A DNA stretch of 35,654 bases from Lachnospiraceae bacterium (GTDB lineage: Bacteria > Bacillota > Clostridia > Lachnospirales > Lachnospiraceae): assembly GCA_030531165.1 (NCBI GenBank), contig JAUNOI010000016.1:1-35654 (forward strand), read 5' to 3'. Position 1 is the stretch's first letter; every line of letters begins with the position of its first letter. The position numbers were made by a program, and so were the translations under genes. Shown here piece by piece: positions 1 through 35,654 of this stretch. The notes beneath the pieces are model-generated. The model had not been told where the DNA came from. It saw only the letters and a list, made by a program, of their open reading frames with translations, and did not search any database.

Positions 1-812
1 GTGAGGTAACGAATCAGGCAATTGAAGAGCATTTGAATGAGTGTGAAAACTGTTCTATGGTCTTGGAACATATGAAGAGTGATATCGGTTCTAATATAAA
101 TGCAAATCCCATTCAGGAGCAAGAGGAAATTGACTATTTAAAAAAAATTAGAAGAAGAAGTAGGATTCCGATCATTATTTTATCGGTTCTTTTACTGGCA
201 TTGTTGATCAGCCTGGGTTACCTTCTTGTTCCAATTAGTGTTGGAGGAGGTCGGTTAACGGCTGCACAAAAAGAGAACCTTTGTAAGCAGTTTGCAAAGC
301 GTGAGGGTGAAACGTGGAGCGAGCAGTATCTGCCGACTCAGAAAGCTGCGGGAGTCAAGATATTCGGGATGGAAAAGAATAGAGATGATTATTATATTTA
401 TGGATATATGTCTTCCGGAACTTATGTTAAATTTAAAGGAAAAGCTTATGAGATCAGTGGCGGAAGTGGTCCGTTTAAAGTGAAAGTTCGGTTAGATGGT
501 GACAAGGTTTCGATTCTTGAAGAATATGGTGATGAGGTAACCGAAGATTCAACGATGGAAGAATTTCCGGTGAAATACTATCTAATGGCGACGAACTATG
601 AGGCATTTGATGAGCAGGGATATTGCAAAGTAATGAAAATTGCGGACAGGAAAGTAGAACAGGAATGGGGTGTCAAGGTCGAACATACCTATACAATGAG
701 CCTGGAAGAAGATGGAAAGTATGAAGTATATGATTTAAAAAATGATGGACCGGATGATGGGGAAATGGAAGTGGAATATCTGTATCGGGGTAAATTAAAA
801 AAGATAAAATAA
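1..812 (+). CDS. Putative zinc-finger anti-sigma factor, 5' end missing
   Basis: The reading frame is open to the left edge of the window, so the ATG at 33 is probably internal. Translating from base 3 gives residues before that ATG that include a His-x3-Cys-x2-Cys arrangement (HLNECENC), the hallmark of zf-HC2 anti-sigma factors. A basic stretch and one hydrophobic segment (about residues 46-70 counting from the ATG at 33) follow, then a charged extracytoplasmic domain of about 190 residues that I do not recognise. By family, the cytoplasmic zinc finger would sequester an ECF sigma factor, whose gene usually lies just upstream, here outside the window. A membrane gene follows 39 bp later with a strong RBS and is probably co-transcribed. 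The zinc-finger call is moderately sure; the sensor role is inference. Confidence 0.65.
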   Translation, partial: EVTNQAIEEHLNECENCSMVLEHMKSDIGSNINANPIQEQEEIDYLKKIRRRSRIPIIILSVLLLALLISLGYLLVPISVGGGRLTAAQKENLCKQFAKREGETWSEQYLPTQKAAGVKIFGMEKNRDDYYIYGYMSSGTYVKFKGKAYEISGGSGPFKVKVRLDGDKVSILEEYGDEVTEDSTMEEFPVKYYLMATNYEAFDEQGYCKVMKIADRKVEQEWGVKVEHTYTMSLEEDGKYEVYDLKNDGPDDGEMEVEYLYRGKLKKIK

Positions 813-851
813 TATTTTACATAGGTGTTATTTTGATAAGAAGGAGGAACT

Positions 852-1805
852 ATGGGAAATTATGCAGTTGCAAAATTTATGCTTCAATTGCTGGGAGTTG
901 GGGCGATATGTCTTTTGATAACCATGATATTAATTATTAGAAAATGGAGACGGAAAAGCGTTGCGGGAGAGAAGATCTTTTTGACTATATTTGCATTATT
1001 CGGAATCTTTTTAACCGCCTGGCCTTTTATGTGGATTATCAATGAACGGGAAAAATCATTTTTTACAGGAAATGGAAATTATATTCATACAGGAACGATG
1101 CTTAATTGGGAAGATAACGGAACAACATTTGTATATGATGATCAGATCTATGAAAGTGTAGAATTGACGATATATGGATCAGAAGACTGCAAATTTGAGG
1201 ATGATCTACCATTTGACTTTTCCGATTATATTCAGATTTATGATGATTTTCAGGGGAAAGCGGTATTTAATATTCAGGAGAGGGATGATCTGATTTCTAA
1301 AATCTTAAAGCAGACCGGACGGAATACGATGTTTGAGGTGCATGGAACATTTCAAGGGAAAATGTATTATGATGAAAGCAGTGCTTTTTATTGTCTTCAG
1401 GATGAAAAAGAAGATGTGATCCGGTATTATTCAGATTTTTCGCATTATAATTGGTATATTCGGAAGCGGAAAGCGGATGAAAACATAATGGAAGGGGATT
1501 TCGATAAAATTGTTTTGAGTGAACAGGAAAAGCAGAAGATTCTGAAACTCCGGAAATACGGAACGAAACAAAAACTGGACTTAAATTTGCAGCACATCGC
1601 TGGAGGCATTCAAGATGACGTGTGGTATGACCTTGAAATGATCAGTCAAGATAATCTGATCAGGGGCACGATGTCACTTGTAAAATATGAGGGAAACTGG
1701 TATTGGGATATGGATGAGGAACCAGATGAAGATAATCCGAATATTGGATATGTGATGAAACTTCCGAAATCAGTGAGCGAAAAGATGAATCAAATGATTG
1801 ATTAG
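852..1805 (+). CDS. Hypothetical membrane protein, two N-terminal TM segments
   Basis: Family not recognised. The 317-residue product begins with two hydrophobic segments (about residues 10-30 and 42-62) separated by a basic loop (RKWRRK). About 250 charged, aromatic-rich residues follow, likely outside the membrane. No catalytic motif is visible. The start is supported by AAGGAGG ending 4 bases before the ATG. It follows the putative anti-sigma factor with a 39 bp gap, so it may be a co-regulated envelope protein; that role is inferred from position only. Confidence 0.6.
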   Translation: MGNYAVAKFMLQLLGVGAICLLITMILIIRKWRRKSVAGEKIFLTIFALFGIFLTAWPFMWIINEREKSFFTGNGNYIHTGTMLNWEDNGTTFVYDDQIYESVELTIYGSEDCKFEDDLPFDFSDYIQIYDDFQGKAVFNIQERDDLISKILKQTGRNTMFEVHGTFQGKMYYDESSAFYCLQDEKEDVIRYYSDFSHYNWYIRKRKADENIMEGDFDKIVLSEQEKQKILKLRKYGTKQKLDLNLQHIAGGIQDDVWYDLEMISQDNLIRGTMSLVKYEGNWYWDMDEEPDEDNPNIGYVMKLPKSVSEKMNQMID

Positions 1806-1869
1806 AAAGCAATGTGAGCTGTTGGTAAAAAGAGAAATAATAATATTAGATGAAGGAAAAGGAGATAGT

Positions 1870-2490
1870 ATGAACATAAATTTGAATGATTTTAAATGGA
1901 TAAGAGAGCCCAAAGAATACAAAATTGAAAGTAAAAGAATTGAAATCATAACAGAACCTCATACAGACCTGTGGCAGAGAACTTACTATCATTTCCAAAA
2001 TGATAGCGCTCCTGTATTGCAAATGGAAACTGAGGAAAAATATTTTAGTTTTATTATAAAGACAGAATTCGAAGAAAGCCATCATCGATTCGATCAATGT
2101 GGTATTGTTATGTATTTAGACAGTGAAAATTGGCTGAAGGGTTCTATTGAATATGAAAATAATGAATATCAGCATTTGGGAAGCGTTGTTACAAATCAGG
2201 GGTATTCTGACTGGGCAACAACTGTCATAGATGCTTCCATAAAATCTATGTGGTATCGTTTTAGCAGACGGAATGATGATTATTGCATTGAATGTTCAAC
2301 AGATGGAATTGTATATCACCAGATGCGAATCTGTCATATGCATAAAGGTGCAGGTAAAATCCGGTTTGGCGTTTATGCCTGCTCACCGGAGGAGTCATCT
2401 TTTAAGGCTGTTTTTTCCAATATAGAAATGACGGAATGTCAATGGAAGGCGCACGATGGACAGCAGCCGGATGAGAATCTAAAGTCATAA
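1870..2490 (+). CDS. DUF1349 domain protein (concanavalin A-like fold)
   Basis: About 206 residues with the pattern of DUF1349/YesU-like proteins, a beta-sandwich family related to concanavalin A-like lectins: a WQRTYYHF segment near residue 30, a central FDQCGIVMYLDSENWLKGSIEY block, and a late IRFGVYACSP block. The frame is open from 1798, but AAGGAGAT lies just before the ATG at 1870, and that start removes an overlap with the upstream gene, so 1870 is preferred. There is no signal peptide. The family may bind carbohydrate or small ligands, but no reaction is established. The next gene starts 164 bp later behind its own promoter-like region. Confidence 0.7.
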   Translation: MNINLNDFKWIREPKEYKIESKRIEIITEPHTDLWQRTYYHFQNDSAPVLQMETEEKYFSFIIKTEFEESHHRFDQCGIVMYLDSENWLKGSIEYENNEYQHLGSVVTNQGYSDWATTVIDASIKSMWYRFSRRNDDYCIECSTDGIVYHQMRICHMHKGAGKIRFGVYACSPEESSFKAVFSNIEMTECQWKAHDGQQPDENLKS

Positions 2491-2599
2491 CATCAAATGT
2501 TGAGATAAAAAGAATAACAGATGTCATAAATGAGGGGGCAGAGGAGTGGAAGTGTAGAAGTTACTTATTTATCTCGATTTTCTTTACCAATAAAATTTT

Positions 2600-2638
2600 C
2601 ACACGAAAATGTGTTATAATCCGTTTAAGCATTTAAAC
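2600..2638 (+). promoter_or_regulatory. Promoter -10 with candidate operator for the nitroreductase/ArsR pair
   Basis: A consensus TATAAT lies at 2615-2620; no good -35 hexamer is seen at the usual spacing. Immediately downstream, over the expected transcription start, is a perfect inverted repeat GTTTAA-GCAT-TTAAAC (2623-2638). A smaller ACAC/GTGT repeat (2601-2614) sits just upstream of and touching the -10. ArsR-type repressors commonly autoregulate through palindromes overlapping the promoter, so 2623-2638 is a reasonable operator for the regulator encoded at 3344-3700. This is inference from position. Confidence 0.4.
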
Positions 2639-2654
2639 GAAAGGAGTTTTTACT

Positions 2655-3308
2655 GTGGATATTTTAGAAATTATGAGAGCACGACATAGTGTGCGTCAAT
2701 ATCGTGAGGGGAAAATTGAGTCTGATAAGAGACAGGCATTAGAAAAACTGGCAAAGGAATGCAATCGGGCAAGTGGATTAAATATTCAGCTTATTTTTGA
2801 TGAACCAAAGTGTTTTCAAGGATTCATGGCACATTATGGTAAATTCAGTGGAGTAGAGAATTATATTGCACTTGTAGGGAAAAAGGGTGCAGATCTGGAA
2901 GAAAAAGCCGGATATTATGGAGAAAAACTTGTATTAAAGGCGCAGGAACTGGGATTAAATACCTGCTGGGTTGCATTGACACATGGAAAATGCAGTGCAA
3001 AGGTTAGAAAAGGGGAAAAACTGATTTGTATTATCGCACTGGGATATGGTGCTGTACAAGGAACCGAACATAAAAATAAACCTTTGGAACAGCTTTGCGA
3101 CTGCATAGATACTATGCCGGACTGGTTTTCAAAAGGGATGGAAGCGGTTTTGCTTGCTCCTACAGCAATGAATCAGCAGAAATTTTACTTTACGATGAAA
3201 AATGGTAAAGTATATGCAAAAGCCGGAAAAGGATTTTATACAAAAATGGATCTTGGTATTGTAAAATATCATTTTGAGGCTGTAACCGGGCATAGAGTTG
3301 AATCGTAG
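2655..3308 (+). CDS. Nitroreductase-family flavoprotein
   Basis: A 217-residue protein starting at GTG behind AAGGAG. The opening ILEIMRARHSVRQY is the classic nitroreductase-family N-terminus whose Arg/Ser residues contact FMN. Further family features are the LVLKAQELGLNTCWV helix near residues 91-105 and the IIALGYG strand near 124. The C-terminal part resembles the TM1586-like branch, in which two nitroreductase-like halves are fused in one chain. The expected role is NAD(P)H-dependent reduction of an unknown substrate in the cytoplasm. It is followed after 35 bp by an ArsR-family gene, suggesting a regulator-enzyme operon. Confidence 0.8.
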   Translation: MDILEIMRARHSVRQYREGKIESDKRQALEKLAKECNRASGLNIQLIFDEPKCFQGFMAHYGKFSGVENYIALVGKKGADLEEKAGYYGEKLVLKAQELGLNTCWVALTHGKCSAKVRKGEKLICIIALGYGAVQGTEHKNKPLEQLCDCIDTMPDWFSKGMEAVLLAPTAMNQQKFYFTMKNGKVYAKAGKGFYTKMDLGIVKYHFEAVTGHRVES

Positions 3309-3343
3309 GATTGTATCATAAGCATAGAAAAGAAGGTGATGGC

Positions 3344-3700
3344 TTGTATACGAAAGAAGATATAGAAACACTGGCAAAGGACTTTGAAAAATGTCATAAA
3401 GTGTTAATTGCACTGGGAGATGAAAATCGACAACATTTGATTCTGGAAATGATGAAAATGGAAGTTTGTTATGGAGCCAGAGTGGGAGATATTACTGACA
3501 GAACACATTTCTCACGTCCTGCAGTTTCTCATCATCTTCAAATTTTAAAAAATGCGGGAATCTTGAAGATGCGGAAAGAGGGAACGAAAAATTATTATTA
3601 TTTCGATCCGGATACAAACAGTTTTGACCGACTTATCTCTGTATTACAAAGGGCGAAGAGTCTGACAGCAGAACTGCCAGATAGAAGTGGAGAAAAATAA
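3344..3700 (+). CDS. ArsR-family winged-helix transcriptional regulator
   Basis: A compact winged-helix protein of about 118 residues. The core shows KVLIALGDENRQHLIL (helix 1-2), DRTHFSRPAVSHHLQILKNAGIL (recognition helix and following helix) and a wing with KEGTKNYYYF, all typical of ArsR/SmtB repressors. No clear Cys-x-Cys metal site is present, so the inducer may not be a metal. The open frame begins at a TTG at 3311, but AAGGTG sits just upstream of the in-frame TTG at 3344, so 3344 is the better start. It follows the nitroreductase gene and probably controls the pair. Confidence 0.82.
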   Translation: MYTKEDIETLAKDFEKCHKVLIALGDENRQHLILEMMKMEVCYGARVGDITDRTHFSRPAVSHHLQILKNAGILKMRKEGTKNYYYFDPDTNSFDRLISVLQRAKSLTAELPDRSGEK

Positions 3701-4101
3701 TGTAAGAGATTTATTTTCATCTTATGTTGATAAAATAAGCAGTAAGTAAAAGGAACACAAAAAAGCTCCTTTTCCTGCGGCTGGTGTGACAGAGTATAAG
3801 TACAACATAAGCAGTTCGTCTTTTTCGAAAAGTCCGCCCAAAACGCACTGCGTTTGAACGGTTGGGCAGACTTTGGTGACAGACGGAACGCCTTTTCTTT
3901 CCCACAACATGCGGATAGATAAGCAAGCTTTCCTTCCGCATGATATGCGGGAAACATCCGGCTTTGCCGTATGCAGGCGTTTCTGTGTATAAAAGCCGAA
4001 CTGCAAGTTGTACGAATACTCTGCACAATGCCACATTCAAAGAAACTTTCTTGTCATCAGTGAGCAAGTTGTAGCTTACAAAAAAACGCCTACACATATT
4101 G
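3701..4101. other. 401 bp gene-free stretch rich in inverted repeats
   Basis: No convincing gene: the minus-strand open frames overlap one another in different frames, lack RBSs and show no family pattern. Visible structure includes AAAAGGA/TCCTTTT (3748-3754 and 3767-3773, possible end of the arsR transcript); arms AAAGTCCGCCCAA (3829-3841) and TTGGGCAGACTTT (3862-3874) enclosing a near-palindrome AACGCACTGCGTT; and the perfect hairpin CCGCAT-GAT-ATGCGG (3936-3950). Composition is richer in G and C than the flanking genes. It could be a dispersed intergenic repeat, a structured RNA or a decayed mobile sequence; these cannot be told apart here. Confidence 0.5.
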
Positions 4102-4725
4102 TCAGGATAAAATTTTTCCATCAATGGAAATCGTGATCACCTGCCACGGCAGAAGCTTGTCACTGTTTTGGATTGCTTTTTTCACTGCCTGTTCTATGCC
4201 GCCGCAGCATGGGACTTCCATACGAACGACAGTGACACTTTTTATTTCATTTTTGCGGATGATTTCTGCTAATTTCTCGCTGTAATCAATCATATCTAAT
4301 TTAGGACATCCGATCAGTGTCACGTGTCCTCGAATAAAATCCTGATGAAATTTTGCATATGCATAGGCGGTACAGTCGGCTGCGATGAGAAGTTCTGCAT
4401 CTTTAAAAAGCGGCGTTTGAATCGGACTTAATTTTATCTGAATTGGCCATTGGTGAAGTTCGGAGACGGATCCGACTTTTTTATTTACGCGAGGGCGCAA
4501 GGCAAGCACTGCAGCCTCATTATATGGCGCAGCCTCTCGTTTTTCGAATGTGATTGCTCCAGTTGGACATGTCGGAAGACAGTCCCCTAATCCGTCACAA
4601 TAATCATCTCTCAATAGCTTTGCTTTTCCTTCGACCATGCCGATGGCTCCTTCATGACATGCTTTTGCGCATGCTCCACATCCGTTGCATTTTTTCTCGT
4701 TAATATGAATTATTTTTCGAATCAT
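4102..4725 (-). CDS. Ferredoxin-like 4Fe-4S binding protein
   Basis: A 207-residue protein with two N-terminal iron-sulfur motifs. The first is complete (C13-x2-C16-x2-C19-x3-C23). The second (C43, C49, C53) has Leu at 46 where the second Cys should be, so one cluster may have only three Cys ligands. The remaining ~150 residues contain IGCPKLD and EVPCCGG, which could bind another cofactor or redox partner. Such proteins occur in clostridia beside Crp/Fnr regulators and hydroxylamine reductase (hcp), but no hcp is present here. It is divergent from the Crp/Fnr gene and probably under its control. Expected cytoplasmic electron transfer; partner unknown. Confidence 0.8.
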   Translation of the reverse strand: MIRKIIHINEKKCNGCGACAKACHEGAIGMVEGKAKLLRDDYCDGLGDCLPTCPTGAITFEKREAAPYNEAAVLALRPRVNKKVGSVSELHQWPIQIKLSPIQTPLFKDAELLIAADCTAYAYAKFHQDFIRGHVTLIGCPKLDMIDYSEKLAEIIRKNEIKSVTVVRMEVPCCGGIEQAVKKAIQNSDKLLPWQVITISIDGKILS

Positions 4726-4789
4726 TGATTATAATACCTTCCTTTCTTGACTTTGCAGATTTATTATAATAAAGTAAATAAAAAGTGTA

Positions 4790-4805
4790 TGTTGTTAAAA
4801 CAACA
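4790..4805. promoter_or_regulatory. Palindromic operator candidate between ferredoxin and Crp/Fnr genes
   Basis: TGTTGTT-AA-AACAACA is a perfect 7+7 palindrome placed between the divergent genes. A TATAAT at 4765-4770, close to palindromic itself, lies 20 bp away and could serve as a -10 for the ferredoxin gene. The palindrome ends just before the RBS of the Crp/Fnr gene. Crp/Fnr dimers bind palindromes of this size, so autoregulation and co-regulation of both genes is the simplest reading. The binding itself is inferred. Confidence 0.5.
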
Positions 4806-4818
4806 AAGAGGTGATAGT

Positions 4819-5505
4819 TTGAATGAAAATCAGTTGAAAAATATGGAAATTTTTAAAAATATAACAGAAGATGAAATAAAGGAGATGAATGCTGCCGGTA
4901 TTTTTCGGGAGCGTACTTATCAAAAGGAAGAAGCTATTTTCCATGCAGGTGATACAACGCGGGAAATCGGTCTTTTGTTAAGCGGAAGCGCACATATTGA
5001 AAATCATGATTTATGGGGAAATAAAACAATTTTAAGCGATATTATGCCGGGTCAGATTTTTGCGGAAGTGTATGCGTTTTTGGGAACAGAGCCGATGCGT
5101 GTAGATGTGACTGCGAAGGAAGAATCTCAGGTCGTGTTTCTTCATGTCGGACATGTGCTGTCTGATTTGGAGAGAGGGGAAAACTGGAAGATCAAGATGC
5201 ACCATAATCTCCTGATGCTTGCGGCACGGAAAAATCTTGTGTTGTCTGACCGTATTTTTCTTACCTCATCAAAAAGTATTCGAGGCAGGGTTTTATCTTA
5301 TCTGTCTATGATGACGATAGAGAAGCAGAGCAAGGAGTTTGATATTCCGTTTAACAGGCAGCAGCTTGCGGATTATCTCAGTGTGAATCGCAGTGCACTT
5401 TCCAATGAACTGGGCAAAATGCAAGAAGAAGGATTGATTACTTTTAGACATAATCATTTTGTTATTAGAGAATCGGATTTTCAATTCGTATATGGAGGAA
5501 ACTGA
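4819..5505 (+). CDS. Crp/Fnr-family transcriptional regulator
   Basis: A 228-residue product with an N-terminal cyclic-nucleotide-binding-like beta-roll (MEIFKNITEDEIKEM, then KEEAIFHAGDTTREIGLLLSGSAHI and DIMPGQIFAE) and a C-terminal winged helix (FNRQQLADYLSVNRSALSNEL, then MQEEGLI). The glycine-rich turns are kept, but no canonical cAMP-contacting RS pair and no N-terminal Fe-S cysteines are seen, so the effector is unknown. AGAGGTG precedes an in-frame TTG at 4819, preferred over the open-frame start at 4747, which would lie across the palindrome. Divergent from the ferredoxin gene; redox, NO or peroxide response is plausible by family. Confidence 0.85.
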   Translation: MNENQLKNMEIFKNITEDEIKEMNAAGIFRERTYQKEEAIFHAGDTTREIGLLLSGSAHIENHDLWGNKTILSDIMPGQIFAEVYAFLGTEPMRVDVTAKEESQVVFLHVGHVLSDLERGENWKIKMHHNLLMLAARKNLVLSDRIFLTSSKSIRGRVLSYLSMMTIEKQSKEFDIPFNRQQLADYLSVNRSALSNELGKMQEEGLITFRHNHFVIRESDFQFVYGGN

Positions 5506-5507
5506 GT

Positions 5508-6755
5508 ATGAAAAAACTTTTTAATCGATTGATTTTATTATTTTTGATTCTTGCGATGGCAGCGGGATCTTCGGGATGCGGAAGTGTTTTTTCAAAAGAA
5601 AAAGCGGATTACGCTGAGGAACGATCGGAGGAGAAAACAACTGCGGATACAGAAAAAGAAGATTCGGATACGGAAGCAGAAAATATGACGGATGTGGTAA
5701 AGCAGGAAGCAGGCAAGTTTTATTATAATCAGCTTTCGAATGAGGAGCAGGACGTATATGAAGCGGTTTATGACGGATTGCAGAACCTGGAAGAGAATAT
5801 AAAAATGGACGTGTCTGATGAAGAAGAAATTCATAAAATATACAAGGCGGTATTAAATGACCATCCGGATATTTTTTGGTGTGATAACAGCTATCAATAC
5901 AGTAAACAGAAACTGATTTTTACGTCATATGCGTTGATGCCTCGGTATCTGTTTACAGAGGAGGAAATTAAGAACAAGCAGAAAGAAATCGAGAAGACCG
6001 TGGAGTCCTGCCTGTCCGGAATTTCCCAAAATGCTACGGATTATGAGAAGATTTTATATATTTATGAATATGTGATCAATGAAACGGATTATGATGAAGC
6101 CGCGGTTAGTGCGGGTAAAATCGGAGATGATCAAAACATTGACAGCGTTTTTTTAAGGAAGAAATCTGTTTGTGCAGGCTACACGCGGGCAACGCAATAT
6201 CTGTTAAACAGGCTGGGGGTATTCTGTACGTATGTTGAAGGAACCGCGGAGAGTCGTGGAGATTCTCATACATGGAATTTGGTGATTTGCGGCGGAGATT
6301 ATTATTATGTTGATACAACATGGGGCGATCCGATCTTTTCCGGAGAGGTTCCGGATCAGATTCCCGAGTCCGCGCGTATCAATTATAATTATTTGTGCTG
6401 TAATGATGAGCAGCTGTTTAAAACCCATACACTTGAGGATGATTTTGAATTTGATATTCCGAAATGTACAAAGATGGACTGGAATTATTATGTTGTTAAC
6501 GGAAGATACTATGATCATTATGATGGTCAGGAAATATGGTCTGTAATCAAAGATGATATTACAAAGAAAAAAGAATCTTCGGTCTTTAAATTTTCGGATG
6601 AAGAGGTTTATCGCCAGGCATGCGAGCAGATTACCGATAAATATACGCGGGAAGGGATGCAGCTGATTCAGCAGTTATATGGAAACAGAACGATTCAATG
6701 TTATCATACGAATAGCGAAGAAGAAGGAATTGTCCAGATTTATTGGGAGTATTAG
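5508..6755 (+). CDS. Transglutaminase-like lipoprotein
   Basis: 415 residues. The N-terminus is a lipoprotein signal peptide (hydrophobic core residues 8-19, SSGC with the lipid-bearing Cys at 24), followed by a Glu/Lys/Thr-rich linker to about residue 65. The central part holds a transglutaminase-like papain-fold core with the catalytic triad visible: C222 in SVCAGYTRA, H254 in DSHTWN and D269 in YVDTTWGDP. It should sit on the outer face of the membrane. In bacteria such domains act as proteases or in envelope processing more often than as cross-linkers; the substrate is unknown. It starts 2 bp after the Crp/Fnr stop, so the two are likely co-transcribed. Confidence 0.82.
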   Translation: MKKLFNRLILLFLILAMAAGSSGCGSVFSKEKADYAEERSEEKTTADTEKEDSDTEAENMTDVVKQEAGKFYYNQLSNEEQDVYEAVYDGLQNLEENIKMDVSDEEEIHKIYKAVLNDHPDIFWCDNSYQYSKQKLIFTSYALMPRYLFTEEEIKNKQKEIEKTVESCLSGISQNATDYEKILYIYEYVINETDYDEAAVSAGKIGDDQNIDSVFLRKKSVCAGYTRATQYLLNRLGVFCTYVEGTAESRGDSHTWNLVICGGDYYYVDTTWGDPIFSGEVPDQIPESARINYNYLCCNDEQLFKTHTLEDDFEFDIPKCTKMDWNYYVVNGRYYDHYDGQEIWSVIKDDITKKKESSVFKFSDEEVYRQACEQITDKYTREGMQLIQQLYGNRTIQCYHTNSEEEGIVQIYWEY

Positions 6756-6837
6756 ATGAAAAAGTTTTCGATAAATCACAAATTGTATAGAAAAATATAT
6801 TTGTCAATTATTTATGAAACTAGAGAGGAGGCTGAAT

Positions 6838-7629
6838 ATGGCAGCACGAATCGCTGAAAATATCAATATACTTGGAAATTTTTGCGGAAAAAGAGATGTT
6901 GACGAACTTTCACGTAAACAGCTGAAAAAGAAATATAATATCGGAAAAGTGGATGTTATGGTGTTGTTTGGAGGGAGCATACCGGAAGGTGGAGATATTC
7001 TTGCACAGGCGATCAAGGATGAAATTGCGGATACATATATCATTGTCGGAGGTGCAGGACATACGACTGAAACTTTGCGTCGGAAAATCCATCAGGAACA
7101 CCCGGACATCGAAACGTCTGGTCTTTCGGAAGCAGAGGTATTTCAAAAGTATTTGGTGACAGTATATGGTTGCCGAGCAGACTATTTAGAAACAAAATCA
7201 ACGAACTGCGGCAATAATATTACGTATTTACTGGAATTGATAAATGAAAATGATATTTCCATGAAAAGTATTATTTTGTGCCAGGATGCAACGATGCAAA
7301 AACGCATGGAGGCGGGATTTCGAAAATATGTACCGGATGATGTCACAGTTATAAATTATGCAGTCTATCGTGCAAAGGTGATCGATGAGAAGGGAATCCC
7401 TGCATTTGAGACAAACATTCATGGAATGTGGGATATGGAGCGATATATCACGTTGTTGATGGGAGAGATACCGAGACTGATGGATGACAGCAATGGTTAT
7501 GGTCCGAACGGAAAGAACTACATTGCACATGTGGATGTACCGTGCTCTGTCAAACAGGCATTTGAAGAGTTAAAAGTCGTATATGGCGATAAAATAAGGG
7601 AAGCGAATCCATTATATGCTTCAAAGTGA
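6838..7629 (+). CDS. YdcF-like (DUF218) protein
   Basis: About 263 residues. The DUF218 core is evident: VDVMVLFGGSIPEGGDILAQA near residues 38-58, YIIVGGAGHTTETLR near 68-82, STNCGNNITYLLELI near 122-136 and a SIILCQDATMQKRM strand-helix. The family includes E. coli YdcF, reported to bind SAM-like ligands, and the SanA/ElyC envelope proteins. This one has no membrane segment or signal peptide, so it resembles the cytoplasmic YdcF branch; the reaction is unknown. GAGGAGG precedes the ATG at 6838, which is preferred over the in-frame ATG at 6814. It converges on the decarboxylase operon across a long hairpin. Confidence 0.75.
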   Translation: MAARIAENINILGNFCGKRDVDELSRKQLKKKYNIGKVDVMVLFGGSIPEGGDILAQAIKDEIADTYIIVGGAGHTTETLRRKIHQEHPDIETSGLSEAEVFQKYLVTVYGCRADYLETKSTNCGNNITYLLELINENDISMKSIILCQDATMQKRMEAGFRKYVPDDVTVINYAVYRAKVIDEKGIPAFETNIHGMWDMERYITLLMGEIPRLMDDSNGYGPNGKNYIAHVDVPCSVKQAFEELKVVYGDKIREANPLYASK

Positions 7630-7668
7630 TACAATTCATTTGAGAAAATATTTGAATGATCCATCGAT

Positions 7669-7742
7669 AGTAAGAAAACTTCTTCGCATGTGATTTTTGT
7701 TTAATGCTCTGTCACATGTCATAAAGAAGAAGTTTTCTTACT
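7669..7742. terminator. Long bidirectional hairpin between convergent genes
   Basis: Arms AGTAAGAAAACTTCTT (7669-7684) and its exact complement (7727-7742) enclose a second pair, CATGTGA/TCACATG (7687-7693 and 7712-7718). The structure lies between the stop of the YdcF-like gene and the stop of the oadA-type gene on the other strand. There is no long U-run outside the stem, so it may terminate weakly or protect both 3' ends. Confidence 0.6.
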
Positions 7743-7748
7743 TATCTA

Positions 7749-9149
7749 TTACACTGGATACGTTCCGTTTTCTTTATTGCCCAATTCCGGATCAATACCG
7801 TCTTTTTGAGCGGCACGGTATTTAAAGAAGTCGGTTGCAACCTGAGGGAACAATGCGTAAGATAATACGTCTTCTTCCTGTTCGGACCAGGTTTCAACTT
7901 CTTTTTTTAATTTATCTAATTCCGGTTCCAGTAAATCCGCTGGACGGCAGGTGATCGGTTCTTTATCACCGATAACCTTTTGTTTTACTTCTTCATTCAT
8001 CGGTTTCACGGTTGTGCCGTATTTACCGAGTAAAATATCTTTTGTTTCTTTTGTTGCCATTTTGTAGCGTTCACCCATCAATACATTAAATACGGACTGC
8101 GTTCCGACAATCTGAGAAGAAGGAGTAACAAGAGGTGGTTCTCCGAGATCTTTTCTCACGCGAGGAACTTCCTTTAATACCTCGTAGAACTTGTCCTCTG
8201 CTCCCTGTTCTTTTAACTGTGAAGTCAGGTTGGATAACATTCCTCCAGGAACCTGATAAAGCAAGGTTTGAATATCAACTCCCATATTTTTAGGATTCAG
8301 TAATCCTGTTTTTAAGGCTTTATCGCGGATTGGACGAAAATGATCAGCGATTTCTGATAACAATTCCTGATCAAGACCGGTATCATACGGGGTGCCTTTG
8401 AATGTCTCTACCATCACTTCGGTTGCAGGCTGGCTTGTGCCCATTGCAAATGGAGAAATTGCGGTATCGATAATATCAACACCGGCTTCCACGGCTTTCA
8501 AATAAGTCATCGAAGCAACACCGGAAGTATAGTGTGTATGCAGTTCAATTGGAAGATCGACGGTCTCTTTTAATGCACTTACCAGTTCAGAGGCCTGATA
8601 AGGAACCAAAAGACCTGCCATATCCTTGATACAGATAGAATCTGCCCCCATATCTTCAATTCTCTTTGCAATGTCCTTCCAGTAATCTAAAGTATATGCG
8701 TCTCCGAGCGTAAAAGAAAGTGCAACCTGAGCATGTGCTTTTTCCTTATTCGCTGCAGTGACGGCAGTCTGAAGATTACGAAGGTCATTCAGACAGTCAA
8801 AGATACGAATGATATCGATGCCGTTTGCAACAGATTTTTGTACGAAGTATTCTACTACATCGTCTGCATATGGACGATATCCAAGAATATTTTGTCCACG
8901 GAACAACATCTGTAATTTTGTATTTTTAAAACCATCGCGAAATTTACGAAGGCGTTCCCACGGATCTTCTTTTAAGAAGCGGAGACATGCATCAAAAGTT
9001 GCACCGCCCCAGCATTCTACGGCATGATAGCCAACCTGATCCATTTTATCGATGATCGGAAGCATTTCTTCGGTAGACATACGAGTAGCAATCAAAGACT
9101 GCTGCGCATCACGAAGAATGGTTTCTGTAATTTTAATTGGTTTTCCCAT
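7749..9149 (-). CDS. oadA: Oxaloacetate decarboxylase alpha-type carboxyltransferase (no biotin domain)
   Basis: 466 residues of the pyruvate/oxaloacetate carboxyltransferase family (transcarboxylase 5S, OadA). The TIM barrel opens with TETILRDAQQSL, where D14 is the usual metal ligand. The barrel Lys lies in CIKDMAG (about K174) and the metal-binding histidines in ELHTHYTSG (about 203-205). The chain stops after the PYC-OADA helical domain; the biotin domain found at the end of many OadA proteins is missing and is supplied by the separate gene at 10310-10678. It should move a carboxyl group between oxaloacetate/pyruvate and carboxybiotin. Last gene of the minus-strand operon. Confidence 0.9.
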   Translation of the reverse strand: MGKPIKITETILRDAQQSLIATRMSTEEMLPIIDKMDQVGYHAVECWGGATFDACLRFLKEDPWERLRKFRDGFKNTKLQMLFRGQNILGYRPYADDVVEYFVQKSVANGIDIIRIFDCLNDLRNLQTAVTAANKEKAHAQVALSFTLGDAYTLDYWKDIAKRIEDMGADSICIKDMAGLLVPYQASELVSALKETVDLPIELHTHYTSGVASMTYLKAVEAGVDIIDTAISPFAMGTSQPATEVMVETFKGTPYDTGLDQELLSEIADHFRPIRDKALKTGLLNPKNMGVDIQTLLYQVPGGMLSNLTSQLKEQGAEDKFYEVLKEVPRVRKDLGEPPLVTPSSQIVGTQSVFNVLMGERYKMATKETKDILLGKYGTTVKPMNEEVKQKVIGDKEPITCRPADLLEPELDKLKKEVETWSEQEEDVLSYALFPQVATDFFKYRAAQKDGIDPELGNKENGTYPV

Positions 9150-9163
9150 AAATATATTTCCTC

Positions 9164-10291
9164 CTAATTAATTCCAAATACAGCCATAAATACGCCGGCA
9201 GCAACCGCTGTTCCGATAACACCGGCTACATTCGGTCCCATCGCATGCATGAGCAGGAAGTTCGTAGGATCAGCTTCTGCACCTACTTTCTGGGATACAC
9301 GGGCCGCCATTGGAACGGCAGATACACCTGCGGATCCAATTAATGGATTTACTTTACCGCCGGTTACTTTACACATGAGCTTTCCAAACAAAACGCCAGA
9401 AGCAGTACCGAATGCAAAAGCGATCAAACCTAATACAACGATCTTGATCGTTGTAAAATTTAAAAAAGCTTCAGCGCTTGTTGTTGCACCTACACTGGTT
9501 CCGAGCAGGATGACAACGATATACATTAAGGCATTGGAAGCAGTTTCTGTCAACTGACGAACAACGCCGGATTCTTTAAATAAGTTTCCTAACATTAACA
9601 TACCAACCAGAGGAGCAGTTGTAGGAAGAAGCAGGCATACAACGACTGTAACAATGACCGGGAACATGATGCGTTCGATCTTTGATACAGGACGAAGCTG
9701 TTCCATTTTGATCTGACGTTCTTCTTCGGTTGTCAGAAGACGCATGATCGGTGGTTGGATGATCGGTACGAGCGACATATAAGAATATGCGGCTACGGCA
9801 ATTGGTCCCATTAATTGTGTCTGGTGCAGCTTACCTGCAAGGAAAATCGAAGTAGGACCGTCAGCGCCACCGATAATCGAGATGGCAGCAGCAGCGGCAT
9901 TATCGAATCCGAGCAGCATTGCTCCAATATACGCAGCAAAGATACCGAACTGGGCAGCAGCACCGAGAAGAAAACTCTGCGGATTTGCAATCAGGGGACC
10001 GAAATCTGTCATTGCACCAACCCCGAGGAAAATCAGGGACGGAAGAATGCTCCATTCATCTAATAAAAAGAAGTAGTGAAGAAGCCCTCCTTCAGCCATG
10101 ATATCCGGATAAATATTTACTAACAGCATACCAAAAGAAATAGGAACTAACAGTAATGGCTCATATTCCTTTTTGATAGCCAGATAAAGGAAAACGCAGG
10201 CTACACAGATCATCGCATAGTTTCCGACTGTTAAATTAAAAAATGCGGTCTGGTGTATGAGATTTCCTAAAACTTCTATAATATAACTCAT
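9164..10291 (-). CDS. oadB: Na+-translocating decarboxylase beta subunit
   Basis: 375 residues, almost entirely hydrophobic, with about ten membrane segments. It matches the beta subunits of oxaloacetate, methylmalonyl-CoA and glutaconyl-CoA decarboxylases: [17 protein letters not shown] near residues 88-104 and [15 protein letters not shown] near 141-155, regions carrying the conserved Asp residues linked to Na+ transport. It should decarboxylate carboxybiotin and use the energy to export sodium. It begins 18 bp after the biotin-carrier gene and ends 14 bp before the oadA-type gene, so co-translation in one complex is likely. The beta sequence does not reveal which decarboxylase type it serves. 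Confidence 0.92.
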
Positions 10292-10309
10292 CGCAGTACC
10301 TCCCGCAGT

Positions 10310-10678
10310 TTAACTTAAAGTAGCGAGAACATCACCGGATTCTACCATATCTCCAACAGCTACATCAATACTTGCGATTGTTCCATCTTCCGGAGCAGTA
10401 ACTCCGATTTCCATCTTCATTGCTTCAATAATAATAACCGGATCGCCTTTCTTTACGGTCTGGCCGACAGAAGTAGGGATATTGAAAACTTTTCCGGCAG
10501 CCCCTGTTCTGACATCGATGCTTCCGGCGGCAGGAGCTGCCGGTTTTGCTGCTGGTGCAGCAGGAGCGGAAGGGGTTGTCGGGGCAGCAACAGGAGCAGT
10601 TGAAGCAGCACCTGTTTTTTCCTCTACGGTAACATCATATGAGGTACCGTTTACCGTAATTGTATATTGTTTTATCAT
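10310..10678 (-). CDS. Biotin carrier protein (gamma/1.3S-type subunit)
   Basis: 122 residues: a short N-terminal beta segment (MIKQYTITVNGTSYDV), a flexible Ala/Pro-rich linker (about residues 24-52), and a C-terminal biotinyl domain with the biotin-accepting Lys in EAMKMEIG (K88). This layout matches MmdC/GcdC and the 1.3S subunit of transcarboxylase. Biotin on K88 would shuttle carboxyl groups between the carboxyltransferases and the membrane beta subunit. It is the only biotin domain in the operon, so both carboxyltransferases must share it if all five products form one complex. Confidence 0.93.
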   Translation of the reverse strand: MIKQYTITVNGTSYDVTVEEKTGAASTAPVAAPTTPSAPAAPAAKPAAPAAGSIDVRTGAAGKVFNIPTSVGQTVKKGDPVIIIEAMKMEIGVTAPEDGTIASIDVAVGDMVESGDVLATLS

Positions 10679-10698
10679 AATTGTAATCCTCCTATAAT

Positions 10699-11067
10699 TT
10701 AAATGGTTTTATTCCAGTGATTCGCAGCTGAACGGCGAATGGAACGAACAACAAAAGCATCTTCCGGAACACCTGTTGAGGCAGCGATTGCGGCAGTGAT
10801 TACCGCGATTAATTCCAGATCATCTTCAGGATGATCTGAAGCTGCAGGCTGAACGGCAGATATCGGAGTCGTTGCGGGAGCCGATTTGCTTGTTTTTTGT
10901 TTTGGTTCCTTCTTATTAAATGATTCCAGAATTTTAGGAATATATGCCAGCAGGGAAATCAGAAGGCTGATAAAAATTAACACAGCAAATACTGTTCCCA
11001 TGCCGAGTACGGTGTTCAACAAAGCGGTTTTAAAGACTTCTCCGATTGATAATAATGGAAAATACAT
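10699..11067 (-). CDS. OadG-family small membrane subunit of Na+-pump decarboxylase
   Basis: 122 residues with one N-terminal membrane helix (about residues 12-42, including TVLGMGTVFAVLIFISLLIS), a Lys/Ala/Pro/Thr-rich linker and a C-terminal segment (LIAVITAAIAASTG, then FVVRSIRR) typical of the OadG/MmdD delta-gamma family. In known complexes this subunit anchors the carboxyltransferase to the membrane beta subunit and aids assembly. The ending SAANHWNK resembles related clostridial proteins. It sits 15 bp downstream of the acyl-CoA carboxyltransferase-like gene. The start is weakly supported (AAGGCGG 9 bases upstream). Confidence 0.85.
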   Translation of the reverse strand: MYFPLLSIGEVFKTALLNTVLGMGTVFAVLIFISLLISLLAYIPKILESFNKKEPKQKTSKSAPATTPISAVQPAASDHPEDDLELIAVITAAIAASTGVPEDAFVVRSIRRSAANHWNKTI

Positions 11068-11082
11068 GTTATCGCCGCCTTT

Positions 11083-12507
11083 CTATATGCTCAGATGCTT
11101 TTTGTATTTTACAGATTCCTGCTTGGTTGCGAGCATTTCAAAAGCACTGATCAGATATTTTCGTGTGTCCTGAGGGCGGATGATCATATCCACATAGCCG
11201 CGTGATGCAGCAGATGCAGCACTGTTATACAAATGATCATATTCCACAGCTTTTTGGCGAATGAAAGAAGCACTCTCACCCTCGTGTAAAATCTTCACAG
11301 CATGAGTACCATCCATGGAACCGATCGTTGCACTGTCAAAAGCATATACAAGATCAATTCCTAATGATTTGCTGCCCATAATGGTTCCTGCAGAGCCCAT
11401 TGCGCATTCGGTGATCAGCGTTACCTTCGGTATGGTTGCAGATGCATATGCAGATGCAAGTGCAGCGCATGCGGCCGGTGTATGAATCTCCGATTCAAAT
11501 GAGCTTTCAAATCCGGTCACATTCGATAAGGTAAGAACCGGTATATGGAAAGCATCGCAGAATTTAATGAAAGAAGCGGCTTTATTAGCTCCGTCTGCAG
11601 TTAATACAGCCGGGAATGTTTCCTCGCTATCCGTTACATTCTGTCGGTTTGCTACGCATCCGATCGTCATACCGTCCAGTTTCAAGAAACCGGTTACCAT
11701 TTCTCTGGCAGTCTCTTTTTTAGTTTCGATAAAATCATAGTTATCAGCAATGATAGAAAGGACAAGTGCAGCGTCAGAAGATGCATTCTCGATTCCTTCA
11801 CATATACGGTTAAGATCGTCAGCACATGGCTCTTGCATGATCGAAAAACGGTTATTAGCTGGAAGGATTCCGATAAAGCGTCTGACTTCTGCATAGATTT
11901 CATCTTCGGTGCCGCAAAAATCAATGCTTTGTGTATATTTTGATTTCCATTCAGCGGAAGCGGTATCACAAGTTTCTTTTGTATTTGCCGGAATTGTATT
12001 TGGAGACTGTAAAAACAGATGTCCTTTTTTCTCCTCCACAAAAGTAAAATCAGACAATGCCGGAATTACGGATACTCCACCTCCGCAGTCGCCCATAACG
12101 AGGGTGATCTGTGGAATGACGCCGGAAGCAAAAGCCTGTTTTTGGTAGATCGTACCGAGACCATTCAGCGCATCGGTGGATTCATGTAATCGTAAACCGG
12201 AACAATCGATGATACCGATGATTGGGGCTCCCATCTTCAGAGCCATGTTATAAAGATTCGTGATTTTTCTGCTATGCATTTCTCCAATTGCTCCGCCCAA
12301 TACGGAAGCATCCTGACTGTAAATATAAACAAGCGCATCGTTGATTAATCCGTAGCCTGTTAATACTCCGTCGGCAGGAGTTTCTTCTTCATATAGATGA
12401 AAATCAGTAGAACGTGCAGTGATGCCCGCACCGATTTCTACAAAACTATTCGCATCTAATAGAGAATGAACTCTTGTCAAAGCAGAATTGCTTGATGAAT
12501 TTTTCAT
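11083..12507 (-). CDS. Acyl-CoA carboxyltransferase-like subunit (MmdA/12S type), divergent
   Basis: 474 residues with two crotonase-like halves as in methylmalonyl-CoA decarboxylase alpha, propionyl-CoA carboxylase beta and transcarboxylase 12S. Half one has DGVLTGYGLI, LGGAIGEMHSRKI and SGVIPQITLVMGDCGGG; half two has GFLKLDGMTIGCVANRQ, CDAFHIPVLTL and AMGSAGTIMGSKSLGIDLVYA. Several usual positions differ: GPCAGGA is GDCGGG, the PGF-type loop is NVTGFESS, and GGAY is GSAG. It is also about 35-40 residues shorter than typical MmdA. The acyl-CoA substrate is therefore uncertain (malonyl-, methylmalonyl- or another CoA ester). First gene of the operon, with RBS GGAGG upstream. Confidence 0.8.
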   Translation of the reverse strand: MKNSSSNSALTRVHSLLDANSFVEIGAGITARSTDFHLYEEETPADGVLTGYGLINDALVYIYSQDASVLGGAIGEMHSRKITNLYNMALKMGAPIIGIIDCSGLRLHESTDALNGLGTIYQKQAFASGVIPQITLVMGDCGGGVSVIPALSDFTFVEEKKGHLFLQSPNTIPANTKETCDTASAEWKSKYTQSIDFCGTEDEIYAEVRRFIGILPANNRFSIMQEPCADDLNRICEGIENASSDAALVLSIIADNYDFIETKKETAREMVTGFLKLDGMTIGCVANRQNVTDSEETFPAVLTADGANKAASFIKFCDAFHIPVLTLSNVTGFESSFESEIHTPAACAALASAYASATIPKVTLITECAMGSAGTIMGSKSLGIDLVYAFDSATIGSMDGTHAVKILHEGESASFIRQKAVEYDHLYNSAASAASRGYVDMIIRPQDTRKYLISAFEMLATKQESVKYKKHLSI

Positions 12508-12530
12508 ATGTTTCCTCCATTTTATATAAA

Positions 12531-12548
12531 TGTGATAAAGAAATCACA
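12531..12548 (-). promoter_or_regulatory. Palindrome in the leader of the decarboxylase operon
   Basis: TGTGAT-N6-ATCACA is a perfect 6+6 inverted repeat between the putative -10 and the RBS of the first decarboxylase gene. It could be an operator that blocks elongation or a small leader hairpin. The arm sequence recalls Crp/Fnr-type sites, but the TGTGA/TCACA spacing is 8, not the classical 6. No regulator can be assigned. Confidence 0.4.
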
Positions 12549-12565
12549 AGGTTAGCTCCACGAGT

Positions 12566-12594
12566 ATTTTACTCTTTTTGATGTCATGATTCAA
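12566..12594 (-). promoter_or_regulatory. Sigma-A-type promoter of the decarboxylase operon
   Basis: Read on the minus strand, TTGAAT (12594-12589) and TAAAAT (12571-12566) are separated by exactly 17 bp, followed by a leader of about 50 nt to the start at 12507. A small palindrome GAGTA-TTT-TACTC (12562-12574) covers the -10 and might bind a regulator. No second promoter is evident inside the tightly spaced operon. Confidence 0.6.
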
Positions 12595-12722
12595 GAAAAA
12601 ACACAGTTTATTTTATACATATTTTCTATGAAAATGATTATTTTTCTTTATAATGAGAATTGTTTTTTTGGTCTATTATAAAAAGTTTTGAAAAAAGGAC
12701 AAAAAAATCTCCCTTTTAGGGG

Positions 12723-12750
12723 TTGACAAAGAAAAATAAAGTGATAATAT
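12723..12750 (+). promoter_or_regulatory. Promoter of the hrcA heat-shock operon
   Basis: A consensus TTGACA at 12723-12728 and an AT-rich -10 (TAATAT at 12745-12750, spacing 16; GATAAT at 12743-12748 overlaps it). The CIRCE element begins 16 bp downstream, the usual place for HrcA repression of a vegetative promoter. Together with the opposing decarboxylase promoter this accounts for most of the gene-free 12508-12818 interval; the AT-rich centre (about 12600-12720) shows nothing else clear. Confidence 0.75.
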
Positions 12751-12765
12751 AGTGGATGAAAGATG

Positions 12766-12792
12766 TTAGCACTCAAATCGCACGAGTGCTAA
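12766..12792. promoter_or_regulatory. CIRCE operator (HrcA binding site)
   Basis: TTAGCACTC-N9-GAGTGCTAA is present with both arms perfect. CIRCE is the established operator of HrcA, which represses dnaK and groE operons until heat stress. It lies between the promoter and hrcA, which begins at 12819, so it is also transcribed and can form a leader hairpin. Confidence 0.97.
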
Positions 12793-12818
12793 TAAACTTA
12801 AAAAGGAAGGAGACAGGG

Positions 12819-13847
12819 ATGGAATTAACAACCAGAAAGAAAAAAATATTACATGCGATCATCATGAATTATCTTGAAACGGGTGAGCCAGTTGGATCGC
12901 GGACGATTTCCAAGAGCCCTGATATTAAACTTTCATCTGCAACTATCCGTAATGAGATGGCAGATCTGGAAGAGATGGGACTGATTCTCCAACCTTATAC
13001 ATCGGCTGGGAGGATACCTTCTGATCTGGGATATCGTTATTATGTAGATCAGCTGATGCAGGAAAAGGAAGCAGAGGAAGAAAGAAAAGAGGCATTGCTT
13101 CAGAGGGTTGACCGGATGGAAGTGATGTTGGAACAGGTTGCTTCTGTACTTGCTTCTAATACGAATTATGCAACTATGGTAACAGCACCTCAGTATAAGA
13201 ATTCTCGTGTGAAATTCGTTCAGCTATCCCAAGTGGATGAAGAAAGTCTGCTGGCAGTTATCGTAATTGAAGGAAATGTCGTTAAGAATCATCTGATTCG
13301 TGTACCGGAACCTTTAATGAACGATGAAGTTTTGAAGATGAATGTTCTTTTGAACAGTTTCTTACAGGGACTGAGTTTGAGGGATATTAATTTAGAGCTG
13401 ATCGAAACGATGAAAATACAGGCAGGGATTCATTCTGATATATTAGACTGTATCTTGCAGGGAATTTCAGCAGCGATCAAAGAGGCGGATGAGCTTGAGA
13501 TTTATACGAGCGGTACGACGAACATTTTTAAATATCCGGAATTAGGTAATCCGGAAACGGCGACAAAATTGCTGGATACTTTGGTTGAAAAGAAAGCATT
13601 GACCAGATTTGTAGATGAAACCCAGGATTCTGATGAAGAACATACGGGTATTCAGGTATACATTGGCAATGAAATGAATCTACAGAATATGGAAGATTGT
13701 AGTCTGGTAACAGCTACTTATGAATTAGATGGCGGTGGTATGGGAACGATAGGAATTATTGGTCCAAAGCGCATGAATTATTCAAAGGTAGTGAAGACTT
13801 TAAAGAATCTGACCGGAGAGTTGGATGAGATATTTAAAAAGAAGTAA
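12819..13847 (+). CDS. hrcA: Heat-inducible transcription repressor HrcA
   Basis: 342 residues. The N-terminal winged helix (TTRKKKILHAIIMNYLETGEPVGS, then SSATIRNEMADLEEMGLI) and the linking segment (QPYTSAGRIPSDLGYRYYVD) are diagnostic of HrcA; a GAF-like dimerisation domain follows. It represses this operon through the CIRCE site just upstream. The open frame starts at 12756, but that start would overlap the CIRCE element; GGAAGGAGA before the ATG at 12819 gives the usual HrcA length. It is followed by grpE after 21 bp. Confidence 0.96.
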   Translation: MELTTRKKKILHAIIMNYLETGEPVGSRTISKSPDIKLSSATIRNEMADLEEMGLILQPYTSAGRIPSDLGYRYYVDQLMQEKEAEEERKEALLQRVDRMEVMLEQVASVLASNTNYATMVTAPQYKNSRVKFVQLSQVDEESLLAVIVIEGNVVKNHLIRVPEPLMNDEVLKMNVLLNSFLQGLSLRDINLELIETMKIQAGIHSDILDCILQGISAAIKEADELEIYTSGTTNIFKYPELGNPETATKLLDTLVEKKALTRFVDETQDSDEEHTGIQVYIGNEMNLQNMEDCSLVTATYELDGGGMGTIGIIGPKRMNYSKVVKTLKNLTGELDEIFKKK

Positions 13848-13868
13848 TAAAAGAAAGGTGGGCCATCT

Positions 13869-14414
13869 GTGGAAAAGAAAGTGAAAGAAGAAGCAATGGA
13901 ACAAGAAGTTGTGGAAGAAGTGACAGAAGAAAAAGAAGCACAGACGGAAGAAGAAGTTTCAGAAGAAACTTCTGAAGATCCAAAAGATAAAAAAATTGAA
14001 GAATTAAATGACCGATATCAGCGGCTAATGGCAGAATTTGAGAATGCCAGAAAGCGCATGGCGAAAGAATCAATGCAAAAATACGATATGGGAGCAAAAG
14101 ATGTTTTAGAAAAACTGCTTCCAGTCGTTGATAATTTTGAAAGAGGTCTGGCGGCAGTTGCTGAAGAGGAAAAGGAAAGTCCTTTTGTTCAAGGAATTGA
14201 AGCGATTTATAAACAGCTGATGACAACATTAGAAGGAATTGGCGTGGCTCCAATGAATGCAGAAGGAAAGGAATTTAATCCGGATCTTCACAATGCGGTG
14301 ATGCATGTCGAAGACGACGCTTTCGAAGAAAACGTTGTAGCAGAAGAACTGCAAAAAGGCTATATATATAAAGACAGCGTTCTTCGCCACAGCATGGTAA
14401 AGGTTGCGAACTGA
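13869..14414 (+). CDS. grpE: GrpE, nucleotide exchange factor for DnaK
   Basis: 181 residues. An acidic, Glu-rich N-terminal segment (about residues 1-40) precedes the long dimeric coiled coil (IEELNDRYQRLMAEFENARKR is the family signature region) and the C-terminal beta domain (FNPDLHNAVMHVED, then LQKGYIYKDSVLRHSMVKVA). It releases ADP from DnaK. The GTG start is preceded by AAAGGTGG at a good distance. The acidic, low-complexity beginning is usual for clostridial GrpE. The gene is separated from dnaK by a structured 185 bp spacer. Confidence 0.96.
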   Translation: MEKKVKEEAMEQEVVEEVTEEKEAQTEEEVSEETSEDPKDKKIEELNDRYQRLMAEFENARKRMAKESMQKYDMGAKDVLEKLLPVVDNFERGLAAVAEEEKESPFVQGIEAIYKQLMTTLEGIGVAPMNAEGKEFNPDLHNAVMHVEDDAFEENVVAEELQKGYIYKDSVLRHSMVKVAN

Positions 14415-14417
14415 CAT

Positions 14418-14530
14418 TGAGCACTTAGCGAAAACGAGCGTTAGCGAAGTTTGAGGTTAGTGCGAAAGTCGTTCCTGAGACTCAGTGAGTCCGAGCCGAA
14501 GGGCGAAAGACAAACGCTAGTCGAATGGAA
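14418..14530. repeat. Structured GC-richer spacer between grpE and dnaK
   Basis: The first two thirds of this 185 bp gap differ in composition from the genes around it. They contain a direct repeat TTAGCGAA (14426 and 14441), a perfect hairpin GACTC-AGT-GAGTC (14479-14491) and distant arms AGCGTT/AACGCT (14437-14442 and 14513-14518). The last 70 bp are AT-rich and lead to the dnaK RBS. It could be a dispersed intergenic repeat or an mRNA processing/stability element tuning dnaK against grpE. No open frame is credible. Confidence 0.5.
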
Positions 14531-14578
14531 CATCCTTATTTTAATTAAAAAAGTAACACATATATTTCAATGGTATAG

Positions 14579-16453
<1,875 letters not shown>

Positions 16454-16486
16454 TTTTAGTGCGAAAACCAGTATAAAACATAACGA

Positions 16487-16570
16487 TGAGAAATCTGCTT
16501 TGCGGGTTTCTCACGTTTTCATGCAGCGGCAAATGGAGATGCAGACATTCTTCTACGGCTTATGCTGCAT
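16487..16570. other. Inverted repeats in the dnaK-dnaJ spacer
   Basis: The 156 bp gap holds two stem candidates: TGAGAAA/TTTCTCA (16487-16493 and 16507-16513) with extra pairing inside, followed by a short T-rich stretch, and ATGCAGC/GCTGCAT (16521-16527 and 16564-16570). The first may act as a partial terminator that lowers dnaJ expression relative to dnaK. No gene is seen here. Confidence 0.4.
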
Positions 16571-16609
16571 ATAAGTGGAGCGATCAAACTGTAGAGAGGT
16601 TGTATTAAA

Positions 16610-17749
16610 ATGGCAGATAAAAGAGATTATTATGAGGTTCTTGGGGTAAGCAAAGGTGCTACCGAGGCGGAGATTAAACGTGCATATCGAAAAGTAGCCA
16701 AAAAATATCATCCGGATATGAACCCGGGAGATAAAGAGGCAGAGGCAAAGTTCAAAGAAGCAACAGAAGCATATGAGGTCTTGAGTGATTCTCAAAAACG
16801 TTCTCAATATGATCAATTCGGTCATGCAGCATTTGATCAGAACGGTGGATTCGGCGGCGGTGCCGGCGGGTTTGGCGGCTTTGACTTTAGTGGCGGCGAT
16901 ATGGGAGACATTTTTGGCGATTTATTCGGCGGTATGTTTGGCGGTGGTTCTCGTGCCAAACGTAATGGACCGACACAGGGGGCACATGTGCGCGCCGGTG
17001 TAAGGGTTACTTTTGAAGAAGCTGTATTTGGCTGTACAAAAGAATTGGAAATTACGCTGAAAGATGAATGTGAAACCTGTCATGGAACAGGAGCAAAACC
17101 AGGTACATCTCCGGAGACCTGTCCAAAATGTGGTGGCCGCGGTCAGATTGTATATACACAGCAATCTATGTTCGGAACAGTCCAGAACGTCCAGACCTGT
17201 CCGGAGTGTGGAGGATCTGGAAAAGTTATCCGTCAAAAATGTACAAAATGCGGTGGAACCGGCTATGAAAGCAAGCGAAAGAAGATTCAGGTTACGGTTC
17301 CGGCAGGTATCGACAATGGACAGAGCATCCGGATTCGTGGAAAAGGAGAACCGGGAAAGAATGGGGGACCGCGTGGCGATTTACTTGTAACGGTAACTGT
17401 CAGCCGTCATCCGAAGTTCCAGCGTAGAGAATATGATCTGTTTTCTACGGAGCCGATTACATTTGCACAGGCAGCACTGGGTGCTACAATCCATATCCAG
17501 ACCGTTGATGGAGCTTATGAACATACCATTAAGCCGGGAACACAGACGGATACAAAAGTTCGTTTGAAAGGAAAAGGAGTACCGTCGATTCGAAATAAAA
17601 ATGTTCGGGGCGATCACTATGTAACTTTAGTTGTACAGGTTCCGGAATCAATGAATGAAAAGCAAAAGCAGGCTCTTCGGGCTTATCAGGAAGCCATGGG
17701 AGAAGTTTCCACTGAAAAAAAAGGATTCTTTGGCAAGCATAAAAAATAA
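16610..17749 (+). CDS. dnaJ: Molecular chaperone DnaJ (Hsp40)
   Basis: 379 residues with all parts of a class A J-protein: the J domain (residues 4-70) with the HPD motif in [10 protein letters not shown]; a Gly/Phe-rich linker (about 75-110); four zinc-binding repeats ([32 protein letters not shown]); and the C-terminal substrate-binding domain. It stimulates DnaK ATPase and delivers clients. It is the last heat-shock gene before the hairpin at 17753-17790. The ending GFFGKHKK is common in the family. Confidence 0.97.
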
Positions 17750-17752
17750 AGG

Positions 17753-17790
17753 AAAAAACAGGTTGTATAAGAATATATAGCCTGTTTTTT
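17753..17790 (+). terminator. Rho-independent terminator after dnaJ
   Basis: AAAAAACAGG (17753-17762) pairs with CCTGTTTTTT (17781-17790). The stem ends in a run of six T and lies 4 bp after the dnaJ stop. The A-tract on the left also allows function on the minus strand. It separates the heat-shock operon from the following peptidase-prmA transcript. Confidence 0.85.
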
Positions 17791-17830
17791 GCACTATAGA
17801 GGGTTTGGCACGGACTTCTTTGCTTTGTTC

Positions 17831-17858
17831 TTGACGTCCTTCCTATAAATGTTATAAA
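17831..17858 (+). promoter_or_regulatory. Sigma-A-type promoter of the C39 peptidase-prmA-rsmE-thiI unit
   Basis: TTGACG (17831-17836) and TATAAA (17853-17858) are 16 bp apart, 33 bp before the preferred start at 17891. The genes from here to thiI are spaced by 1-20 bp without other evident promoters, so this site may drive them all. Confidence 0.6.
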
Positions 17859-17890
17859 ATAACAGATAGCATATTATGATGGAGAAAATT

Positions 17891-19159
17891 ATGAGAAAGC
17901 AAAAGAGTATTCTGATATTTATTGTTACATTTATACTAATATTTGAGTTCATTTTTTCTGTTCCCATTCAGGCAAAGGAATTATATGCATTTACAAAAGA
18001 ATCCATACCTTGTTACAGTGATGAATATGGCTCATCACGTGCAGGTTCTATTCCGCAATATCATGGATTTAAAGTTGAACAAAAGGCCGGAAGTTATTAT
18101 CTGGTTACTTATGAGAAAAAAGGTAAGACAAGATCGGGATGGATTGCGAAAGAAGATTATCGGGATTGGGGACTGCAATATGATGGAAGTGAGATTCCGC
18201 TTGTTGTTTCCGGAACCTATCTGATGGGCGGACAGAAAGTGGTGATAACGTTTCTTGGCAATGGCGAATACCGCATTCAGTTAAAAGAAAATGAAGAATA
18301 TTTTTCTGCTCAGGGTAATAATAAGAGGGCGTCGCTTTCTTTCAGCAGCCGGAAAGAGAATGAAGGGAATATATGGATTTTCATCCGAACAGACTATAAC
18401 TTATTAATTCAGAACAAAAAGACTGGCCTGTATCTAATTCCAAATGGTTCTGTGATCAAGATGGTAACATTTCAACAGGCAAAAAAATATAGTTGGATTT
18501 TGACAAGACAGGGCAATCATGTAGATCCGTATCGGGATTTTCTGCAATATGATGGAAGATGGGGCGCGAAAAAGTATGGTAGCAGTACGCAGATGGCAAA
18601 ATCCGCCTGTGGAGTTTTAGCGATCGTAAATGCCGCATTTGCGCTAAATGGACAATTTATCGATCCGATGGATGGTGCACAATATGCCTGCGATACCGGT
18701 TTTCGAGTTGAATATAACGGTACCGATGAAGGGTACTTTAAGGCCTTTGCGAAAAATCTTGGAGAAAGATACGGATTTCAATATGAAGGAAAAGCGGAAA
18801 CGATATACAGTATAAAAAAGGCTTTAAAACGGGGTGATGTTGTTGTAGCACATGTTCCGGGACATTATTTGTGTATTGCCGATTATGATGAAAAAAAAGG
18901 GAAGTATTTGATTTTGGATTCTCATCCGCTTCCAAAGAGAAAGACATCGCCGTTTGGTACATGGGTATCTGAAAAGCGACTGGGTTCTGGGAGCTTGTCG
19001 GTTGCAACATCATTTGTATATACTAAGGTCAAAGACGAAGAATTTACATGGAATTTGAGGATGCAGGAGTTGGAAGTGATACAGGACATTGCTACCAATA
19101 TGTCGCCGGATGCAATCAAAAAGATCTTTGATCGTTTATTAAAACGGGAAGGAAAATAA
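17891..19159 (+). CDS. Secreted C39-like cysteine peptidase with SH3-like N-terminus
   Basis: About 422 residues. A signal peptide (hydrophobic about residues 6-26, cleavage likely after IQA) is followed by an SH3-like segment (YSDEYGSSRAGSIPQYHGF to KTRSGWIAKED, about 35-90). A middle region of about 120 residues resembles a beta-trefoil/ricin-like fold (weak). The C-terminal papain-like domain has candidate triad residues C240 (SACGVLA), H325 (PGHYLC) and D343 (ILDSHP), the pattern of Peptidase_C39_2 proteins. It is probably exported to the cell surface. TGGAG precedes the ATG at 17891, favoured over 17876. It ends one base before prmA, an unexpected neighbour for a secreted protein. Confidence 0.75.
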   Translation: MRKQKSILIFIVTFILIFEFIFSVPIQAKELYAFTKESIPCYSDEYGSSRAGSIPQYHGFKVEQKAGSYYLVTYEKKGKTRSGWIAKEDYRDWGLQYDGSEIPLVVSGTYLMGGQKVVITFLGNGEYRIQLKENEEYFSAQGNNKRASLSFSSRKENEGNIWIFIRTDYNLLIQNKKTGLYLIPNGSVIKMVTFQQAKKYSWILTRQGNHVDPYRDFLQYDGRWGAKKYGSSTQMAKSACGVLAIVNAAFALNGQFIDPMDGAQYACDTGFRVEYNGTDEGYFKAFAKNLGERYGFQYEGKAETIYSIKKALKRGDVVVAHVPGHYLCIADYDEKKGKYLILDSHPLPKRKTSPFGTWVSEKRLGSGSLSVATSFVYTKVKDEEFTWNLRMQELEVIQDIATNMSPDAIKKIFDRLLKREGK

Positions 19160-19160
19160 A

Positions 19161-20129
19161 ATGGAAAAATGGAATAAAATTACAATTGATACGACTACAG
19201 AAGCAGTAGACGCAATTAGTTATCAATTAGGTGAACTGGGGATAAGTGGGATAGAAGTTATCGACCACGTTCCATTAAGCGAAGAGGATCGCAAGACAAT
19301 GTATGTAGATCTTCTGCCGGATGAGATCGCTCCGGATGATGGAACGGCTAAAATTCTCTGCTATGTGGATGAAGATGCTGATGTAGAATCTTTAATATCC
19401 GATATTTCGGTGATGTTACAGGAACTTTCCCAGTTTTTAAATGTAGGTGCTGCGACGGTTTCCCTAGGTGAAACCAAAGATGAGGATTGGGTGAATAACT
19501 GGAAGAAGTACTTTAAACCGTTTCGCCTGGACGATAATATCATTATCAAACCGACTTGGGAAGTGTTGAAGGAACAAAAAGAAGATGATATTGTTGTAGA
19601 GATTGATCCGGGAACTGCCTTTGGTACAGGCTCTCACGAGACGACGAGATTATGTATTCATCAGTTAAAAAAACATATTAAAGAAGATACGACGCTGCTT
19701 GATCTTGGATGTGGAAGTGGTATTTTATCGATCATCGCGTTAAAGCTCGGTGTGAAAAAAGCGGTTGGAACGGATATCGATCCAAATGCGATCTGCGCGA
19801 CAGAGGAAAATTGCCAGATTAATCATATTACAAAGGAACAGATGACAGTTTATCAGGGAAATCTATTGACGGATGAGGCATTTTGCAGCATGCTGGGTAC
19901 AGGCTGTTATGATATTGTTGTTGCAAATATTTTGGCAGATGTTATTATTCCGCTTTGTGGCATTGTTACGCCGTTTTTAAGAGAGGATGGTCTGTTTGTG
20001 ACGTCCGGAATTATTCATACAAAAGAAGAAGATGTTGTTCAGGCGATGAAAGACAATCATTTGGAGATCATTGAAATTAATCATATGAAAGATTGGGTTT
20101 CTATCACGGCAAAACCTGAACGGTCATAA
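19161..20129 (+). CDS. prmA: Ribosomal protein L11 methyltransferase PrmA
   Basis: 322 residues. An N-terminal substrate-recognition domain precedes a class I SAM methyltransferase fold with motif I LLDLGCGSGILSIIAL (about residues 173-188), the family signature DPGTAFGTGSHETTR (about 150-164), and VVANILADVI. It trimethylates ribosomal protein L11. The gene begins one base after the peptidase stop and is followed 20 bp later by rsmE, the order also found after dnaJ in B. subtilis (yqeT-yqeU). Confidence 0.95.
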   Translation: MEKWNKITIDTTTEAVDAISYQLGELGISGIEVIDHVPLSEEDRKTMYVDLLPDEIAPDDGTAKILCYVDEDADVESLISDISVMLQELSQFLNVGAATVSLGETKDEDWVNNWKKYFKPFRLDDNIIIKPTWEVLKEQKEDDIVVEIDPGTAFGTGSHETTRLCIHQLKKHIKEDTTLLDLGCGSGILSIIALKLGVKKAVGTDIDPNAICATEENCQINHITKEQMTVYQGNLLTDEAFCSMLGTGCYDIVVANILADVIIPLCGIVTPFLREDGLFVTSGIIHTKEEDVVQAMKDNHLEIIEINHMKDWVSITAKPERS

Positions 20130-20149
20130 ATGGAAGGCGGAATGGCGTA

Positions 20150-20890
20150 ATGTATCGATTTTTTGTATCTCCACAGCAGACAGGCGGAGAAAGTATTTTT
20201 ATAACGGGCAATGATGTAAATCATATAAAAAATGTTCTTCGAATGAAAAAAGGAGAACATATATTGATCAGTGATGGTGAGGATAGGGAATATGAATGTG
20301 AGATCATCAGCCTTCAAACGGATGCAGTAGAGGCAAAAGTGGTCGATGTGTTTGGTTCTTGTGCGGAACTGCCAGCAAAGATTACTTTATTTCAGGGATT
20401 GCCGAAGGCGGATAAGATGGAATTGATTATCCAAAAGGCGGTTGAACTCGGTGCATTTGAAGTAATACCGGTAGTGACAAAGCGAACCGTTGTCAAATTA
20501 GATGCGAAAAAAGCAAAGAAAAAGACAGAACGTTGGAATACGATTGCATTAAGTGCGGCAAAGCAAGCAAAAAGGGGCAGGATTCCGGAAGTGAAATCTC
20601 CGATGACGTTAAAAGAAGCATTTGAATACAGCCGCTCTTTTGATGCATCGATCATTCCGTATGAAGATGCGAAGGGAATCGAACATTCCAGACGGATATT
20701 TGCCGGTCTGAAAGGCAGAAAGAGGATCGGAATTTTTATCGGACCGGAAGGTGGATTCGAGGAAAAAGAAATTGAGATGGCAAAAGAGTTTGATATTGTA
20801 CCGATTACATTAGGTAAGAGAATCTTAAGAACAGAGACAGCAGGAATGGCTGTATTATCGATTCTCATGTTTGAGATGGAAGAGGAGTAA
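20150..20890 (+). CDS. rsmE: 16S rRNA (uracil-1498-N3)-methyltransferase RsmE
   Basis: 246 residues of the SPOUT class. The N-terminal PUA-like part (MYRFFVSPQQTGGE, HIKNVLRMKKGE) binds RNA. The C-terminal trefoil knot carries FIGPEGGFEEKEIEMA and ITLGKRILRTETAGMAVL, the SAM-binding signature. It methylates U1498 of 16S rRNA. It lies directly after prmA and four bases before the cysteine desulfurase start; no internal promoter is seen. Confidence 0.96.
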   Translation: MYRFFVSPQQTGGESIFITGNDVNHIKNVLRMKKGEHILISDGEDREYECEIISLQTDAVEAKVVDVFGSCAELPAKITLFQGLPKADKMELIIQKAVELGAFEVIPVVTKRTVVKLDAKKAKKKTERWNTIALSAAKQAKRGRIPEVKSPMTLKEAFEYSRSFDASIIPYEDAKGIEHSRRIFAGLKGRKRIGIFIGPEGGFEEKEIEMAKEFDIVPITLGKRILRTETAGMAVLSILMFEMEEE

Positions 20891-20894
20891 GGAA

Positions 20895-22037
20895 TTGGAA
20901 GCGTATTTTGACAATGGGGCGACGACAAAAGTGTTTCCCCAGGTGAAAGACATTATGATAGAAGCAATGGAGCTTGATTATGGTAATCCGTCTTCGATGC
21001 ATATGAAAGGAGTCCGTGCAGAACAATATATAAAGGATTCTAGAGAAGTGATCGCAAGATCATTGAAAGTAGAGCCAAAAGAGATTATATTTACATCCGG
21101 CGGAACAGAATCTAATAACATGGCGCTGATTGGCAGTGCAATGGCTCATATACGCCGCGGCAGACATATCATATCTACGAGGATTGAACATGCTTCTGTA
21201 TATAATCCTCTGTTTTATCTGGAAGAGCAGGGATTTGAGATTACCTGGCTGCCGGTAGATGACCATGGAATTGTCCAATTAGATGCACTGAAAGCAGCTA
21301 TTCGTCCAGATACAATTTTGGTATCGATTATGCATGTGAATAATGAAATCGGCGCAGTTCAGCCGATTGCTGAAATTGGAGAGATCATAAAAAAGGCAAA
21401 TCGTAATATTATTTTTCATGTAGATGCCATTCAGGGATATGGCAAATACCACATCTATCCAAAAAGGTGGAAGATTGATCTGTTGTCGGTTAGCGGACAT
21501 AAGATTCATGGACCGAAAGGAATCGGTTTTTTGTATAGAAAAGATAAAATAAAAATTCATCCGCTCATTTTGGGAGGCGGACAGCAAAAAGGCATGCGCT
21601 CGGGTACAGAAAATGTGCCTGGAATTGCAGGTCTTGGGATGGCAGCGAAGTTGATTTATGAAGATCATGATAAAAAGATGCTCCATATCCGCACTTTAAA
21701 AGATCATTTTATCGAAGAGGCGATGAAATTATCGGATGTCAGAAATAATTCCGGTGAAGCCCCTCATATTGCGAGTATCAGCTTCAAAGGCGTTCGCAGC
21801 GAAGTGCTTTTGCATGCATTAGAGGAAAAAGGAGTATATGTATCATCAGGATCTGCCTGTTCGTCGAATAAACCGGCGATCAGCGGGACATTAAAGGCAA
21901 TTGGGCTTACAAAAGAGTATTATGATTCTACACTCCGTTTTAGCTTTTGCGTTTTTAATACGATAGAAGAGGTGGACTACGCAATTGCCTGTTTAAAAGA
22001 ATTGCTGCCGATGTTGAGAAGATTTACAAGAAGATAG
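20895..22037 (+). CDS. Cysteine desulfurase (NifS/IscS family)
   Basis: About 380 residues, fold-type I PLP enzyme. It starts YFDNGATTKV, has FTSGGTESNN (about residue 70), the PLP lysine K203 in SVSGHKIHGPKG, GGGQQKGMRSGTEN, and the persulfide cysteine C322 in SSGSACSSNK. It removes sulfur from cysteine and hands it on as persulfide. The in-frame start at 20871 lies inside rsmE; the TTG at 20895 has GAGGAG 7 bases upstream and is preferred. The next gene, 14 bp away, is thiI, so it most likely feeds sulfur for 4-thiouridine, as NifZ does in B. subtilis. Confidence 0.93.
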   Translation: MEAYFDNGATTKVFPQVKDIMIEAMELDYGNPSSMHMKGVRAEQYIKDSREVIARSLKVEPKEIIFTSGGTESNNMALIGSAMAHIRRGRHIISTRIEHASVYNPLFYLEEQGFEITWLPVDDHGIVQLDALKAAIRPDTILVSIMHVNNEIGAVQPIAEIGEIIKKANRNIIFHVDAIQGYGKYHIYPKRWKIDLLSVSGHKIHGPKGIGFLYRKDKIKIHPLILGGGQQKGMRSGTENVPGIAGLGMAAKLIYEDHDKKMLHIRTLKDHFIEEAMKLSDVRNNSGEAPHIASISFKGVRSEVLLHALEEKGVYVSSGSACSSNKPAISGTLKAIGLTKEYYDSTLRFSFCVFNTIEEVDYAIACLKELLPMLRRFTRR

Positions 22038-22051
22038 AAAGAGAGAAGAGA

Positions 22052-23233
22052 ATGGAATTCAAAGCATTTTTAATTAAATATGCAGAAATTGGGATTAAGG
22101 GGAAGAACCGCTATATGTTTGAGGATGCCCTGATCCGACAAATGAAGTTTGCATTAAGAGATGTTGGAGACTTTGCGGTCCATAAGCAGTTAGGACGTGT
22201 ATTTGCAGAGGCCAAAAGTGATTTTGATTTTGAAGAAGCGGTAGAAGCTTTAAAGAGAGTTTTCGGCATTACCGGAATCTGTCCGGTTATTATTGAGGAG
22301 GACAAGGAGTTTGATCATTTGGCTGAAGTCTGCTGTCAGTTTATGGATGAACAGTATCCGGATAAAAATAAAACCTTTAAAGTGTATGGACGGCGTGCGG
22401 ATAAACGATATCCGATGAATTCGATGGAATTTTCAGCGGAAATGGGAAGCAGGATTCTGGATAAGTTTCCGGAATTTAAAGTAGATGTACATCATCCGGA
22501 TATTTTATTGACGATCGAAATCCGCGACAGAGTTTATATTTATTCTGATGTTATCAAGGGGCCTGGCGGAATGCCGGTTGGAACGAACGGAAAAGCAATG
22601 CTGTGTCTGTCCGGCGGAATTGATAGTCCGGTTGCAGGTTATATGATCGCAAAGCGGGGCGTGCGTATCGATGCTACGTATTTCCATGCACCTCCTTATA
22701 CGAGTGAGCGCGCAAAGCAAAAAGTTGTGGATCTTGCAAAAAAGGTTGCAAAATATGCCGGTCCAATTCATCTGCATGTTGTAAACTTTACTGATATCCA
22801 GCTTGCAATCTATGAAAAATGTCCACATGATGAGCTTACGATCATTATGCGGCGATATATGATGAAGATTGCGGAACATTTTGCAAAAGAAGGCGGTTCT
22901 TTGGCGTTAATAACGGGAGAAAGTATCGGACAGGTTGCGAGTCAGACGATTCATAATCTGGCAATTACAAATGAAGTTTGTACGATACCTGTCTTTCGTC
23001 CTTGTATCGGAATGGATAAGCAGGAAATCGTCGATATTGCGGAACAGATAGACACATATGAAACATCGATACAACCTTTTGAAGATTGTTGTACGATTTT
23101 CGTGGCAAAACATCCGGTTACGAAGGGAAATTTAAAAGTGATCAAACATTCGGAAGAGGCATTAAATGATATCATCGATGATCTGATGAAGAAAGCAATC
23201 GATACCGTTGAAGTGATCCGTATTGATGCATAA
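22052..23233 (+). CDS. thiI: tRNA 4-thiouridine synthase ThiI
   Basis: 393 residues. The N-terminal ferredoxin-like and THUMP domains (about residues 1-170; IKYAEIGIKGKNRYMFE is characteristic) bind tRNA. The PP-loop ATPase motif CLSGGIDSPVAGYMIAKRG (from about residue 184) activates U8, and GESIGQVASQT and FEDCCTIF are further ThiI signatures. There is no C-terminal rhodanese domain, as usual in Firmicutes, so sulfur must come from a partner such as the adjacent cysteine desulfurase. It makes 4-thiouridine at tRNA position 8 and may serve thiamine synthesis. Confidence 0.95.
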   Translation: MEFKAFLIKYAEIGIKGKNRYMFEDALIRQMKFALRDVGDFAVHKQLGRVFAEAKSDFDFEEAVEALKRVFGITGICPVIIEEDKEFDHLAEVCCQFMDEQYPDKNKTFKVYGRRADKRYPMNSMEFSAEMGSRILDKFPEFKVDVHHPDILLTIEIRDRVYIYSDVIKGPGGMPVGTNGKAMLCLSGGIDSPVAGYMIAKRGVRIDATYFHAPPYTSERAKQKVVDLAKKVAKYAGPIHLHVVNFTDIQLAIYEKCPHDELTIIMRRYMMKIAEHFAKEGGSLALITGESIGQVASQTIHNLAITNEVCTIPVFRPCIGMDKQEIVDIAEQIDTYETSIQPFEDCCTIFVAKHPVTKGNLKVIKHSEEALNDIIDDLMKKAIDTVEVIRIDA

Positions 23234-23343
23234 GCGGAGAAGTTTCTATGGAGGACAAGGAGATCATATCCTAGCGGGGCGTTTCCGCTGTAAGCAGTCA
23301 TATTTCTTTATGCATCTGGTCGCATTCTCGCAGAGCGTTTTGG

Positions 23344-23378
23344 TTGTATAGGAAATTTCAGAGGAATTTCCTATACAA
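23344..23378. repeat. Perfect 14 bp inverted repeat between thiI and the HPr-like gene
   Basis: TTGTATAGGAAATT (23344-23357), a 7-base loop, and AATTTCCTATACAA (23365-23378). On the plus strand it is followed by A rather than T, so it is not a standard terminator for thiI; on the minus strand it lies beyond the HPr-like terminator. It may be a dispersed hairpin element. The rest of 23234-23343 has only a small AGCGG/CCGCT stem (23273-23289) and no gene. Confidence 0.6.
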
Positions 23379-23379
23379 T

Positions 23380-23407
23380 AAAAAAGGAATCCTATTATAG
23401 GGATTCC
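23380..23407 (-). terminator. Terminator overlapping the end of the HPr-like gene
   Basis: On the minus strand GGAATCC (23407-23401) pairs with GGATTCC (23392-23386), followed by six U (23385-23380). The upstream arm and loop fall within the last codons and stop of the HPr-like gene, so terminator and coding end overlap. Confidence 0.8.
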
Positions 23408-23646
23408 TCTTCTTCTACAGTATAAGGTTCTAACAACGCTAAAATTTCGTTAATCTGTGAGCCGGCATCACGAATGTTTAAATAAATCGGTTTTGAGATA
23501 TCAAGGCTTAAAATACCCATCGTGGATTTGGCGTTGATAACATAACGGCCTTGAACCAGATCAAAGTCATTTGGAAATTCATTTACTATTCTTGTGAAAT
23601 TCTGGATCTTTGTGTAGGAATCAATTGATACTTTGATGGTTTTCAT
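23395..23646 (-). CDS. HPr-like protein without the phospho-histidine
   Basis: 83 residues with the HPr fold pattern: a first strand TIKVSID, and AKSTMGILSLDIS, which matches the region around regulatory Ser46 of HPr (here S41). The segment that should read G-[IL]-H-A-R-P is SYTKIQN, and the protein contains no histidine at all, so it cannot carry the PEP-derived phosphate of the PTS. It may act in regulation, like Crh of Bacillus, which lacks the His but keeps Ser46. An acidic tail ends the protein. A minus-strand promoter and an overlapping terminator make it a single-gene unit. Confidence 0.75.
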   Translation of the reverse strand: MKTIKVSIDSYTKIQNFTRIVNEFPNDFDLVQGRYVINAKSTMGILSLDISKPIYLNIRDAGSQINEILALLEPYTVEEEESL

Positions 23647-23687
23647 AGATGCCTCCTTTATAAAAAATAGTTAAGGTATGTGCATCT

Positions 23688-23716
23688 ATCGTAAACAAAA
23701 ATTTTAAAAAAGTCAA
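23688..23716 (-). promoter_or_regulatory. Promoter of the HPr-like gene
   Basis: On the minus strand TTGACT (23716-23711) and TACGAT (23693-23688) have 17 bp spacing, followed by a 41-base leader with AAAGGAGG before the ATG at 23646. A small stem CACTC-TTT-GAGTG (23717-23729) lies just upstream of the -35, in the leader of divergent mtaB. Confidence 0.5.
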
Positions 23717-23743
23717 CACTCTTTGAGTGAATAGGAGTAAAAT

Positions 23744-25075
23744 ATGGCGATTTTATCAGAAGAAAATGCATTAAAAATAGCGTTTTTAACCCTTGGATGT
23801 AAGGTGAATCAATATGAAACAGATGCGATGAAAGAACAGTTTGAAAAGGCAGGAGCGGTGATCAAAGGGTTCCATGAAAAGGCAGACGTATATATTGTAA
23901 ATACCTGTTCTGTTACGAATGTTGCGGATAAGAAATCACGCCAAATGTTACACAGGGCAAAAAAGAAAAATTCGGATGCAGTTGTTGTGGCGGTGGGGTG
24001 CTATGTCCAGGCAGCAAAAGAAGTGCTTGAAAAAGATGGATTTGTAGATCTGGTCGTTGGAAATAATAAAAAAAAGGATATTGTTTCGATCGTCAAGCAG
24101 TATTTGAAAGATCAAAAAGTGCAGAATACGGTCATCGATATCAGTCATACCCGTGAGTTTGAAGAGATGGGAATGACACATGTTGATGGTCATACAAGGG
24201 CTTATATTAAAGTACAGGATGGATGCAATCAGTTTTGTTCCTATTGTATTATTCCATATGCCAGGGGAAGGGTCCGCAGTCGAAAGTTGGATGATGTTGT
24301 TCATGAAATTCAGAATCTTACGCAACAGGGAATCAAAGAATTTGTTTTAACGGGGATTCATCTGAGTTCTTATGGCATTGACCAGCAAAATTTGAATCTG
24401 TTGATTCTGATTCAGGAAATTGCCCGAATAAAAGGAGTGCAGAGAATCCGGCTTGGATCATTAGAACCGGGGATTATTACTGAGGAATTTATTCAGGAAG
24501 TGGCCAATATTCCGCAGTTTTGTCCACATTTCCACTTATCATTGCAAAGCGCGTGTAATGCAACGTTAAGGCGCATGAACCGCAAATATACAATCGAAGA
24601 ATATAAAGATAAATGCAGATTGATAAGAGAATATTACGATCATCCGGCAATTACAACTGACGTTATTGTAGGTTTTCCAGGTGAGACGGAAGAGGAATTT
24701 TCAATTACGAAAAAAAATTTAGAAGAACTCAGACTGTATGAGATTCATGTATTCAAATATTCAAAACGAAAAGGAACCCGTGCGGAACAGATGCCTGATC
24801 AGGTGCCGGAACAGAAGAAACATGACAGAAGCACACAGTTATTAGAGATGACAGGTGCGCAAAAAAGAGAATTTGAAAAAGAGCTGATAGGGAAAGCAGA
24901 AGAAGTATTGTTAGAAGAATCGGTAATGATAGATGACAAGATGCATTTTACGGGACATACGAAGAATTATGTAAAAATAGGTGTTGAGGGTGATAATCTG
25001 AAGTCAAATCAGATCGTATGCGCGGAAGTTTTGGATTTTTCTGATAAAGATTTTTTATTAGCAAAAAGAGCGTAG
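23744..25075 (+). CDS. mtaB: tRNA t6A37 methylthiotransferase MtaB
   Basis: 443 residues. The N-terminal MTTase domain has the three cluster cysteines in TLGCKVNQYET, VNTCSVTN and VAVGCYVQ. The radical SAM core has DGCNQFCSYCIIPYARGRVRSR (C-x3-C-x2-C), and a TRAM-like C-terminal domain follows. It adds a methylthio group to N6-threonylcarbamoyladenosine at tRNA position 37 (ms2t6A). In B. subtilis the homologue (yqeV) follows prmA-rsmE; here nifS, thiI and the reversed HPr-like gene intervene. RBS AGGAG precedes the ATG. Confidence 0.94.
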   Translation: MAILSEENALKIAFLTLGCKVNQYETDAMKEQFEKAGAVIKGFHEKADVYIVNTCSVTNVADKKSRQMLHRAKKKNSDAVVVAVGCYVQAAKEVLEKDGFVDLVVGNNKKKDIVSIVKQYLKDQKVQNTVIDISHTREFEEMGMTHVDGHTRAYIKVQDGCNQFCSYCIIPYARGRVRSRKLDDVVHEIQNLTQQGIKEFVLTGIHLSSYGIDQQNLNLLILIQEIARIKGVQRIRLGSLEPGIITEEFIQEVANIPQFCPHFHLSLQSACNATLRRMNRKYTIEEYKDKCRLIREYYDHPAITTDVIVGFPGETEEEFSITKKNLEELRLYEIHVFKYSKRKGTRAEQMPDQVPEQKKHDRSTQLLEMTGAQKREFEKELIGKAEEVLLEESVMIDDKMHFTGHTKNYVKIGVEGDNLKSNQIVCAEVLDFSDKDFLLAKRA

Positions 25076-25085
25076 CATGCAATAC

Positions 25086-25114
25086 TTTACATTTTTCAAT
25101 AACTATATTAAAAT
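25086..25114 (+). promoter_or_regulatory. Promoter of the ireB-ruvX-DUF1292-fur operon
   Basis: TTTACA (25086-25091) and TAAAAT (25109-25114) are 17 bp apart, 32 bp upstream of the ireB start. The four genes that follow are separated by less than 30 bp or overlap, so this is the likely operon promoter. Confidence 0.55.
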
Positions 25115-25146
25115 AGAACTACTAAGGAAAGGGACGTGGTGAAGGA

Positions 25147-25398
25147 ATGGATAATAATACACAATTATTTCAGGTAGTAAAAGAAGAATACGATGTCCAT
25201 ACAATTTTAGCAAAAGTGTATGAAGCTTTAAAAGAAAAAGGGTATAATCCGGTAAATCAGATTGTTGGATATATTATGTCAGGAGATCCGACTTACATTA
25301 CAAGTCATAAGAATGCAAGAGGACTGATCAGACGTGTAGAACGAGACGAGATCATTGAAGCATTATTTAATCAATATATAGATACAAAATTAAAGTAG
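25147..25398 (+). CDS. ireB: IreB-family regulatory phosphoprotein
   Basis: 83 residues matching the IreB/UPF0297 family across the whole length: [28 protein letters not shown] and [19 protein letters not shown] are highly conserved blocks. IreB of Enterococcus faecalis is a Thr-phosphorylated substrate of the Ser/Thr kinase IreK and affects cephalosporin resistance; the Thr residues near the N-terminus and at position ~19 could serve here. The ireB-ruvX-DUF1292 order (yrzL-yrrK-yrzB in Bacillus) is widely conserved in Firmicutes. Confidence 0.93.
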
Positions 25399-25405
25399 GT
25401 CTTGT

Positions 25406-25837
25406 ATGAGGTTAATTGGATTAGATTATGGGACAAAGACAGTTGGAGTTGCGGTAAGTGATGGATTAGGAATCACTGCCCAGTCGATTGAGACAATTAC
25501 GAGAAAGTCTCCCAACAAGCTCCGCAAGACATTGGCACGGATTGAAGCATTGATAAAACAATACGATGTTGAAAAGATTATACTGGGATATCCGAAGAAT
25601 ATGAACAATACAGAAGGAGACCGTGCTGCGCAGACCCAGGCTTTTAAAGAACAGCTTGAGCGCCGGACAGGGCTTCCGGTAATTCTTTGGGATGAGCGAT
25701 TGACTACGATAGAATCAGAGCGTATTCTTATGTCTGGAGGTGTGCGACGGGAGAATCGAAAGGCAGTGATCGATCAGCTCGCAGCATCGATTATTTTGCA
25801 AAGTTATATGGACGCGAATAGAAATGGAGAATCGTAA
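25406..25837 (+). CDS. ruvX: Holliday junction resolvase-like protein RuvX/YqgF
   Basis: 143 residues with the RNase H-like fold: the first acidic residue in [19 protein letters not shown], then [13 protein letters not shown], the second in [12 protein letters not shown], and the last in [16 protein letters not shown]. Homologues act on branched DNA or in 16S rRNA 5'-end processing. It starts 8 bp after ireB and its stop overlaps the next start by one base (TAATG), pointing to translational coupling. Confidence 0.94.
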
Positions 25838-26097
25838 TGAGTAAAAAACAGGATACAATTGTTTTTTTTGATGCAGAAGATAATGAGATTGAACTTCAGG
25901 TATTAGAGCAGACAACAATTGCAGGACAGAATTACTTGTTAGTATTGGATGAAGAGGAAGATACCGTTTTATTATTTAAGGAAATCCTTGGCGAAGGGGA
26001 TTTTATTTCTTATGAAATTGTAGAAGATAATGTGGAGATTGAAGCATTATTGAAAATATTTAATGAACTATTGGATGACATGGATATTCAATTTTAG
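25837..26097 (+). CDS. DUF1292 (YrzB-like) protein
   Basis: 86 residues, strongly acidic. The pattern TIVFFDAEDNEIELQVLEQTTIAGQNYLLVLDEEEDT followed by VEDNVEIEALLKIFNELL identifies the DUF1292/YrzB family, whose function is unknown. It is translationally coupled to ruvX, a neighbourhood conserved across Firmicutes. No cofactor or active-site motif is seen. Confidence 0.9.
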   Translation: MSKKQDTIVFFDAEDNEIELQVLEQTTIAGQNYLLVLDEEEDTVLLFKEILGEGDFISYEIVEDNVEIEALLKIFNELLDDMDIQF

Positions 26098-26123
26098 ATT
26101 ATCTGATGGGTTGAGGTGCAGCT

Positions 26124-26576
26124 ATGAATAATATGGAACATTTTAAAGAATTATTAAAGAGTAAAGGTTTGAAGATGACTACACAGAGGGCTTTGATTTT
26201 GGAATCTTTGTCAGAATGCCCTAAGATGCACCTTACTGCGGAAGAGATTTATGAAATAGTATGCAAAAAACAGCCGGAGATTGGAATTGCGACTGTATAT
26301 CGTACTTTAAAGTTATTAACAGAATTGGGATTGATCGATACGTTGGATCTGGATGATGGTTTTGTTCGCTATGAACTTGCCGGAAGCGGGGAGGATGGAC
26401 ACCATCATCATCATCATTTGATATGTATATCATGTGGTAAAGTTTTAGAATTTAAAGAAGATTTAATGGAAACTTTGGAAGGCAAGATTGAGATGACAAC
26501 TGGATTTAAGATTTATGATCATGAAGTGAAAATGTACGGATATTGCAAAGAATGCAAAGAGAAAATGAACAAATAA
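26124..26576 (+). CDS. Fur-family metal-dependent regulator
   Basis: 150 residues. The winged helix is clear (GLKMTTQRALILESL, HLTAEEIYEIV, IGIATVYRTLKLLTELGLI). The dimerisation domain has a run of six His followed by LICISCGKVLEF, and ends in YGYCKECKEK, giving the two C-x2-C pairs of the structural zinc site. Fur, PerR and Zur subtypes cannot be separated from this sequence alone. It is the last gene of the ireB operon, 26 bp after the DUF1292 gene. Confidence 0.92.
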   Translation: MNNMEHFKELLKSKGLKMTTQRALILESLSECPKMHLTAEEIYEIVCKKQPEIGIATVYRTLKLLTELGLIDTLDLDDGFVRYELAGSGEDGHHHHHHLICISCGKVLEFKEDLMETLEGKIEMTTGFKIYDHEVKMYGYCKECKEKMNK

Positions 26577-26634
26577 AGTAAACAGTTAAAATTCCCTCTA
26601 GGTTCGTGAAATAAAATGATATGGAGGAATAATT

Positions 26635-28305
26635 TTGAAATTTTTTAGAAATAATGATATGCCGGTTAAGATTATACCATTGGGCGGAATGGAACAGATT
26701 GGTATGAATATTACGGCTATTGAATATGAGGATTCGATTATTGTCGTGGATTGTGGAATATCATTTCCGAGTGAAGAGATGCTGGGAATTGATCTTGTCA
26801 TACCTGATATTTCGTATTTGAAGGAACACTCTGATAAGTTAAAAGGACTTGTGATCACACATGGACATGAGGATCATATTGGAGCGATTCCTTATGCATT
26901 AAAAGAGATTAATATGCCTATTTATGCGACAAAGCTGACAATGGGATTGATTGATAATAAACTAAAAGAACATGGGCTGACCCGTTCGATTAAGAAAAAA
27001 GTTGTGAAGCATGGACAGTCGATCAATTTAGGATGTTTTCGTATTGAATTTATAAAGACGAATCACAGTATCGCAGATGCAGCGGCTCTTGCAATTTATA
27101 CGCCGGCAGGAATCATTGTGCATACCGGTGATTTTAAGATCGACCATACACCACTATTTGGCGAGGCAATTGATCTTGCAAGATTTGCTGAGCTTGGAAA
27201 AAAAGGTGTGCTTGCCTTGATGTCGGATAGTACCAATGCAATGAGAGAGGGATATACACCTTCAGAAAGAACTGTCGCTAAGACGCTGGATCATGTGTTT
27301 AATGAATACCGAAAAGAGCGGTTGATTATTGCGACTTTTGCATCGAATGTGGACCGTGTGCAGCAGATTATCAATTCTGCGCATAAATACGGTCGAAAAG
27401 TAGTAGTTGAAGGAAGAAGCATGGTCAATGTCATTAAGACAGCAGTAGAACTTGGCTGCATCCAGATTCCCGATAACACCGTAATTGAAATCGAACAAAT
27501 GCGCAATTATACAGATGATCAGTTAACATTGATCACGACGGGCAGTCAGGGTGAGACGATGGCTGCATTATCGCGTATGGCAAATTCCAGTCATAAAAAG
27601 GTGATTATTAAACCAAATGATGTGGTTATCTTTAGCTCTTCACCGATTCCTGGAAATGAAAAAGCAGTTTCTAAGATCATGAATGAGCTGACGAAAAAAG
27701 GTGCCAGGATTGTTTTTCAGGACACTCATGTTTCCGGACATGCCTGCAAAGAGGAATTGCGCCTGATTTACGCGTTGACAAAGCCTCAATATGCTATTCC
27801 AGTGCATGGCGAATACCGACATCTGACCAGTAATGCAGAAATTGCAGAAGATATGGGAATTCCAAAGGAAAATATCTTTGTACTCCATTCTGGAGATGTG
27901 CTGGAATTGTCGAAAACCAAAGGCGAAATTACAGGTAGAGTCCCTGCGCAAGGTATTCTTGTAGATGGACTCGGAATTGGAGATGTTGGCAATATCGTAC
28001 TCCGTGATCGTCAGCAGTTATCAAAAAACGGATTATTGATTATTGTCATTACTTTAGAGCACCATTCCAATCAGCTTTTGGCAGGTCCGGATATTGTTTC
28101 CAGAGGTTTTGTATATGTTAGAGAATCAGAAGGTCTGATGGATGAAGCGAAAAAGGTAGTAGCAGATGCGCTGGATGAATGTCTAAGCAAGAATGTCTCC
28201 GATTGGAGTAGAATCAAGGCAGTTGTAAAAGATGCGCTGAGCGACTTCTTATGGAAGAAAACACGAAGAAACCCTATGATCTTGCCGATTATTATGGAAG
28301 TATAG
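26635..28305 (+). CDS. Ribonuclease J
   Basis: 556 residues. The metallo-beta-lactamase/beta-CASP nuclease is shown by IIPLGGMEQIGMNITA, the zinc motif HGHEDHIGA (H76 onward), VHTGDFKID, MSDSTNAMREGYTPSE, ITTGSQGE and IPVHGEYRHL; the C-terminal domain ends RRNPMILPIIMEV. It degrades and processes RNA by 5'-3' exo- and endonuclease action. GGAGG lies 7 bases before the TTG at 26635; an in-frame ATG at 26659 is the alternative. The 3' end is overlapped by the open frame of the ylbF-like gene. Confidence 0.95.
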   Translation: MKFFRNNDMPVKIIPLGGMEQIGMNITAIEYEDSIIVVDCGISFPSEEMLGIDLVIPDISYLKEHSDKLKGLVITHGHEDHIGAIPYALKEINMPIYATKLTMGLIDNKLKEHGLTRSIKKKVVKHGQSINLGCFRIEFIKTNHSIADAAALAIYTPAGIIVHTGDFKIDHTPLFGEAIDLARFAELGKKGVLALMSDSTNAMREGYTPSERTVAKTLDHVFNEYRKERLIIATFASNVDRVQQIINSAHKYGRKVVVEGRSMVNVIKTAVELGCIQIPDNTVIEIEQMRNYTDDQLTLITTGSQGETMAALSRMANSSHKKVIIKPNDVVIFSSSPIPGNEKAVSKIMNELTKKGARIVFQDTHVSGHACKEELRLIYALTKPQYAIPVHGEYRHLTSNAEIAEDMGIPKENIFVLHSGDVLELSKTKGEITGRVPAQGILVDGLGIGDVGNIVLRDRQQLSKNGLLIIVITLEHHSNQLLAGPDIVSRGFVYVRESEGLMDEAKKVVADALDECLSKNVSDWSRIKAVVKDALSDFLWKKTRRNPMILPIIMEV

Positions 28306-28322
28306 GGATTGAGGATAAAAAA

Positions 28323-28664
28323 GTGAAACAAGTAGAAAAAGCAACCGATTATTTAATTTCAGAGATCAAACAATCTAACCGTTATATCCGTTATCAGGAG
28401 AGTCTGGAAAATCTAAAAAGCCAGAAAAAATTGTTTGAGGTATTTGATGAGTTTCGAAAGAAGCATTATAAATTGAATATGGAATCTGAAGATAATTTTG
28501 ATGAGATGGAAAAGCTTCAGCAGAATTATCACGATATATTGATGAATTCTGATGTTGTAGATTTTATGGAAGCAACGGATCGTTTATGTTTGATGATGAG
28601 AGAAATTTATATCAAAATTGCTAATGAAGTAGAGATGGATATTGATTTTATAGATCAGATATAA
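28323..28664 (+). CDS. YlbF-family regulator
   Basis: All-helical protein with the YlbF/YmcA pattern: VEKATDYLISEIKQSNRYIRYQ, then LFEVFDEFRKKHYKL, and VVDFMEATDRLCLMMREIY. In Bacillus, YlbF, YmcA and YaaT form a complex that affects RNase Y activity, sporulation and competence, so a place next to RNase J is notable. The frame is open from an ATG at 28251, 55 bases inside the RNase J gene with no RBS; the GTG at 28323 has GAGG upstream and removes the overlap, giving 113 residues. The start remains uncertain. Confidence 0.75.
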   Translation: MKQVEKATDYLISEIKQSNRYIRYQESLENLKSQKKLFEVFDEFRKKHYKLNMESEDNFDEMEKLQQNYHDILMNSDVVDFMEATDRLCLMMREIYIKIANEVEMDIDFIDQI

Positions 28665-28696
28665 AATGATCTGAATATTGAGAGAAAGGATTCAGG

Positions 28697-29062
28697 ATGA
28701 TAAAAAAACAAATGAATAAGAAGTTTTGGAGGACATTTAGAACGGTTTTTCTGGAAGCTCTTGTAATTGTTACTGTCATCCTGGTTTTTCTGTGGATGAA
28801 TCAACTGGCGTATTATTCATTTTCCAATGTTCCCTATGACAAGAATAAAGAGCAGGAGGTAACCGTGCAGGTTACGGAGAATACGGAGATTATGGAATTA
28901 TCAGATACATTGAAGCAAAAAGAGATCGTTGGAAGCCGTTATGCAATGATTATCAGATATTATTGTTCGGATTATCAGTATTATGAACTATGTCCGGGGA
29001 CCTATCAGATTTCTGCGGATATGGGAATTGATGATTTGTTGGATGAATTTACAGGAAGATAG
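28697..29062 (+). CDS. Short MltG/YceG-like membrane protein
   Basis: 121 residues: a basic N-terminus, one membrane helix (about residues 17-36), and a C-terminal segment (VTVQVTENTEIMELSDTLKQKEIVGSRYAMIIRYYC, then CPGTYQISADMGIDDLL) that matches the LysM-like N-terminal region of endolytic transglycosylase MltG. The catalytic YceG domain, normally another 200+ residues, is absent and the stop codon is followed 5 bp later by the next gene, so this looks like a stable short version, not a recent break. In B. subtilis the full-length mltG homologue (yrrL) lies in the same place before yrrM. Cell-wall role is inferred. Confidence 0.7.
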   Translation: MIKKQMNKKFWRTFRTVFLEALVIVTVILVFLWMNQLAYYSFSNVPYDKNKEQEVTVQVTENTEIMELSDTLKQKEIVGSRYAMIIRYYCSDYQYYELCPGTYQISADMGIDDLLDEFTGR

Positions 29063-29067
29063 CAGCT

Positions 29068-29712
29068 ATGATAGTGGATGATAGAATTGTCGCATATATC
29101 CATTCTCTGGCTTCAGACGACAGTGAAGTTTTGATGCAGATTGAAAAAGATGCCAGAGAGCATTATGTGCCGATTGTAAGAAAAGAGACAAAAGAATTAT
29201 TAAAAATTTTGGTATTGATGAACCAGCCGCGGCATATTCTGGAAGTTGGTACTGCAGTAGGTTATTCTGCGTTATATATGAATCAGTATCAACCGGAAGA
29301 TGGGAAGATCACGACCATTGAAAGGAATGAAAAAAGAATTCAAAAGGCGAAAGAGAATTTTGCCGCATGCAAAAAGGAAGATAGGATCACCTTGTTAGAA
29401 GGAGATGCTATGGATATTTTGCGGAAATTAGATGGAAGTTATGATATGATATTTGTGGATGCTTCAAAAGGGCAATACATTCATTTTTTGGATGAGCTTC
29501 TTAGATTGATTCCGGTTGGCGGAGTTTTGATATCCGACAATGTTCTGCAGGAAGGGGACGTTGTTAAGTCCCGCTATGCCATTGAGCGCAGGAACAGGAC
29601 GATTCATAAGCGCATGAGAGAATATTTATATCAAATTACACATATGGAAGAATTTGAAACAGTTGTTCTGCCGATTGGCGATGGGGTTACCATCAGCGTC
29701 AGAGTTTGCTGA
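29068..29712 (+). CDS. TrmR-like SAM-dependent O-methyltransferase
   Basis: 214 residues, class I methyltransferase of the catechol-O-methyltransferase type: motif I ILEVGTAVGYSALYM (about residues 57-71), ITTIERNEKRI, then YDMIFVDASKGQYIHFLDE with metal-ligand Asp residues, and LISDNVLQEGDV. It matches Bacillus YrrM, established as TrmR, which methylates 5-hydroxyuridine at the wobble position of tRNA to 5-methoxyuridine. The following U32 gene is related to YrrO/TrhP, which makes the hydroxyuridine, so the context supports the same job here. The substrate is inferred from homology and context. Confidence 0.8.
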   Translation: MIVDDRIVAYIHSLASDDSEVLMQIEKDAREHYVPIVRKETKELLKILVLMNQPRHILEVGTAVGYSALYMNQYQPEDGKITTIERNEKRIQKAKENFAACKKEDRITLLEGDAMDILRKLDGSYDMIFVDASKGQYIHFLDELLRLIPVGGVLISDNVLQEGDVVKSRYAIERRNRTIHKRMREYLYQITHMEEFETVVLPIGDGVTISVRVC

Positions 29713-29742
29713 TTTGCAGAACTGCTGTGGACAGGAGATAAT

Positions 29743-30972
29743 ATGAGGAAGACAGAATTATTGATACCTGCAAGCAGTCTTGAAGTATTAAAGACTGCGG
29801 TTATATATGGAGCGGATGCGGTATATATTGGCGGAGAGATGTACGGTCTTCGTGCAAAAGCAAAAAATTTTTCAAAAGAAGATATGAAAGAGGGAATTGT
29901 TTTTGCCCACGCACATGGAAAAAAAGTATATGTAACGGCAAATATTGTCGCCCATAATTATGATTTAAATGGAGTTCGCGAATATTTTAAAGAATTAAAG
30001 GAAATCGGACCGGATGCGTTAATCATATCGGATCCGGGAGTATTTCAGATTGCAAGGGAAGAAGTGCCGGAGATCGATCTCCATATCAGCACACAGGCGA
30101 ATAGTACGAACTACATGACATACCGATTTTGGCAGCAGCAGGGAGCAACACGGGTGGTTGCAGCACGTGAACTGTCATTAGCAGAATTAAAAGAGATTCG
30201 CAGGAATATACCCGATGAACTTGAGATTGAAGCTTTTGTACACGGAGCAATGTGCATCTCGCATTCCGGCCGTTGCCTGCTCAGCAATTACTTTACGGGA
30301 AGAAATGCGAACCATGGAGCGTGTACTCATCCGTGCCGTTGGAAGTATGCAGTAATGGAAGAAAGCCGTCCGGGCGAGTATCTGCCGGTTTACGAAAACG
30401 AACGGGGAACTTACATTTTTAATTCGAAAGATCTGTGTATGGTGGAGTATATACCGGAATTGATCGATGCTGGAATCGATAGTTTAAAGATCGAAGGTCG
30501 TATGAAGACTGCGTTATACGTGGCTACGGTTGCGCGAACTTATCGGAAAGCATTGGATGACTATGCAGTTTCTGAAGAGTATTACCGTGAACATATGGAT
30601 TATTATCACAGTGAGATATCAAAATGCACGTATCGTCAGTTCACAACCGGATTTTATTTTGGAAAAACAGATGAAAATTCGCAGATTTATACGAGCAATA
30701 CGTATGAAAAAGAGTATACGTATATCGGAATTGTGCAAGGTCTGAATGAGAAAGGTTTCGTCGAATTAGAACAAAAGAATAAATTCAGCGTCGGAGAGAC
30801 AATTGAGATCATGATTCCGACAGGAGAGAATGAGGAAGTCGTTGTAAGGTCGATTGAGGATGAAGAAGGCAATCCGATGGAAAGTGCCCCTCATCCAAAA
30901 CAGAAGATTTTCGTTGATTTTGGAAGAGATATACCAATTGGATATCTGCTTCGTCGTAAAGAAGATGAATAA
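29743..30972 (+). CDS. U32-family protein, TrhP-like tRNA hydroxylation enzyme
   Basis: 409 residues. The N-terminal TIM-barrel-like part starts ELLIPASSLEVLKTAVIYGADAVYIGG. The U32 signature is complete: EAFVHGAMCISHSGRCLLS (about residues 164-182), followed by GACTHPCRWKY, giving Cys residues able to bind an Fe-S cluster. Although classed as peptidases, TrhP (YegQ, YrrO) proteins are required for prephenate-dependent 5-hydroxyuridine formation in tRNA. It directly follows the trmR-like gene by 30 bp. Bacillus has two neighbouring U32 genes here (yrrN and yrrO); only one is present in this window. Confidence 0.85.
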   Translation: MRKTELLIPASSLEVLKTAVIYGADAVYIGGEMYGLRAKAKNFSKEDMKEGIVFAHAHGKKVYVTANIVAHNYDLNGVREYFKELKEIGPDALIISDPGVFQIAREEVPEIDLHISTQANSTNYMTYRFWQQQGATRVVAARELSLAELKEIRRNIPDELEIEAFVHGAMCISHSGRCLLSNYFTGRNANHGACTHPCRWKYAVMEESRPGEYLPVYENERGTYIFNSKDLCMVEYIPELIDAGIDSLKIEGRMKTALYVATVARTYRKALDDYAVSEEYYREHMDYYHSEISKCTYRQFTTGFYFGKTDENSQIYTSNTYEKEYTYIGIVQGLNEKGFVELEQKNKFSVGETIEIMIPTGENEEVVVRSIEDEEGNPMESAPHPKQKIFVDFGRDIPIGYLLRRKEDE

Positions 30973-30979
30973 GGAAAAG

Positions 30980-31007
30980 CACTATTTTGGTTCTTTTTGC
31001 ATAAAAT
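30980..31007 (+). promoter_or_regulatory. Possible sigma-E-type promoter of sigK
   Basis: CACTATT (30980-30986) and CATAAAAT (31000-31007), spaced 13 bp, resemble the mother-cell sigma-E consensus (-35 KMATATT, -10 CATACAMT; 5/7 and 7/8 matches). It ends 27 bases before the preferred sigK start. sigK is transcribed by sigma-E in known spore formers, which supports the reading; it remains a by-eye match. Confidence 0.4.
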
Positions 31008-31034
31008 GTATAAAAGGACTGAGAGGTGCTTTTT

Positions 31035-31670
31035 TTGATTACATTTCGTAAGCCGTTGTCACAGGAGGAAGAGCGAACGTATCTGTCAAGAGCATTGCAG
31101 GGAGATCTGGAAGCACGAAATTATCTGGTATTGCATAACATGCGATTGATTGCACACATCGCAAAAAAATATCATAATTATGAAAAAGAAATGGAAGATC
31201 TGATTTCTGTCGGAACCATTGGACTGATTAAAGCGATCAACACTTTCAAAATGGAATCGAGTAACAGGCTTGTTACTTACGCATCAAAATGCATTGAAAA
31301 TGAAATTCTTATGACGTTGCGATTAAAAAAAAAGAGTGCAAAAGATGTTTCCATGTATGAGCCGATTGGGAGTGACAAAGAGGGGAATGAAATAAATCTG
31401 CTGGATATTATTTATGATTCTGATATAGATTATGATGAAGAAATATTCCGGAAGGATAATATTCTTCAGTTGTACTCCATTTTGTCCGAGATGGAGGAAG
31501 GACGAGAAAAATATATTATTATCAAACGTTATGGATTATATGGAAACAGAGAAATGACCCAGAGAGAAATTGCCGCAGAATTGGGAATTTCCCGTTCTTA
31601 TGTCAGCCGGATTGAGAAAAAGGCGTTGAACCATTTGAAAAATCAATTTGAGGAAACATGGAATTCTTGA
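31035..31670 (+). CDS. sigK: Sporulation sigma factor SigK
   Basis: About 211 residues of the sigma-70 family. KPLSQEEERTYLSRALQGDLEARNYLVLHNMRLIAHIAKKY and DLISVGTIGLIKAINTF match region 2 of SigK, and ASKCIENEILMTLRLKKK is highly typical. Region 4 has REMTQREIAAELGISRSYVSRIEKKAL. It directs late mother-cell genes (coat, cortex) in sporulation. AGAGGTG lies 6 bases before the TTG at 31035; the GTG at 31026 overlaps that RBS. An in-frame TAA at 31011 excludes the 20-residue pro-sequence of Bacillus pro-SigK, and the gene is not split by a skin-like element. Confidence 0.88.
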   Translation: MITFRKPLSQEEERTYLSRALQGDLEARNYLVLHNMRLIAHIAKKYHNYEKEMEDLISVGTIGLIKAINTFKMESSNRLVTYASKCIENEILMTLRLKKKSAKDVSMYEPIGSDKEGNEINLLDIIYDSDIDYDEEIFRKDNILQLYSILSEMEEGREKYIIIKRYGLYGNREMTQREIAAELGISRSYVSRIEKKALNHLKNQFEETWNS

Positions 31671-31695
31671 GATTTCTATAAAAATAATATATAAT
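31667..31695 (+). promoter_or_regulatory. Sigma-A-type promoter overlapping the sigK stop
   Basis: TTGAGA (31667-31672) and TATAAT (31690-31695) at exact 17 bp spacing, 37 bp before the YqeG-type gene. The -35 includes the TGA stop of sigK, so the phosphatase gene has its own vegetative promoter independent of sporulation. Confidence 0.7.
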
Positions 31696-31732
31696 ATTGC
31701 TGATATATATTGTAATGAGGAGTACATAAGAT

Positions 31733-32239
31733 ATGTTTAAAATTTTCTATCCATCCGTTTATTATAAATCAACTTATGATGTGGATTTTCAGGAATATTA
31801 TGACAGAGGCTTCAGAGGGATTATATTTGATGTTGATAATACGTTAGTCCCACATGGAGCCGATGCGGATGATAAGGCGGAAGCGTTGTTTGCACGTTTA
31901 AAGGAGATTGGATTTGATACTTGCCTAACTTCGAATAATAAAGAAGAACGGGTAAAGCGATTTAATAAGAATATACACAGCCATTATATTTACAAGGCCC
32001 ACAAACCGGCAAAATCAGGATACCGTAAGGCAATGAAGAAGATGGGGACGGATACATCGAATACGATGTTTGTTGGCGATCAGTTGTTTACTGATGTATT
32101 TGGTGCGAATATGACGGGACTGTATTCAGTATTGGTTGAACCAATTCACCCAAAAGAGGAAATTCAGATCGTACTTAAGCGTTATCTTGAGAAAATTGTC
32201 TTATTCGTCGGACGAAATAAAATTGACAAACGATTTTAA
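31733..32239 (+). CDS. YqeG-family HAD-IIIA phosphatase
   Basis: 168 residues with HAD motifs in order: GIIFDVDNTLVPHGA (nucleophile D40 and D42 of DVD), CLTSNNKEER (motif II), a Lys in HKPAKSGYRKAM (motif III) and MFVGDQLFTDVFGAN (motif IV). This is the YqeG subfamily, common in Firmicutes and usually beside shikimate/ribosome assembly genes (yqeH, aroE). The substrate is not established. Preceded by AGGAG and its own promoter; a strong hairpin follows. Confidence 0.9.
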   Translation: MFKIFYPSVYYKSTYDVDFQEYYDRGFRGIIFDVDNTLVPHGADADDKAEALFARLKEIGFDTCLTSNNKEERVKRFNKNIHSHYIYKAHKPAKSGYRKAMKKMGTDTSNTMFVGDQLFTDVFGANMTGLYSVLVEPIHPKEEIQIVLKRYLEKIVLFVGRNKIDKRF

Positions 32240-32290
32240 ATCATACAAAACCGAATGAAACACGTTCTTCGAGTTTTACCGATATAAGAA

Positions 32291-32326
32291 GGGGAGCCTG
32301 TGATTCGTATGAATCGCGGGCTCCCC
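32291..32326. terminator. Bidirectional hairpin between YqeG-type and flavoenzyme genes
   Basis: GGGGAGCC (32291-32298) pairs with GGCTCCCC (32319-32326), with further pairing of the GTGATTC/GAATCGC interior around a GTAT loop. It sits between two convergent genes; the U-run is short on both sides. Confidence 0.7.
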
Positions 32327-32354
32327 TATTCATGTGCCTATTTATAACATTTAT

Positions 32355-34355
32355 TTAGTGAAAGAATCCGTTCTTTTTTAAAATCTTAACAATATTGCGT
32401 CCTTCATGAGTTCCATCAATGATACGGCGAGCACGGATATTTGAATCCCCGATGTTCATAACTTCAACATCTGTATCCGCAAATGCAGCAACTAAATCAC
32501 CGTAAACAGGATTATTAGATCTCATACCTAAGCAGACGAATCCATAATCAAATGGAAGTTCCTCAAGTTCGCCATTGCGTTCTACTAAATAGTTGTCCTT
32601 GCGTACTTCTTTTAATGCAGTAGAAACGTATTGTTTTACATTGTATTTAGCCATAAGAGCTGTTGTATCGTTCTTTGTAATCGGATCAAGATCACGTCCG
32701 ATTGCAGGAAGCATTTCTACGATGGAAACTTCTGCACCGCGAGGAGCAAAATATTCTACAACGTCGAGACCAACGGCGCCACCACCGATAACAACAACTT
32801 TCTTTCCTGTTAAATCCTCAGGATATACGCCATTTTCTACATCTTTGATCAAGTCTAAGATACTGAATACGGTTCCGCCACCGAGGTTTTCATGTAAACC
32901 TGTGATTGGAGGTAATGTAGGAACGGAACCTGTTGCGTTTACGACGATATCAGGATTGAATTTTTTAACAACTTCAACGGATGCATCAACACCTGTAAAA
33001 ATAAATAAATTCTTTAATTTCTTTGCTCTGTTGATCAGATATCTAAGGAAATCACCCAAACGGTTTTTATCTGGGAATTTGCAGATCTCTTTTGCAAGAC
33101 CACCGAGCTCGTCTGTCTTTTCTAATAAGAAAGTCGTACATCCGACTTCAGCAGCAGTACATGCAGCTTCCAGTCCTGCAGTACCTGCACCGATAACTAC
33201 AACATTACAAGATTTTGTAACTTTTGCTTCTTTATATTCATCTCCGCCATAAATGGTTGGATTTACTGTACAGCGGATCGGTTTATTGTATCCGATACGG
33301 TTACCTGCACAACCGATGTTACAGGAAATACATTTACGTAAGTCACATTCTCTTCCTTCTCTGGATTTTTTGCCCCATTCCGGTTCTGCAATCAGTCCAC
33401 GGCCAAGTCCGATGAAGTCTGCATCGCCTCTTGCAAGAATATTTTCTGCAATTTTAGGATCGCGGATGTTACCCATCGTAATCGTTGGTTTTCCGAAAGC
33501 TTCTTTGATTGCTTTTGCCATATAAGATCTCCAGCCATCTGGGAAGTGGTTTGCATCGATCTGGAAACGAAGCGTATCATTTTGTGCACAAGAAGCGCTG
33601 AAGATATCTGCTTCATCCTGACAATATTTTAATGTTTCGATTGTATCTTCGATTGTATTTCCACCTTCGATAAAATCATCTACGGAGAGACGTAAAATGA
33701 TCGGCATCATAGGACCGACTGCTTTACGAACTTCTTCTAATACTAATTTACAAAAACGAGCGCGGTTTTCAGGGCTGCCGCCAAATTCGTCAGTTCTGTC
33801 GTTAAATACAGGAGAGAAGAACTGGCTGATCAGATAAGAATGTCCTGCATGGATTTCTACAGCATCAAAACCGGCTAACTGTGCACGTCTTGCAGCAGCA
33901 GCGTAATCTTTTGCGATCTCATGGATTTCTTCTACAGTTAATGGCGTAGGAATTCCGCCGCCTGTCTTAGATGGATTGTTTGAAGAAGAAACAGCAGGTA
34001 CGCCTGTTCTTGCAGGCATTGCAGATGCACCGGCATGATTGATCTGAACCGCGATCTTAGAACCATAAGTATGAACTGATTCTGTTAATCTGTATAAAGC
34101 AGGAATAAACATGTCGTGATCCATTCTTAACTGGCTTGTACCATTGGATCCCTGAGGGAATTTTACACACACATTTTCTACAATGATAAGGCCGGTTTCA
34201 CCTTTTGCACGATCTGTATAATATTTGATATGGTCATCACTGATTTCACCATTTGCTTTTGCAAGGTTGGTACCCATAGGCATCATAACGATACGGTTAG
34301 GAATCGTAAGTCTTCGAACCTCAATTGGTGAAAATAAAGTAGGGTATTTTGACAT
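32355..34355 (-). CDS. 2-enoate reductase-like FMN/FAD/4Fe-4S flavoenzyme (OYE family)
   Basis: About 666 residues. An Old Yellow Enzyme TIM barrel (PNRIVMMPMGTN, IQINHAGAS, EIHAGHSYLISQFFSP, NDRTDEFGGSPENRARF) is followed by cluster cysteines C342, C345, C349 and C362, then FAD- and NAD(P)-binding domains (VVVIGAGTAGLEAA near 390; VVVIGGGAVGLDVVEYF near 525). This is the layout of 2-enoate reductase, 2,4-dienoyl-CoA reductase and the bile-acid enzymes BaiCD/BaiH; the substrate cannot be fixed by sequence. GGAGG 8 bases before the ATG at 34355 decides the start; the in-frame ATG at 34370 overlaps that RBS. Divergent LysR gene suggests substrate-induced control. Confidence 0.9.
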   Translation of the reverse strand: MSKYPTLFSPIEVRRLTIPNRIVMMPMGTNLAKANGEISDDHIKYYTDRAKGETGLIIVENVCVKFPQGSNGTSQLRMDHDMFIPALYRLTESVHTYGSKIAVQINHAGASAMPARTGVPAVSSSNNPSKTGGGIPTPLTVEEIHEIAKDYAAAARRAQLAGFDAVEIHAGHSYLISQFFSPVFNDRTDEFGGSPENRARFCKLVLEEVRKAVGPMMPIILRLSVDDFIEGGNTIEDTIETLKYCQDEADIFSASCAQNDTLRFQIDANHFPDGWRSYMAKAIKEAFGKPTITMGNIRDPKIAENILARGDADFIGLGRGLIAEPEWGKKSREGRECDLRKCISCNIGCAGNRIGYNKPIRCTVNPTIYGGDEYKEAKVTKSCNVVVIGAGTAGLEAACTAAEVGCTTFLLEKTDELGGLAKEICKFPDKNRLGDFLRYLINRAKKLKNLFIFTGVDASVEVVKKFNPDIVVNATGSVPTLPPITGLHENLGGGTVFSILDLIKDVENGVYPEDLTGKKVVVIGGGAVGLDVVEYFAPRGAEVSIVEMLPAIGRDLDPITKNDTTALMAKYNVKQYVSTALKEVRKDNYLVERNGELEELPFDYGFVCLGMRSNNPVYGDLVAAFADTDVEVMNIGDSNIRARRIIDGTHEGRNIVKILKKNGFFH

Positions 34356-34514
34356 AATAATTTCCTCCATTCACATTTTGTTTTATAACCCATTTCTATT
34401 ATTAGTTACTTATATTATAAGCATTTATTTAACGAATATCTAATTGATTATTTGTGCGTTTTTAATAGAAAGCATCTATTGATTATGATATAATATAGTA
34501 AAAATTTATTAAAT

Positions 34515-34581
34515 TCATTTATTATATATAACATAAATGATGGATCTCAGTATCATTTATAGTAAATTAGTCAAAAATGAT
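34515..34581. promoter_or_regulatory. Array of palindromic half-sites between flavoenzyme and LysR genes
   Basis: Related half-sites alternate in orientation: TCATTTAT (34515-34522), ATAAATGAT (34533-34541), ATCATTTAT (34552-34560) and AAATGAT (34575-34581). Sites 2 and 3 form a perfect 9+9 inverted repeat with a 10-base spacer; sites 1 and 2 form another. Start distances of 18-23 bp are near two helical turns. LysR-type tetramers bind adjacent sites like this between divergent genes, so these are likely operators for the regulator at 34632. Promoter hexamers are not clear in the rest of 34356-34631 beyond TATAAT at 34489-34494. Confidence 0.55.
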
Positions 34582-34631
34582 GTTATGAAATTAACATAGC
34601 ATATATATAACGGAAGAAAGGAGGATGGAAG

Positions 34632-35516
34632 ATGAATTTGAATCATTTATATTATTTTAAGACGCTTGCAAGGGTGGAGCATTATACAAGAGCAGCACAG
34701 GAACTTTCCATAACACAGCCAAGTTTGAGCCATGCGATTTCCTGTCTGGAAGATGAACTGGGAACGTATTTGTTCGAAAAGCACGGACGAAGAGTAGTAC
34801 TTACAAAATATGGCAAGGTTTTTTTAGAATATGTAACACAATCGTTGGATACATTAGAGGTTGGAATAAAGCGGACGCGAGATATGACGAGTGAGTCGAG
34901 CGGCGTTATTGATTTGGGATATATTTTTACATTAGGGTCACATTTTGTTCCGCGTCTTGTAAAAGATTTTTTAAAAGAATCGAAAGAAAAAGAAATTAAA
35001 TTTACCTTTAATCAGGGAATCACAGAAAATATTATCGCTGGTTTAAAGGAAGAAAAATATGACATTATCTTTTGTTCACGAATGGTAAATGAAAAAGAGG
35101 TTGATTTTATTCCGATCGTGCAGGAAAAAATAAAATTAGTTGTACCAAAAGATCATCCGCTTGCGGACAGAAAGGAAATCTCTCTAAAAGAAACTTTGGA
35201 GTACGATCAGATTTATTTTCGACAAGGAAGCGGTTTTCGTAATTTTATGGATCAGAATTTTCAGGAATTAGGTTCGCGGCCACGGATCAGCTATGAAGTA
35301 GAAGAGGATTCAGCTATGGCGGGACTGGCAAAAGAAGGATTCGGAATTGCGATTATGCCGGATATCCCTATTTTGAAAATGATGGATGTAAAAGTAATTG
35401 ATATTTCTGATCCTCCAATGAAAAGATATATTTATTTGGCAAAAATGAAGAATAAATACCTCTCTCCAGTTGCACAGTCCTTTATAAAGTATGTTATTTC
35501 CCACCGAGATATATAA
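34632..35516 (+). CDS. LysR-family transcriptional regulator
   Basis: 294 residues. The N-terminal HTH (MNLNHLYYFKTLARVEHYTRAAQELSITQPSLSHAI, LEDELGTYLFEKHGRRVVLTKYG) is textbook LysR. The C-terminal two-lobed effector domain runs from about residue 90 and includes IIFCSRMVNEKEVDFIPIVQEKIKLVVPKDHPLA. It should sense a small molecule, perhaps the unsaturated acid or CoA ester reduced by the divergent flavoenzyme. AAGGAGGA lies a few bases before the ATG. DNA-binding site candidates are the half-sites at 34515-34581. Confidence 0.93.
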   Translation: MNLNHLYYFKTLARVEHYTRAAQELSITQPSLSHAISCLEDELGTYLFEKHGRRVVLTKYGKVFLEYVTQSLDTLEVGIKRTRDMTSESSGVIDLGYIFTLGSHFVPRLVKDFLKESKEKEIKFTFNQGITENIIAGLKEEKYDIIFCSRMVNEKEVDFIPIVQEKIKLVVPKDHPLADRKEISLKETLEYDQIYFRQGSGFRNFMDQNFQELGSRPRISYEVEEDSAMAGLAKEGFGIAIMPDIPILKMMDVKVIDISDPPMKRYIYLAKMKNKYLSPVAQSFIKYVISHRDI

Positions 35517-35581
35517 AATATAAAAATAAATAATAATCTTGATTCTTATTATAGAAAAAATTTATTAAAAATTATTGTATT

Positions 35582-35617
35582 AAAAAAAATTCAACACTTT
35601 CGTCCGTTAAAGTGTTG
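35582..35617 (-). terminator. Rho-independent terminator facing left
   Basis: CAACACTTT (35592-35600) and AAAGTGTTG (35609-35617) form a 9 bp stem. Read on the minus strand it is followed by AA and eight U (35589-35582). A minus-strand transcript would have to come from beyond the right edge; on the plus strand it may weakly end lysR. Confidence 0.55.
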
Positions 35618-35643
35618 CATTGTTAAAGTTTGTCTGATATACT
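35615..35643 (+). promoter_or_regulatory. Possible promoter leading out of the window
   Basis: TTGCAT (35615-35620) and TATACT (35638-35643) with 17 bp spacing. The -35 overlaps the right arm of the hairpin at 35592-35617, so that inverted repeat might instead be an operator. No gene follows within the window. Confidence 0.35.
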
Positions 35644-35654
35644 AATAATCAATA

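Follow-up and report, generated by a model that had tools for sequence, protein, structure and literature searches.

Why would a single operon encode two kinds of carboxyltransferase, one of the acyl-CoA type and one of the oxaloacetate/pyruvate type, together with one biotin carrier and the subunits of a sodium pump? The question is raised by a window of 35,654 nucleotides (the whole stretch of Lachnospiraceae DNA that was analysed), in which five tightly spaced open reading frames run along the minus strand from 12507 to 7749. The features of the locus are as follows:

12702-12675, minus strand: promoter-like site TTGTCC-16-TATAAT upstream of the operon, from a consensus scan
12594-12566, minus strand: promoter-like site TTGAAT-17-TAAAAT upstream of the operon, from the same scan
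12507-11083, minus strand: 12S-like acyl-CoA carboxyltransferase, the first operon gene, 474 aa (PF01039, E 7.3e-86)
11067-10699, minus strand: OadG-type small membrane subunit, 122 aa (PF04277, E 2.5e-24)
10678-10310, minus strand: free biotin carrier, 1.3S/MmdC-like, 122 aa (PF00364, E 1.6e-18)
10291-9164, minus strand: OadB, the predicted Na+-translocating carboxybiotin decarboxylase, 375 aa (PF03977, E 1.2e-155)
9149-7749, minus strand: 5S-like oxaloacetate/pyruvate carboxyltransferase without a biotin domain of its own, 466 aa (PF00682 and PF02436)
7669..7742, minus strand: inverted repeat with perfect 17-base arms, AGTAAGAAAACTTCTTC / GAAGAAGTTTTCTTACT, directly 3' of the 5S stop, found by eye

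The gaps between the genes, from 12S to 5S, measure 15, 20, 18 and 14 bases, and a GGAGG precedes the ATG of the first gene. The promoter-like sites are weak, since the consensus scan returned 15 sites in the region against 12.5 expected. The inverted repeat probably serves as a transcription terminator separating convergent genes; it is absent from the output of a site scan in which loops were limited to 3-8 bases. A scan of the window against Rfam at gathering thresholds gave zero matches. Open reading frames and profile matches agree with the initial annotation, which had placed OadG, OadB, a single free biotin carrier and both types of carboxyltransferase in one operon.

Residue conservation was followed in 75 of 88 loci, the window included; rows lacking any of the five genes were left out, as were L162, L106 and L108. 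The 5S protein exceeds the cut-off of PRK12331, 'oxaloacetate decarboxylase subunit alpha' (766.3 against 718 bits), and stays below that of PRK12330, the transcarboxylase 5S subunit equivalog. Its solved relatives are 5ks8 (pyruvate carboxylase subunit beta), 2nx9 (OAD alpha) and 1rqb (transcarboxylase 5S); no biotin domain was matched in the profile search, the protein ending after PYC_OADA. Its residues D14, K175, H204 and H206, which we take to be the metal and carbamyl-lysine sites, are invariant (75/75). Among solved structures, 12S is closest to beta chains of propionyl-CoA carboxylase (3n6r, E 9.8e-96); the P. freudenreichii 12S (1on3) also matches, with E 3.1e-74, and the score on the mmdA model TIGR01117 is below the cut-off. 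G142 and G143 are kept in all 75 operons, as is G371, and A373 in 72; these positions are presumably the glycine pockets, and they are among the 92 of 474 positions that are at least 97% conserved. The biotinyl lysine of the carrier, K88 in EAMKME, is invariant throughout the 75 operons.

OadG seems, by eye, to consist of a single membrane helix followed by a cytoplasmic tail. The window carries a short form; the protein has at least 200 aa in 65 of the 79 operons with OadB and a detected OadG, and the single long form that was scanned contains a DUF3887. A short OadG motif turned out to be too strict (59/79), so column conservation was used instead: G22, V26, F27 and several tail residues are at least 97% conserved in the 75 operons. 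OadB aligns to the OadB of 6iva (E 4.6e-114), for which Asp203, Ser382 and Asn412 are described as Na+-site residues (PMC7274780). The corresponding D144, S324 and N354 are invariant in 75/75 operons. OadB is also the best conserved protein of the operon, with a mean identity of 0.83 across this set, against 0.79 for 5S and 0.60 for the more divergent 12S.

The arrangement is widespread. In a sample of 250 genomes from 249 genera, taken to be Lachnospiraceae, curation by hand places an operon-type 12S in 223; every one of these also carries an OadB, whether in the operon or elsewhere. The raw tallies before curation were 230 and 232 of 250 for 12S and OadB, and the rules for presence and absence were fixed before counting; three profile searches had presence tallies of 189, 203 and 166, absence being the complement at E 1e-20. 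Absence of 12S comprises 20 genomes without a match and seven reclassified ones whose matches are all weak or belong to other carboxyltransferases (G097, G145, G190, G091, G103, G208, G224), while broken or partial copies were scored as present (G056, G058, G092, G139, G192). Absence of OadB comprises 15 genomes without a match and G045 (E 5.6e-5). An apparent 12S without OadB in G024, G120 and G139 did not hold up: the operon runs off contig ends, for which reason these genomes were moved to the OadB-positive class. In G139 12S is split into two pieces on opposite strands, and in G024 5S was not found either.

A conserved five-gene order, for which the initial annotation had proposed a genome search, is indeed found by tblastn in 35 of 38 loci from 37 genomes of the family, drawn from among the matches listed, without the weakest; this frequency argues against chance. 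An OadG missed by tblastn but seen by eye in L047 raises the number to 36/38; in L061 the contig ends before 5S, and in L075 OadB is truly missing. Among loci from genomes without a detected biotin carboxylase, 36 of 37 have the five genes.

On the basis of the observed gene content and order, the conservation of the named residues, co-occurrence, patterns of loss and genomes with a single strong carrier, the operon probably (at a rough probability of 0.6) encodes a sodium-coupled carboxyl hub. We infer that its products act as one physical or functional complex, and likewise the substrate of 12S, the direction of flux and the coupling to Na+; acetyl-CoA is the favoured substrate. In such a hub, the single biotin carrier would be charged and discharged by three partners: 5S, interconverting oxaloacetate and pyruvate; 12S, acting on an acyl-CoA pair, most likely malonyl-CoA and acetyl-CoA; and OadB, interconverting carboxybiotin and CO2 coupled to Na+ movement. 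OadG would anchor the assembly to the membrane. Three modes would be open to it: ATP-free carboxyl transfer between oxaloacetate and the acyl-CoA, release of surplus carboxyl groups as CO2 with export of Na+, and a reversal of OadB in which the Na+ gradient is spent on charging biotin. Reversal of both pump types, with carboxylation of pyruvate and acetyl-CoA, is reportedly the subject of a 1984 paper by Dimroth and Hilpert, going by its title as cited in PMC7274780.

Which genomes could depend on such a hub? Not the window's own, where it is not needed for malonyl-CoA or oxaloacetate, since an ACC cluster and a pyruvate carboxylase are present. The accC match lies together with an accA match on contig 54, whereas the operon, unlike acetyl-CoA carboxylase, has no biotin carboxylase subunit beside its carboxyltransferase. 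Across the sample, 84 of the 250 genomes lack a detected biotin carboxylase (70/216 among the better ones), and 83 of these 84 have OadB. This association has p 0.014 overall and 0.043 within FabD-positive genomes, uncorrected for kinship. On a quick tree (81 labelled rows, SH-aLRT only), the biotin carboxylase label must have changed at least ten times along starred branches, gains and losses not being distinguished. There are 42 genomes with FabD and 12S and without a detected biotin carboxylase, and 38 of these have exactly one strong carrier match (E 1e-10 or better), located in the operon. Biotin-dependent synthesis of malonyl-CoA in these 38 must therefore use the operon carrier, which would be charged from oxaloacetate or through OadB in reverse. 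Of 13 fab loci read from such genomes, which have FabD and 12S but no detected biotin carboxylase, 12 have FabD, G, F and Z side by side and contain neither AccB nor AccC. The initial annotation had named a second biotin protein elsewhere in the genome, serving one of the carboxyltransferases, as evidence against a shared carrier; this is hard to maintain for 38 of the 42 relatives, whereas the window genome does have two further matches to the biotin domain, the first within the ACC cluster and the second in the final part of pyruvate carboxylase.

It is possible, if tentative, that the operon instead makes malonyl-CoA as a dedicated oxaloacetate:acetyl-CoA transcarboxylase of the kind proposed for Clostridium thermocellum, with OadB as a mere overflow valve. 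This is a narrower form of the hub, and the two overlap. In its favour are FabD-G-F-Z clusters in nine genomes without accA or biotin carboxylase, and a 12S position, presumably setting acyl-CoA specificity, that in 67 of 75 operons is occupied by V, L, I or T and not by the Asp of propionyl-CoA enzymes. The C. thermocellum cluster Clo1313_1523-1526 is a putative transcarboxylase assigned to malonyl-CoA because the standard ACC is missing (PMC5414155). However, accA is retained in 30 of 44 FabD-positive genomes without biotin carboxylase, which counts against the hub as well, being redundant if malonyl-CoA came from 12S alone. The ACC cluster of the window genome and 32 genomes with 12S but neither FabD nor biotin carboxylase also argue against a dedicated role. 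Also against the hub are two genomes (G091 and G208) with FabD but neither a detected biotin carboxylase nor an operon-type 12S. We rejected replacement of ACC as the simple reason for 12S: the presence of 12S shows no association with the lack of accA (p 0.15) or of biotin carboxylase (p 0.67 in all genomes and 0.37 in the FabD-positive ones). This, too, counts against the hub.

A bolder extension, which we consider rather doubtful, is that the reversed pump replaces the ATP-dependent biotin carboxylase altogether in many Lachnospiraceae. The Na+ gradient would charge the sole carrier via OadB, 5S would carboxylate pyruvate to oxaloacetate, and the malonyl-CoA needed for fatty acids would come from 12S, together with AccDA in genomes that keep it in the absence of AccB and AccC. 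The cell could then dispense with both pyruvate carboxylase and ACC, and the rarity of full-length pyruvate carboxylase in OadB-positive genomes (12/234, against 10/16 without OadB; raw Fisher p 1.8e-8) would fit this. Pyruvate carboxylase and the operon as compensating alternatives were not confirmed, despite this strong raw association, by independent pairs on an AccC tree, which have little power (six pairs on starred branches, pyruvate carboxylase going the same way in 0.9 and the other way in 1.5 on average). The sample of 40 genomes for that tree is biased, with all 12 OadB-positive genomes with pyruvate carboxylase, 17 of the 222 without and 11 of the 16 lacking OadB; one row, G145, is a wrong-frame reading with a very long branch.

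Two operons, G028/L075 and that of a Herbinix MAG (L115), lack OadB and keep 12S-OadG-carrier-5S. Three observations argue against an assembly fault: the two lie apart on the 5S+OadB tree, each has contiguous genes, and neither OadG has the V26-F27 pair, which is conserved in at least 97% of the 75 OadB-bearing operons. OadB has been lost from the operon in two distant lineages, with both carboxyltransferases and the carrier retained. Judged by carrier count, other genomes besides that of the window also have such enzymes of their own and would not need the hub; the Herbinix one, for example, gives two strong matches to the carrier. In one clade of three genera 12S has been lost and the pump retained; this loss and the divergence of 12S count against the hub.

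These OadB-less operons also bear on the idea, which is unlikely, of a two-input sodium pump, in which 5S (oxaloacetate) and 12S (malonyl- or methylmalonyl-CoA) independently feed one carrier, OadB works in the decarboxylating, Na+-exporting direction at all times, and carboxyl transfer from one substrate to the other is not physiological. Classical pumps operate in this way (PMC7274780, PMC7145394), and the high conservation of OadB and its presence in every 12S-containing genome would suit it. Yet two distant lineages without OadB in the operon retain both carboxyltransferases and the carrier, and the genomes with fab clusters and no detected biotin carboxylase require carboxybiotin, not its removal. 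It is very improbable that the two carboxyltransferases sit side by side with no functional link or that 12S is a catalytically dead scaffold, as its divergence and loss in one clade might suggest, given the short gaps in the window, the order conserved in the loci read, the conserved 12S positions including the glycine pockets, and the lack, in 38 of the 42 genomes, of a second carrier with a strong match.

The sodium-coupled hub, if true, would make one biotin protein the link between oxaloacetate, malonyl-CoA and the sodium gradient across a large bacterial family, about a third of the sampled genomes (84/250) doing so without a detected ATP-dependent biotin carboxylase. For these anaerobes, metabolic models of anaplerosis and of fatty-acid synthesis would change, genes that currently bear the name of an oxaloacetate or methylmalonyl-CoA decarboxylase would be easier to read, and pump reversal, known for purified enzymes, would become testable in living cells. 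As to the earlier interpretation, the architecture stands, and the joining of transcarboxylase parts to a Na+ pump is supported by the two OadB-less operons with 12S and 5S and by the genomes with their sole strong carrier there. Methylmalonyl-CoA as a substrate is not supported, and a methylmalonyl-CoA transcarboxylase of a succinate-propionate pathway was rejected: methylmalonyl-CoA mutase (PF01642) has no match in the window's own genome, which is 85.5% complete.

Among known systems, MmdABCD and GcdABCD share the acyl-CoA carboxyltransferase, the small subunit, the free biotin carrier and the beta subunit, but the window 12S is far under the mmdA cut-off (361.6 against 998.8 bits) and 5S is added. 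OadABG shares OadB with its Na+-site residues, OadG and an oxaloacetate-type carboxyltransferase; here, by contrast, the carrier is a separate protein of 122 aa and not a domain at the 5S C-terminus, and a second, acyl-CoA carboxyltransferase is present. With Na+-translocating biotin decarboxylases as a class, the operon has in common an OadB-type beta subunit with the Na+-site residues, an OadG/MmdD-type subunit and a carrier, though not a single substrate-setting carboxyltransferase. In the available text on the Halomonas elongata oxaloacetate decarboxylase, the enzyme is a proposed anaplerotic Na+-driven carboxylase and deletion mutants point to an anaplerotic role (PMC7545133); a pump proposed to run in reverse on the sodium gradient is thus shared, whereas that system is a membrane oxaloacetate decarboxylase of a halophile, described there without an acyl-CoA arm. 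The transcarboxylase idea has precedents in C. thermocellum (PMC5414155) and in isolate BL-4, where CLOSBL4_v1_1895-1897 is proposed as a transcarboxylase-like cluster (PMC7764203). Passages on these clusters, with those on Geobacter bemidjiensis Gbem_0334-0337, place 12S, 5S and/or carrier genes together in Clo1313_1523-1526, Cthe_0699-0701 (C. thermocellum), BL-4 and Geobacter, read as transcarboxylase or carboxyltransferase, with one table giving oxaloacetate decarboxylase instead (PMC5414155, PMC7764203, PMC2996986, PMC3561251); OadB beside both carboxyltransferases does not figure in these descriptions. The methylmalonyl-CoA:pyruvate transcarboxylase of Propionibacterium (EC 2.1.3.1; 12S, 5S, 1.3S) has the same three soluble parts in a cluster without biotin carboxylase. 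The window differs from it in the score of its 5S on the 5S equivalog model (577 of 827 bits), in the mutase not found in its own genome, and in adding OadB and OadG to the three soluble parts.

The five genes are minus-strand open reading frames with intergenic gaps of 15, 20, 18 and 14 bases. The parts named in the initial annotation, two carboxyltransferases, a free biotin carrier, OadG and OadB, were all recovered, and the genome holds two further biotin-domain matches:

12507-7749, minus strand: 12S-like acyl-CoA carboxyltransferase; OadG-type small subunit; free biotin carrier; OadB; 5S-like oxaloacetate/pyruvate carboxyltransferase (profile searches)
Contig 54: biotin-domain match clustered with accDA, accC and fab genes (some gene names given from sequence)
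Contig 94: full-length pyruvate carboxylase whose end carries a biotin-domain match

The assembly to which the window belongs, as contig 107, comprises 149 contigs and is 85.5% complete; no methylmalonyl-CoA mutase was found in it. On PRK12331, the model for the alpha subunit of oxaloacetate decarboxylase, the 5S scores 766.3 bits and clears the curated cut-off of 718; on the model for transcarboxylase 5S it reaches 577 bits, below the cut-off of 827. The 12S obtains 361.6 bits, far under the 998.8-bit cut-off for methylmalonyl-CoA decarboxylase. An inverted repeat 3' of the 5S stop, a convergent downstream gene and a divergent upstream gene, presumably hrcA from its sequence, probably bound a single transcription unit. 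Within the start of the putative hrcA frame, at window 12766-12792 and some 260 bases away from the start codon of the divergently oriented 12S, lies an inverted repeat, TTAGCACTC-N9-GAGTGCTAA, which we take to be CIRCE-like; because of this position, hrcA probably starts further downstream. Also near the operon, at window 4102-5505, are genes for a ferredoxin-like protein and for a divergent regulator of the Crp/Fnr family.

The gene anatomy and a genome-wide constraint are observed; from them we infer a carboxyl hub, in which 5S, 12S and OadB would all act on one carrier. Carboxybiotin would derive from oxaloacetate or from OadB run in reverse. Pump reversal was reportedly obtained in vitro by Dimroth and Hilpert in 1984. 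A study on Halomonas elongata offers a further precedent for reversal (PMC7545133). Full-length pyruvate carboxylase accompanies OadB in only 12 of 234 genomes but occurs in 10 of the 16 that lack OadB; this raw comparison takes no account of shared ancestry, and a check on a tree, made with a biased sample, gave no confirmation.

Among 75 complete operons, including the window, mean pairwise identity is 0.83 for OadB, 0.79 for 5S, 0.64 for the carrier, 0.60 for 12S and 0.35 for OadG. The biotinyl lysine, four 5S positions, the Na+-site residues of OadB, and G142, G143 and G371 in the two 12S pockets are invariant (75/75). The conserved 5S and 12S residues are ones with presumed functional roles. 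In 67 of the 75 operons V, L, I or T occupies the 12S position at which Asp would select propionyl-CoA and Ile would allow broader use. Roles of the OadB Na+-site residues follow PMC7274780. Among the 79 operons in which both OadB and OadG were found, 65 have an OadG of at least 200 amino acids. In most of the long forms read (for example at locus L041) the N-terminus carries a signal resembling that of lipoproteins and an additional domain, which matches DUF3887 (E 2.1e-8) in the one form scanned. Short forms of 119-125 amino acids occur in the window (10699-11067), in genome G172, in Candidatus Fimousia stercorigallinarum and in Anaerostipes sp. 992a. The last two are the closest relatives bearing a name that share this operon; as both are classed under Lachnospiraceae, the window's genome is presumed to belong to that family.

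Across 250 genomes sampled from 249 genera of this family, raw matches were obtained for 12S in 230 and for OadB in 232. After curation, this 12S is present in 223 genomes, each of which also encodes OadB at some location; OadB occurs without it in 11, and 16 lack both. Gene order was read for part of the 12S/OadB-bearing genomes. The five-gene order, proposed earlier as something to look for in other genomes, is indeed conserved: tblastn placed the five genes in order at 35 of 38 loci among the matches listed, the other three being one completed by eye, one cut at a contig end and one truly lacking OadB. The same holds for 36 of 37 loci from genomes in which biotin carboxylase went undetected (L191-L224, L226-L228), the sole exception, L226, ending before 5S. 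All five genes also occur in an Oscillospiraceae MAG (L162), whose 12S is 32% identical.

Among the natural variants, operons lacking OadB provide the best evidence that 12S and 5S cooperate via the carrier. Genome G028 and a Herbinix MAG, far apart on the 5S+OadB tree, have 12S-OadG-carrier-5S with no OadB between. By eye, both their OadGs lack the V26-F27 pair, retained in at least 97% of the 75 OadB-bearing operons, as would be expected had the OadG helix ceased to pack against OadB. Of the three OadB matches in G028, one lies on a different contig next to another carrier and a stretch distantly resembling a carboxyltransferase, so that in this genome the pump is separate from the transcarboxylase-like set. 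The Herbinix genome, where another carrier also matches strongly, is therefore not a single-carrier case. OadG-carrier-OadB-5S without 12S occurs in three genera (G048, G160, G197), forming a single clade on that tree. At further loci in G028 (L190) and G066 (L225), a biotin carrier and OadB accompany a stretch with distant similarity to 12S (29% and 22% identity); these may be glutaconyl-CoA decarboxylase operons, distinct from the five-gene operon.

Besides biotin carboxylase proper, the accC model detects the corresponding domain of pyruvate carboxylase; it matched 166 of the 250 genomes (146 of the 216 with at least 90% completeness and at most 5% contamination), leaving biotin carboxylase undetected in 84. 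Matches to accA, fabD and full-length pyruvate carboxylase over the cut-off numbered 189, 203 and 22. The 84 genomes include 74 with 12S, 83 with OadB and 44 with fabD, 42 of these with 12S. The carrier search covered 65 genomes, all 44 among them. Of the 42, 38 have a single match at E <=1e-10, always that of the operon; second matches at this threshold occur in G028, G066, G116 and G206, and weak ones, down to E 1e-3, in several searched genomes. At 12 of 13 fab loci from genomes without biotin carboxylase, FabD, FabG, FabF and FabZ stand together without AccB or AccC, the exception being G028 (FabD without the rest). Three of these 12 clusters (L188 in G066, L189 in G114, L229 in G123) keep a fused AccDA, with no AccB/AccC nearby. 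Unless there is an unknown carboxylase or an assembly gap, the operon's carrier is the sole possible carboxyl donor for AccDA or 12S in such genomes lacking detected biotin carboxylase. Biotin-carboxylase status changes at least ten times on starred branches of a quick operon tree (81 labelled rows); its absence is thus not confined to one odd clade.

Several observations count against the shared-carrier reading. The window genome also has an acetyl-CoA carboxylase cluster and a pyruvate carboxylase, and of the 44 FabD+ genomes lacking biotin carboxylase 30 retain accA. The presence of 12S shows no statistical association with loss of biotin carboxylase or accA, and 32 genomes have 12S without fabD or biotin carboxylase; 12S may thus act on another or an additional substrate. 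An alternative that overlaps with the shared-carrier reading, a dedicated oxaloacetate:acetyl-CoA transcarboxylase making malonyl-CoA, with OadB as an overflow valve, is considered less likely. Another route exists at least in G091 and G208, which are FabD+ without this 12S or detected biotin carboxylase.

In the open full-text literature, considered mostly by title and abstract and with subscription journals largely outside, we recognised neither a description of both carboxyltransferases and OadB on one carrier nor a report of Lachnospiraceae without biotin carboxylase. Clusters with 12S, 5S and/or carrier genes are read as transcarboxylase or carboxyltransferase in reports on C. thermocellum (PMC5414155), isolate BL-4 (PMC7764203) and Geobacter bemidjiensis (PMC2996986); a table of fermentative organisms lists such clusters as oxaloacetate decarboxylase (PMC3561251).
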